DNA of 47,870 nucleotides from Candidatus Schekmanbacteria bacterium (GTDB lineage: Bacteria; CSSED10-310; JACPHN01): contig JACPHN010000026.1 of assembly GCA_016188575.1 (NCBI GenBank), forward strand, positions 1-47,870, written 5' to 3'. The number at the start of each line of letters is the position of its first letter. The stretch's first letter is position 1. The notes beneath the pieces are model-generated. The model was not told the DNA's origin and did not search any database. It saw nothing but the letters and a program-made list of their open reading frames with translations. Both the position numbers and the translations under genes were made by a program. This document shows, piece after piece, positions 1-47,870 of the stretch.

Positions 1-1
1 C

Positions 2-1810
2 ACCCGGAGCGCTATAGCCAGCCCCGCCTTACCCCCGAACCCTTGCCGATTCATGAGACACGTCCTTGCCAACCGCCGTGCGCATCGGCCACTGTCACGC
101 CACCTGCAACGAAGCTCGTCTGGGGGCATGCAACGCAACAAGTGCGACTCGATGAGTGTGACGACCTCGGCAGCCTTGATAGATATCGCGGCCAACGAGC
201 CCGTCACGCTGCGAGTAGACTACGGGCAAAGCGGCCAAAGTCTGCAGCGGCAAGCCATTGTCGGGCGCCTGGCCACGGAGCTTCAGTTGCTGCTCGACGG
301 TCTCGATTCCCCGCGTGCCCACGACTTTCAGGTGACTCCCACGGACCGCTGGGGCAATGAGGGTAGTCCTCTCACCGCGAGTTGCTCCACGCTGGCCGCT
401 TCTCCACCCGGCAGCCTGCGAATCGTGTCAGGGCCTGTCTCGGGCGCGCAACGCCGTGAGACGGCCTCGGGCAGGGCGACAGTCGGCATCGAGTGGATGA
501 CCGATTTCCCCGCGAGCAGTACGCTGCTGTGGGAGCTGCTCCCTTCCGGAGGTCAGAACGTCTCTCCGCGAGCCGATCCCGCCAACCTCCTCGAGTTCCC
601 TGGGCTCGGGCGCGTCCACCGCGTCTTCCTGACGGGGGCCGAGCCTGGCAAGACCTATCGTCTGGTGGCTCGCAGCACCGATCTCTTCGGACGCACGGCC
701 AGCTTGGAGGATCTCCGCGTCTCGGTGCCTGCTCAGAGCGCTAGTGGGCCGCTGGGCTTCGTGAATGCGGGGCAGGTGACCTATCTGTCGGACAAGACGG
801 TGATCATCGAGTGGGAGACGGATCGCCTGGCCCAGTCCGAGGTCTCGGTGCGCGAGGTTTCCAGTGCCCGGAGAGGCAGCGAGAAGAGGACCTTCTTCTC
901 GGTGAAGGGTCCGAGCCTGCGGAACCAGATCGCGATCAAGCTCGCTGACCTCGGTGGCACGGGCAAGTCTCCGACCTACGAGCTCCGGATCCGCGCCAGG
1001 ACGGCCGGCGGGAGTGTTGCGCAGGCGGCTCCATCGCAGAGCACCTTCACGCCGGCAACTGCTCCTGACGCCGAGCCTCCCACGGTTTCCGGGATCAGGA
1101 TCGTGCCGGTTTCCACCGCCGTCGCTTTCTTGAGCTGGACGACCTCCGAGCCGACCTCGAGCGCGGTGGAGCACGGAGAGGGGGCACTCGGGTCGAAGAT
1201 CGTCGACTCGGACTACCTGACGGAACATGCGGTTCACCTGAGCGGGCTGAACGAAGGGGGGCTGGTGAGCTACCGGATCACGGCCACGGACCCCGCGGGC
1301 AACTCGACGACCTCCCAGAGCGGCAACGTCCAGTTGTCGACTACCCCCGACACCACGCCACCCCAGATCGTCGGCCAGCCGAGCGTGAAGGTGCAAGGCG
1401 ACAAGCTGCTCGTCGAATGGCAGACGGATGAGCCTTCCGACTCGATCGTCCACGTGGGCAGCAAGCCCGGGGTGATGGAGGACTACTACCACGACGGAAC
1501 CGACGTGACGGCTCACGTCATGTGCCTCGGGGGCCTGCCGATCGGCCAGTCGCTCTACCTGCAGTTGGAGTCGGCGGACTTCGAGGGCAACCCGAGCGAG
1601 CGGATGGAGGTAGGGCCCGAGTTGATCCCGGTGCCGTTTGGGGGAACGGCCGGCGGTGCTGGTCATGCTACTGGCAACTGCCTCCCTACTCCTCGGGAGC
1701 ACGAGGAGAGGTCGGCAATTGCGGGTCCGCCGGGGCTGAGAGTGCCTCGGGAAGGCCGGTTGCTCTCGTGGCGCCTTCGGGGTAGGATGGTCCGGCGAAG
1801 GATGGCCTGA
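2..1810 (+). CDS. Fibronectin-III-like repeat surface protein, 5' end outside window
   Basis: The frame is open to the left edge, so the true start probably lies outside; the first in-window ATG is at 53. The protein shows about five successive beta-sandwich units of the fibronectin type III / purple-acid-phosphatase-N-like kind. The recurring signatures are an EW-TD or SW-TS-EP strand, an H-hydrophobic-GL turn, and ATDPAGN or STDLFG at the unit ends (for example around 1130-1320 and 1370-1600). Such chains usually act as extracellular or periplasmic adhesive stalks. The last 60 residues are low-complexity and Arg-rich. Deleting one G from the G5 tract at 1640-1644 switches to a frame that encodes PVPFGERPAVLVMLLATASL, then a basic tail and a stop at 1737-1739. 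That is a membrane-anchor or sorting-type C-terminus. The annotated C-terminus is therefore probably a frameshift artefact or a recent mutation. The fold assignment is firm; the role is inferred. Confidence 0.75.
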   Translation, partial: TRSAIASPALPPNPCRFMRHVLANRRAHRPLSRHLQRSSSGGMQRNKCDSMSVTTSAALIDIAANEPVTLRVDYGQSGQSLQRQAIVGRLATELQLLLDGLDSPRAHDFQVTPTDRWGNEGSPLTASCSTLAASPPGSLRIVSGPVSGAQRRETASGRATVGIEWMTDFPASSTLLWELLPSGGQNVSPRADPANLLEFPGLGRVHRVFLTGAEPGKTYRLVARSTDLFGRTASLEDLRVSVPAQSASGPLGFVNAGQVTYLSDKTVIIEWETDRLAQSEVSVREVSSARRGSEKRTFFSVKGPSLRNQIAIKLADLGGTGKSPTYELRIRARTAGGSVAQAAPSQSTFTPATAPDAEPPTVSGIRIVPVSTAVAFLSWTTSEPTSSAVEHGEGALGSKIVDSDYLTEHAVHLSGLNEGGLVSYRITATDPAGNSTTSQSGNVQLSTTPDTTPPQIVGQPSVKVQGDKLLVEWQTDEPSDSIVHVGSKPGVMEDYYHDGTDVTAHVMCLGGLPIGQSLYLQLESADFEGNPSERMEVGPELIPVPFGGTAGGAGHATGNCLPTPREHEERSAIAGPPGLRVPREGRLLSWRLRGRMVRRRMA

Positions 1811-1813
1811 ATC

Positions 1814-2440
1814 ATGGTTGACGTGCGGGTGATCGACATGTGGCCGCCGCTCGTCCCGGCTCCCGAGGTCGTGGCGCATGCGGCGGAGAACTTCCCCGAG
1901 GAGATGCCAGGGTATCTCCGGGTGTTCTGGAAGACGACGCCGACCCTCGACGAGGTCCGACGTCGTAGACGTGATGGCGAGCGCCGGGATCGAGAAGGCG
2001 CTCGTCACGGGGTTCGACGAGCGGACGAGCGCCCGGAAGGCATTCATGACCAACGAGGTCATCGCAGGGCTCGCCGGGCGGTGGCCAGACCGGTTCATCC
2101 CGTTCGCATGCGTCGACGTCTGAGACGGATGACCCGAGTGAGGGAGCTCGAGCACTGGGTGCGGGACCGGGGTTCCGGGGCGCGAGCCTGCGCCCGTTCG
2201 TGATCGGTCTTCCGGCGGACGACCGGCGGTACTACCCGGTCTATGCGAAAAGCGCGGAGCTCGACGTGCCCGTGAGCATCCACATGTCGGCTAACTGGAC
2301 AACGATGCGGATGAACGAGCACGGACACCCGCGGGCGATCGGCGTCGTCGCCGCGGACTTCCCGGAGCCCAAGAACATTATGAGCCACGGCGGCTACCCG
2401 TCGTTGAGGCCGAACAGCAGGACGGGGTGGGAATCGCCGA
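1814..2440 (+). pseudogene. Decayed amidohydrolase (metal-dependent hydrolase, amidohydro_2 type)
   Basis: Coding similarity to an amidohydrolase-family TIM-barrel protein continues through three frames. The first frame, from ATG 1814, reads VRVIDMWPPLVPAPEVVAHA and FPEEMPGYLRVFWKTTPTLD. Near 1955 it moves to a second frame (VDVMASAGIEKALVTGFDER ... PDRFIPFACVDV). Near 2140 it returns to the first (VRELEHWVRDRG), and near 2175 it moves to the third (SLRPFVIGLPADDRRYYPVY, then VPVSIHMSAN and NIMSHGGYPSL). After about 2430 the similarity stops, so the C-terminal third of the barrel is missing. The metal-ligand His near the N-terminus (usually D-x-H) reads DMW here, as in some family branches. 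At least three frameshifts plus truncation make this a pseudogene. A further short coding-like fragment (PTLVEHISYVGKHDLDPSRK, stop at 2546) follows and may come from another lost gene. Confidence 0.75.
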
Positions 2441-2574
2441 TGGCGATCTCAAGCCGTATTGCCGACGCTGGTGGAGCATATTTCGTATGTTGGCAAGCAC
2501 GACCTCGATCCGAGCCGAAAGACGCCGTTTCAGCTCAGCGCCGCCTGAGCCTGAAAACCAGAAGGAGGCCCGGT

Positions 2575-2749
2575 ATGGAGGAGCGCATTGTAGTCGAGCC
2601 GCGAATCTGCGGAGGCAAGCCGTGTATCCGCGGTCGACCGAATCGTCGCAGCTTACCCGGAGCTGACGCCAGATGACGTTGCCGCGGCGCTGGAATATGC
2701 GGCACAGGTCATCGACGAGGAGAAGGTGATCCTACGTGCCGGGGTCTGA
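2575..2749 (+). pseudogene. DUF433-family antitoxin remnant with internal deletion
   Basis: A good ribosome-binding site (AAGGAGG, 2561-2567) precedes ATG 2575. The N-terminus MEERIVVEPRICGGKPCIRG is the typical DUF433 start (the I-x-GGKPCIRGTR motif). Directly after CIRG the frame is lost. The C-terminal half reappears in another frame as DRIVAAYPELTPDDVAAALE, followed by YAAQVIDEEKVILRAGV and a stop at 2747-2749. The block normally found between the two halves (TRIPV and the following helix, roughly 20 residues) is missing, so the gene carries an internal out-of-frame deletion. DUF433 proteins are small DNA-binding-type antitoxins paired with PIN-like DUF5615 toxins. The partner lies 4 bp downstream, which keeps the usual operon order. 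Confidence 0.8.
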
Positions 2750-2753
2750 AGAA

Positions 2754-2945
2754 ATGACGGTCCTGTTGGGCCAGAATGTCCCTGCAGCAATCGCGAGCTG
2801 GTTGGCAGTCCGACGTCCAGCTTGGAGTGTGCGTGACACCAGTGCAATCGGGCTTGCGGGAGCGTCCGATGCCGTCAGCGCAGACTGCGCCCGCGCGCAC
2901 CGGGCGATCATCATCACTTTCGACGAGGATCTCACCTGCACTTGA
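2754..2945 (+). pseudogene. DUF5615 PIN-like toxin remnant, truncated
   Basis: From ATG 2754 the protein reads MTVLLGQNVPAAIASWLAVR, then GLAGASDA and RAIIITFDEDL, and stops after 63 residues. DUF5615 (PIN-like, Mut7-C-related) toxins normally begin with a conserved L-D-x-N-V-P strand, carry the G-A-x-D segment and the T-x-D-x-D-F acidic motif, and run to about 110-120 residues. Here the first acidic residue is Gly (LGQNVP for the usual LDQNVP), and the protein ends right after FDEDL, losing the C-terminal third. With the broken DUF433 gene directly upstream, this is an inactivated type II toxin-antitoxin locus. The family call is firm; loss of function is inferred from the missing residues. 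Confidence 0.75.
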
Positions 2946-2976
2946 ACAACGGCACGGCGGCCCCCTTCCCCGTGCA

Positions 2977-5397
2977 TCACGCATCTCCGCGGAGAGCGCG
3001 GACCAGCCGTGCTCCGACCATCCCATTGCGGTGGGTGGGGGTCTGCCACCAGCGGGTGCACACGCGCACGCGTTGCTCGGCAAGGCCCCAGGTGCCGCCG
3101 CGCTGGACCCGGCACACGTCGGCCTTGCGCTCGGTGAGATCGATCGAAACCGACCCGTCGACCAGAGGGTGGCCAGAGCTCAGGTAGGGCTCGCGGACCC
3201 AGTCGCTACTCGTCCCAGCCATACCCCGCACCCCGTAGGGGCTCTCGTCACAGGGGAACGCGTCCAGCTTGACCGGGCGCGGGCCGGGTGGCCCGTGACT
3301 CGCCTGGTATGCGGCGAAAGTCGGATCGAGGTGGTCTCCCCACGGGAAAATCCGTTCGTCGACCCCGCGGGCCGCCTTCTCCCATTCGGCTTCGGTCGCG
3401 AGGCGCCAGGCGGCGCCCGTGCGCCTCGCGGTCCAGTCGGCGAAGGATGCCGCGTCCCGCCAGCTCAGATACAGCGCCGGGTACCCCTCGTCGCCTTGCC
3501 GCGCGTGCCACCGGCCGGCGATTCGCTCGTAGCCTTCGGGATCGGCGTGCGCCGCCGCCGCGTCGGGATCCAGAGCGTCGAGAAACGCGCAGTACTCCTC
3601 CGCGCTCACGGCAAACCGCCGGATGAAAAAGCCGTCGACCCAGACCGTCCGCCGCGGCAGTGAACCAATCGCGCCCGCGTCGCCGCCGAGGGTGGTCCAG
3701 CCCGGCGGGACGTAAACCTCGCCGGGGGCCAGCTCCGACGGCAGCGGGATCGCCTCCGGCGCGGTTTGCCCGGGAGCGATTCCGTGCCAGGCCCCCTGAC
3801 GTTCGATGCGAACGGGATAGCGGATCCCGGGCCGCCCGGGCGAGCGGATCACGAGCAGGTAGCTGCCGATTGGGACCTCGACACCATTGATCGGGGTGTA
3901 GCCCAATGGCTTGATGTGCTCGGGAAGGAGACGCCGATCGCGCTCGACGAAGCGCAGCAGGTCGACCCGAGCGCCCGGGGGGTTGGTGTGCAGGGTCAAG
4001 GTTCCGGTCCCGGCCAGCCACCCCGCCCAGTCGCCGACGTCGTGAGCGCGCAGCAGTGCCTCGTATCGGGCGGCGGCCGCGCCGTCCCGCAGGCGCTCGG
4101 CGTCCGCATGCTGTCGCTGGTAATGGTCGGCCAGCGCGCGCCGGGCTTCCCGGAGCGCGGGATCGCGCACCAGCGCTGCCTGCAGGAGCTGCACGTGCTC
4201 GACTTCCTTGAGCACCCGGTGGCGCTCGATCTCGGCGATGTGGTCCTCGAGCGACCAGAGGGTTCGCTTTTCTTCGACTGGTGCCAGGGGGTCGAGCGTG
4301 ACCGTCAGATTTTCCGCTCGCTCTCGCAACTGGCGCGCCTGTGCGGCCAGGCTCGTGGCCGCCGCTCCCGGCTCGACCGCCGCTGCGAACAGGGCGAGCG
4401 CCTCCGCGGTCCGCGCCGCTCCATCGAGCCAGCTCCGGAGCTCGTCCGCAAAGGCCCCGGCGTCCGCATGGCGCGCCGCGGGTGCCCCGGACAGTGCCCG
4501 CCTGGCGACCGCGAGCAACTCGGGCGCGGCACAGGTGGCGTCCTCATCAGGCCTCGGCACTCCCGTCAGGATCTCGGCCAGGATGCCGCCGAGCGCGTAC
4601 ACGTCGGTGGGCGGGCCAAAGGCGCCGACCTCCCCCGCCCATTGCTCCGGGGCCATGTACTGCGGAGTGCCGGCCACCTCACCCACGCGTGTGCTGAACC
4701 TGTCGTCGGTAGTGCGGATCGTCTCGATCGGCAGGTGCTCTGCGGCGAGGTCGGGAGCGCCAACTACCTTGGCCAGCCCCCAATCGACTACCCACACCTC
4801 TCCGAAGCTCCCGATCAGCAGGTTTTCGGGCTTCAGATCGCGGTGAATGACCCCACGGGCATGCGCGTAGGCCATGGCTTCGCTCGCGTGGAGCAGCACG
4901 TCGACCAGCCAGCGCAAGCCCCGCGCGCGGTCGGTTCCCGCCTGACTGGCGATCAGGTGCTCGCGGAGCGTGTGGCCCTGGACCTCGCGCATGGTGAACC
5001 ACGGCCTGCCGTCCGCGAGCAGCCCGATCTCGTGCACAGGGACGATCCCCGGGTGCTGGAGCTGCGCGGTCGTCTGGGCCTCCTCGACGAACCGGCAGAC
5101 GTTGGCCGGGTCACCCATGCGGTCGTTTCGGATCACCTTCATCGCGAGCACCCGGTTGAGCTGGCGATCGCGAACCCGAAACACTTCGCCCATCCCGCCC
5201 GTGGCGAGCAGGCCTTCGGGGGCGTACCGATCGCGCCCGGTAGGGAGCGCGCCGAGCTCCGCGGGGCTCAGCGGTGGGGCGGCGGACGCGGGGCTGAAGG
5301 TCACACACTCGGCCGCGCCGCTCGAATCCGTTCGCGTGTCCAGGACTCCCCTGTGAGGTCGATCGACTTCGGGTTGGGCGGGTCCGGGATCATCCAT
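2977..5397 (-). CDS. Ser/Thr protein kinase fused to formylglycine-generating-enzyme-like domain
   Basis: This is an 806-residue protein. Residues 57-325 form a PknB-type kinase: glycine loop TGGMGEVF, Lys87 in AMKVI, HRDLKPEN at 185-192, DWG in place of DFG at 205-207, and YMAPEQ near 248. Residues 330-455 are helical and Arg/Glu-rich. Residues 465-535 resemble a PEGA-like beta unit (LHTNPPGARVDL). Residues 560-803 match the FGE/SUMF1 sulfatase-modifying fold (FFIRRFAVSAEEYCAFLDAL, LSWRDAASFADW, RLATEAEWEKAARG, FPWGD, RGGTWG, GARLVR). The Cys pair that binds copper in true FGEs is not apparent after RGGTWG, so this domain is more likely a ligand-binding or C-type-lectin-like sensor than an oxidase. 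No membrane segment is evident, and the protein is probably cytoplasmic. The RHS gene is divergent from it across a 426-bp gap. Confidence 0.9.
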   Translation of the reverse strand: MDDPGPAQPEVDRPHRGVLDTRTDSSGAAECVTFSPASAAPPLSPAELGALPTGRDRYAPEGLLATGGMGEVFRVRDRQLNRVLAMKVIRNDRMGDPANVCRFVEEAQTTAQLQHPGIVPVHEIGLLADGRPWFTMREVQGHTLREHLIASQAGTDRARGLRWLVDVLLHASEAMAYAHARGVIHRDLKPENLLIGSFGEVWVVDWGLAKVVGAPDLAAEHLPIETIRTTDDRFSTRVGEVAGTPQYMAPEQWAGEVGAFGPPTDVYALGGILAEILTGVPRPDEDATCAAPELLAVARRALSGAPAARHADAGAFADELRSWLDGAARTAEALALFAAAVEPGAAATSLAAQARQLRERAENLTVTLDPLAPVEEKRTLWSLEDHIAEIERHRVLKEVEHVQLLQAALVRDPALREARRALADHYQRQHADAERLRDGAAAARYEALLRAHDVGDWAGWLAGTGTLTLHTNPPGARVDLLRFVERDRRLLPEHIKPLGYTPINGVEVPIGSYLLVIRSPGRPGIRYPVRIERQGAWHGIAPGQTAPEAIPLPSELAPGEVYVPPGWTTLGGDAGAIGSLPRRTVWVDGFFIRRFAVSAEEYCAFLDALDPDAAAAHADPEGYERIAGRWHARQGDEGYPALYLSWRDAASFADWTARRTGAAWRLATEAEWEKAARGVDERIFPWGDHLDPTFAAYQASHGPPGPRPVKLDAFPCDESPYGVRGMAGTSSDWVREPYLSSGHPLVDGSVSIDLTERKADVCRVQRGGTWGLAEQRVRVCTRWWQTPTHRNGMVGARLVRALRGDA

Positions 5398-5823
5398 GGC
5401 GCATCTGGAAGCTCATTCGCGACGGCAGCATCGGAACAGCCGAATGCGAGCCTTGGCGACATGTCCCGCTTCCTACCGCCGGGCCTGCGTCGCGGCAAGT
5501 CCCTGTCGATCCTGAATCCATCGCAGCAGCGACACAATATGCTGGCATCGCTCCACGGGCTGCTCAGATCCAGGAAACGCACCTCGCCGCCACGGGAGGC
5601 AAGCAGCAATCGGCCGTTCGCCCACCGACATTCCGTGACGTTCCCGTCCTTGTGGTCATGGGGAGCGATGGGCGCGGACCGCAGCGGGGGGGAGTGTTTG
5701 AGTTTGCCTCCCGCCGCCTGTCGCAGTCCAGCGATGAGGCGTCGTTGGACCGCGGGGCTTGGCCGAGTGTAGGATGCATCACGGCTTCGTCGGGATCTTG
5801 TCGGACGGCAATGAGGAGGGCTA
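5398..5823. other. Intergenic region between divergent kinase and RHS genes
   Basis: This gap separates the start of the minus-strand kinase from the start of the plus-strand RHS gene. A strong ribosome-binding site (GAGGAGGG, about 5814-5821) sits just before the RHS ATG. I see no convincing -35/-10 pair and no sigma-54 site. On the minus strand a short stretch (about 5560-5660) reads NVTECRWANGRLLLASRGGE then VRFLDL. This resembles one WD40 blade and may be the relic of a lost gene, but the evidence is thin. Confidence 0.4.
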
Positions 5824-8800
5824 ATGATGTCGCGACGCGCACTGGGACTGGTTGTGTGGCTGGCAACTTTCTCCGTGGCGACGGCAACGGCGGAGCAAGC
5901 GGCCATCACGTTTGCATACGACGCCGCCGGGCGCCTGCAGGGTGCCGTCTACGACCAGAGCACTTTCGTGGACTACGATTACGACGCTGCGGGCAACTGC
6001 CTCGTGAGAACGGTTGCGGTTCCTCAGGCGGTCGTGACCGACGGCGCCGGCGTGACCATCGCCGATCAGATTCTGGGTGGCCGCTTTACGGAGCTTCGAT
6101 ACCGGTTGTCGGGAGCGGCCAACCTGACCATTCGCTACCGGCAGGTGGCGAGCTCTCGCCACGCGGACTGCGCGATGACCCTGACAGTCATCGGCTCTGA
6201 TGGCGCGCCGAAGGCCACCCTGACGCTGACCGGGAGCGAGCAGTCGGCTACCTTCACCGTGCCTGAGGACGGGGTCTGGTCGTTTCAGCTCACCGCTCCC
6301 GCCGGGTGTGCGGCGCAGAGCTTTTCGCTCAACTTGGAGGCGAACACCCCGTCCGTACCGGTCGGTGCGATCTTGCTGCTCGTGGTCCTGCTGGCGTCTG
6401 CGGGGCTCAGTCTGTCGGCGCGCCGCATGCGCGCCGGCGTGACGGCAGGCGCTCTCTTGTTCTTCCTTTCCCTGACGCCCGCTCGGGGCCAGACGTACCC
6501 CCACCCCGAGACGGGCTCCGGCGGAAAGAACACGACCCAGTCTCGCTCACTCAAGGGCGGGGACCCGATCTCGATGTCCAGCGGTGCTTTTGAGGTCAAC
6601 CTGCCGTTCTTCCAGCTCGGAGGCCCTTTCGAGCTGGGTTTCACCCTGCTCTACAGCCAGAGCGTGTCCAATTGGAGCGGCTTTTTCGGCATCGGCATGC
6701 CGATGTCCAGTGGCGACCACTTTTGGTGGAGCCCCTTCGTCAAGGTAGTGGTCTTCGAGGACCCTGCCGTCACCGAGGTGTTCCTGGAAAACGGAGACAC
6801 GGTGAGCTTCTTGCGGAATGAGGACGGAACGCTGACCCTGCAGGATACTTCGTCCGAGTACCCGGAGAATGGACAGCCCATCCGCTATCAGATGAAGGCG
6901 AGCGCTGCCTACCTGTATCTGCTCGACCCGAGCCGAGAACGGGTCTACGTGTTTGGCGACTCGTGTGGTGGGCCCCCCAGTGAAATCCCGAGGAACTTGC
7001 TCTACGTCCTGGACCGAAACGGAAACAGACTTACATATTCAAACTATCAATGCCGCGTTACGAGCATCGACGACGGTCTTGGCAGGCGCCTGGATTTCAC
7101 GTATCAGGCCGTCGGGTTTGATACCGTGTTACAACGAGTCACCGATGACAATGGTCGCACCGTCACGCTGACCTACGACGCGGCGGCGGCGGACCACAAT
7201 AACCAGCCGGTGCTTCGCTCGGTGACAGGCCTCTCCGGGGAAGCACACACGTTCGGCTATCAAGTCGTCCAGGACAACGAGGGCAATGACCAGGGCGGCA
7301 ACCTGGCCAGGATCACGCTGCCAGAGGGAAACACGCCATACACGAACGAATTCATCTACAGTGAAATATCGATGTCCGGCTATACAGAACCGTACTCGGG
7401 CGTTCGGGTCTCTTCGCAGACTGACGCCTACGGCAACCGGACGACGCTGAACCATAGCGTGAACGACTACAAGATCACAGCGACCTATGCGGATGGCACG
7501 CAGGAGGCCTACGATCACGATAGTGCTCAGGGCTTGCCCAAGAGCATGACGGATGGTGCGGGTGAGAGCGCTGCCTTCAGCAAGAACGAGCGCAACCAAC
7601 TAACGGCGGTGACGGACCGGGCGGGCGCGACGACCTCGGCCACCTACCACCCCGAGACCGGCTACCTCGCCTCGGTGACCGATGCCAACGGCGGCCTCAC
7701 GAGCTACACGTATGCCACCCACACCCAGGAATTCACCAACCCGGCCAACCAGGAGACTGTCTCGTTCACCTTCTACGACCTGGTCACGACCCAGTTTGCC
7801 GATGGCACCTCCGAGACCCATACGGTCGCTGCGAATGGCGACCGGCTGAGCACCACGAACGCTGCCGGCGACACCTGGTCCTACACCTACAACGGGTTCC
7901 ACCAGATACTGACCGAGACGAATCCGACGGGAGGCACTCAGACCTATACGTATAACCCGGACGCGACCATGGCTACGGCCAAGGACTCGGACACGGGGAC
8001 CACCACGTTTGCCTATGACTCCTTCCGCCGCCGGAGGCGCGTCACCCATCCTGACGGCACCTTTGTGGAATTCGCCCATGACGCGAGCGACCGGGTCACC
8101 GCCGCCACGGACGAGGCCGGCAATTCCGCCACAAACGCCTACGATGCCAACGGCAACCGCGTGAGCGTGACGGACCCGCTCGGGAACGTCGCGACCTGGG
8201 CCTACGATCTGATGGACCGGCAATCGCAGTACACCGATCGGCTCGGCCACGTTACCGCGATGACGTGGGACAGCCGCTCGCGGGTCGCCAGCGTTGTCAA
8301 GCCGGACGGCAACACCACGACCTTCGGCTATGATGCTCGCGGCTGGCAGGACCGCCAGACCATTGCGGGCAAGACCTGGCTGACCGTCTACGATGAGGAG
8401 GGCCGGGTCAAGTCGGAGACCACGCCGCTGGGCTTCGTCGTCAACAATGAGCTCGACGCTCTCGGGTTGGTCAAATGGATCAAGGATCCGCTAGGCTGGA
8501 CGACGACGTGGACCCACGATGCCAGGGGTCGGCTCACGGCAGTCACCGATCAGCTCGGTCACACCACCAGTTATGGGTACGACGCGGTGGGGCGTCTGCG
8601 CAGCGTGACCATTCCCGTCGCGGGGAGCGTTACCTATGGGCGCAACGCGGCGGGCCTGCTGACGTCGATTCGGGACTTCAACGGCGCTACCTGGTCTTTC
8701 GGTCACACGCCCGCGGGTCGGGAGAGCTCACGGACTGACCCGCTCGGCCGCGTCTGGCAGTATGCGTACGATACCCGGGGACGGGTCAGCCAGGTCACCC

Positions 8801-10719
8801 GGCCGGATTCCACGACCCAGACGTGGCAGTACGACGCCACGGGTAACCTCGCGGGGATCAACGCTTCCGACGGGACGAGCCTGGCATACGCCTACGATGC
8901 GGTGGGCCGGTCGACCGGCACGTTGGACCTGACGCTGACCCGCGATGCCGAGGGCCAGGTCACCTCGACGAGCAACTTCGGCAAGGTCTTCGGGGCGAGC
9001 TACGATGCCGGCAATCGCCTGGCGAGCGTCACTTATTACGACGGCGCCTTCACCGTGACCTACACCTACAACGACCGCAGTCTGCTTTCGGGCGTCAGCG
9101 ATGATCTCAGCGGCGCTCAGCTCCTGTTCAGCTATGACGACGACAACCGCCTTGTCGGAATCCAGCGATCCAACGGCGTCAACACTACGTTGGACTGGGA
9201 CGCGGCGAACCGACTTGTGCGCCGCCTGGACGGCAGCTTCATCGACATCCGGCAGACGCTCGACGAGGTCGGCCGGGTCCTGTCCATGCAGATGACCGCG
9301 CCTGCGGTCCCGACGAGCGCCCTGACCAACAGCACGCTGAGCCTGAGCTACGACGCTGCCTCCCAGGTCAGCGCGGCCGGCTACGCCTACGACGCGCAGG
9401 GGCGGTTGACCGCCATGCCTGGCCATACGCTCGCGTGGGACGGAGCCTCGCGCCTGACGAGCATCGACGGGCTCGCCGTGGTCCTGGCCTATGACGGATT
9501 TGGTCAGCTTCGGCGCCGCACCGTCGACAACAGCACGGTCGTCGGCTACTTCTACAACCACGCGCTCGGACGCTCGCCGATCGTGGCAGAGACGAACGCC
9601 GCGACGGACGCTGCGCTGCGTTATTACGTTTGGGCGCCTCAGGGCGAGCTACTCTACCTGATCGACGCTCAGGACGGCAACAAGGCCTACTTCTACCATT
9701 TCGACGCGAGCGGCTCGACGCTGGCGCTCTCGGGCCCGGGAGGAGCGGTCGCGGACGCGTACGCCTACGCCCCGTACGGCGAGCTGCTACGCCACGACGG
9801 CTCCAGTGAGCAGCCGTTCACGTTCGCCGGCAGCCTTGGAGTGAGGGAAGAGCAGGGCGTAGCGGGCCTCTACCAGATGGGCGCGCGCTATTACGACGCG
9901 GTGGCCGGGCGTTTCCTCTCGCCGGAGCCCGTCTGGCCGCAGCTCATGGCGCCGCACGCCATCAATCCCTACACCTACGCTGCGAACGATCCCATCCGCT
10001 ACGGCGATCCGGAGGGGAAGGCGTGGATGTCCTGGGTCAAGAACCAGGTGGCGAGCTGGGCCTCCTGGGGCTGGGAGTGGGCGAAGAAGAAGATCAACGC
10101 TGCGCTGCCAGGGACAGTGGTCGGCGTGCCGAGTCGGTATGCGCAGAAGCAGGGTGTGATCGCATCGATGAAGTCCAAGCCGTCCGCGTTGAGCGCTGCC
10201 GAGCTCGCCGATCGGTATAGCGTGAACGGAGATTTCGAGCGGCCGCAGGAGCAGAAGCGACAAGAGGAACAAACGACATGGGGGACGGTTGCGGCTGGCC
10301 TCTTTTTCTGGGTCGCGGACCCGACCAAGTTCGGGATGTACACGATGCTCGGTAACGGCGACATCGTGCTTTCCGAAGACGAAAACATACACCTCGAGGG
10401 CACCTCTTATCTTCACAAGGAGCGCGCGGCGCTGGAGAACAACCTCGCCGAGTGGAGGAAGATCGAGGGTGAGTCCGTGCAGAAGCTCCTTGACGCCGAG
10501 AGCCGGCTCAAGGAGCTCAATTCCCTACAGGAAACGGAGACCTGCCCGGACAAGAGGCACGCGAGCTACATCGAGCGGGCCAACCTGATCGAGTTCGGGA
10601 TCCCCCGGCTCGAGGACGCCGTGAGGTCGAACGCGGCGACGACCGAGCTGCTGATGAAGAAGATCTACATCTCCAACCAGAAGGAGAAGGCTGCCGACGC
10701 GATCTTCTGGGGCCGGTGA
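5824..10719 (+). CDS. RHS/YD-repeat protein with unrecognised C-terminal tip
   Basis: This is a 1631-residue exported RHS protein. Residues 1-24 are a signal peptide, followed by two YD-type motifs (FAYDAAGRL, YDYDAAGN). Near 178-198 there is a hydrophobic segment after SVPVG ending in basic SARRMR. From Met202 a second signal-peptide-like stretch follows (AGVTAGALLFFLSLTPARG). The block SLKGGDPISMSSGAFEVNLP is the usual RHS N-terminal module (DUF6531-like). Dozens of YD repeats run from about 400 to 1330. The core ends with ARYYDAVAGRFLSPEPVW and NPYTYAANDPIRYGDPEG near 1397. The 230 residues after that are not recognised: Trp/Lys-rich at first (SWASWGWEWAKKKI), then helical and charged. In polymorphic toxin systems this position holds the toxin. 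No obvious immunity gene follows; the next gene is a kinase 119 bp downstream. The RHS assignment is certain; toxin activity is inference. Confidence 0.92.
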   Translation: MMSRRALGLVVWLATFSVATATAEQAAITFAYDAAGRLQGAVYDQSTFVDYDYDAAGNCLVRTVAVPQAVVTDGAGVTIADQILGGRFTELRYRLSGAANLTIRYRQVASSRHADCAMTLTVIGSDGAPKATLTLTGSEQSATFTVPEDGVWSFQLTAPAGCAAQSFSLNLEANTPSVPVGAILLLVVLLASAGLSLSARRMRAGVTAGALLFFLSLTPARGQTYPHPETGSGGKNTTQSRSLKGGDPISMSSGAFEVNLPFFQLGGPFELGFTLLYSQSVSNWSGFFGIGMPMSSGDHFWWSPFVKVVVFEDPAVTEVFLENGDTVSFLRNEDGTLTLQDTSSEYPENGQPIRYQMKASAAYLYLLDPSRERVYVFGDSCGGPPSEIPRNLLYVLDRNGNRLTYSNYQCRVTSIDDGLGRRLDFTYQAVGFDTVLQRVTDDNGRTVTLTYDAAAADHNNQPVLRSVTGLSGEAHTFGYQVVQDNEGNDQGGNLARITLPEGNTPYTNEFIYSEISMSGYTEPYSGVRVSSQTDAYGNRTTLNHSVNDYKITATYADGTQEAYDHDSAQGLPKSMTDGAGESAAFSKNERNQLTAVTDRAGATTSATYHPETGYLASVTDANGGLTSYTYATHTQEFTNPANQETVSFTFYDLVTTQFADGTSETHTVAANGDRLSTTNAAGDTWSYTYNGFHQILTETNPTGGTQTYTYNPDATMATAKDSDTGTTTFAYDSFRRRRRVTHPDGTFVEFAHDASDRVTAATDEAGNSATNAYDANGNRVSVTDPLGNVATWAYDLMDRQSQYTDRLGHVTAMTWDSRSRVASVVKPDGNTTTFGYDARGWQDRQTIAGKTWLTVYDEEGRVKSETTPLGFVVNNELDALGLVKWIKDPLGWTTTWTHDARGRLTAVTDQLGHTTSYGYDAVGRLRSVTIPVAGSVTYGRNAAGLLTSIRDFNGATWSFGHTPAGRESSRTDPLGRVWQYAYDTRGRVSQVTRPDSTTQTWQYDATGNLAGINASDGTSLAYAYDAVGRSTGTLDLTLTRDAEGQVTSTSNFGKVFGASYDAGNRLASVTYYDGAFTVTYTYNDRSLLSGVSDDLSGAQLLFSYDDDNRLVGIQRSNGVNTTLDWDAANRLVRRLDGSFIDIRQTLDEVGRVLSMQMTAPAVPTSALTNSTLSLSYDAASQVSAAGYAYDAQGRLTAMPGHTLAWDGASRLTSIDGLAVVLAYDGFGQLRRRTVDNSTVVGYFYNHALGRSPIVAETNAATDAALRYYVWAPQGELLYLIDAQDGNKAYFYHFDASGSTLALSGPGGAVADAYAYAPYGELLRHDGSSEQPFTFAGSLGVREEQGVAGLYQMGARYYDAVAGRFLSPEPVWPQLMAPHAINPYTYAANDPIRYGDPEGKAWMSWVKNQVASWASWGWEWAKKKINAALPGTVVGVPSRYAQKQGVIASMKSKPSALSAAELADRYSVNGDFERPQEQKRQEEQTTWGTVAAGLFFWVADPTKFGMYTMLGNGDIVLSEDENIHLEGTSYLHKERAALENNLAEWRKIEGESVQKLLDAESRLKELNSLQETETCPDKRHASYIERANLIEFGIPRLEDAVRSNAATTELLMKKIYISNQKEKAADAIFWGR

Positions 10720-10838
10720 CGGAGGTCGAACCGGCGGGGATTCAGGGGCGGCTGGCCGCGTGCCGATTCCGTTTAGCGGTGCTAAGAGCCTATGGCGCCG
10801 GGTATCTTGCCCCGGAGCACCGGTAATCGGGGACAGAG

Positions 10839-13800
10839 ATGGCCGACACGCCGCAACAGATTGGACCGTACCGCATCGTCGCCGAGCTCGGCCGCGGCGG
10901 GCTCGGGTCGGTGTATCGCGCGTTGCACGTCGAGACGTCGCGTGAGGCCGCAGTCAAGGTCGTGCGGCACCTGCGCGCGGCGGACCTCGCGGCGATCCGC
11001 GCCGAGATCCACGCGCTGTCCAGGCTGGAACATCCGTGTCTGGTGCGGGTGCACGACGATGGCGTGGCGGGCGGGATGCCGTGGTTCGCGATGGATCTGG
11101 TGTCGGGGGCGCCGCTGGACGCATATTGTGCGCGCCTGCGCGGCGGCAGCGGGGGGGGCGGCGTCGAGGGCGGCGCGGCGGTGTCGGAGGGTGCGCTGTG
11201 CCGGCTGCTCGAGCTGTTTCGCGTGCTCTGCGATGTCCTCGCGTACGTGCACGGTGAGGGTCTGGTGCACCGCGATCTCAAGCCGGCGAACATTCTGGTC
11301 TCGCCGGAAGGCCTGCCGACGCTGCTCGACTTTGGCCTGGCGACGCGGTTTTTCTCGGCTCCGGGTGGCGTTCAGGGGCGCAGCCGCGAGGTGCTGCAAG
11401 TCGCCGGTCACACGAGCGGCACGCTCGCGTACATGTCGCCGGAGCAAATTCGCGGCGATTATGCAGACGCTCGCAGCGACCTCTATTCGCTCGGGTGCCT
11501 GCTGTTTCAGGCGCTCACCGGAGCCGTGCCGTTTTCGCGCGCGCGCGCCCCGGAAGTGATCCTCGCGCACCTGCACGCGTCGCGACCCGCGCCCTCGACG
11601 CTGATGCCCGGGCTACCCCCGCGGCTCGACGAGCTTGTGGTCGCGCTCATGCAGCCCAGGCCGCACGCGCGGCCGGGCTATGCGAGTGACGTGGCGGCGC
11701 GGCTCGAGGAGCTCGGCGCGGCGGCGCCCAAACTGCCCGCGGCACCACCGGCGCGACCGTTTCTCTATCGGCCGCGCCTGGCCGGGCGCACGGAGCCGTT
11801 CACCCGGCTGCAGGCACTGCTGGCCGGCTCGCGCCCCGCGATCGCCATGGTCGGGGGGGAAAGCGGCGTCGGCAAGACCCGCCTGGCCATGGAAGTCGCG
11901 ACCGCGCTGCGCCGGCGAGGCCACGCGGTCATCGCCACGACGAGCGCCCGGCTCGCCACCGACACCGACAGTCCGGAGGCGACGGGGCCGCTGCACACGC
12001 TGTTGCCCATTCTCGACGCGGTCGCCGATCACTGCTATGAGCATGGACCCGGTGAGGCGCGCCGCGTGCTTGGCGGCGCCGCCGGCGTGCTCGCGCCGTT
12101 TGCGCCGCGCCTGCGCCGGGTTCCCGGCCTCCAGACGCCCGAGGACGCGCCGCCCCTGCCGCCGAGCGAAGCTCGGGTGCGGCTCTACGAGGCGTTTCTG
12201 GACGTCGTGACCCGCTATACGGCCGATCAGCCGCTGCTCATCGTCCTCGATGACCTGCAATGGGCCGATGAGCTGTCGCTGTCGCTGCTGGCCCATTGGG
12301 CCGGTGACGGCTGGCGGGACGAATCGCCGCTCCGCGTTCTCGGCACCTATCGCTCCGAGGAGGTCGGCGAGCGCTTGCCCAGGCTGCTCGATATGCCATC
12401 GCTGACCTCCCTGTCGCTGACCCGACTCGCACTCGATGGCGTCGAGGATATGGTCAGGGACATGCTCGCCATGGAGTCTTGCCCGCGCCGCTTCGCGTGC
12501 TTCCTGTGGACCCAATCCGAAGGTAACCCGTTCTTCGTGGCGGAGTATCTGCTCGCCGCGGTGCAACAAGGACTGCTGTGGCGCAACCGCAGCGGCGTGT
12601 GGCAAGTGCCGCCGGCCGGGGAGGGGCAGGCCACAGAAGCCGATTATCGGTCGCTGGAGCTGCCGACCTCGTTGCGCGCGCTGGTCGGCCGGCGCCTTTC
12701 CGCGCTGTCCGCGGCCCCCCGCGCGGTGGTCGAGGCCGCGGCGGTGCTCGGGCGGGAGGTCAGCACGGTGCTCCTCGGAGCAGTTGCCGGGCTGAGCGAA
12801 ACGCAGCTCATTCACGAGACGCGCCCGCTCGTTTTTGGGCAGATCGTGGAGCTGACGCGCGCCGGGGGCATGCGCTTCGTGCACGACAAGATTCGCGAGG
12901 TGGCGGCCGCGGAAACCGCGCCGGAGCGGCGCCGCGAGCTTCACCGCAGGGCGGCGGAGGCGATCGCAGCGCAGGGCGACCGCGAGTCGGGCGACGTGCA
13001 GGCGGCGCTCGGCCTGCACTGGGAAGCGGCGGGCTTCGGCGTGCGGGCGGCCGCGGCGTATCTGCTGGCAGCGCGACGGTTTCTCGAGCAGTACGCGTAC
13101 AGCGATGCCGAGACGAGCTACCGCGCCTGGCTGCGGCTCGGCGCCGGCACCGCGGCGGAGATGGCCGCGATCCGCTGCGAGCTGGCAACGCGGGTGCTGA
13201 GTCTGCTCAGCAGACCCGAGGAGGCGCTGGCCGAGCTCCGGCAGGCTCTGCGGGAGACGCGGGAAGCGGGCGCGACCGAGCTGGAGCCGATTTGCCTCAT
13301 GGGGATCGGGGATGCGTTGTGGCGCACGGGGAAGCTGGAGGACGCGAGCGCCGCATGCGCGGAAGCGCTGGCGCTAAGCCGGCAGTGCGGTGACCGCGGC
13401 GTCGAGGGGCGGGCGCTGAACCGACTCGGGACGATCCGGCATAATCGCGGCCTGATGTCGGAGGCCGAGGCGCTGTATGGGGAGGCCCTGGACATCTATT
13501 GCGCCCGGGGCGATCGCCGAGCAGAGGGCGGCACGCTGCATAACCTGGCGATTCTCTACCACCAGACCGGGCGCGCGGCCGCGGCATTGGAGCTGTTCGA
13601 GCGCGATCTGGCGATCTGCCGTGAGCTCGGCAACCGCGCGGGCGAGGGCAGCTCGCTGAGCACTCTCGCTACCTTTCACCACGAACAGGGTGACCCGGAG
13701 CGGGCGTGCGCGATGTTCGCGGAGGCGCTCGCGGCGAATCGCGAGGTGGGCGACGGCAACGGCGCCGGCACCACGCTCGCGTATCTGGCGCAGCTCCAAC

Positions 13801-14144
13801 GACAGATGCTCGACCTGACCGCCGCGGCAGCGAGTGCCGGCATGGCACTGCCGCTGCTGCGACGCTCTGGCGATCGCCTCCACATCGCGTTCACGCTCTG
13901 TCAGCTCGGCCACGCGGAGCTGGCGCGCGGGCAATCGGCCGCGGCGCTGCTCGCCGAAGCGCAGGAGATCGCCGCAGCGCTGGAGGCTCGCAAGGAAGGA
14001 GAGCTCGGCCGCGCCGTCGCCCGGCTCGCACGTGCCCAGGCCGCGGCGGCAGCGGGGCAGCGCGAGCGGTTGCTCGCCGGCGAGCTTCGCGAGGACTTCT
14101 CGGCAGGCATGCGGAGCTGGCTCGCCGCGGCCGGGAAGCAGTGA
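10839..14144 (+). CDS. Ser/Thr kinase - AAA ATPase - TPR signalling protein (copy 1)
   Basis: This is a 1101-residue cytoplasmic protein. Residues 8-275 are a PknB-type kinase (GRGGLGSVY, AAVKVV, LVHRDLKPAN near 143, LLDFGLA, YMSPEQIRG). Residues 312-600 are an AAA_16/ORC-type STAND-like ATPase: AGRTEPF linker, Walker A GGESGVGKT near 338-346, Walker B LLIVLDDLQWAD near 466, and the later motif EGNPFFVAEYLL. The C-terminal half (about 700-1080) holds TPR repeats, seen as repeated A-x-x-x-x-x-AL-x-x-x-R-x-x-GD-x-x-x-E-G units. This architecture is known from large bacterial and myxobacterial kinases, where TPRs sense a partner and the ATPase acts as a switch. All catalytic motifs look intact. 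ATG 10839 follows GGGGACAGAG. Its stop TGA shares one base with the ATG of the next gene, so translation of the two is probably coupled. Confidence 0.92.
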   Translation: MADTPQQIGPYRIVAELGRGGLGSVYRALHVETSREAAVKVVRHLRAADLAAIRAEIHALSRLEHPCLVRVHDDGVAGGMPWFAMDLVSGAPLDAYCARLRGGSGGGGVEGGAAVSEGALCRLLELFRVLCDVLAYVHGEGLVHRDLKPANILVSPEGLPTLLDFGLATRFFSAPGGVQGRSREVLQVAGHTSGTLAYMSPEQIRGDYADARSDLYSLGCLLFQALTGAVPFSRARAPEVILAHLHASRPAPSTLMPGLPPRLDELVVALMQPRPHARPGYASDVAARLEELGAAAPKLPAAPPARPFLYRPRLAGRTEPFTRLQALLAGSRPAIAMVGGESGVGKTRLAMEVATALRRRGHAVIATTSARLATDTDSPEATGPLHTLLPILDAVADHCYEHGPGEARRVLGGAAGVLAPFAPRLRRVPGLQTPEDAPPLPPSEARVRLYEAFLDVVTRYTADQPLLIVLDDLQWADELSLSLLAHWAGDGWRDESPLRVLGTYRSEEVGERLPRLLDMPSLTSLSLTRLALDGVEDMVRDMLAMESCPRRFACFLWTQSEGNPFFVAEYLLAAVQQGLLWRNRSGVWQVPPAGEGQATEADYRSLELPTSLRALVGRRLSALSAAPRAVVEAAAVLGREVSTVLLGAVAGLSETQLIHETRPLVFGQIVELTRAGGMRFVHDKIREVAAAETAPERRRELHRRAAEAIAAQGDRESGDVQAALGLHWEAAGFGVRAAAAYLLAARRFLEQYAYSDAETSYRAWLRLGAGTAAEMAAIRCELATRVLSLLSRPEEALAELRQALRETREAGATELEPICLMGIGDALWRTGKLEDASAACAEALALSRQCGDRGVEGRALNRLGTIRHNRGLMSEAEALYGEALDIYCARGDRRAEGGTLHNLAILYHQTGRAAAALELFERDLAICRELGNRAGEGSSLSTLATFHHEQGDPERACAMFAEALAANREVGDGNGAGTTLAYLAQLQRQMLDLTAAAASAGMALPLLRRSGDRLHIAFTLCQLGHAELARGQSAAALLAEAQEIAAALEARKEGELGRAVARLARAQAAAAAGQRERLLAGELREDFSAGMRSWLAAAGKQ

Positions 14145-17100
14145 TGAGCGCGACCGTCGGCGACTACGACATCGTCGGTCGCCTGGGCGGCGGCGCCATG
14201 GCAACGGTGTACCGCGCCCGGCACCGGCGGAGCGGCGCGACCGTGGCGCTCAAGATGGTCAAGGCCGCCAGCGAGGATCAGCTTCGCAGCCTGCGCCGCG
14301 AAATCCATGGCCTGGCCCGGCTCCGCCATCCCGGCATCGTGCGCATCGTCGATCAGGGCGCGCACGAGGGGATGCCCTGGCTGGCAATGGATATCGTCGA
14401 TGGCGTTACGCTCGGCGAGTATCAGCAGCGCACCGTGCGCACCGCGCGCGCGCGCGACGGCAGACCTGGTCCGCACCCGACTTCCCTGCGTGAGATGCTT
14501 ACGATTATCCGGCGGGTGTGTTTTCCCCTGGCATACCTTCACGGTGAGGGGTTCGTGCACCGCGATCTCAAGCCGGAAAACATCGTCGTCAAGCCTGGGG
14601 GCGTGCCCGTCATCGTCGACTTCGGGCTCGTGACTGCGTTCGCGCCGGCAAGCGGCCACGAAAATCTGGAGTCTGCGGCGCGGGCCGCCGGCACGGCGCT
14701 GTACATGTGTCCTGAGCAGATCCGTGGCGACTTCGTCGATGCGCGCGCGGACCTGTACGCGCTTGGCTGCATCCTGGTGGAGGTGCTGAGCGGGCGTCCG
14801 CCGTTCACGGGTCGCCGCGTCGCCGAGATTCACCAGCGGCACCTCAACGACCCTCCGGAGCCGCTCTCGGCGCGGATTCCGTTCGTGCCGGCGCGCCTCG
14901 ACGAGCTCGTGGCGCGGCTGCTGGCCAAGGATCCGAAGCGCCGGCTGGGTCACGCCAGCGACGTCGCGGACGTGCTCGCCGAGCTTGGCGCCGACGGTCA
15001 TGACGTATATCCGGGGGCGCCGGCGGGGCGCACCTATCTCTATCTCCCCGGACTGGCCGGTCGCGATGCTGAGCTGCAGCGGGTGCGCCAGGAGCTACAC
15101 CGGCTGCACGAGCGCACGAGCGCCGGAAGGTTGTTGGTCATGGTCGGCGAAAGCGGCATCGGCAAGACCCGTCTGGCGATCGAAGCCGGGCGGGAGGCCG
15201 AGCTAATGGGCGTCACCGTGCTCGCCGGACGCGCGAGCGAGCGTTCGCCGTCGGCGCTGGGCAGCTTGCGGGGGCCGCTGGCGGCGCTCGCGGACCATTG
15301 CTTTGCGGCGGGGCGGGAGACCTCGGAACGTGTGTTCGGAAGTCGAGGCGCGGTACTTTCGAGATTCGCACCGATGATCCGCAACCTGCCGGGCCAGGAG
15401 CTCCACGCCGAGCCCGCCGAGCTCATTGGGCAGGCGGCGAGGCTGCGCGTGCTCAGTTTCTTGTGCGAGTCGCTGGCGACCTTCGCCGCCGCTCGGCCCG
15501 TGCTCATCATCCTCGATGATCTGCAATGGGCGGACGACCTCAGCCTGGCATTTGTCGCGCACGCGGCCACCAGCGGCCTGCTTGGCGAACGGCCGATCGG
15601 GATTTTGGCGCTGACGCTGCCCAGCCCCGGCATTATCGACGCGCTCGGAGCGCTGGGGGACGATGCCGTCGACTGGCTGGTGTTGAACCGCCTCGGTGCG
15701 GAAGCAATCGCCGCAATCGCCGGTGACATGCTCGCGTTGGAGCCGCCGCCGCTGCTGGCCGCGCACCTGCACCAGCAATGCGCCGGCAACCCATTTTTCG
15801 CTGCCCAGCTCCTGGCGGCGGCGGTGGAATCCGGATTGCTCTGGCGGGACGCCGCCGGGAACTGGAATGTCGGGCCGCCCGCGGGGGGCCCCGCCACCGC
15901 GGACGATTTCCGCGCTCTACCGTTGCCGCGATCGCTGTGGGGTCTGCTGCGCAGGCGGCTTTTGGAGCTGTCCGCCGACTCCGGCCTGGTGGTGAGCGCC
16001 GCCGCGGTGCTCGGCCTGGAGCCCGCGGTGCTCCTGGTGTGGGAAATGACGGGACTGGACGACTCTTCCTTCCTCGCCGCCATGGACGAGCTCGTGGCGC
16101 GCCACATACTCGAGGAGGCGCCGCGTGGGATCGTGCGCTTCGTGCACTCCCAGATGCGTGCCGTGGCGTACAACGCGCTGGAACAGAGCGACCGCGCTCG
16201 GCTCCACGGGTTGGCAGCGGAGAGCCTGGGACGACTGCACCCCGAGCACCTCGAGGAGGCGCGCGCCGCGATGGCGAAACACTGGGAGGGCGCGGGCGCG
16301 CTCGGGTCGGCGGCACGCGAGCACGTTCTCGCCGCGGAGCAGGCCGCGGCGCAGTGCGCCTACGCACAGGCGGCGCTACACGCCCGGCACGCGCTGCGCC
16401 TGCAGCCGAGCTGCGCCGCGCGGCTGTCCCTGGCCGAGGCCCTGTTCTGCCTTGCACAGTTCGCCGCGGCGCTGCCGGAGGCCAGGGCCGTCGAAGGAGA
16501 TCCGGCATCGACGGCGGAGGAGCGCACCCGGGCGCGTCTGGTCGTCGCGGCGATCGACGAGCGCCAGGGCGACTTCGCGAGCAGCCTCGATGTCGCCCGC
16601 AAGTGCGAGCAGGAAGCCCCCGAAGGGCTGTCGCGCCTGCGCGCCCGGCACCAGCAGGGACGCGCGCTCATGTGGCTGTGCCGCTTCGAGCAGGCGCTGG
16701 GAGTTTTCGAATCCGTGCGCACCGAGGTGGAATCGCGACTCGCCGCGGCAGATGACGCCGCCGCCGATCGCGGGCTGCGCCAGTTGCTCGCCGGCATCCT
16801 GGCCGGCAAGGGCGTCGTTCTGGACGATTTGGGCGAGTACGATGCGGCGCTGGTTTCGCTGCGCGAGGCAGAGCGGCTGTTCGGGGCAATCGGCGACCTG
16901 CGCGGACTGGCCTCGACGCAGAACAACGTCGCTTCAGTGTGCTTCAGGCGAGGCGAATACGAGGAGGCGCTGCGGTGCTTCCGCGAGTCGCTCGAGATCA
17001 AGCGGAAAACCGGGGACCGGCGGGGGATTGCCGTTGGCCTCGGCAATGTCGGGGCCGTGCAGGCAGACCTCGGCAGCTTCGAGGCGGCCATGAGCTCTTT

Positions 17101-17800
17101 TCAGGAATCGCTGGCGATCAAGCGCGAAATCGGCGACCGGCAGGGTACGGCGTCGACGCTTCACAATCTGGCTTTGGTGCACGGGGAGCTCGGAGCGTGG
17201 GACGAGGCGTTTGCGTGTTACGGCGAAGCGCTGGCACTGGCTCGCGAGATCGGCGACCGGCGGACCGAGGCGGACGCGCTGCGCGATTGGGGGCTGGCTC
17301 GGGTGGAAGTGCGCGGTGAGCTGTCGAACGGCCTGAAGGCCCTGGACGAGAGCGTATTCGTCGCGACTGCCGAGGGATTGCGAGGCGAACGCGCCGAGGG
17401 CCGGCTGGCGCGGGCGCGGGGGCGGTTCGCGGGCGGCGACGGGACGGGTGCCCGCGAGGACGCGGAGGCCGCCCTGGCGGACTTCCAGGCGCTGCGGCGG
17501 GTGGACATGGCGGCGCTGGCCCTGGCGCTCCTGGCGCGGCTGCGCGCGGCGGTGGGAGAGATCGGAGCGGCGCTTGCGCTTCTGAAGCAGGCGGGCGCGG
17601 AGGGCGCAAGCGGTCTGAAAATTGCGTCGCGACTGCGGTTTGCGGAAGACCGCGCCGCCTTGCTGAAGGCGGCGGGGAGCGTGGAGGAGGGCGCGGCCGT
17701 GGCGCAGCAGGCGCTGGCGATCGCCGCGGAAAAGGGCGCGCGAACCGCCGCCGCGCGGCTCACCCGGCTCCTTGAACCGTTGCCGCCGCCGGCGCGTTGA
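14144..17800 (+). CDS. Ser/Thr kinase - AAA ATPase - TPR signalling protein (copy 2)
   Basis: This is a 1218-residue paralogue of the upstream gene. The start is placed at ATG 14144, inside the TGATG junction, because MSATVGDYDIVGRLGGGAMA aligns with kinase N-termini; the frame stays open about 440 bp further upstream, but that part only shadows the neighbour's TPRs. The kinase covers residues 6-275 (GGGAMATVY, VALKMV, FVHRDLKPEN near 137-146, VDFGLV, YMCPEQIRG). The ATPase covers about 300-620 (LAGRDAEL, GESGIGKTR near 335, LIILDDLQWADD near 453, CAGNPFFAAQLL). TPR repeats fill about 740-1200, with at least four closely spaced units in the region 16,840-17,260 (GEYEEALRCFRESLEIKRKT type). 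The two genes form a tandem pair sharing one transcript. The sensed partner is unknown. Confidence 0.92.
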   Translation: MSATVGDYDIVGRLGGGAMATVYRARHRRSGATVALKMVKAASEDQLRSLRREIHGLARLRHPGIVRIVDQGAHEGMPWLAMDIVDGVTLGEYQQRTVRTARARDGRPGPHPTSLREMLTIIRRVCFPLAYLHGEGFVHRDLKPENIVVKPGGVPVIVDFGLVTAFAPASGHENLESAARAAGTALYMCPEQIRGDFVDARADLYALGCILVEVLSGRPPFTGRRVAEIHQRHLNDPPEPLSARIPFVPARLDELVARLLAKDPKRRLGHASDVADVLAELGADGHDVYPGAPAGRTYLYLPGLAGRDAELQRVRQELHRLHERTSAGRLLVMVGESGIGKTRLAIEAGREAELMGVTVLAGRASERSPSALGSLRGPLAALADHCFAAGRETSERVFGSRGAVLSRFAPMIRNLPGQELHAEPAELIGQAARLRVLSFLCESLATFAAARPVLIILDDLQWADDLSLAFVAHAATSGLLGERPIGILALTLPSPGIIDALGALGDDAVDWLVLNRLGAEAIAAIAGDMLALEPPPLLAAHLHQQCAGNPFFAAQLLAAAVESGLLWRDAAGNWNVGPPAGGPATADDFRALPLPRSLWGLLRRRLLELSADSGLVVSAAAVLGLEPAVLLVWEMTGLDDSSFLAAMDELVARHILEEAPRGIVRFVHSQMRAVAYNALEQSDRARLHGLAAESLGRLHPEHLEEARAAMAKHWEGAGALGSAAREHVLAAEQAAAQCAYAQAALHARHALRLQPSCAARLSLAEALFCLAQFAAALPEARAVEGDPASTAEERTRARLVVAAIDERQGDFASSLDVARKCEQEAPEGLSRLRARHQQGRALMWLCRFEQALGVFESVRTEVESRLAAADDAAADRGLRQLLAGILAGKGVVLDDLGEYDAALVSLREAERLFGAIGDLRGLASTQNNVASVCFRRGEYEEALRCFRESLEIKRKTGDRRGIAVGLGNVGAVQADLGSFEAAMSSFQESLAIKREIGDRQGTASTLHNLALVHGELGAWDEAFACYGEALALAREIGDRRTEADALRDWGLARVEVRGELSNGLKALDESVFVATAEGLRGERAEGRLARARGRFAGGDGTGAREDAEAALADFQALRRVDMAALALALLARLRAAVGEIGAALALLKQAGAEGASGLKIASRLRFAEDRAALLKAAGSVEEGAAVAQQALAIAAEKGARTAAARLTRLLEPLPPPAR

Positions 17801-17846
17801 GCTCGGCCTGAATCCGCGGCGCGTTCGACGTCGATCGGCAGTGGCT

Positions 17847-18947
17847 TCAGGCCGCCTGCTTGCCGACCTTGATCGTCATGCCGGGCAACAGCAGCCGTCG
17901 CCGCGGCCGCTCCGGGGCGAACAGTTGGAGCGGGTCCGGGGCCAGGCTGAGCTCCATCTGTTGCTGCGATCCGGCGGCGTCGCCCGCCATCTGGAAGGGC
18001 ATCGGGCGGGAGGCGACGACGTGAACGCGATCGACGAGAAAGTCGGTCAGCGCCGGCGAGGCGAACGTGCCGTTCCAGACCGACCGGAGGTTCACGAGGG
18101 CGTGCGGGACACCGCCGGAGTAGAGGCGCAGGTGAAAACGATCCGTCAGGCTCGTGGCGTACGGAAAGAGGCGGAATCCGTATCCATAATATGGAGTTGT
18201 CGAGGCGGCGGCGATCTGCATGGGACCTTCATAGAGGGTTTCGCCGGGCGCGAACGAGCGCACGATGCGCCCGCCGGCACCGACCTGGTGCGCCGGGCCA
18301 CCGGTGTTGATCACGCTCACCCACGTCGGGTCGTGCCGGAGTCGCCATTCACGGGGAGCGGTGACCAGCAGGCTTGCGAGCAGATAACCGCTGAGGCCGG
18401 TCAGCAGCGGGCGCAGCGGACCATCCTGGTAGCGCTCGCGCAGGCTGATATAGTCGTTCAGAATTGCACCGTCCCAACCGATACCCACGAACGGGACGTC
18501 GCGGCCGTTGGCGCTGATGAGGTTGAGTGAGGTGCGCCGGCACGGCTGGCCGTCGCGCACCCAGCGCAGATCGCCGACGGGAGAGCCCGAGCCGATGTGG
18601 TAGGCGAGCGCATTGCCGGTGCCCATCTTGAGAATACCCAGGGCCGGGCCGGACGCGGGGGCGGCGCCGGTGGCGGCAATGCCGCGCCGGATGCGATTGG
18701 CGAAGTCGACGATGGTGCCGTCGCCGCCTCCGGCGAGAACCAGCCGGATCCGGCGTCGCAGCACGGTATCGACAATCTCCTGGGCTTCCAGCAGCGATCG
18801 CGACAGGAACAGATTGGCGCTTGGCACCGAGCGTTTGATGCGCCGCACCAGGCGTCCCGTGCAGCCGCGGGCATTGACGTTCAGCACGACGGCGAGGTCG
18901 CGCCGCGGGTCGTCTGCGATCGAGGGAACCAGGATCTCGGCGTTCAT
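17847..18947 (-). CDS. Diacylglycerol-kinase-type lipid kinase (DAGK catalytic domain)
   Basis: This is a 366-residue protein. The DAGK catalytic fold is shown by LAVVLNVNARG at the N-terminus, the ATP-binding motif LVLAGGGDGTIVDFANRI, and LGILKMGTGNALAYH. The C-terminal half is beta-rich and fits the second lobe of YegS/DgkB-like enzymes, with a final acidic/basic tail. The expected reaction is ATP-dependent phosphorylation of a lipid or sphingoid alcohol at the inner membrane; the substrate is unknown. I start at ATG 18947 because GGAG lies 9 bases upstream and because the sigma-54 promoter at 18999-19015 predicts a transcript start near 18988. That makes the possible longer start at 18989 unusable. 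The gene converges on the second kinase with a 46-bp gap. Confidence 0.88.
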   Translation of the reverse strand: MNAEILVPSIADDPRRDLAVVLNVNARGCTGRLVRRIKRSVPSANLFLSRSLLEAQEIVDTVLRRRIRLVLAGGGDGTIVDFANRIRRGIAATGAAPASGPALGILKMGTGNALAYHIGSGSPVGDLRWVRDGQPCRRTSLNLISANGRDVPFVGIGWDGAILNDYISLRERYQDGPLRPLLTGLSGYLLASLLVTAPREWRLRHDPTWVSVINTGGPAHQVGAGGRIVRSFAPGETLYEGPMQIAAASTTPYYGYGFRLFPYATSLTDRFHLRLYSGGVPHALVNLRSVWNGTFASPALTDFLVDRVHVVASRPMPFQMAGDAAGSQQQMELSLAPDPLQLFAPERPRRRLLLPGMTIKVGKQAA

Positions 18948-18998
18948 GGTGGAATCTCCGCGTGCAATATCGGTGTCAACGGACGGCACCCGCTATTT

Positions 18999-19015
18999 TG
19001 CAAAATCTGTGCCAA
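18999..19015 (-). promoter_or_regulatory. Sigma-54 (-24/-12) promoter of the lipid kinase gene
   Basis: Read on the minus strand the site is TTGGCACAGATTTTGCA. It has the GG-N10-GC spacing and matches the RpoN consensus TTGGCAC-N5-TTGCW at every invariant position. Transcription would start near 18988, about 41 bp before ATG 18947. The element is embedded in an imperfect palindrome with arms CTATTTTG and CAAAATAG. The window also encodes a sigma-54 activator (23881-25299), but whether that one acts here is unknown. Confidence 0.8.
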
Positions 19016-19025
19016 AATAGGAGCC

Positions 19026-19065
19026 GTCAAGTGCTGGGCGGAAAGAGCGCCACCAAGCGCTTGAC
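19026..19065. promoter_or_regulatory. Inverted repeat upstream of sigma-54 promoter, candidate activator site
   Basis: Arms GTCAAGTGCT (19026-19035) and AGCGCTTGAC (19056-19065) pair at 9 of 10 positions around a 20-bp spacer. They are centred about 57 bp upstream of the predicted start of the lipid-kinase transcript. Bacterial enhancer-binding proteins bind such dyads. The spacing is closer than the common -80 to -150, so the role is a hypothesis. Confidence 0.45.
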
Positions 19066-19284
19066 TCCCAGAACCCAGCGCCCCCTGCCATGCGGCGCGT
19101 AATCAGGTTCGCGGCTCCACCTCACCAGCCGCGTAACCCCCTTCGCAGGTCCGTTCCGCCCCTGGATGCCATGATCCTGACTTTGGTCATTGCCCGATTC
19201 CGTTGGCCGTTCCGATGGGGTGAATTGAGGGGCGAAGAAAGATGGCGCCGGCAGAATGTCCGGTTTCGTCCTTTGCACTTCTTG

Positions 19285-19478
19285 GGGGCGCGATTCACCC
19301 ACGGGTTGCGCAACGCCTGCCACGCGCCGCCAAAGGCGACAGCTTACAGTTCTCCCACGGCGAGTTGCCCGCTCGGGACACCTTTCGACAAGGATTTCGC
19401 GCCTCCGCCACGGCCTCAGGTCGCTCCACCAAGCGAATCTGCCGCTCGTTGCGCAACCCGTGGGATTCATCGCGCCCC
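19285..19478. repeat. MITE-like 194-bp unit with ~31-bp terminal inverted repeats
   Basis: The left end (19285-19315) begins GGGGCGCGAT and ends CCCACGGGTTGCGCAACG. The right end (19447-19478) is its reverse complement: CGTTGCGCAACCCGTGGG, then ATTC, then ATCGCGCCCC. The outer 10 bp and inner 18 bp are perfect; only the 3-4 bp between them differ. The 131-bp interior codes for nothing recognisable. The size and TIR layout fit a miniature inverted-repeat element or a large structured repeat. I see no clear target-site duplication. Confidence 0.55.
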
Positions 19479-19527
19479 AATGCCGGGCCGGGGATCATCG
19501 GGCCGGGAATGATCCGCCCCGATTGCC

Positions 19528-19573
19528 GGCCGCGATGACCGGGCGCGACAAAACGCGCCCGGTCATCGCGGCC
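19528..19573. repeat. Perfect 20-bp inverted repeat with 6-nt loop
   Basis: The left arm GGCCGCGATGACCGGGCGCG (19528-19547) is an exact reverse complement of 19554-19573, separated by ACAAAA. No T-run follows on either side, so it is not a standard intrinsic terminator. It is the third consecutive dyad within 290 bp (19285-19478, 19490-19520, 19528-19573). It could be a REP-like palindrome, a recombination site or a structured RNA element. Confidence 0.7.
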
Positions 19574-19659
19574 TCGGGTGTAAACCACATTCTGCCGGCG
19601 CCCAAACACGGCCGGTAGGGCGCCGCGAGTGCCGGTCGCCGGCGGTCTACCTTGCCGAG

Positions 19660-19779
19660 GGTGCAAGGTCTGCTTGCGGGGGGTGCAGCGGGGGAGCGCG
19701 GCGGGTGGGGGCGAAAGGCGATGGCTGGGCCATCGGGGCGGGGGAAAAAGGGCGTGCCGGGGTGCAACGTTTGCTTGCG
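19660..19779. repeat. Pair of 19-bp direct repeats about 100 bp apart
   Basis: GGTGCAAGGTCTGCTTGCG (19660-19678) and GGTGCAACGTTTGCTTGCG (19761-19779) agree at 17 of 19 positions, and a TGCCG motif precedes both. They lie in the gene-free stretch upstream of the RHS remnant. The function is unknown; they may mark an old duplication or insertion boundary. Confidence 0.45.
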
Positions 19780-20048
19780 CCTCGGCTTCACTTACTTTTA
19801 CCTGGACGCGGTCGTACGCGCGTGCGATCCTGAGCATGGGGCGCGAGGAATCGCGCCGCTTTGCCCGCGGGTCCGCCGCGGCCGCGTGCAGCCGGCGGTG
19901 GGCGAAATACCCAGGCGCGAGAGCTCGAGATGGCGGTCGCAATTCAGGAAAGTTGGCCCGAGACCCCGTTCGTACCACGTCACCGGCGGCCGGCGCGGCA
20001 CGCCGCGCGCGTCGGAGCAGACGCCGGTCCGGCCGCCGGAGCCCGGAT

Positions 20049-21299
20049 GTCCTCGCGGCGGTCATCGGCGGGCAGCGCCTGGCCACGACTTTCGCCTACG
20101 ACGCGCAAAACCGTTTTGTCGAGCTGTCGACGACGCGCACGGATGCGTCGGTCGTGCAGCGCTACACCGTCACCCTAGGCCCCGCGGGCAACCGCACGGC
20201 GATCGCCGAGCACGACGGCACGGTGCGCAGCTACGGCTACGACGCCCGCGATCGCCTGCTTTCGGTCGACGGGATGGCGCAGAGCTGGGATGCCCAGGGA
20301 CGACTGACCGCCAAGGCGGGACCTTATGGCGCCAGATGCGGCTGGGACTTCGACGGTCGGCTGGTGGCGGCGACGCTCGCCGACGGGACGTTGCTCGAGC
20401 ACGACTACGATGTCGATGGCAACCGCGTTACGACGCGCGTCACGCCTCCTGGCGGCGTCGCCGTCGAAACCCACTACCTCGTCGACCCGGCGGCGGACCT
20501 TGGCCACGTGGTCGTCGAAACCGACGCCGCCGGCAACCCGATCGCCCGCTACGTCCGCGCCGATGACGAGCTGATCGCGGTCGTCCGCGAGGGGGAAACC
20601 CGATACTACCGCGCCGACGGCATCGGCTCGATCCGCGCGCTCACCGGCGAAGGCGGCGCGGCCACCGATCGGTACGCTTTCGAGGCCTTCGGCGAGCTGC
20701 TTGCGCACGACGGCGCCGACCCGCAGCCCTACCGCTTCGCCGGCGAGCCCTACGACGCGGGCGCCGGCTTCGCCTACCACCGCGCGCGGTGGATGGATCC
20801 GACAAGCGCTCGATTCACCAGCCCCGACCCGGTATGGGGCGAGGCCGACCGCCCCATCACCCTGCACCCCTACCTGTACGGTGGCGGGAATCCCGCGAGC
20901 AATACCGGCCCCACCGGTCTCTACGTCGACACCACCGGGATCCTGGCGACGCTGCAGGCACAGATGACCGTCATGACCACCAGCGCCATGGCGCTGAAAA
21001 CGGACACGGCGGCGCTCATCACCGCCCGGGCTTTGGCGATTCATGCCTCGGTCGCGATCATCACTGCGTGCGTGACCACGACGGTGATGACGAAGGACGA
21101 ATGCGGTGTGGTGGTCGGTATTGACGAGGCCAACGAGAGACAAGAAGACCGGAACCGCGACTGGTCAGAAAGGAAGTGCTACGAGCAGCTTGGCCCCTGC
21201 CACTTGCCGAAGTCCTGCGCCGCGCTCCCCTTCACCAGTGCGCAGGGGGGCGCAAATGGGCCGGCAGCGGTGGAGTTGGTGCCCACCAGACCACGGTGA
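20049..21299 (+). pseudogene. 5'-truncated RHS core and C-terminal tip
   Basis: RHS similarity begins abruptly at about 20049 (RLATTFAYDAQNRF) with no start codon, signal peptide or upstream YD repeats. The open frame continues further upstream but that part is Arg-rich noise. YD motifs follow (YGYDARDRLLSVDG, HDYDVDGNRV). The core end is recognisable: FAYHRARWMDPTSARFTSPD, HPYLYGGGNPASNTGPTGLY. The last residues deviate from the usual NP-x-x-x-x-DPTG, with Gly for Asp. The 120-residue tip after it (Thr/Ala-rich, then KCYEQLGPCHLPKSC) is unfamiliar. RHS loci often accumulate such displaced C-terminal cassettes by recombination. It could still be expressed from a non-standard start, but I judge it a remnant. 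Confidence 0.7.
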
Positions 21300-21375
21300 C
21301 GCTCTCGAACCTCGAGGTCTGCGGTAGATCCAGGCCAATGTGGCGCGCGGCCCCGCCCCGGACCGCCTCGCCACG

Positions 21376-21903
21376 CTATGGTTCGCGCAAGAAGCCGACG
21401 GCGCGAAAGAAGAAGCCGAGCACCGCGGCGAGCAAGCCGTTGAGCACCGGTTCAACGAAAAACTGGGCGAGCACCGCGAGGCGAAATACGCCTTGATGCT
21501 CGAACACCGCCCCCAGCGTCAGCAACGCCACGTTGTGCAGCAACGTTGCGCCGGCCGCGATCGCGGCTTGCGCGGCGAGCGCCTCCACGAACAGACTCGA
21601 AGACAATCCTCCGACCGCGAACCCGGCGACGCACTTGGCAAAGGCGCTCTTGCCGAACAACCCCACGCTGAGCGCGTCCTGCAGCAGCCCCACCCAGAAA
21701 CCGCTGGTGGCTCCCGCCTCACCGCCGCGGAATACGCCCACGTAGAGCACGAAAACGAGCAGCAAGTCCGGCCTGGGATAGTCGGGATCGGCGCCGAAGA
21801 CCCGCGGCACCACGGCGCTCTGCAGCAACAGCAGCAGCAGCAGTATCCCGGTGCCCAGAAGCGCTTGCCGCGGTATCCTCGGGCTGTCAGGTGCCAGTGC
21901 CAT
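21376..21903 (-). CDS. mreD: Rod shape-determining protein MreD
   Basis: This is a 175-residue integral membrane protein with five to six hydrophobic segments: ALLGTGILLLLLLLQSAVVP, PDLLLVFVLYVGVFRGG, SGFWVGLLQDAL, AGFAVGGLSSSLFVEAL, then LLHNVALLTLGAVF and a final helix ending in FFRAVGFLREP. The G-x-x-x-G-L-x-x-D segment is typical of MreD. It works with MreC and MreB in the elongasome that directs lateral cell-wall synthesis. ATG 21903 lies inside the end of mreC (17-bp overlap), so the two are translationally coupled; further upstream codons in the frame only shadow mreC. Confidence 0.88.
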   Translation of the reverse strand: MALAPDSPRIPRQALLGTGILLLLLLLQSAVVPRVFGADPDYPRPDLLLVFVLYVGVFRGGEAGATSGFWVGLLQDALSVGLFGKSAFAKCVAGFAVGGLSSSLFVEALAAQAAIAAGATLLHNVALLTLGAVFEHQGVFRLAVLAQFFVEPVLNGLLAAVLGFFFRAVGFLREP

Positions 21904-22759
21904 TCTCGTCGCTTGCCGGCGTCGGCGCCTGCTGCGGTTGCTCCACGATCGTGACGACAACCGCCACGCGCTCGACATTCTCGAACCTGACTGCAGGTTC
22001 TACCCAGATATCTTGAAACGTCTTACCCATTTCCACGCGCGCCTCGGAGACCGCTCCCAGAACGAACCCCTCGGGATAGACACCGTCGAGCCCGGCGGTG
22101 CGCACCACGTCGCCGACGTGAATCTCCGCGCGCGGGCTGACGTAGCGGACGGCCGCACCGCGCTCGCCGAGACCGTAGAGAATGCCCTGAATGGCGTCGG
22201 GCCCGATTGCGGCCGAGACGCTCGTGCGCGGGTTGATGAGAAGCTGCACGTGGGCGAAGCTACTCGTTGCCGCCACGACTTGTCCCACTACCCCTGCCGG
22301 CGTGATCACCGCCACGTCGGGGCGGACGCCCTGAACGGTGCCGGCGTCGATGCGCAGAGAGTCGAACCAGGTCCCGGGCGAACGGCCGATGACCCGTGCT
22401 CCCACCAGGGCGTGGGGAACCCCCCGCGCGAACCCGAGCAGCGCCTCGAGATCGCGGTTCCGCGCGTACACCGAGCGCAGCGTCTGCGCCGACAGCCGGA
22501 GGCGCCGGACATCTTCCCGCAACTGCTCGTTCTGGGCTTGCACACGGACGAGCAGGAAATATTGCTGGACGGCGCCGCCAACGGTCTCTCCCACGACCGT
22601 AGCCAGGTGCTCGAGGGGACCGACCAGCGTCATCGCCAGGCGATCGGCCATCGTCACGCCAAGCGGCCGCCCCGTACTGTACGCGCATAACCCCAGCGAC
22701 AAGCTCAGCAGGAAGCCCAGGACCGAAAGGTGCCGGTATCGCGAAAGAAGATCGAACAC
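21887..22759 (-). CDS. mreC: Rod shape-determining protein MreC
   Basis: This is a 290-residue protein with a single N-terminal membrane anchor (LSVLGFLLSLSLGLCAYSTG). A coiled-coil stretch follows at about 65-105 (VRVQAQNEQLREDVRRLRLS), then the MreC beta domain (GARVIGRSPGTWFDSLRIDA, VVGQVVAATSSFAHVQLLIN, GDVVRTAGLDGVYPEG). It forms the periplasmic scaffold linking MreB and penicillin-binding proteins. The start codon is GTG 22759, 10 bp after the mreB stop, without a strong ribosome-binding site, which suggests coupling to mreB translation. Confidence 0.93.
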   Translation of the reverse strand: MFDLLSRYRHLSVLGFLLSLSLGLCAYSTGRPLGVTMADRLAMTLVGPLEHLATVVGETVGGAVQQYFLLVRVQAQNEQLREDVRRLRLSAQTLRSVYARNRDLEALLGFARGVPHALVGARVIGRSPGTWFDSLRIDAGTVQGVRPDVAVITPAGVVGQVVAATSSFAHVQLLINPRTSVSAAIGPDAIQGILYGLGERGAAVRYVSPRAEIHVGDVVRTAGLDGVYPEGFVLGAVSEARVEMGKTFQDIWVEPAVRFENVERVAVVVTIVEQPQQAPTPASDENGTGT

Positions 22760-22769
22760 GAGAACCGAT

Positions 22770-23822
<1,053 letters not shown>

Positions 23823-23880
23823 TCAGGCGCGCCGTATCGCAACACGCCCCGCTGCTTCCGACAGCCGGGCGTGGGCAGAA

Positions 23881-25299
23881 TCAATCGTCTTTCCGCAGTC
23901 CATATTCTTTCATTTTCATTTGCAGGCTCTTGCGCGAAATGCCGAGCTTGCGCGCAGCCTGCGTCACGTTGCCACCCGTCTCGGCCAGCGCCCGGTCGAT
24001 CCATTGTCGCTCCACCCAGCGCGTTTGCCGCCGAATTGCATCTTTCAACGTCGACTCGTCCACCTCGCCGCCAACTTCGTCATCAGCCGCGGCGCCTGCC
24101 GGCGCACCGATCAGCCTGCTGTCGCGCCGCCATTCATCCGCTAGCCCGCGCAGCTCGTCCACGTCTATGGTGTCCGACCGACATAGCAGCATCGCGCGCT
24201 CAACGAGATTCTCCAGTTCCCGGATGTTGCCGGGCCAGTCATACGCCATCAGAATGTCGATCGCGGCTTCGGAAACCCGAGACACGCCCTTTCCCAGCCG
24301 TTCCCGATACTTGCCAAGAAAATAGTCGAGGAGCAGCGGAATGTCGGGGCGGCGATCACGCAGGGGGGGCAACCTGATCGGCACAACGTTAAGCCGATAA
24401 TATAGGTCTTTGCGGAAGTTTCCAAGCTCGACCTCGTCGGCCAGCTCCTTGTTGGTCGCACACACCAGGCGGACGTCGACGCGCACGGTCTTTACCCCGC
24501 CGACGCGCTCGAACTCCTGGTTCTGAAGGCAGCGCAAGAGCTTGACCTGGATCTCCTTCGGCACCTCGCCGATCTCGTCCAGAAACAGGGTTCCGCCGTC
24601 GGCGAGCTCGAAGCGGCCGGGCTTGTCGGTGATGGCGCCGGTGAAGGCGCCGCGCATGTGTCCAAAAAGCTCGCTTTCCAGCAACGTCTCGGGGATGGCG
24701 GCGCAGTTGATCGGCACGAATGGCCGTTCGCGCCGCGACGACAGCCGGTGGATCGCCTCGGCAACGAGCTCCTTTCCCGTCCCGGTCTCACCGGTGATCA
24801 GCACCGTCGAGGGGCTGTCGGCGACCCGGTCGATGACGTCATAGATCTCCCGCATCGGCGCCGAGTCACCGATGATGCGGTAGCGATTGCCGCTGTCCTC
24901 GAGATGGACCTCCTGGCGCGCCGCGTGGTAGCTGCGGATGGCTTTTTCCAGAGCCAGGCGGATGGCGTCGGCCTCGAATGGCTTGGTGATGAAATCGAAT
25001 GCGCCTTTCTTCATCGCTTCCACCGCCGCCTCGACCGTGCCGTGGGCGGTGATGATGATCACGGGGAGATTGCGATTGAGCGCGCGGCACGCGTCGAATA
25101 CTTCCATGCCTCCGGCCCGCGGCATCCGCAAGTCGGTGACGACTACTTCAAATGGGCGCGAGCGCAACATCTCGATCGCCTCGAGCCCATCCGCGGCCGG
25201 AGTCACCTCGTAGCCCTCGCGCCGGAGAATCGCCTCCAGGACGCGGCGCATGTTCGCTTCGTCGTCGGCTACGAGCACGTGTCGCTTCGCGCTGCTCAT
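23881..25299 (-). CDS. Sigma-54-dependent NtrC-family response regulator
   Basis: This is a 472-residue activator. Residues 1-120 are a receiver domain (acidic pair D12/D13, phosphoacceptor Asp56 in VVVTDLRMP, Lys106 in ITKPF). Residues 145-380 are an AAA+ sigma-54 activation domain with Walker A GETGTGKE (170-177), the sigma-54 contact loop GAFTGA (217-222), Walker B GTLFLDEIGEV, and NIRELENLVERAML. The C-terminus is a Fis-type helix-turn-helix (NVTQAARKLGISRKSLQMKM). It activates RpoN promoters when phosphorylated by the histidine kinase whose gene overlaps it by 4 bp (ATGA). The target genes are unknown; the lipid-kinase promoter in this window is one candidate. Confidence 0.95.
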   Translation of the reverse strand: MSSAKRHVLVADDEANMRRVLEAILRREGYEVTPAADGLEAIEMLRSRPFEVVVTDLRMPRAGGMEVFDACRALNRNLPVIIITAHGTVEAAVEAMKKGAFDFITKPFEADAIRLALEKAIRSYHAARQEVHLEDSGNRYRIIGDSAPMREIYDVIDRVADSPSTVLITGETGTGKELVAEAIHRLSSRRERPFVPINCAAIPETLLESELFGHMRGAFTGAITDKPGRFELADGGTLFLDEIGEVPKEIQVKLLRCLQNQEFERVGGVKTVRVDVRLVCATNKELADEVELGNFRKDLYYRLNVVPIRLPPLRDRRPDIPLLLDYFLGKYRERLGKGVSRVSEAAIDILMAYDWPGNIRELENLVERAMLLCRSDTIDVDELRGLADEWRRDSRLIGAPAGAAADDEVGGEVDESTLKDAIRRQTRWVERQWIDRALAETGGNVTQAARKLGISRKSLQMKMKEYGLRKDD

Positions 25300-27368
25300 G
25301 ACTGTTGCCTCCGATCCCGACCTTCTACTGCTCCCGCGCCGCCCCGCTGGCGGTCCGCCGGCATCGCGCCCCCGCCCCCAGGCAGGATCACGACAAACGT
25401 TGTCCCGTGCCCCTCGCGACTTCGCACCTGGATCCGGCCCCCGTGCGCCGCGACAATCCTGTCGACGATCGCCAGCCCCATGCCGGTTCCTCGCTCTTTC
25501 GTCGTAAAGAACGGATCAAATATGCGCTTGAGCTGGGCCTGATCCATGCCGGTGCCGGAGTCTTCTATCACCACGCGCACGCTGCCTCCAGACCCCACCG
25601 CGTCGAGCCGCACCCGCAGCGTACCGCCCCCTGGCATTGCCTGCGCCGCGTTCTGAAAGAGGTTGAGCAAGGCCTGCTCCAGGGAATCCTCATGGAGCGC
25701 TACGTTCGGCAGGTCGTCCGCGAAGTCCAGCTCCAGATGCAACCCTTTCGCCTCCAGCTCGATCAGGCGCAATGCCCGGCGCACCACGTCCTCGATCCGC
25801 GCCGGCACCAGCTCCAGCTTTCTCGGCCGCGCTACCTCGAGGAACAGGGAAACCACCTTGTTGAGCCGATTCACCTCTTCGACGATGATATCCAGAAACT
25901 CCCGCGTCTCCTCCGGCGACGCCCCCGCCACCAGATACTGCGCCGCCGCCTTCATGGCGCCCAGCGGATTGCGGATCTCGTGGGCCAGACTCGTGGCGAG
26001 CTCTCCCAGGGAGGCGAGCCGGTCCCGCGCGCGAATGCGCTCGTACAAGCGCGCATGCTCGATGCTCTGCGCCACCTGCCGGACGACGGCTTCCAGCGCC
26101 CCGACGTCGGCCTTGGTCAACCCCGACAGCTCACCGAGCTGCACGTACAGGTGCCCATACACCGCTCCCTGAAACACCAGAGGAAACGCGTAATCGCTCG
26201 ACAGGATGGTCAGCGTCCGGGTTACCGCCCGCAATGTCTTGCGAGCGCGAAGGTTGCGCGCCGTCAGGATCTGACGCTCCAGACTGTCCCGCGAAATCGG
26301 CTCCGGCCGCGATTCCAGATACTGCACCGCCGGCTTGCCGCGCTCCAGCCGCTCGATCCGCGGCCGCTCGGAAACGATCGGGAAGAGCTGCAAGTCGTCG
26401 CCCTCCTCGGGCGCCCAGTAGAGCAACGCGCGCTTGATTTTGGTCGTCTCGTGCAAAGCCTCGAGCACCATGGCGAACAACGTCGGCAGGTCGATCACCG
26501 AAAGCATCTCCCGCGAGAGCCTCACCATGCGCCGTTGCAGTTGAAAAGGATCGCGGCGCAAGCGCGCCAGGCTCACGTCCGCGAGCTTGCGCAGGGGTTC
26601 GTAGAAGCCCACCAGCAAGAGCGTCGCGAGCGCCATGACCAGCACCTCCGGCCCGGGCGGATTGCCCCACAGCGCGCCCAGCCCCCGGTACGCAACCCAC
26701 AGGCCGAAGATCGTCAGGAACACCACGATGCCGCGGCCAAGGGCGTCGTCCAGATTGAAGAGCTGTCTGCCGGCGACGGCGCGACCAAACAGCAAGGCAC
26801 CCACCAACATCGCCGGTACCGTGAGGTCCAACCACCAGCTCAACGCCGAACCGAATGGGCTCAATACGGCCGCGGCAGCCAGCACGCCGATGATCTTGAT
26901 GAGGTCGCGGATCTGCGCCCGCTCCAGCCGCGAGTAGCTGCGGCGCTGGCGGCGCACCAGCACCAGCAGCGCCAGGGTTATCGGCGGCGCGGAGCAGCCG
27001 AGCACGATCAGCTCGGCAACCATCCCGGGCGGTCGCCAGATCGTCAGATACGCCCCGCCGGCCGCGCACGCTGCCGACACCACGGCGAACGCCCGCGCAT
27101 CCCATCGCCGCCGGCTGCGCGTGAACCTCACCATGAAGAAGAGCAGCGCGGGCCCTGCGGCAAGGCGCGTCAGCCAAAGCGCCGGCAAAAGCACCGCGGC
27201 GTCCGCGATGCGCACGAACACGTGCAGCCAACTACCGGCCGCGCCGATCGCGGTCAGCACGACAAAGGACGGAAACGAGGAGCGCGTCCGCGGACTCAGA
27301 CCGACATAGGCGCAAATCACCGTCGCCAGCAACATGAAGGCGAGCGAGCTCTGGACGGAAAAATCCAT
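25296..27368 (-). CDS. Membrane sensor histidine kinase with GAF-like domain (PrsK-like architecture)
   Basis: With a start at ATG 27368 the protein is 690 residues; the frame extends to 27515, but a promoter at 27494-27522 argues against starting there. About eight hydrophobic segments fill the first 270 residues (SLAFMLLATVICAYVGL ... GIVVFLTIFGLWVAYRG, PEVLVMALATLLLVGFY). A GAF-like sensor region covers about 320-440 (LFAMVLEALHETTKIKRALL). The dimerisation domain carries the phosphoacceptor His463 in LAHEIRNPLGAMK. The ATPase domain shows N, G1 and G2 boxes (FQNAAQAMPGGG, DSGTGMD, GTGMGLAIVDRIV). The layout resembles PrsK of PEP-CTERM/exosortase systems, which is paired with a sigma-54 regulator; that resemblance rests on architecture only. 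Confidence 0.88.
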   Translation of the reverse strand: MDFSVQSSLAFMLLATVICAYVGLSPRTRSSFPSFVVLTAIGAAGSWLHVFVRIADAAVLLPALWLTRLAAGPALLFFMVRFTRSRRRWDARAFAVVSAACAAGGAYLTIWRPPGMVAELIVLGCSAPPITLALLVLVRRQRRSYSRLERAQIRDLIKIIGVLAAAAVLSPFGSALSWWLDLTVPAMLVGALLFGRAVAGRQLFNLDDALGRGIVVFLTIFGLWVAYRGLGALWGNPPGPEVLVMALATLLLVGFYEPLRKLADVSLARLRRDPFQLQRRMVRLSREMLSVIDLPTLFAMVLEALHETTKIKRALLYWAPEEGDDLQLFPIVSERPRIERLERGKPAVQYLESRPEPISRDSLERQILTARNLRARKTLRAVTRTLTILSSDYAFPLVFQGAVYGHLYVQLGELSGLTKADVGALEAVVRQVAQSIEHARLYERIRARDRLASLGELATSLAHEIRNPLGAMKAAAQYLVAGASPEETREFLDIIVEEVNRLNKVVSLFLEVARPRKLELVPARIEDVVRRALRLIELEAKGLHLELDFADDLPNVALHEDSLEQALLNLFQNAAQAMPGGGTLRVRLDAVGSGGSVRVVIEDSGTGMDQAQLKRIFDPFFTTKERGTGMGLAIVDRIVAAHGGRIQVRSREGHGTTFVVILPGGGGAMPADRQRGGAGAVEGRDRRQQS

Positions 27369-27493
27369 GGCGCGAACCGAACAGTCGACCGGCTCGTCTC
27401 GAAGTCGTGGGACAGCGCACCGGCACCGCTCGGCTACTCCCCGCCGAGCCGTCGCGGTGGCCATGCCGAGCATTGGCGATAAGACGCGCTCCC

Positions 27494-27522
27494 ACAGTAC
27501 GGAGATTGCGCGCAATTGTCAA
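27494..27522 (-). promoter_or_regulatory. Sigma-70-type promoter of the histidine kinase / mre gene cluster
   Basis: On the minus strand TTGACA (27522-27517) is followed by a 17-bp spacer and TACTGT (27499-27494). The spacer contains the perfect 12-bp palindrome ATTGCGCGCAAT, a possible repressor site. The predicted start of transcription is near 27487. Confidence 0.55.
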
Positions 27523-27592
27523 ACCCCGCGGCGACGATAGGCCGTTTCGCTGCGCCCGCCGGCCGAGGGACCAACTGATCTGGCGTATCCCC

Positions 27593-27635
27593 TTGACAGG
27601 TGCCGTTGTATGTCGTATATGATATGCGATATGTA
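27593..27635 (+). promoter_or_regulatory. osmC-family gene promoter with ArsR-like operator
   Basis: TTGACA (27593-27598), a 17-bp spacer and TATATG (27616-27621) form a near-consensus promoter. The -10 runs straight into GATATGCGATATGTA (27621-27635). The same arrangement, -10 followed by GATATGCG, is found at the arsR promoter (46051-46072). Control of this gene by that ArsR protein is inferred from sequence resemblance alone. Confidence 0.6.
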
Positions 27636-27662
27636 TTGGCGCTCGCTCACCGAGGGAAGACC

Positions 27663-28076
27663 ATGGACATGACGTTTCGCATCGAGTCCGCTGGCGGCGT
27701 CGCCAGCACCGTACAGCTTGGCAGACACCAGCTTCTCTTCGACCAGCCCCGTTCCGCCGGCGGCGATGGCCGCGGGCCATCTCCGCTCGCCGTGTTCGCG
27801 GCCGCGGCGGGAGCTTGCGTCCATTACTATGTCGCGGCCTTTCTGCGGCAGCGCGAGCTCGCGACCGACGGCCTGGCGGTCGAGGTCGTGGCGAGCAAGG
27901 CGGAAGAAGGGCCGGCACGCCTGCACAGCTTCTCGCTCCGGGTGGAGCTTCCTGAAGGCGTCCCAGAAAAGTACCGGCCGGCGATCGAGCGGGTCGCGAA
28001 GCAATGCCCCGTGCACGGCACGCTGGCTCACTCCCCCGCGCTCGACATTGAGGTTGTGGCACCCGTCGCTGCTTGA
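27663..28076 (+). CDS. OsmC/Ohr-family protein
   Basis: This is a 137-residue protein. The OsmC fold is indicated by the strand pair at the N-terminus (TFRIESAGGVASTVQLGRHQ, LLFDQP) and SPLAVFAAAAGACVHYYVAA, in which the first reactive Cys lies at the start of the long helix. The second Cys is in VAKQCPVHGTLAHSPALDIE. Both redox cysteines typical of peroxide-reducing OsmC/YhfA relatives are therefore present. It is expected to reduce organic peroxides or handle reactive thiol species in the cytoplasm. The start is ATG 27663 because GAGGGAAG lies just upstream; an earlier in-frame codon at 27600 would sit inside the promoter. nadE follows after 33 bp and may be co-transcribed. Confidence 0.88.
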   Translation: MDMTFRIESAGGVASTVQLGRHQLLFDQPRSAGGDGRGPSPLAVFAAAAGACVHYYVAAFLRQRELATDGLAVEVVASKAEEGPARLHSFSLRVELPEGVPEKYRPAIERVAKQCPVHGTLAHSPALDIEVVAPVAA

Positions 28077-28109
28077 CCCGCCGCCTTCGCGGCGCTACAA
28101 CTGCCGCGC

Positions 28110-30278
28110 ATGAAGCCCACGAAGAAGCTGCCGGAGCCGCCCCCGTTCGTCCCGCCACCGCTTGCGCAACCGCGCTGGCCGGAGCGCATCTCGCCGGGTG
28201 GCCGCCACCTGGCGGGACCCGCATACGCCCACATCGGGGCCGCCTCTCTGAACCAGACTGTCGGGGACTGGAAGGGCAATGTCGCGCGCACGTTGCAAGT
28301 CGTTCTTGCGGCGCGCCGGCGCGGCGTGCGCGTCCTGTTGCTGCCGGAAATGTGTCTGCCCGGCTACAGCCTCGGCGACCGCCTGGCGCGACCCGCCACT
28401 CTGTGGCGTAGTTGGGATGCGCTCCGCGAGGTCGCTCCGCACACGGAAGGTATGGTGGTGTGCCTGGGTCTGCCCATTCTGTTCCAGGGGGTGACCTATA
28501 ACGCCATGGCCGTGGTTGCCAACGGCCATATCGCCGGGCTGGTCGCCAAACAAAACCTGGCCACCGGCGACGTCGAGTACGAGAACCGCTGGTACCAGGC
28601 GTGGCCGCAAGGATACACCACGCTGTTCGAGGCGCCGGACGGCACGACGGTGCCGCTCGGCAATCTGGTGTTCGACCTCGACGGGCTCGGCGTCATGGCG
28701 ATCGAGATCTGCGAGGACGGCTGGAAGGGGATCCGCCCGGGGTCGGTGTACGCTTTGTCTGGCGCCGAGCTGCTGCTCAACCCCTCCGCGAGCTGGTTCA
28801 CCATCGGCAAGCACCAAACCCGCAGAGCGCTGGTCGAGCAAGTGAGCCGCGAGGATCACTGCGCCTACATCTACACCTCCTTGCTCGGCTGCGACGCCAC
28901 CCGGCTGATCTTCGATGGCTCCATCATCGTTGCGCTTCAGGGCCACGTCGTTGCCGAAGGCCGCCGCTTTCTGTTCACCGAGGACTGGGACCTGGTCGAT
29001 GCGGTGCTCGATCTGAGCGAAGTGCGCCAGGCGCGTCTCGAGGAAGGAAGCTGGCGCGAGCAGGTCCGCAAGCTGCAGCGCGGCGAGCTCGGCTCGATGC
29101 CGACGGTGATTCACATCCCCGGCGATTTCAGCGCGACGCGGCCGCCTGAGCCCCCGCTTCCCTACTGGCAGGTGGGATTGTCGGTGCCGGCTTTCGACCC
29201 CTCGCTGCGCCACCTGATCGATAGCGGGGCGCTGCCGGAAAAGACCCGCGTCGAGGACCTCCCGCACCTCGAGCTCGAGCTGGCGCTCTGTCTGGGCCTG
29301 TACGACTACTATCGGAAGACGGGCATCCGGGGCTTCGCGCTGGCGTTGTCCGGGGGACGGGACTCCGCGATGGTGGCGGTGCTGGTCCATCGCGCGTTCC
29401 GCTACGTAAATCCGGGAATGGCCGGCGACGAGCTGCGGCGGCTGATGGCCGACAAGCTCGTCACCGCCTACCTCGCGTCCGACAACTCAGGCCGGGAGAC
29501 GCTTGAAGCGGCGCGCGCCGTCGCCGCGGAGCTCGGAGCGACGTTTCTCGAGGGCGCCATCCAGCCGGCCGTCGACGCCTTCGTGGCCCAGGCCCGGGCG
29601 ATGATGGGCGAGGAGCTGAGCTGGAGCAACGCGGCGCACGATATCGCGCTGCAGAACGTGCAGGCGCGGACCCGCGGCGTGCTGATCTGGGTCGTCGCGA
29701 ACCTGCGCAACTTACTCCTGCTGACCACCTCGAACAAGTCCGAGGCCGCGGTCGGCTACTGCACGATGGACGGTGACACCTGCGGCGGCCTGGCGCCCAT
29801 CGCGGACGTGCCGAAAAGCCTCATCCGGCTCTGGATGTACTGGGCGCAGAAGTTCCACGGCTACAGTGCTCTCGCCGTGGTCAACGGCCTCACCCCGACC
29901 GCGGAGCTGCGCCCGCCGGACCGGCACCAGAGCGACGAGGAAGACCTGATGCCGTTCGAGGTGCTCGACCAGCTCTTGTACGCCTTCGTGCAGCGCGCCC
30001 ACGACCCCGTGGAAATCTTCGGGCTGCTCTGGCCCCGCTTTCGCCAGCACTATGGCGGAGATCCGCGGCGGTTCGCCGCGGATATCCGGCGCTTCGTGCG
30101 CATGCTGTGCTTCGCCCAGTGGAAGCGCGAGCGCTTTGCGATCAGTCTGCGGGTGACGAGCTTCGACCTCGACCCGAAGACGGGCTTCCGCTTCCCTCCC
30201 GTGCAGACGCCGTTCGACCGCGAGCTCGAGGATCTGGATGCCCACGTCGCCCGCCTGCAGGCGGGGAACGGCCTGTAG
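28110..30278 (+). CDS. nadE: Glutamine-dependent NAD(+) synthetase
   Basis: This is a 722-residue two-domain enzyme that makes NAD from deamido-NAD, ATP and glutamine-derived ammonia. The N-terminal glutaminase (nitrilase fold, about 45-320) shows the Glu-Lys-Cys triad: LLLPEMCLPGYS, LVAKQNLATGDVEYENRW, and AIEICEDGWKG. The C-terminal synthetase carries the PP-loop LSGGRDSAMVAVLVH and TTSNKSEAAVGYCTMDGD. All key residues are intact. The Pro-rich N-terminus (LPEPPPFVPPPLAQP) is a small extension. No strong ribosome-binding site precedes ATG 28110, in keeping with read-through from the OsmC gene 33 bp upstream. Confidence 0.97.
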   Translation: MKPTKKLPEPPPFVPPPLAQPRWPERISPGGRHLAGPAYAHIGAASLNQTVGDWKGNVARTLQVVLAARRRGVRVLLLPEMCLPGYSLGDRLARPATLWRSWDALREVAPHTEGMVVCLGLPILFQGVTYNAMAVVANGHIAGLVAKQNLATGDVEYENRWYQAWPQGYTTLFEAPDGTTVPLGNLVFDLDGLGVMAIEICEDGWKGIRPGSVYALSGAELLLNPSASWFTIGKHQTRRALVEQVSREDHCAYIYTSLLGCDATRLIFDGSIIVALQGHVVAEGRRFLFTEDWDLVDAVLDLSEVRQARLEEGSWREQVRKLQRGELGSMPTVIHIPGDFSATRPPEPPLPYWQVGLSVPAFDPSLRHLIDSGALPEKTRVEDLPHLELELALCLGLYDYYRKTGIRGFALALSGGRDSAMVAVLVHRAFRYVNPGMAGDELRRLMADKLVTAYLASDNSGRETLEAARAVAAELGATFLEGAIQPAVDAFVAQARAMMGEELSWSNAAHDIALQNVQARTRGVLIWVVANLRNLLLLTTSNKSEAAVGYCTMDGDTCGGLAPIADVPKSLIRLWMYWAQKFHGYSALAVVNGLTPTAELRPPDRHQSDEEDLMPFEVLDQLLYAFVQRAHDPVEIFGLLWPRFRQHYGGDPRRFAADIRRFVRMLCFAQWKRERFAISLRVTSFDLDPKTGFRFPPVQTPFDRELEDLDAHVARLQAGNGL

Positions 30279-30456
30279 GGGGTCGCCCGCGGCGGCGGAC
30301 TCGGCGGAAGCGTGGCCGTTCACCTCCCACACCCCAACCCTCCCCCGCTGGCGGGGAACGGTGTGAGCAGATACGTGGAAGCAGGCGCTTGTGGCATGCG
30401 GGGCGTCGGCCTACACTGAAAAGTGTGGTGGATGCCGGGAGGGGAGGGGGAAACTG

Positions 30457-32417
30457 ATGCGACGTTGTGGTTTGGTTGCGGTAGTCGCTGCCGTGACGAT
30501 TGGTGCGATGGGGGGGGGGGCGTCCATGCGGAGCAGCTCTGGGTTCGATTCCTCTCGGATGCGGTTGATACCGTGCCCGGAGACGGCTACTGCATCGCGG
30601 CCGACATCGGCTGCACGCTGCGCGCGGCAGTGCAGGAGGCCAACGCCTTCCCCGGCACGGACACGATCAACATTCTCCCCGGCACCTACCGGCTGCAGAT
30701 CCCTGGAGCGGATGAAGCCGCGGCGGCCGGCGACCTGGACGTCACCGACAGCGTAACGATCCGGTGCGACGGCGCGGAGCCGTGCATCGTCGAGGCCGGG
30801 GCGTCGGCGAACCTCGGGATCGACCGGGTGTTCGACATCCGCTCCGGCGCCGTCCGCCTGGAGAATCTCACAGTGCGCCATGGGAACGCGCCGGTCGGCG
30901 GCGGGATTCAAGTAGTCGGCGCGCAACTGGTGCTGGCAGGCGTGCACGTGACCGACAACTGGGCAAGCGCAAATGGTGCGGGTAGCGTTTCCGGCGGCGG
31001 CATCAGTCTCTCGACGCCGCCCGGACAACTGACGCTCACCGATTCTCAGGTGACGGCGAACGACCTGGTCATTCGCGACGGCCAGGACGGGTACGGAGCC
31101 GGGATTCGGGTGTTCGGCGATCTTCCGATCGACATCGCCGGATCGGAGCTTCGCGACAACGGCGTGGTGCTGATCGGATCGGCACGGAGCGCCCAGGGCG
31201 GCGGGTTGTACGGGCGGTTGAAGGGCAGCATGACGGATTCCGTCGTCAGCGGCAATCGCATCACGTGCAGCGTCTCCTCGACCGGCGCCTGCAACACCCA
31301 GGGAGCCGGGCTGTGGATTTATTCCTTTGTCGCTCATGGCACGGGGTTCGACATTCGCTCCAGCTCGATCGAGGGCAACACCGCGGGCTGCCAGCGGACC
31401 GCCGCGACGACCTGCCAGGTATCGGGCGGGGGGCTTTACGTCGCGGGCGGCACGGTCGCGATCACGGACAGCGCAATCGCCGAAAACGAGGCGGCGTCGG
31501 CGCAGTCTCTGGAATCCCGGGGCGGCGGGATCCACGTGGCCGGCGCCACCGTGACGCTCGACAACTCGACGCTGAGCGGCAACGTGGCCGCCGCGGAGGG
31601 GAATCGCGGGTATGGCGGAGCGATCTACGTGGAGCCCAGCAGCGGGGTTCCCGGCATCGCGGACCTCGCTTACACGACGATCGCCGCCAACACGGCGGAC
31701 TGGGGGGCGGCGTTTGCGGTGACGGACCCGAATAGCTCCATCTCGGTGAAGGGATCCATTATCGCCTCCGCCGCCGGCGCCGAAGGCTGCTGGGGAGCAG
31801 TGAAGTCAGAAGGCTTCAACGTGTTCTCGGATACGAGCTGTGGCACACCCGGACCCGCCGACCAGCTCGGCGTCGACCCGGGGCTCGGGGACCTGGCCGA
31901 CAACGGCGGCGCGACGCGCACGCACGCGCTGCTCGGCGGCAGCCCGGCCGTCGACGCGGCGGGGGAAAGCTCGTGCTCGGGGCATGCTCTCCTCGTCACC
32001 GACCAGCGCGGTTTTCCGCGGCCCGCCGACGGCGATGGGGACGGCACCGCGGTCTGCGACATCGGCGCCTACGAGGCCGCGGCGCCGCCGGCACCGACCC
32101 CCACCGCGACCGCCAGTCCGACGCTCACGGTCACGCCGCGCCCCAGCGCGACGCCAAGCGCCACGGCGAACGCCACGCCGAGCTGGACCGCAACCCCGAC
32201 GCGGACGGCTTCACCATTCCCCAGCGCCACTCCCGCCGCGAGCCACACCCCCACCCGCACCCCGGCCGTGGCCTTGACCCCGACCGCCACCCGGTTTCCG
32301 GCCGTGGGGCTCGCGGGTAGCCGCGGCTCCTGGCAGCCGCTGCTGGCGCTTGCCGCCGCGCTCACCTGGGCGCTGGCGGCGGCCGGCAGCGTGACGAGAA
32401 AGGAGCCCCGCCAATGA
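30457..32417 (+). CDS. Secreted right-handed beta-helix protein, frameshifted inside the signal peptide
   Basis: The likely start is ATG 30457, behind GGAGGGGG: it gives MRRCGLVAVVAAVTIGAM, a signal peptide. An 11-G tract (30510-30520) then puts the mature protein out of frame. Adding one G or removing two joins it to VHAEQLWVRFLSDAVDTVPG, which restores a cleavage site after VHA. The mature part has an N-terminal CTLRAAVQEANA motif (the start of many parallel beta-helix proteins) and repeated strands with GGGI and GGGLY turns to about 31780. Then come GVDPGLGDLADNGG and DIGAYE, a Thr/Pro/Ala stalk (PTPTATASPTLTVTPRPSAT), and a C-terminal membrane helix (LLALAAALTWALAAAGSV) with a basic end. 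It is probably cell-surface anchored; the ligand is unknown. The downstream gene starts inside its stop codon (ATGA). Confidence 0.85.
30510..30520 (+). repeat. Homopolymer tract of 11 G inside a signal-peptide coding region
   Basis: Eleven consecutive G bases lie between the signal-peptide part and the mature part of the beta-helix protein gene. As written, the length gives the wrong frame; 9 or 12 G would join the two parts. Such tracts cause slipped-strand phase variation in some bacteria and are also common sequencing-error sites. Confidence 0.85.
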
Positions 32418-35386
32418 AGTCGCTGCGAGTTCGCCCGGTCGCGTCGCTTTTCATCCTGTTGTTGACGGCCTGGGGGACCAGCGCGCTTCCCGCGTCCGGT
32501 GCCCGGAGCCTGCTCGCGGGCTTGCCGCTGCACTTCGAGCCGCGCACCTTGGGCAGCGGGGAGAAAGCCTTCGTCGCCCGCGCCCGGGGCTACCGCGTCG
32601 CGATCACGACGGCCGAGGCGATCGTCACGCCGCGCGGCGGCGCGGCGATTCACCTCCGGTTTACCGGGGCCCGCGCCGGCGCGGACCTCGCCGGGGTAAA
32701 CCCGCTGCCCGGTCGCAGCCATTACCTGGTCGGCCGCGACCCCGCGCGCTGGCGCCGGGATGTGCCGCATTTCGCTCGCGTCGAAGCGCGCGAGGTGTAC
32801 CCGGGCGTCGACCTCAGCTTCTATGGACGACAGGGTGCCGTGGAGGTCGACGTCACCGTCCGGCCGGGAGCCGACCCGGAGGCGACAATGATGGAGGTGG
32901 TAGGCGCCGCACGCGCGGCGATCGCGGCGGGCGGCGACCTGGTGCTGGACGTTCCTGCCGGCGAGCTGCGCCTCCGCCGGCCCGTGGCGTATCAAGACGG
33001 CGCGCACGGGCGCCATTTCGTCGCCTGCGCCTACCGGCTCAGCCAGGCTCCTGGCGCGACCCGAGCCTGGCGGGTCGGCTTCGACCTGAATCTCGCCGAG
33101 GTCGAGCCCGGCCTGTCGCTGGTCATCGACCCGGTGCTCGAATACGCGACCTACTGGGGCGGCGGCCTCGGAGACGTGATCGACGACGTGAAGATCGATG
33201 GCGACGGCAACATCTACGTCAGCGGCAGCACCGATGGCGATGGGTTTCCGGTAACCGACCCCCTGTATCCAGGTGGCACCGGGCAGCCGGATGCCTTTGT
33301 CAGCAAGGTGTCTCCCGACGGGGGGCAGCTCCTCTATTCGACGGTTCTTGGTGGCAGCAACCTGGAGTTTCCCAATGTCATGGCGTTGGGACCGGCCGGC
33401 GGTATTTTCCTGGCAGGGACGACGTTATCGACCGATTTTCCTGTCGTGAACGCGTTCCAACCGGAGAAGGCCAGCGCAGAGCTCCTCTTCAGCGGCTTTG
33501 TCGCCTCCATCTCGGCGCCGGGTTCCGAGCTGGTCTACGCGAGCTATCTCGGCGGTTCCGGCGGTGATCTAGTGTACGACATCGCCGCGGACGGTGCCGG
33601 AAACCTCTACGCCGGTGGCGTCACTGCCTCGCTTGACTTCCCCGTCGCGAACCCGCTCGACGCGACCCTGGGCGGTACGTCTGACGGCTTCCTCGTGAAG
33701 GTCTTGCCCGGCGGCGGGCTCGGCTGGGCCACGTATCTCGGCGGCAGCAGTAGCGATAACTTCCGTGGCATCGCTCTTGACGGCGCCGGGCGGCTCGTCG
33801 CCTGCGGCTTTTCGGGCTCTCCGGACTTTCCCCTCACGGATGACGCCTTCGACACCAGCATGAGCGCTTACGGGAAAGCGCTCCTGGCGGTCCTTGACGC
33901 GGAGGGATCGGCGCTTTCGTACGCCACCTTTCTTGGTGGAACCAGGGGAGATGAATGCCTGGCCGTCGCGGTCGACGCCGGCGGCAACTTCGCCATGACC
34001 GGCGACACAGGTTCCACCGACTTCCCGGTCGTGAACGCCTTTCAGCCCACTCCAGGCGACTACGATGATGTATTCGTCGCCGTTCTCAACGCGGCGGGCT
34101 CGGCGCTGCGCTTCTCGACCTACTTCGGCGGGCCGCGGGCCGAGGAGGTCCGGGCCATCGCGGTCGACGCGGCGGGCAACATCCACATCGCCGGCCGCAC
34201 CAACAGCGACGGGCTACCGGTGTTGGGGACGATCGCGGACCATGCCGGCGGGTGGGACGCCTTCGCCGCGCGTTTTGGCCCCGACGGCACGCTCGGATTC
34301 TCGACGTTTCTCGGGGGGGCGCTGGACGACGACGCAAGGGCGGTCGCCGTGACCGCGGATGGGCGCACGGTGGTCGGGGGCGTCACGAGCTCCGCCGACT
34401 TCCCCGTAGCGGGCGGTTTGCAAACGACTCTGGAGGGAGAGTACGACGGTTTCCTGGCGGTGCTCGCGCCCGGCGCGGACGTCGCCGCGGCCATCGCGGA
34501 AGACGCCGACCCGGTGCTCGCGGGTGGCCCGCTGCGCTACACCCTCACCGCGCGCAACCTCGGGGAGCTCGCGGCCACCGGCGCCGTGCTTACCGCCACC
34601 CTCCCGGAAGGCGTCGTTCTCGTCTCCGCGACGCCGAGCCAGGGCGAATGCAGCGGCACGGCGCCGCTGACATGCGCGCTCGGCGGCATCGCCGCGGGCG
34701 GCACCGCCACTGTCGAGCTGGAGCTGACCGCGCCCGCCGCCCCCGGATCCGTCACGCTCACCGCGGCGGCCGCCGCTGACCAGGCCGACCCGCGAGACGA
34801 CAACGACTCCGCGTCGGCAACGACGGCGATCGCCGCGGCGATGGTCGGCGCGACGAAAGCCGCGCGCACCGTCTGGGAGAGCATGAGCGGCTTCGACATC
34901 CCGGTGCGGCTGCGCACCTGGGATGAGGCGCCGAGCGCCGCGGAGATCCGGGTCGACTACGCCACCGCGGACGGCACCGCCACCGCCGGGCAGGACTTCA
35001 CCGCGACCAACGGTACTCTCGTCTTCGCCGCTGGAAGCCCCGACGGCGCTTCCCAGACAATCTCGGTCAGCCTGCTGAGCGACGCGGAAACCGAGGCCGC
35101 CGAGACCTTTACCGTAGCGTTTACCGACCCGCAAAGCGCCTCACAGGTAACGCCGGCCGCGGTCACAGTGACGATTCAGGACGGCGCGCCCGCGGTCCCG
35201 CTCGGATCCGCCCTGATCCTGGCCGGTGTCGCCGGCGCCGCCATGGCGGTGGCAACGCGCCGCGGCGGTTTCGGCCGGCTCGCGCCTATCGGCGGCGCAG
35301 TCGCATGCTCACCGACTCATCTTCCCCGGCGTCAAGCGATACCCGGTCGGTCGCGCTGGAGTACCCCGGCAGGACAGCTTCGATGA
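32414..35386 (+). CDS. Secreted SBBP-repeat (beta-propeller) protein with DUF11 and Calx-beta domains
   Basis: This is a 990-residue protein. A signal peptide (SLFILLLTAWGTSALPASGA) is followed by the usual N-terminal module (HYLVGRDPARWRRDVPHFAR, VYPGVDLSFYG). SBBP repeats occupy about 244-690 with the recurring pattern YATYLGGS ... DGAGNLYAGG ... DFPVANP. A DUF11 adhesive beta-sandwich (about 692-800: ARNLGELAATGAVLTATLPE) and a Calx-beta domain (about 812-920: DYATADGTATAGQDFTATNG) follow. The end, VPLGSALILAGVAGAAMAVA then TRRGG, is a sorting-type membrane tail. The reading frame runs 101 bp into the convergent PEGA gene, so the last 35 residues may be an artefact of a lost stop. ATG 32414 overlaps the previous stop and has AAAGGAG upstream. 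Confidence 0.92.
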   Translation: MKSLRVRPVASLFILLLTAWGTSALPASGARSLLAGLPLHFEPRTLGSGEKAFVARARGYRVAITTAEAIVTPRGGAAIHLRFTGARAGADLAGVNPLPGRSHYLVGRDPARWRRDVPHFARVEAREVYPGVDLSFYGRQGAVEVDVTVRPGADPEATMMEVVGAARAAIAAGGDLVLDVPAGELRLRRPVAYQDGAHGRHFVACAYRLSQAPGATRAWRVGFDLNLAEVEPGLSLVIDPVLEYATYWGGGLGDVIDDVKIDGDGNIYVSGSTDGDGFPVTDPLYPGGTGQPDAFVSKVSPDGGQLLYSTVLGGSNLEFPNVMALGPAGGIFLAGTTLSTDFPVVNAFQPEKASAELLFSGFVASISAPGSELVYASYLGGSGGDLVYDIAADGAGNLYAGGVTASLDFPVANPLDATLGGTSDGFLVKVLPGGGLGWATYLGGSSSDNFRGIALDGAGRLVACGFSGSPDFPLTDDAFDTSMSAYGKALLAVLDAEGSALSYATFLGGTRGDECLAVAVDAGGNFAMTGDTGSTDFPVVNAFQPTPGDYDDVFVAVLNAAGSALRFSTYFGGPRAEEVRAIAVDAAGNIHIAGRTNSDGLPVLGTIADHAGGWDAFAARFGPDGTLGFSTFLGGALDDDARAVAVTADGRTVVGGVTSSADFPVAGGLQTTLEGEYDGFLAVLAPGADVAAAIAEDADPVLAGGPLRYTLTARNLGELAATGAVLTATLPEGVVLVSATPSQGECSGTAPLTCALGGIAAGGTATVELELTAPAAPGSVTLTAAAAADQADPRDDNDSASATTAIAAAMVGATKAARTVWESMSGFDIPVRLRTWDEAPSAAEIRVDYATADGTATAGQDFTATNGTLVFAAGSPDGASQTISVSLLSDAETEAAETFTVAFTDPQSASQVTPAAVTVTIQDGAPAVPLGSALILAGVAGAAMAVATRRGGFGRLAPIGGAVACSPTHLPRRQAIPGRSRWSTPAGQLR

Positions 35387-36152
35387 GATGTTTGCCGGGA
35401 GCGAGCTGGAGACCCTCGGCCGCGAGCGGCGCGACGCCGGCGAATTTCCCGTCCACATACACCGCGGCGCCGGCCGGGTCGATCTCGAGGCGCAGGATGG
35501 CCGATCGGGAGGTCTCCGCCCGGGTGCCTTCCCGCATCGCATCCGGTGAACGCGGAGCGGCCTGGCGCCGCCAATACGGTTCGTTGTCCAACCGCTCGCG
35601 CCACTCCTCATCATCCTCATCCTCGTCATCGTCATCGTCCAGGGCGAGCTCGTCGTCCGCATTCTCCTCCCACACGGCGACCTCGTCGTCCGCGAGCCGC
35701 CGCGGCCATTCCCGGTGCCGGCCGTCGCGCGGCAAGGCGTCGTCGAAGTCGATCTCGGTTCCAGGAGACGCGCGAAAATCCCGGCGCACCCCCAGGTGAC
35801 CGGGGTGGCGAAACTCGATGGTGTGCGAGCCCGGTCGCACCCACAAGTAGTTTGGAAAGCCGTCGAGGTCGTCCGCGATGCCGACGTACTCGCCGTCCAG
35901 GAAAACCTCGGCGGACTCGGGGGAGACATCGCAGTCCAGGCGTGCATAGTGCGGAGGGCCGGCCAATGGCGGCGCGGGAACGAAGAGTCGCAGCCCCTCG
36001 GCCGCCAGGTGGAGCGGTTCGAGCAGAAGGTCCAGGGAATCATGCGCGCGCGCTGGCAAGGGGCTCAGCGCGCTCGCCAGGGCTGCGGTCGCCGCGAGCG
36101 CGGGCAGGATGTGACGGCGGCGTGGCGAACGGTGGCGGAAATTGGCACTCAT
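35286..36152 (-). CDS. Exported PEGA-domain protein with acidic linker
   Basis: This is a 288-residue protein with a signal peptide (ILPALAATAALASALSPLPA-RA). It has two PEGA-type beta units: one at about 72-125 (CDVSPESAEVFLDGEYVG, WVRPGSHTIEFRHPG) and one at about 225-285 (RLEIDPAGAAVYVDGKFAGV, LAPGKHLIEAVLPGY). A highly acidic segment (LALDDDDDEDEDDEEW, about 173-188) separates them. PEGA units are small surface-exposed modules often found beside polysaccharide or cell-surface functions; the precise role is unknown. ATG 36152 has AGGAGGG 5 bp upstream. gmhB lies upstream on the same strand with a 54-bp gap, so the two may share a transcript. Its 3' end overlaps the convergent SBBP gene by 101 bp. 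Confidence 0.85.
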   Translation of the reverse strand: MSANFRHRSPRRRHILPALAATAALASALSPLPARAHDSLDLLLEPLHLAAEGLRLFVPAPPLAGPPHYARLDCDVSPESAEVFLDGEYVGIADDLDGFPNYLWVRPGSHTIEFRHPGHLGVRRDFRASPGTEIDFDDALPRDGRHREWPRRLADDEVAVWEENADDELALDDDDDEDEDDEEWRERLDNEPYWRRQAAPRSPDAMREGTRAETSRSAILRLEIDPAGAAVYVDGKFAGVAPLAAEGLQLAPGKHLIEAVLPGYSSATDRVSLDAGEDESVSMRLRRR

Positions 36153-36206
36153 GGGACCCTCCTGATGAAACTCGTGCGGAGTAGCGCGGCGCTTGCGTGA
36201 CCAGTG

Positions 36207-36800
36207 CTACCAGGCGCCGGCGCCGAGCGTTGAGTGGCGCATGTTTTCCAGCACGAAACCCGCCGCCGCGTGGATGTCGGAAAGCACGGGCACCGGGGCG
36301 CCGCGGGTTTGCTCGATCAGCCCCCGCTGTGCCGCCCCCTTGCCTGTCAGTACGAGCAGCGGCCTCACGCCGCACGCTACCGCCGCCGAGATGTCGCGCT
36401 CCGCGTCCCCAACCAGCCAGCTTGCCGCGAGATCCAGGCGTAGCTCGTCAGCGGCTCGCAGGAGCAGGCCGGGGCGTGGCTTGCGACATGGACAGTGGTC
36501 CTCGGGTCGATGGGGGCAGAAAAACACGCCATCCACGCGGCCGCCTTCGCGCTCGATGGCGGCGAGCAGTCGCGCGTGAATGTCGTGTAGTGCGGCCAGG
36601 CTGAGCAGGCCCCTGCCGACGCACGACTGGTTGGTGACGATGACCACGGCCACCTCTGCGGCCGCCAGGCAGCGCAAGGCCGCAAGCGCACCGGGTAGGA
36701 GCTCGAGCTCCGCCCACGATTTGACGAAGTCCGCGCGGTCGCGGTTGATGACGCCATCGCGGTCCAGGAACACCGCCGGTCGCCGTCTGTCCAAACACAC
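36207..36800 (-). CDS. gmhB: D-glycero-D-manno-heptose 1,7-bisphosphate 7-phosphatase (GmhB-type HAD)
   Basis: This is a 197-residue HAD phosphatase. The nucleophile motif is FLDRDGVINRD, motif II is IVTNQS, and the zinc loop characteristic of GmhB is present as CPHRPEDHCPCRKPRPG. Motif IV is WLVGDAERDISAA. It is expected to remove the 7-phosphate of heptose bisphosphate on the way to ADP-heptose for lipopolysaccharide or glycoprotein glycans, which implies a Gram-negative envelope. I start at GTG 36800 because AAGGAG lies 7 bp upstream and the protein then begins just before the catalytic strand; a longer frame to 36896 adds a basic tail unlike the family. Confidence 0.9.
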   Translation of the reverse strand: MCLDRRRPAVFLDRDGVINRDRADFVKSWAELELLPGALAALRCLAAAEVAVVIVTNQSCVGRGLLSLAALHDIHARLLAAIEREGGRVDGVFFCPHRPEDHCPCRKPRPGLLLRAADELRLDLAASWLVGDAERDISAAVACGVRPLLVLTGKGAAQRGLIEQTRGAPVPVLSDIHAAAGFVLENMRHSTLGAGAW

Positions 36801-36923
36801 AACCAGTCTCCTTCGCGCGTTGCCCCGCGGCCGTTTCGCCGATGCCAGCAGGGTGAGACGGTATTGCGCCGCCGCGGGGCTCCTGCTAGTCTTCATTTTA
36901 TTACTTTGAAGTCGGTCGCATCA

Positions 36924-37496
36924 ATGTCGAGGCGGACAGTGAGTCACACACGCTCAACGGCGCGGCGGATCGTGCGGCTGGTGAGCGCCATTTTCGCTCT
37001 CATGGCAGCCGCCGCCTGCTCGGATTCGTCCGAGCCTGACCATATCAACTACTTCGCTCAGACTTCCTTCCCGCCGGCCAATGCCGTAGCGTTGCTGACC
37101 TACAACGACGGGCACGACTACGTGGACCTGGCGCTGCAAGGGGTTTCCTGGGACGACCGCGGAGCCCGGCGGATCGAGCTCGTGCTCAAGTACGAGCCGA
37201 CTGTCTCCAAGTTCGACAGCTATCGAGCCGGCGCCATGTTCGAAAGAGTCGGGTCGCCGCGTTACACGATTGCGGACGACCCCGCGGCCGGTCTGCTCAA
37301 CATCGTCGTGGAAAATGCCGATGACGCTCCCGGAGCGGCGGGTACCGCCACCGTCGTCTATTTGAAGTTCACGCCGCTAGATGATGGCGGTTCGTACCTG
37401 AAATTCCGCAACGCCGCGATCCGCACGGCCCCCGACGCCGGCGCCAGTCTGGTGACGGGTATCTCATGGTTCGGCGGCGTGATCACGGTTTTCTGA
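36924..37496 (+). CDS. Putative lipoprotein with cohesin-like beta domain
   Basis: This is a 190-residue protein. From ATG 36924 there is an Arg-rich N-region, a hydrophobic stretch (LVSAIFALMAAAA) and a lipobox-like Cys followed by SDSSEPD, so lipidation is likely although the box (AAAC) is not ideal. The mature part is beta-rich: VALLTYNDGHDYVDLALQGV, RRIELVLKYEPTVSKFDSY, GLLNIVVENADDAPGAAGTA, VVYLKFTPLDDGGSYLKF. The pattern of a strand pair, then LNIVVEN and VVYLKF, recalls cohesin-type carbohydrate-associated folds, which is a weak call. It is divergent from gmhB. The lytic transglycosylase gene begins 10 bp downstream, so they probably form one operon. Confidence 0.75.
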   Translation: MSRRTVSHTRSTARRIVRLVSAIFALMAAAACSDSSEPDHINYFAQTSFPPANAVALLTYNDGHDYVDLALQGVSWDDRGARRIELVLKYEPTVSKFDSYRAGAMFERVGSPRYTIADDPAAGLLNIVVENADDAPGAAGTATVVYLKFTPLDDGGSYLKFRNAAIRTAPDAGASLVTGISWFGGVITVF

Positions 37497-37505
37497 GGGC
37501 AGCAG

Positions 37506-38192
37506 ATGGCGCGACCGTATCCCCGAAAGCTGGCGGTGCTCGCGGCCACCGGCACTATGCTCATCGTTGCCGCGCAGGACGTCGCGGCGGAGATCTTTCG
37601 CTACGTGAACAAGGACGGGATCGTCTGCTACACCAACAAGCCGCAGCGCCGGCGGATGCAGACTTTTTCCGCTGCCAAGCTCTCCTACTCGCCTCGGGCC
37701 GAGATTCCCTTGCTCGACCCCGAGATGCGGCGCACCGTCGTCGAGAAGGTGAAACACACGGCTCGGCGCCTCGGCGTAGATCCGAATCTTGCGAAGGCTG
37801 TCGCCAAGAACGAATCCGATTTCAACCCCCGGGCCCGCTCGCACAAGGGCGCGGTCGGCGTCATGCAACTGATCCCCGAAACGGGAGCTCGCTATGGCGT
37901 CCAGGACCTCTACGACGCCGACTCGAACATTTCCGGCGGCCTGCGCTACCTTCGCGACCTACTCAGCGAATTCCAGGACGTCGGCCTCGCCGTCGCCGCT
38001 TATAACGCCGGCGAAAACGCGGTTCGCAAGCACAACGGTATTCCCCCGTACCAGGAGACCCAGACCTACGTCCAACGCGTCCTGAAAACGTATCAGGCGT
38101 ATCGGGGCTTCGACGGACTGTCTCCGCTGCGCACAGTAACCACCGCCGACGGACTGCTCATCCTCACCAATAAGGCGAATCCGCTGAGGTAG
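37506..38192 (+). CDS. Lytic transglycosylase (SLT domain) with N-terminal DUF4124
   Basis: This is a 228-residue exported protein. A signal peptide (LAVLAATGTMLIVAAQDVAA) is followed by a short DUF4124 module (EIFRYVNKDGIVCYTNKP). The SLT domain covers about 70-190 with the catalytic Glu103 in AVAKNESDFNP, then AVGVMQLIPETGARYGV, NISGGLRYLRDLL and GLAVAAYNAGENAVRKH. These are the standard motifs of family 1 peptidoglycan lytic transglycosylases that cleave the MurNAc-GlcNAc bond. It acts in the periplasm. Combined DUF4124-SLT proteins are common in proteobacteria. ATG 37506 follows GGGCAGCAG. Confidence 0.95.
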   Translation: MARPYPRKLAVLAATGTMLIVAAQDVAAEIFRYVNKDGIVCYTNKPQRRRMQTFSAAKLSYSPRAEIPLLDPEMRRTVVEKVKHTARRLGVDPNLAKAVAKNESDFNPRARSHKGAVGVMQLIPETGARYGVQDLYDADSNISGGLRYLRDLLSEFQDVGLAVAAYNAGENAVRKHNGIPPYQETQTYVQRVLKTYQAYRGFDGLSPLRTVTTADGLLILTNKANPLR

Positions 38193-38231
38193 CACTGGCG
38201 GCTCCGGCACCGCACACCAGGACATCGTGAC

Positions 38232-38462
38232 GTGGGCTTGCAACTGTTCGACGGCATTGTGGAAATCGGAAGATTCGTTCGCTACACCATCCACTCCACA
38301 GAGCGCAGGCGCGCTGGCATGGGGGCGCTGGTGTCCCGGACCGTCGTCAATGCTCTCGAAGGCACGGTCACGGTTTACGACAGCGGCATCGTGGTGATCG
38401 ACTCACCACGCGGTCGGCTCCACTACGACTTGCGGGACGGCAACATCTCCGCCGGCTCCTGA
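38232..38462 (+). CDS. Small hypothetical protein
   Basis: From GTG 38232 the frame gives 76 residues with no family I recognise. An alternative start is ATG 38319, which would keep GALVSRTVVNALEGTVTVYD and then SGIVVIDSPRGRLHYDLRDG. The alternation of hydrophobic and polar residues suggests a small beta protein. Both starts lack a clear ribosome-binding site. It sits between the transglycosylase and rsmD on the same strand, 20 bp before the latter, and may be a real operon member. Confidence 0.45.
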   Translation: MGLQLFDGIVEIGRFVRYTIHSTERRRAGMGALVSRTVVNALEGTVTVYDSGIVVIDSPRGRLHYDLRDGNISAGS

Positions 38463-38482
38463 AGAAAGGATCGGCACCACGC

Positions 38483-39049
38483 GTGCGAGTGCTCTCGGGC
38501 GTATCCAAGGACGTGAAGCTGAAAATCTGGCGACGGGGCAGTGGCCGTGCGACCCCGGACGAGATCAAGGAGCTCACCTTCGAAATCGTCGGGTCCGACA
38601 TCGAGAGCTGCCGTTTCCTGGACCTTTTCGCCGGCACTGGTGGGGTGGGCATCGAGGCGCTAAGCCGCGGCGCCGAGCGCTGCACGTTTGTCGAAGACAG
38701 CGCGCGCATGATCAAGGTCCTCAAGGCGAACCTCGCCCAATGCGAGCTCGGTGAGCAGGCGGAGATCGTGCAGTTCGACGCCTTCAATACCATCGTTACT
38801 CTGAACAACCGCCAACACGTCTTCGACGTCGTTTTTGCCGATCCCCCCGATCGCGGCGACCTCGCCGTGCGCGCCATACGACTCGTCGACAGATACAGCA
38901 TTCAGAAACCCAAGAGTCTGATTTTCGTGTGTCACTCCGCCAAGGTCGAGATGCCCAGCGAGCTGACGACCCTGGCGCTCTTTCGCCGCAACGAGATCAA
39001 AGGCGAGATGCTCTCCGCCTATTGCCTCGCGAATCGCGCCGCCCCATGA
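38483..39049 (+). CDS. rsmD: RsmD-family 16S rRNA (guanine-N2) methyltransferase
   Basis: This is a 188-residue protein. The N-terminus MRVLSGVSKDVKLKIWRRGS and RATPDEIKELTFEIVGS corresponds to RsmD's R-P-T-x-D-x-V-R-E-x-L-F. The SAM-binding motif is FLDLFAGTGGVGIEALSRGA. The catalytic N/D-P-P-Y motif appears as FADPPDRGD, with Asp at the usual aromatic position, which is unusual. The usual Arg-Lys-rich RNA-binding start is also less basic than normal. RsmD methylates G966 of 16S rRNA. The start is GTG 38483 with AAAGGA upstream. coaD overlaps its stop (ATGA); rsmD-coaD is a widely conserved pair, which supports the call. Confidence 0.87.
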   Translation: MRVLSGVSKDVKLKIWRRGSGRATPDEIKELTFEIVGSDIESCRFLDLFAGTGGVGIEALSRGAERCTFVEDSARMIKVLKANLAQCELGEQAEIVQFDAFNTIVTLNNRQHVFDVVFADPPDRGDLAVRAIRLVDRYSIQKPKSLIFVCHSAKVEMPSELTTLALFRRNEIKGEMLSAYCLANRAAP

Positions 39050-39582
39050 CCCAAGCACCCGCGCCGCATCAGCCCTCCCCTTCCGCCCCCCGGCAACCGC
39101 TGGTGGCAGTGTATCCGGGTAGCTTCGACCCGATCACCAACGGCCACATGGACATTATCCACCGCGGCGCGTCGCTCTTCGACACGCTTTACGTAGCGGT
39201 CGCGCACAACATCGACAAGCGCGCCCTGTTCTCGGTCGACGAGCGCATCGACATGATTCGGGAGTGCACGGCCGCGCTGCCTAACGTGATCCCCGACACC
39301 TTCTCGGGGCTTCTGATCCGCTACGTTGCGGACCGGGGCGCACGGGTCATTTTGCGCGGCGTCCGCGCGGTGTCGGATTTTGAGTTCGAGTTTCAGATGG
39401 CGCTGATGAACCGCAAGCTCGGCCGCGAGATCGAGACCGTCTTCATGATGCCGGCGGAGCAGTACTCGTTTCTGTCCTCCAGACTTGTCAAGGAGGTAGC
39501 GGGGCTCGGTGGCCGCATCGATTGCTTCGTTCCCGCAATCGTTATCCCGCGCCTGCTCGCTGCTCTGGGATCGGACCGGTGA
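39046..39582 (+). CDS. coaD: Phosphopantetheine adenylyltransferase
   Basis: This is a 178-residue enzyme of coenzyme A synthesis that transfers AMP from ATP to 4'-phosphopantetheine. The nucleotidyltransferase motif is VAVYPGSFDPITNGHMDIIH (the T-x-G-H signature as TNGH), followed by RGVRAVSDFEFEFQMALMNR and FLSSRLVKEVA (the I-S-S-x-x-V-K-E motif). A 17-residue Pro-rich N-terminal extension (TQAPAPHQPSPSAPRQP) precedes the usual first strand. ATG 39046 overlaps the rsmD stop, and its own stop TGA overlaps the GTG of the next gene. Three genes are therefore translationally chained. Confidence 0.97.
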   Translation: MTQAPAPHQPSPSAPRQPLVAVYPGSFDPITNGHMDIIHRGASLFDTLYVAVAHNIDKRALFSVDERIDMIRECTAALPNVIPDTFSGLLIRYVADRGARVILRGVRAVSDFEFEFQMALMNRKLGREIETVFMMPAEQYSFLSSRLVKEVAGLGGRIDCFVPAIVIPRLLAALGSDR

Positions 39583-41357
39583 TCGAAGTCGGCGATATCC
39601 TGCCCATTGCCAAACGGCTCGCGGATCGCGGCCTGGTTCCGGAAGCCGCCGAGCTCCTGACTCTCGCGCAACGAACCGACCCCGACAGCCCGGACATCGA
39701 GCTGCAGCTCGCGCACCTGGCGACGCTCGAAACCGCGCCGCCCGAAGAAGAAGAGGCGGAGGAGGAAGAAGAAGAACTGGACGATCCGCAGGCCGCCATC
39801 GTCGCCGAGCTGCAGCGCGAGTCGATCGAGGCCTGTCACTTCGTCGGACTCGCCTACCTGTACTTCGCCACCGGCGAAATCGATGAGTCCATCGACTGCC
39901 TGGAAGCGGCCAAGAGCCGGGGACTTCCCGATCCCACCGCCTACAAGCTGCATGGCCAGATTCTCCTGCAAAAGCGCGACTTCGAGGGCGCCGCGAAGCA
40001 GTTTGCCATGTCGCGCCGCCTCAATCCATTCGACCGCAACGTGGCTGACTGCCTCGCCCGCTCCGAATTCGAGTGCAAGCGTTTCGAAGAGGCTCTGAAT
40101 GCTACCGTCGATTGCTACCTGCTGCTGCGCGACTCCGACAAGGAGCACGCCACTCGCCTCAAGACGCGCATTCAAGGCATCAAACGCCTGCTCGGGTGGA
40201 GCCAGGAGGACATCATGCGGTGCTTTGCCGAGCGGCAACAGGGTATAGAGATCTCCTTTCAACGCCTCGCCTGGCATCAACAGAGTGTTCTCGACCGCGT
40301 CCATTTCGCCGAGGCGGACCAGGACACGCCTACGCTCGACGCGCGCGTCGGCGGCCGGGTCGAGATCGCCTACCGCCTGCGGCGCTTTTCGCTGTGGTCA
40401 CACCTCACCGACGAACAGATCTTCAAGCTCACTGCGATCGCCGAAGAAGAGGTCTTGCAGCCCGATGCCGTCGTGTTCGCCGCCGGCAGTCTTTCCTGCG
40501 ACGTCTTCCTGCTCGAATCCGGTAGCGTCGCCATCGAAAAAACTACAAGTTATGGCCTGGTCGGTTTGGCGAGCTTCTCAGCCGGGGAGCTGTTCGGCGA
40601 AGGGAATTTTATTCGCGGTGACTGCCGCATCGTGCAGGCGCGGGTCACGCGCGCTTGCGCGCTGTTCCGGTTCGGCGGCGAAGTGCTCCGGGGGCTCGTC
40701 GCCGAAAGCCCGGAGCTCGGCGTCCAGCTTTTCCGCTCCTTCTGGCACGTCCAGGCGCGGCGCTTGCGTGGCACCAATGAAAAGCTCAAGAGCTTTTTTG
40801 CGGCCGGCCCTGCGGCAGAGGTCACGCAGAGCGCGCAGATGAGCGGCGCTGCCGGGCGCGAAAGTGCCGATCTCGATCACAGCGACAAGATCAAGGTGTT
40901 TCAGGAGCAAGGTCTATCCCGAAAGGAGCTCCTCACCCTGGCGACCTACTCGCGCGAGCAGATTTACCAGGATGGCGAGTACCTGTTCCACGAAGGCGAC
41001 AACGGGGATACTCTGTACATCATCGCCCAGGGGCGCATCATGGTGACGAAGTACATTCCGGGCGGCGGGGAAGAAGCGCTCGCCATTCTCGCCCGCGGCG
41101 ACTTCTTCGGCGAGATGTCGCTGATCGACGGCGAGCCGCGGTCCGCCTCGGCCAAAGCCTATGGCGGGGCGGTTACCGTGCTGCAGCTCGGGCGCGAATC
41201 CGTGGACGAAATCCTGTCGCTCGAGTCACCCGCGGCGCTCGAGTTCCTCCGCCTGCTTTGCCGCATGATGGCCCGGCGGCTGTGCGAGATTGACGAGAAG
41301 CTGGTCGGCTGGCATATTCTGTCCGGCGACGTGCGCCAGGCCAGGCCGCGCGACTAG
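39579..41357 (+). CDS. TPR protein with two cyclic-nucleotide-binding domains
   Basis: This is a 592-residue protein. The start is GTG 39579, inside the coaD stop (GTGA). Residues 1-250 form TPR-like helices (VPEAAELLTLAQRTDPDSPD, IDESIDCLEAAKSRG, DFEGAAKQFAMSRRLNPFDR) interrupted by an acidic run (EEEEAEEEEEELDD). A first CRP-type domain covers about 276-375, but its phosphate-binding cassette reads FGEGNFIRGDCRIVQA and lacks the R-S/T-A signature. A second covers about 447-560 with an intact cassette, FGEMSLIDGEPRSASA. Only the second is therefore likely to bind cAMP or cGMP. There is no helix-turn-helix and no membrane segment, so it is a soluble sensor or scaffold rather than a transcription factor. 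Confidence 0.9.
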   Translation: MIEVGDILPIAKRLADRGLVPEAAELLTLAQRTDPDSPDIELQLAHLATLETAPPEEEEAEEEEEELDDPQAAIVAELQRESIEACHFVGLAYLYFATGEIDESIDCLEAAKSRGLPDPTAYKLHGQILLQKRDFEGAAKQFAMSRRLNPFDRNVADCLARSEFECKRFEEALNATVDCYLLLRDSDKEHATRLKTRIQGIKRLLGWSQEDIMRCFAERQQGIEISFQRLAWHQQSVLDRVHFAEADQDTPTLDARVGGRVEIAYRLRRFSLWSHLTDEQIFKLTAIAEEEVLQPDAVVFAAGSLSCDVFLLESGSVAIEKTTSYGLVGLASFSAGELFGEGNFIRGDCRIVQARVTRACALFRFGGEVLRGLVAESPELGVQLFRSFWHVQARRLRGTNEKLKSFFAAGPAAEVTQSAQMSGAAGRESADLDHSDKIKVFQEQGLSRKELLTLATYSREQIYQDGEYLFHEGDNGDTLYIIAQGRIMVTKYIPGGGEEALAILARGDFFGEMSLIDGEPRSASAKAYGGAVTVLQLGRESVDEILSLESPAALEFLRLLCRMMARRLCEIDEKLVGWHILSGDVRQARPRD

Positions 41358-41359
41358 CC

Positions 41360-41390
41360 GCGGGGAGTCGCCGTTCGTCGCGACTCCGCG
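41360..41390. terminator. Hairpin between convergent genes, candidate terminator
   Basis: GGAGTCGC (41364-41371) and GCGACTCC (41380-41387) form an 8-bp stem with an 8-nt loop in the 52-bp gap between two convergent genes. A run of five A follows on the plus strand (41396-41400), not a T-run, so it is only suggestive as a terminator. Confidence 0.4.
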
Positions 41391-41409
41391 CCGGGAAAAA
41401 CCGCTTTCG

Positions 41410-44400
41410 TCACGCGACGTCCTCCGGGCGCTCGCCGGCGATCAGCGCTCCTGCCTGGCCCGCTGCGAACGCCCCCTGCGCCCGCTGCAAACGCGCGAGC
41501 AGCAGCCCGGCGCGCCCCACGCCACCTTGTCCCAGGCGATCGACCTGAGCGCGCGCCGCGACGAGCTGCTCGGCCGCTGTCCTGCCCTGCGCCAGCTCGA
41601 GAAATCCCCGCTCGCACGCCATCTGCACCCGGTCCCGCGCATGCCCGGCCGTGGCGGCGAGCGCCTCGGCAGCGCTCACGTCCGCGGCCGCCTCGGCAAT
41701 CTGTCCGGCGCGCCGATGAAGCGCCGCCCGCTCGACGCGGCGGTCGCCGACTTCCCGGAGCATCGCGAGCGCGCTTTCCAGCTCCTGGGCCGCGGCCTCC
41801 TGCCGCCCCGCGGCCGCCGCGATCCGCGCCCGACAGTACAGCGCATGTGCGGCAAACCGGCGGTGGCCAAGGCTCCGAAAGATCGGCAGGCTCTGCTCGC
41901 AGAGCAGCGACGCCTCTTCGTACCGCCCCTGGCTGAGGCTCAAGCTCGCCAGGTTCAGCAAGGTGACCCCCTCGAACAGACGGTGCCCAATATCGCGCTG
42001 AATCGCCAGCGCCCGGCGATAGAACCGCTCCGCCTCAGCATCGCGTTGCAGATCCTCGAGCAAGTTGGCGAGATTTCCCAGGCAGGCCGCCTCCGCCTCC
42101 TTGAGTCGCCCTTGCACATACAGCACGCGTTCGCCAAGCTCGATCAGCGCCTCCCCCCGCTCCAGGTCCACCGTCGGGTGCAACCTCAGGTAGCTCCTGT
42201 AGCTCGCCTCCGCGCCATCCAGACCATACCGCGCGCGCGCCTGCCGCGCCGCCTCCAAGTAGCACGCCGCGGCGCGTCGCTCCTCGCCGGCACTCTCCCA
42301 GTGCCGCGCGAGCTCACCCCACAACGTGTCTTTCGCCGTGTCGTCCCGTCGCCTCTCGTACGCCTCGGCGGCGCGCCGGTGCAGACGTGCGCGCTCCTCA
42401 GCGGACAACTGCGCATAAGCGGTCTCGCGCAGCTTGTCGTGGGCGAAGCGCAGCCGCACGCCGGCGATCTCGTGCAACACGTCGCGCCGCCTGAGCTCGC
42501 TCCAGGCGTCCAACAGCTCCCCTTCGGGTAGCCCGGTGACCTCCTTGAGCATCTCGAGCGATACTTCGCGGCCAATTATCGCCGCGGCCATCGCCGTCAG
42601 CAGCGCCGGCGCCGGCAGGTCCGCGAGCCTCCGCCGCAGTAGCCGGTGGACCGAATCGGGCACCAGAAAGTCACCGCCGGCGCCTTCGGTCTGCCACTCG
42701 CCGCGCTCGTTCCGCCACAGCGTCCCGGCCTCGACCGCGGCTCGCAGATACTCCGCGACGAAGAATGGGTTGCCCTCGGACTGCCGGTGCAGCGTCGCCA
42801 CCAGCCGCGCTGGTGGCTCGTCCAACGCCAGCATGTCCCCGACGATCTCCGAAACTTCGCCCTCGGCCAGCCGCGTCAGCTCGATGACGGTCACCTCTGG
42901 GTCCGCCGCGAGCGCCGCCAGCGAAGCGCCCACGTCATCGCTACGAAACGTCCCGAGAATGAGCAAGGGAAGCGACGCCAGATCCGGCTGCGCGATGAGG
43001 TATTGCAGCAAACCGAGGCTGAGCCCGTCCGCCCACCGCAGGTCGTCAAGCAGCAGCACGGCGGGCTGTCCGGCCAGGAAGCACGCCAGCGTTTCGATGA
43101 ACGCCGCGTAGAGTCGATGGCGAGCCAGCGCCGGCGCGAGCTCGGGGATCTCGCCGTAGGCGTCCTGTCCTGGCAGGTTGCGAATGCCGGGAAGATAGGC
43201 CTCGAGGACCCTGCCGCGGGGGCCGAAGACGCCGTCGCATGTCGCCTCCCCCTGGGCGCGGCAGGAGTCGGCGATCGCCTCCAGGGTGCCGCGAAAAGCC
43301 TGCATGAGCTCGGAGCCGCGCGCCGCCGGTGCGCACTCGCCCATGAGGAGCCGCATGCCTCGCGCCCGGGCAATGGTCATGGCCTGTAACGCGAAGCGCG
43401 TCTTGCCGGCGCCGCTTTCGCCGCGCAGCAGGAGCACCTGGCCGCGCTGGCGCACCAGACCCCCCAGGGCTTCGTCGAGGACCACCATCGCCGCCGTCCG
43501 ACCCACAAAGCGGGCGCGGTAGAGATACGGGCGGTGGGCGGGTTCGCCCGCGAGCCGGCGATTCGCCGCGCCCAGCGCCGCAAGCGCCGCCGCCAGATCC
43601 TCGGCGTAGCCGAGCCGATTTCGCGGGTTCTTCTCGAGTAACCTGCCAATGAGGTCGTCCACCGCCGGCGGCAGGCCGGCCACCAGCTCCCTTGGGGGGC
43701 GCGGCGGCTCGCGCAGGTGCGCCAGAACCATCTCGCGAAGGGGATGGTCCGCGAAGGGCACGCGCGCCGTCAGCAGCTCATACAGAATGCAGCCGACCGC
43801 ATACAGATCGGTGCGCGCGTCGACCAGGTCCCCGCGCAGGAGCTCCGGCGCCATGTAGGGGATCGTCCCGGAGCCGCCCGTGGTCGCCTCCAGGATTTCG
43901 CGCGACCATCCGTCCTCGCCACCCGCTCCGCCGCCAAAGCGGGACGCGAGGCCGAAGTCGACGATAATCGGCTGACCGTCGGGCCGCACCAGCACATTTT
44001 CGGGCTTGAGATCGTGATGGACCATGCCCTCGCCGTGCAGGTAAGCGAGCGGTGCGCACCGCCGGCGCACGACGCTCAGGACGCGGCGCAGGCGCGCTCC
44101 CCACCGCGGCGGCGTGGCGTTCGGCGGCGCTCCGGGTGGCCAGAAGCGCCGGCAATACGCGCGCAGCTCGGTCCCGGCGACGAGCTCCATCGCGCACCAC
44201 GGCAGCCCCTCGTGCACGCCATGTCCGACGACGCAAACGATGTTGGGGTGACGGAGCGCTGCGAGCGCCTGGATTTCCCGGCGAATCGCCGGCAGCACCT
44301 GCTCCGTCGGCGCGCGCAACGTCTTGAGCGCGACGGCCTCGCCCGTGCTCCGGTGCACAGCGCGATAAACGACGCCCATGGCTCCCTGACCCAGGATGCC

Positions 44401-44436
44401 ACGAAGCTCGAATGGTCCAATGCTCGCTTGCCGCAT
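41410..44436 (-). CDS. Ser/Thr kinase - AAA ATPase - TPR signalling protein (copy 3)
   Basis: This is a 1008-residue protein with the same three-part plan as the genes at 10,839 and 14,144. The kinase covers residues 6-275 (LGQGAMGVVY, AVALKTLR, MVHHDLKPENVLV, VDFGLASRFGG, YMAPELLRGD). The catalytic loop reads HHD instead of HRD, so the Arg that contacts the activation-loop phosphate is missing. The catalytic Asp and the Lys and Asn positions are kept. The ATPase follows (FVGRTAAM, RGESGAGKTRFAL, AVLLLDDLRWADG, SEGNPFFVAEYLRAA). TPR repeats fill the C-terminal part (LLEDLQRDAEAERFYRRALA, LSLSQGRYEEASLLCEQSLP). I start at ATG 44436 because QASIGPFELRGILGQGAMG matches kinase N-termini; the frame stays open to 44514. 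No strong ribosome-binding site is seen. Confidence 0.9.
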   Translation of the reverse strand: MRQASIGPFELRGILGQGAMGVVYRAVHRSTGEAVALKTLRAPTEQVLPAIRREIQALAALRHPNIVCVVGHGVHEGLPWCAMELVAGTELRAYCRRFWPPGAPPNATPPRWGARLRRVLSVVRRRCAPLAYLHGEGMVHHDLKPENVLVRPDGQPIIVDFGLASRFGGGAGGEDGWSREILEATTGGSGTIPYMAPELLRGDLVDARTDLYAVGCILYELLTARVPFADHPLREMVLAHLREPPRPPRELVAGLPPAVDDLIGRLLEKNPRNRLGYAEDLAAALAALGAANRRLAGEPAHRPYLYRARFVGRTAAMVVLDEALGGLVRQRGQVLLLRGESGAGKTRFALQAMTIARARGMRLLMGECAPAARGSELMQAFRGTLEAIADSCRAQGEATCDGVFGPRGRVLEAYLPGIRNLPGQDAYGEIPELAPALARHRLYAAFIETLACFLAGQPAVLLLDDLRWADGLSLGLLQYLIAQPDLASLPLLILGTFRSDDVGASLAALAADPEVTVIELTRLAEGEVSEIVGDMLALDEPPARLVATLHRQSEGNPFFVAEYLRAAVEAGTLWRNERGEWQTEGAGGDFLVPDSVHRLLRRRLADLPAPALLTAMAAAIIGREVSLEMLKEVTGLPEGELLDAWSELRRRDVLHEIAGVRLRFAHDKLRETAYAQLSAEERARLHRRAAEAYERRRDDTAKDTLWGELARHWESAGEERRAAACYLEAARQARARYGLDGAEASYRSYLRLHPTVDLERGEALIELGERVLYVQGRLKEAEAACLGNLANLLEDLQRDAEAERFYRRALAIQRDIGHRLFEGVTLLNLASLSLSQGRYEEASLLCEQSLPIFRSLGHRRFAAHALYCRARIAAAAGRQEAAAQELESALAMLREVGDRRVERAALHRRAGQIAEAAADVSAAEALAATAGHARDRVQMACERGFLELAQGRTAAEQLVAARAQVDRLGQGGVGRAGLLLARLQRAQGAFAAGQAGALIAGERPEDVA

Positions 44437-44601
44437 AAATTCGCCATTGTGATTCCGCGGCGACCGGGGGGCAAGCGCGCCGCCCGCCGCGCCCTTGGCC
44501 GCACCGCGGCGCACGAGACCAGGCCGGGTGCTCTGCTGGATCTTCCGCCGATGCTACTGCGAGCTGCGCGGCGAGCGTATCACGTAGGCCTCCCACCTCA
44601 T

Positions 44602-44623
44602 CTCCCCCCGCACGCGGGGGGAG
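44602..44623 (-). terminator. GC-rich hairpin after the methyltransferase gene, candidate terminator
   Basis: CTCCCCCCG (44602-44610) pairs perfectly with CGGGGGGAG (44615-44623) around CACG. It lies 15 bp past the methyltransferase stop on the minus strand and upstream of the next gene. There is no T-run. A weaker relative, CCCCG-CTGG-CGGGG, lies at 30343-30356 after nadE, so this may be a dispersed genomic hairpin repeat that also stops transcription. Confidence 0.5.
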
Positions 44624-44637
44624 GTTGGGCATGCCCG

Positions 44638-45339
44638 CTACGCGCGCGTCCTTCGCGCCGTGATGAGCTCTGACGGAAAGGTGAGCTGCGAAAACGACAC
44701 CCGCCGCGCGTCTTCGAAGCCGGCGGCCTGCACGTAGGGCATGAGCGCTACCCCTCGGCAGCCACCCAGGAGCGCTGGCGAAACCCAGTATACGATGTCC
44801 CAGATGCGATTCCCGAGGGTCTCGCCTACCGCCATGTTGATCAGCACGAGCCGGCCTCCGGGGCGCAAGACGCGGCGAAACTCGGTCAGGACCCGAGCGA
44901 AATCCGCTTCCGGCAACAGGTCGAACATGTAGTTGTTGACCAGCGCATCAAAGGACTCATCGGGGAAGGGCAGATCGTACGCGTCCCCGACCTGTAAGTT
45001 GAAGTTGGTCGCGCCGCGCGCCGCGAGTTTGGCCTGCGCCTGGGCGAGCATCTCCGGCGTGACGTCAACGCCCTCGTTGCGCCCGCCTGGGTTGCGGCGC
45101 ACGATCTCTTCAAAGGCGAGGCCGGTGCCGACCGCTACCTCGAGCACTGCTTCGCCATCGCGGATCGCTGCCTGCTCCAGGCATTCACGGCGCGCGCGCG
45201 ACTCGGTCAGCTCGCCCCACCAGTCGTAAATCGGCGCGATGCGCTTGTAGACGTGCGGCACGCGCGCTCGCTCAACACCGGCGGGCGCGAGCTTGGGGCG
45301 AGGTCCGAATGCGGTTTCCTGGTCGATCCTTGTTTCCAT
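44638..45339 (-). CDS. Class I SAM-dependent methyltransferase (UbiE-like)
   Basis: This is a 233-residue protein. SAM-binding motifs are clear: motif I VLEVAVGTGLAFEEI, acidic residue in NEGVDVTPEMLAQAQAKL, motif II GDAYDLPFPDESFDALVNNY, and motif III VLRPGGRLVLINMAVG. The N-terminal segment (VYKRIAPIYDWWGELTESRA) resembles UbiE/Coq5 and phospholipid methyltransferases. The C-terminus (YVQAAGFEDARRVSFSQL) closes the fold. The substrate is not determinable; a lipid, quinone or metalloid acceptor is possible. The start is ATG 45339, with AGGGAG 8 bp upstream; a longer frame to 45477 runs into the intergenic space. It lies 64 bp after the Cys-rich gene and downstream of the ArsR gene, and probably shares their control. 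Confidence 0.88.
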   Translation of the reverse strand: METRIDQETAFGPRPKLAPAGVERARVPHVYKRIAPIYDWWGELTESRARRECLEQAAIRDGEAVLEVAVGTGLAFEEIVRRNPGGRNEGVDVTPEMLAQAQAKLAARGATNFNLQVGDAYDLPFPDESFDALVNNYMFDLLPEADFARVLTEFRRVLRPGGRLVLINMAVGETLGNRIWDIVYWVSPALLGGCRGVALMPYVQAAGFEDARRVSFSQLTFPSELITARRTRA

Positions 45340-45403
45340 TTTTGGGCTCCCTGGAGAGAGAGCAGGGGGGTGGCACGCGACCACCCGCCCCGCCACGATG
45401 GTC

Positions 45404-45592
45404 CTATGCCTTGGTGGCGCCGCCTGAGGCACCGCAGAACGCCGCACCGGACCGGCAACTGCAAAACGCTTCGGCAAGCTCTTGAAGCTGCTTGAACGCC
45501 TTGAGGCCTTCCAGGCGCACGTGGAGACCGTCGTCGGTTTGCTCCACTTCGATAATAACCTTGCGATCCTGTTTTTTCTGCTCTTCGCTCAT
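45404..45592 (-). CDS. Small Cys-rich protein in the ArsR operon
   Basis: This is a 62-residue protein of no family I recognise. The charged N-terminus MSEEQKKQDRKVIIEVEQTD and LHVRLEGLKAFKQLQELAEA suggests a beta hairpin and a helix. The C-terminus FCSCRSGAAFCGASGGA carries three Cys as C-x-C-x6-C, a plausible thiol or metal ligand set. The start is ATG 45592, with AGGAG 9 bp upstream; the in-frame ATG at 45646 would lie upstream of the operator. An ArsR-type operator copy (45627-45644) sits about 35 bp before the start. With the regulator and methyltransferase it forms a compact three-gene unit. Confidence 0.7.
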   Translation of the reverse strand: MSEEQKKQDRKVIIEVEQTDDGLHVRLEGLKAFKQLQELAEAFCSCRSGAAFCGASGGATKA

Positions 45593-45626
45593 GGGACTGG
45601 CTCCTGGTGGAGGAGGTAAATAACTA

Positions 45627-45644
45627 GGGATATGCACATGCAAC
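45627..45644 (-). promoter_or_regulatory. Second ArsR-type operator, upstream of the Cys-rich gene
   Basis: GGGATATGCACATGCAAC on the plus strand matches GGGATATGCGCATATAGA, which is the minus-strand reading of the arsR operator at 46051-46066, especially over GGGATATGC-R-CAT. It lies between a TATATA-like -10 (45648-45653, minus strand) and the start codon of the Cys-rich gene. The -35 region is weak. The match is seen in the sequence; binding is inferred. Confidence 0.6.
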
Positions 45645-45700
45645 AATATATATCGCCGGGAGGGGCGCGCGCGGAGTGGTCGAGAGCGTTCATTGCTGCC

Positions 45701-46030
45701 TCAGGAGTCCTTTTTTCCGAAGATTTCCGCGCAGCACGAAAACTGCCCGAAAAAGCGCGCGCAGAGGCGGTTAATGGTCGACTCGCGCAGCGAATAGACC
45801 ACGTGCTGTCCCTGTCGCTCGCTCTCGACCAGCCCTGCCTGGCGCAGCACGGCGAGGTGACGCGAGATCGTAGGCTGTGCGAGAGCGAACTTCTCCACGA
45901 TCTCGGTGACGGTCTTGGGACCCTGCTCGAGGAGCACGAGGATCTGCTGGCGCGTGGAATCACCAATCGCCTTGAAGATCTCGGTCATCTGGTCCAGATC
46001 GATTTCGATGCGGAAGGACTTTCTGCTCAT
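45701..46030 (-). CDS. ArsR-family transcriptional repressor
   Basis: This is a 109-residue winged-helix protein. The family core is present: MTEIFKAIGDSTRQQILVLL, then TVTEIVEKFALAQPTISRHL, AVLRQAGLVESERQGQHVVY and SLRE. The classic arsenic-site motif ELCVCDL on the recognition-side helix is absent (VTEIVEKF instead). Cys residues cluster at the C-terminus (LCARFFGQFSCCAEIFGKKD), which suggests a thiol-based or C-terminal metal/metalloid site. The start is ATG 46030, since the promoter at 46067-46095 and operator at 46051-46066 lie directly upstream; the longer frame to 46210 runs through them. It is the first gene of the unit and very likely autoregulated. Confidence 0.92.
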   Translation of the reverse strand: MSRKSFRIEIDLDQMTEIFKAIGDSTRQQILVLLEQGPKTVTEIVEKFALAQPTISRHLAVLRQAGLVESERQGQHVVYSLRESTINRLCARFFGQFSCCAEIFGKKDS

Positions 46031-46050
46031 GCCTGTTCTCTGCAAGTTTC

Positions 46051-46095
46051 TATATGCGCATATCCCTATATAACTGCCACCAGTCCTGGTGTCAA
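46051..46095 (-). promoter_or_regulatory. arsR promoter and overlapping palindromic operator
   Basis: On the minus strand TTGACA (46095-46090), a 17-bp spacer and TATATA (46072-46067) make a near-perfect sigma-70 promoter. It is followed at once by GGGATATGCGCATATA (46066-46051), which holds the perfect palindrome ATATGCGCATAT at the expected transcription start. This geometry fits repression by the encoded ArsR protein. Confidence 0.8.
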
Positions 46096-46132
46096 GTGGC
46101 CGAGGCCGCCTGAATCCACCGGCAGCGCGGAA

Positions 46133-46300
46133 ATGCCCGCAATGGAACATCAATTGGTGCGGGCAGGCCGACTGCAGTCGTTGGGAGAGCTCACAGCGGG
46201 GCTGGCGCATGAAATAAGGAACCCGCTCGCATCGCTCAAGGCCGCCCCGCGGCGAATGTCGGCGACCGCAGCGCTGGGCGTAATTGGTACCGAGCGCTGA
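46133..46300 (+). pseudogene. Histidine kinase fragment (HisKA phosphoacceptor segment)
   Basis: From ATG 46133 the frame reads MEHQLVRAGRLQSLGELTAG then LAHEIRNPLASLKAA, an unmistakable HisKA dimerisation helix with its phosphoacceptor His. It ends 20 residues later in unrelated sequence. There is no sensor domain upstream and no ATPase domain downstream. It is therefore a stranded fragment of a sensor kinase gene, next to another gene fragment and an insertion sequence. Confidence 0.75.
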
Positions 46301-46308
46301 CCACCTAC

Positions 46309-46599
46309 ATGACCAGTGGGACCAACTTCGTCTGTGCCCGAGCCTGGGCCGAGCTGGCCGCCGAGGATCTTCTCGGTGGTGACCGCGAAGAAAGGCGCGC
46401 CGTGGACGCCGCGCGGATTTTGTCCCTCGAGGGCGTTGCTGTGGGCGTGCTTCGGGAAATCGGGTTCTTCGACATCTACCCGGCCGATGACGCCGCAGAA
46501 TTCAACGGTGCCTGGAGCGTTTGCCCGTTCCTTGCCAGCGGAAACATCGTGCTCAGCGGGATCGAGCAGGGCCTCTTCGTGGTGGCGATCGCCAAGTAA
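46309..46599 (+). pseudogene. C-terminal fragment of a choice-of-anchor B / LVIVD-repeat-like protein
   Basis: The last 40 residues, LREIGFFDIYPADDAAEFNG then AWSVCPFLASGNIVLSGIEQ and GLFVV, match the C-terminal block of LVIVD-repeat / choice-of-anchor B proteins (typically EVGFFDTYP, FNGAWGVYPF, SGNIVVSDIE-x-GLFV). The first 55 residues do not fit the family and probably reflect a frameshift or unrelated sequence. Several otherwise invariant positions are changed (Cys for Tyr, Gly for Asp), which suggests decay. No complete gene is present. Confidence 0.6.
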
Positions 46600-46864
46600 C
46601 TTCTCCCCGTCCGGCTCCGCGGGAGGGGCCCTGCGAAGCGCGGCCGACCGCCCATCCCTCGGAGGGTCTCCGCGCCCACGCTTCCTCGAGAGGCCCCGAT
46701 CATGGTACTGGTCACTGGAGCCCACCACCCCGCCTCCGCCGCGCCCACTCGTTCCGCAACGATGAAGGCTCTTCCCACGTAAACACACCTCCCTCGTCTG
46801 AGCAAAACAATCCCCCCCGACGATACGCATTATGTCGGGCCATCGTGGCAAATGTGCTACGCTA

Positions 46865-47870
46865 TTATTCGGCTGATCCTGGTGTGGCCAGTGCTGCCGG
46901 AATCAACGTGAACTGGTAACCCAGCTCTTTCAGCGTCCTCAGCGCGCCTTTGAGGCGTCTTCCCTCCGGTGCGGGGTGATCGTACCGGTGCTCCTCATAT
47001 TGGCCCCTGTCGAGCAGCACGTGGTACATCATCACCAAGATCTTGTGTGCGAGGGCAATAGCCGCCCTCTTACCCCCGATGCGAGCCTGCAGACGGCGAA
47101 AGGTTCGGCCCAAGAAGCTGTCAGTCCGGCGACAAACCCAGGCACACTGGGTCAGGACGCGCCGGACATACCGGTTGCCCTTGCGGGTACGACCGCTCAG
47201 CCGCTTTCCTCCGCTCTCGTTGTTACCGGGCACAGACCCGCCCAAGAGGCCCGTCGATTGGCCGATCCGAATCGGCTCATGTCTCGGCCAATTTCACCGA
47301 CCACTGCCCGCGCCGCTGTATCGGCAACGCCTGGAATGGTCGTGAGGCGCTCTATGTCCTCACCGGCGTCGGATAACAGTTCCTCCACCCGTGCCTCGAT
47401 CTCACCGATTTGGCGATCAAGCATGTCAATCTGGTCGAGCATCATCCGAATCATCGCTCCGTGATGCTCCGTGAAACCACCGCTGAGCGCGAGCTCAAGT
47501 TGCGGGATCTTCTCGCGAAGCCTGCCGCGCGCAAGCAACGCAAGTCTTTTGGGATCCCGCTCCCCGGCTACCAAGGCGGTCAACATCGCGCGTCCACTCG
47601 CGCCAAAAATCGTGGACGCGACGCTGCCAAGCTTGATGTTCGCTTGTTCGAGGACTTTGCCAACGCGGTTCTTGGCCTGCGTACGGCTTTGTACGAGTGC
47701 CACGCGCAGTCTGGTCAGATCACGCAGAGCAGCAATGGCAGGGGGTGGAACGAAGCTAGGTGCGATCAAGCCGTGAGCCAGCAGCTCGGAAATCCATTCG
47801 GCATCCAACCTGTCCGTCTTCTTGCCGGGACGCCTCCGCATGTCGTACGCGTTGCCCACGATCACATCCA
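46865..47870 (-). mobile_element. IS110-family insertion sequence, transposase frameshifted and cut by window edge
   Basis: The minus strand encodes an IS110-type DEDD transposase whose N-terminus lies beyond 47870. The visible part has GKKTDRLDAEWISELLAHGL (the end of the DEDD domain), a coiled helical middle, and the transposase-20 region IERLTTIPGVADTAARAVVG. At 47226-47230 one base is missing from a G/C run: the frame stops after CPVTTRAEESG. The next frame continues directly with GNNESGGKRLSGRTRKGNRY, containing the catalytic Ser region, to a stop at 46865. The C-terminus (KILVMMYHVLLDRGQYEEHR) is complete. IS110 elements lack typical inverted repeats; the end nearest the window is probably within about 50 bp of 46865. 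As written the transposase is inactive. Confidence 0.88.

Follow-up and report, generated by a model that had tools for sequence, protein, structure and literature searches.

What controls the lipid kinase gene at 17847-18947, and does the NtrC-family regulator encoded 5 kb away act on it? Both genes lie in the 47.9-kb window, by which we mean the whole stretch of DNA analysed, and the answer turns on the following features:

17847..18947, minus strand: lipid kinase of the DAGK/YegS/sphingosine-kinase superfamily, 366 aa, ATG start, GGAG ribosome-binding site
18999..19015, minus strand: predicted -24/-12 sigma-54 promoter element TTGGCACAGATTTTGCA, recognized by sequence and orthologue conservation
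19026..19065: imperfect dyad, arms 19026-19035 and 19056-19065, GTCAAGTGCT / AGCGCTTGAC
19096..19113, minus strand: proximal palindrome copy CGCGAACCTGATTACGCG (gene sense), starting 98 bp upstream of the -24 box
19130..19147, minus strand: distal palindrome copy TGCGAAGGGGGTTACGCG (gene sense), starting 132 bp upstream of the -24 box
23881..25299, minus strand: AtoC/ZraR-like NtrC-family response regulator with receiver, AAA+ and Fis-type HTH domains

The kinase, which has a DAGK_cat domain (PF00781, 6.8e-10) with GGGDG and GTGN motifs invariant across 22 kinase orthologues, belongs to the lipid kinase superfamily. Its predicted structure (mean pLDDT 88.9) adopts the two-domain fold and matches SphK1 (2.8e-16), YegS (1.3e-14) and DgkB (1.8e-14) in Foldseek. 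Because the protein reaches the curated cut-off of no NCBIfam lipid kinase model, its substrate may be diacylglycerol, a sphingoid base or another compound.

Ahead of this gene, the minus strand carries GG (19013-19012) and GC (19001-19000) with a spacer of exactly 10 nt, in a sequence close to the consensus TTGGCACG-N4-TTGCW, bearing out the near-consensus RpoN site reported in the initial annotation. The element also agrees with the Geobacter sulfurreducens RpoN consensus TTGGCACGGTTTTTGCT (PMC2725144). Taking C19000 as -12, transcription is predicted to start at ~18988, giving a leader that contains the ribosome-binding site and spans the 41 nt previously proposed between transcript start and the ATG at 18947. 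An in-frame GTG at 18989 adjoins the predicted transcript start and need not be invoked as a start codon, since the orthologue alignment begins at the ATG. Across both strands of the window, TTGGCACAGATTTTGCA is the sole site scoring ≥0.9 on the weighted consensus, TGGCACN5TTGCA has no second exact match, and a sigma-70 promoter scan of 18800-19800 returned no candidate. A second sigma-54-like sequence, TTGACACCGATATTGCA, lies at 18963-18979, 36 nt downstream of the main element, with GA replacing GG at -24, and a perfect 8-bp inverted repeat (CTATTTTG / CAAAATAG) flanks the -24/-12 element at 18993-19020.

The source genome (9.2 Mb in 275 contigs) encodes a single RpoN, detected as one PF04552 match (3.7e-63). 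Exact copies of TGGCACN5TTGCA occur 15 times genome-wide, a 3-fold enrichment over the five copies of the reversed pattern. For about 11 of the 15, a start codon preceded by a ribosome-binding site follows 39-102 nt downstream, so the exact motif marks real promoters in this organism. Several of the other exact sites (L008-L022) precede genes for proteins with signal-peptide-like N-termini, which suggests that RpoN may have a wide envelope or secretion role here. One Myxococcota genome (G153) contains two matches to the RpoN DNA-binding domain on contig C1, at 2078499-2078975 and 3093913-3094383, one of them clearly divergent.

Comparison of eight genomes of the window's phylum and 193 of Myxococcota revealed how far the promoter travels with the kinase. 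Within the window's phylum, the kinase is present, besides the window's own, in G002 only (37% identical), where CTGGCATCGTTTTTGCG lies 48 nt ahead of the kinase ATG. A kinase relative is present in 174 of the 193 Myxococcota genomes, and almost all of the best 30 Myxococcota loci place a -24/-12 site at a similar position. Conservation of this site in orthologous loci, a check suggested in the initial annotation, is thus seen in G002 and in most Myxococcota families tested, ~50 nt ahead of the start. L055-like loci and L023 share CTGGCAAGCGTCATGCT 52 nt before the ATG, while the elements of L066 and L040 are GTGGCACCGCGCTTGCT and GTGGCACGAGACGTGCA, respectively. The site is absent at L007, a second kinase copy in G035, and at L005, from another phylum; of 30 genomes, one (73% complete) gave no rpoN match, and its kinase has no such site.

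Alignment of the orthologue promoters unravelled a second conserved element, an 18-bp palindrome, YGCGWA-N6-TWCGCR; in most orthologues it begins 89-141 bp before the -24 box. The G002 copy, TGCGAAACAGATTACGCG, is located 113 bp upstream of its sigma-54 site. Myxococcaceae differ: their full palindrome sits 189-243 bp upstream, and the copy at 125 bp is degenerate. Sites of enhancer-binding proteins (EBPs) typically lie 80-150 bp upstream (PMC7910581), a range that accommodates both window copies, at 98 and 132 bp, as predicted EBP-type sites. The palindrome occurs 15 times in the window's genome, compared with eight for the reversed control, and a convincing sigma-54 site stands at enhancer distance from the two kinase copies only; the other 13 fall within open frames, mostly long ones, and have none there. 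Promoter and palindrome are both present in 22 of 36 representative orthologues picked for breadth, covering at least 13 families, and in 7 of 7,200 dinucleotide shuffles of the same regions; with score thresholds fixed after viewing the sequences and related genomes non-independent, this ratio is indicative, though the gap is nonetheless large. About a third of the 36 representatives lack one or both elements, though rpoN is present in most of those genomes. On sequence grounds, there is strong support for the lipid kinase being under sigma-54 control.

The combination of palindrome and sigma-54 site extends to other genes. Across the 193 Myxococcota genomes, the combined pattern occurs at 32 places, compared with three for the reversed pattern: 20 are at the lipid kinase, two at pssA and four at a small-protein gene. 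In the eight genomes of the window's phylum, it marks only the kinase promoters of G000 and G002, the two genomes with the gene, apart from one match within an open reading frame of G000. The pssA product is CDP-diacylglycerol-serine phosphatidyltransferase (phosphatidylserine synthase; TIGR00473, above cut-off), and direct inspection of pssA promoters at 32 loci identified the module in G073, G086 and G062. G086 and G062 have no kinase relative, and the G073 kinase (L084) lacks both elements; the module is missing in front of pssA in both the window's own genome and G002. The small protein (64-79 aa, no Pfam match) is encoded at L141, L146, L147, L131 and L197, where it heads a gap cluster and is preceded by a sigma-54 site and the palindrome, in two copies at L141, L146 and L147. 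It is followed by gap, pgk and tpiA at L197 and by gap at L131, with gap and pgk of L197 assigned by position and size, and tpiA and the L131 gap by sequence. An apparent GAFTGA motif near the L197 small-protein gene proved to be triosephosphate isomerase. From these distributions we infer a new predicted sigma-54 regulon centred on membrane-lipid synthesis; since the module stands before either the kinase or pssA, its purpose would be membrane lipid supply.

Symmetric palindromes are also bound by many repressors, and EBP binding here is a prediction; the palindrome could thus serve an ordinary repressor as its operator, or else some other activator, for instance a lipid-responsive one, with sigma-54 using a different enhancer. 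This reading is unlikely: most orthologues keep the palindrome 89-141 bp from the -24 box and several promoters have it in pairs, an arrangement common for EBP sites but uncommon for a repressor, and the palindrome accompanies sigma-54 sites at unrelated genes.

The initial annotation had proposed that the promoter acts together with a 10-bp inverted repeat just upstream of it. The repeat is present at 19026-19065, but its arms pair at only 9 of 10 positions (extended 16-nt arms are 81% complementary). Because simple shuffling of its 75-nt region also yields a 9/10 inverted repeat in 4 of 300 trials, the dyad alone is only mildly unusual. The search for it upstream of orthologues, also suggested earlier, found it absent, and its half-site GTCAAGYGCTKGG, allowing up to one mismatch, is not enriched genome-wide (50 places versus 60 for the reversed control). 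The dyad was therefore rejected as an enhancer, being unconserved in orthologues and unenriched in its half-site, and the role of controlling activator site proposed for it is not supported; a different, deeply conserved palindrome farther upstream holds the usual enhancer position. The most likely conserved candidate enhancer is the palindrome pair at 19096-19147. Separately, about 15 of 26 orthologues carry a TGACG(C) element immediately 5' of the -24 box; its window counterpart, TTGACGGC (19018-19030), is overlapped by the proximal arm of the dyad. This element may be functional.

The regulator at 23881-25299 forms a cluster at 22770-27515 with a histidine kinase (25296-27515) and MreB, conserved across the window's phylum. 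As first described, an NtrC-family activator and its kinase are indeed encoded 5 kb from the lipid kinase, and the regulator's domain set proves complete. The link drawn from this activator to the promoter fared worse. It would have the AtoC-like regulator, phosphorylated by the kinase at 25296-27515, bind the dyad at 19026-19065 and activate the promoter; a complete NtrC-family regulator only 5 kb off and the presence of the dyad speak for it. However, besides the dyad's lack of conservation, the EBP-MreB cluster (with the histidine kinase in most, and an MreB 72-75% identical across the phylum) is kept in G001, G002, G003, G004 and G007, although G001, G003, G004 and G007 have neither the lipid kinase nor the enhancer-promoter module. 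Regulator orthologues exist in 11 of 11 genomes tested, and kinase and regulator are unlinked in other genomes, lying 327 kb apart in G123. Around the regulator orthologues there is no palindrome and no strong sigma-54 site, except for a single one, scoring 0.91, at the L127 edge. Co-occurrence in relatives and dyad conservation thus both fail to tie the kinase to this EBP. Since the presence of the regulator does not track that of the module, the 5-kb proximity is no evidence, and we consider this link improbable, rejecting the regulator as activator on co-occurrence (four relatives have it without kinase and module). The closeness of the two genes is probably incidental, and the activator is probably a regulator other than 23881-25299; none of the kinase, pssA and small-protein loci examined has an EBP gene as a neighbour.

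In Myxococcota, a divergent dnaK is found 290-560 bp upstream of the kinase at L072, L080, L066, L023, L071, L073-L075, L081, L082, L088 and L089, an arrangement not seen in the window or G002. With dnaK as the divergent neighbour in many Myxococcota, the upstream elements might be a heat-shock promoter of dnaK and not belong to the kinase. This is very improbable, as the elements are kept without a dnaK neighbour in the window, G002, L076, L078, L079, L085 and L086, and the -24/-12 element is oriented toward the kinase. That a near-consensus -24/-12 sequence arose here by chance is scarcely credible, for although partial matches are plentiful in GC-rich genomes and a 2-mismatch pattern is unenriched in the window, the spacing is perfect, the site is conserved in orthologues, an enhancer stands at a consistent distance, and the shuffles seldom reproduce the pair.

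We therefore return to sigma-54 control through the palindrome pair, and consider it highly probable that the kinase is read from the sigma-54 promoter with an EBP at the twin palindromes, the module being kept with the kinase across the window's phylum and Myxococcota and probably having lipid supply as its output. RpoN-RNA polymerase would bind 19015-18999 and remain closed, the promoter sequence predicting RpoN-dependence in vivo. A putative EBP would occupy the two palindrome copies at 19096-19113 and 19130-19147, as their spacing and conservation suggest, reach the polymerase via DNA looping and, upon a presumed signal, activate transcription by ATP hydrolysis. In some lineages, the module would instead or also drive pssA or the small-protein/gap-pgk-tpi operon. 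The physiological output is probably membrane phospholipid supply, through the phosphatidic acid or phosphatidylserine branch.

Sigma-54 is dispensable in most bacteria. Myxococcus xanthus is among the very few in which rpoN is essential, for reasons unknown (PMC2725144; PMC12316311), and given this essentiality the kinase and pssA promoters are a concrete candidate for a vital sigma-54 target. A broader and rather unlikely proposal is that an ancestral regulon, built from YGCGWA-N6-TWCGCR and one undescribed EBP, would control a committed step in phospholipid synthesis in Myxococcota and the neighbouring phylum, switching between kinase and pssA by lineage, with its output being a reason for that essentiality. 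The retention of promoter and enhancer before the same kinase in two phyla points to an unrecognised membrane lipid control circuit, for which the palindrome motif provides a handle for tracing the activator. Sigma-54 control of a DAGK-type enzyme was earlier called unusual, a description to be qualified for Myxococcota, where it is the rule for the kinase gene; our search of the open-access literature found no report of a sigma-54-controlled lipid kinase or pssA in myxobacteria, nor of the regulon or its motif.

Several known systems frame this proposed circuit. From gene context, Francke et al. 2011 (PMC3162934) predicted that sigma-54 generally serves the bacterial exterior, including phospholipid and envelope synthesis; diacylglycerol and lipid kinases go unmentioned in that text. 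With the YegS/DgkB/sphingosine kinase superfamily (PF00781), the window kinase shares the DAGK_cat domain, the GGGDG and GTGN motifs and, in the model, the fold, whereas it represents a divergent family whose members, in this analysis, come mostly from Myxococcota and the window's phylum. The HsfA/HsfB phosphorelay of M. xanthus, which includes the EBP of the heat-shock gene lonD (PMC9109919), is a Myxococcota EBP two-component system, and dnaK lies beside the kinase in many Myxococcota; unlike that setting, the window and G002 kinases have no dnaK neighbour. The closest parallel in layout is offered by NtrC-family EBP-activated sigma-54 promoters such as the Nla28 targets of M. xanthus (PMC9765219, PMC7910581), which share the GG-N10-GC element, a short leader, paired EBP-type sites ~80-150 bp upstream, and a genome with rpoN and many EBPs. 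The Nla28 half-site is CT(C/G)CG(C/G)AG, whereas the module described here combines the 18-bp palindrome YGCGWA-N6-TWCGCR with membrane-lipid gene targets.
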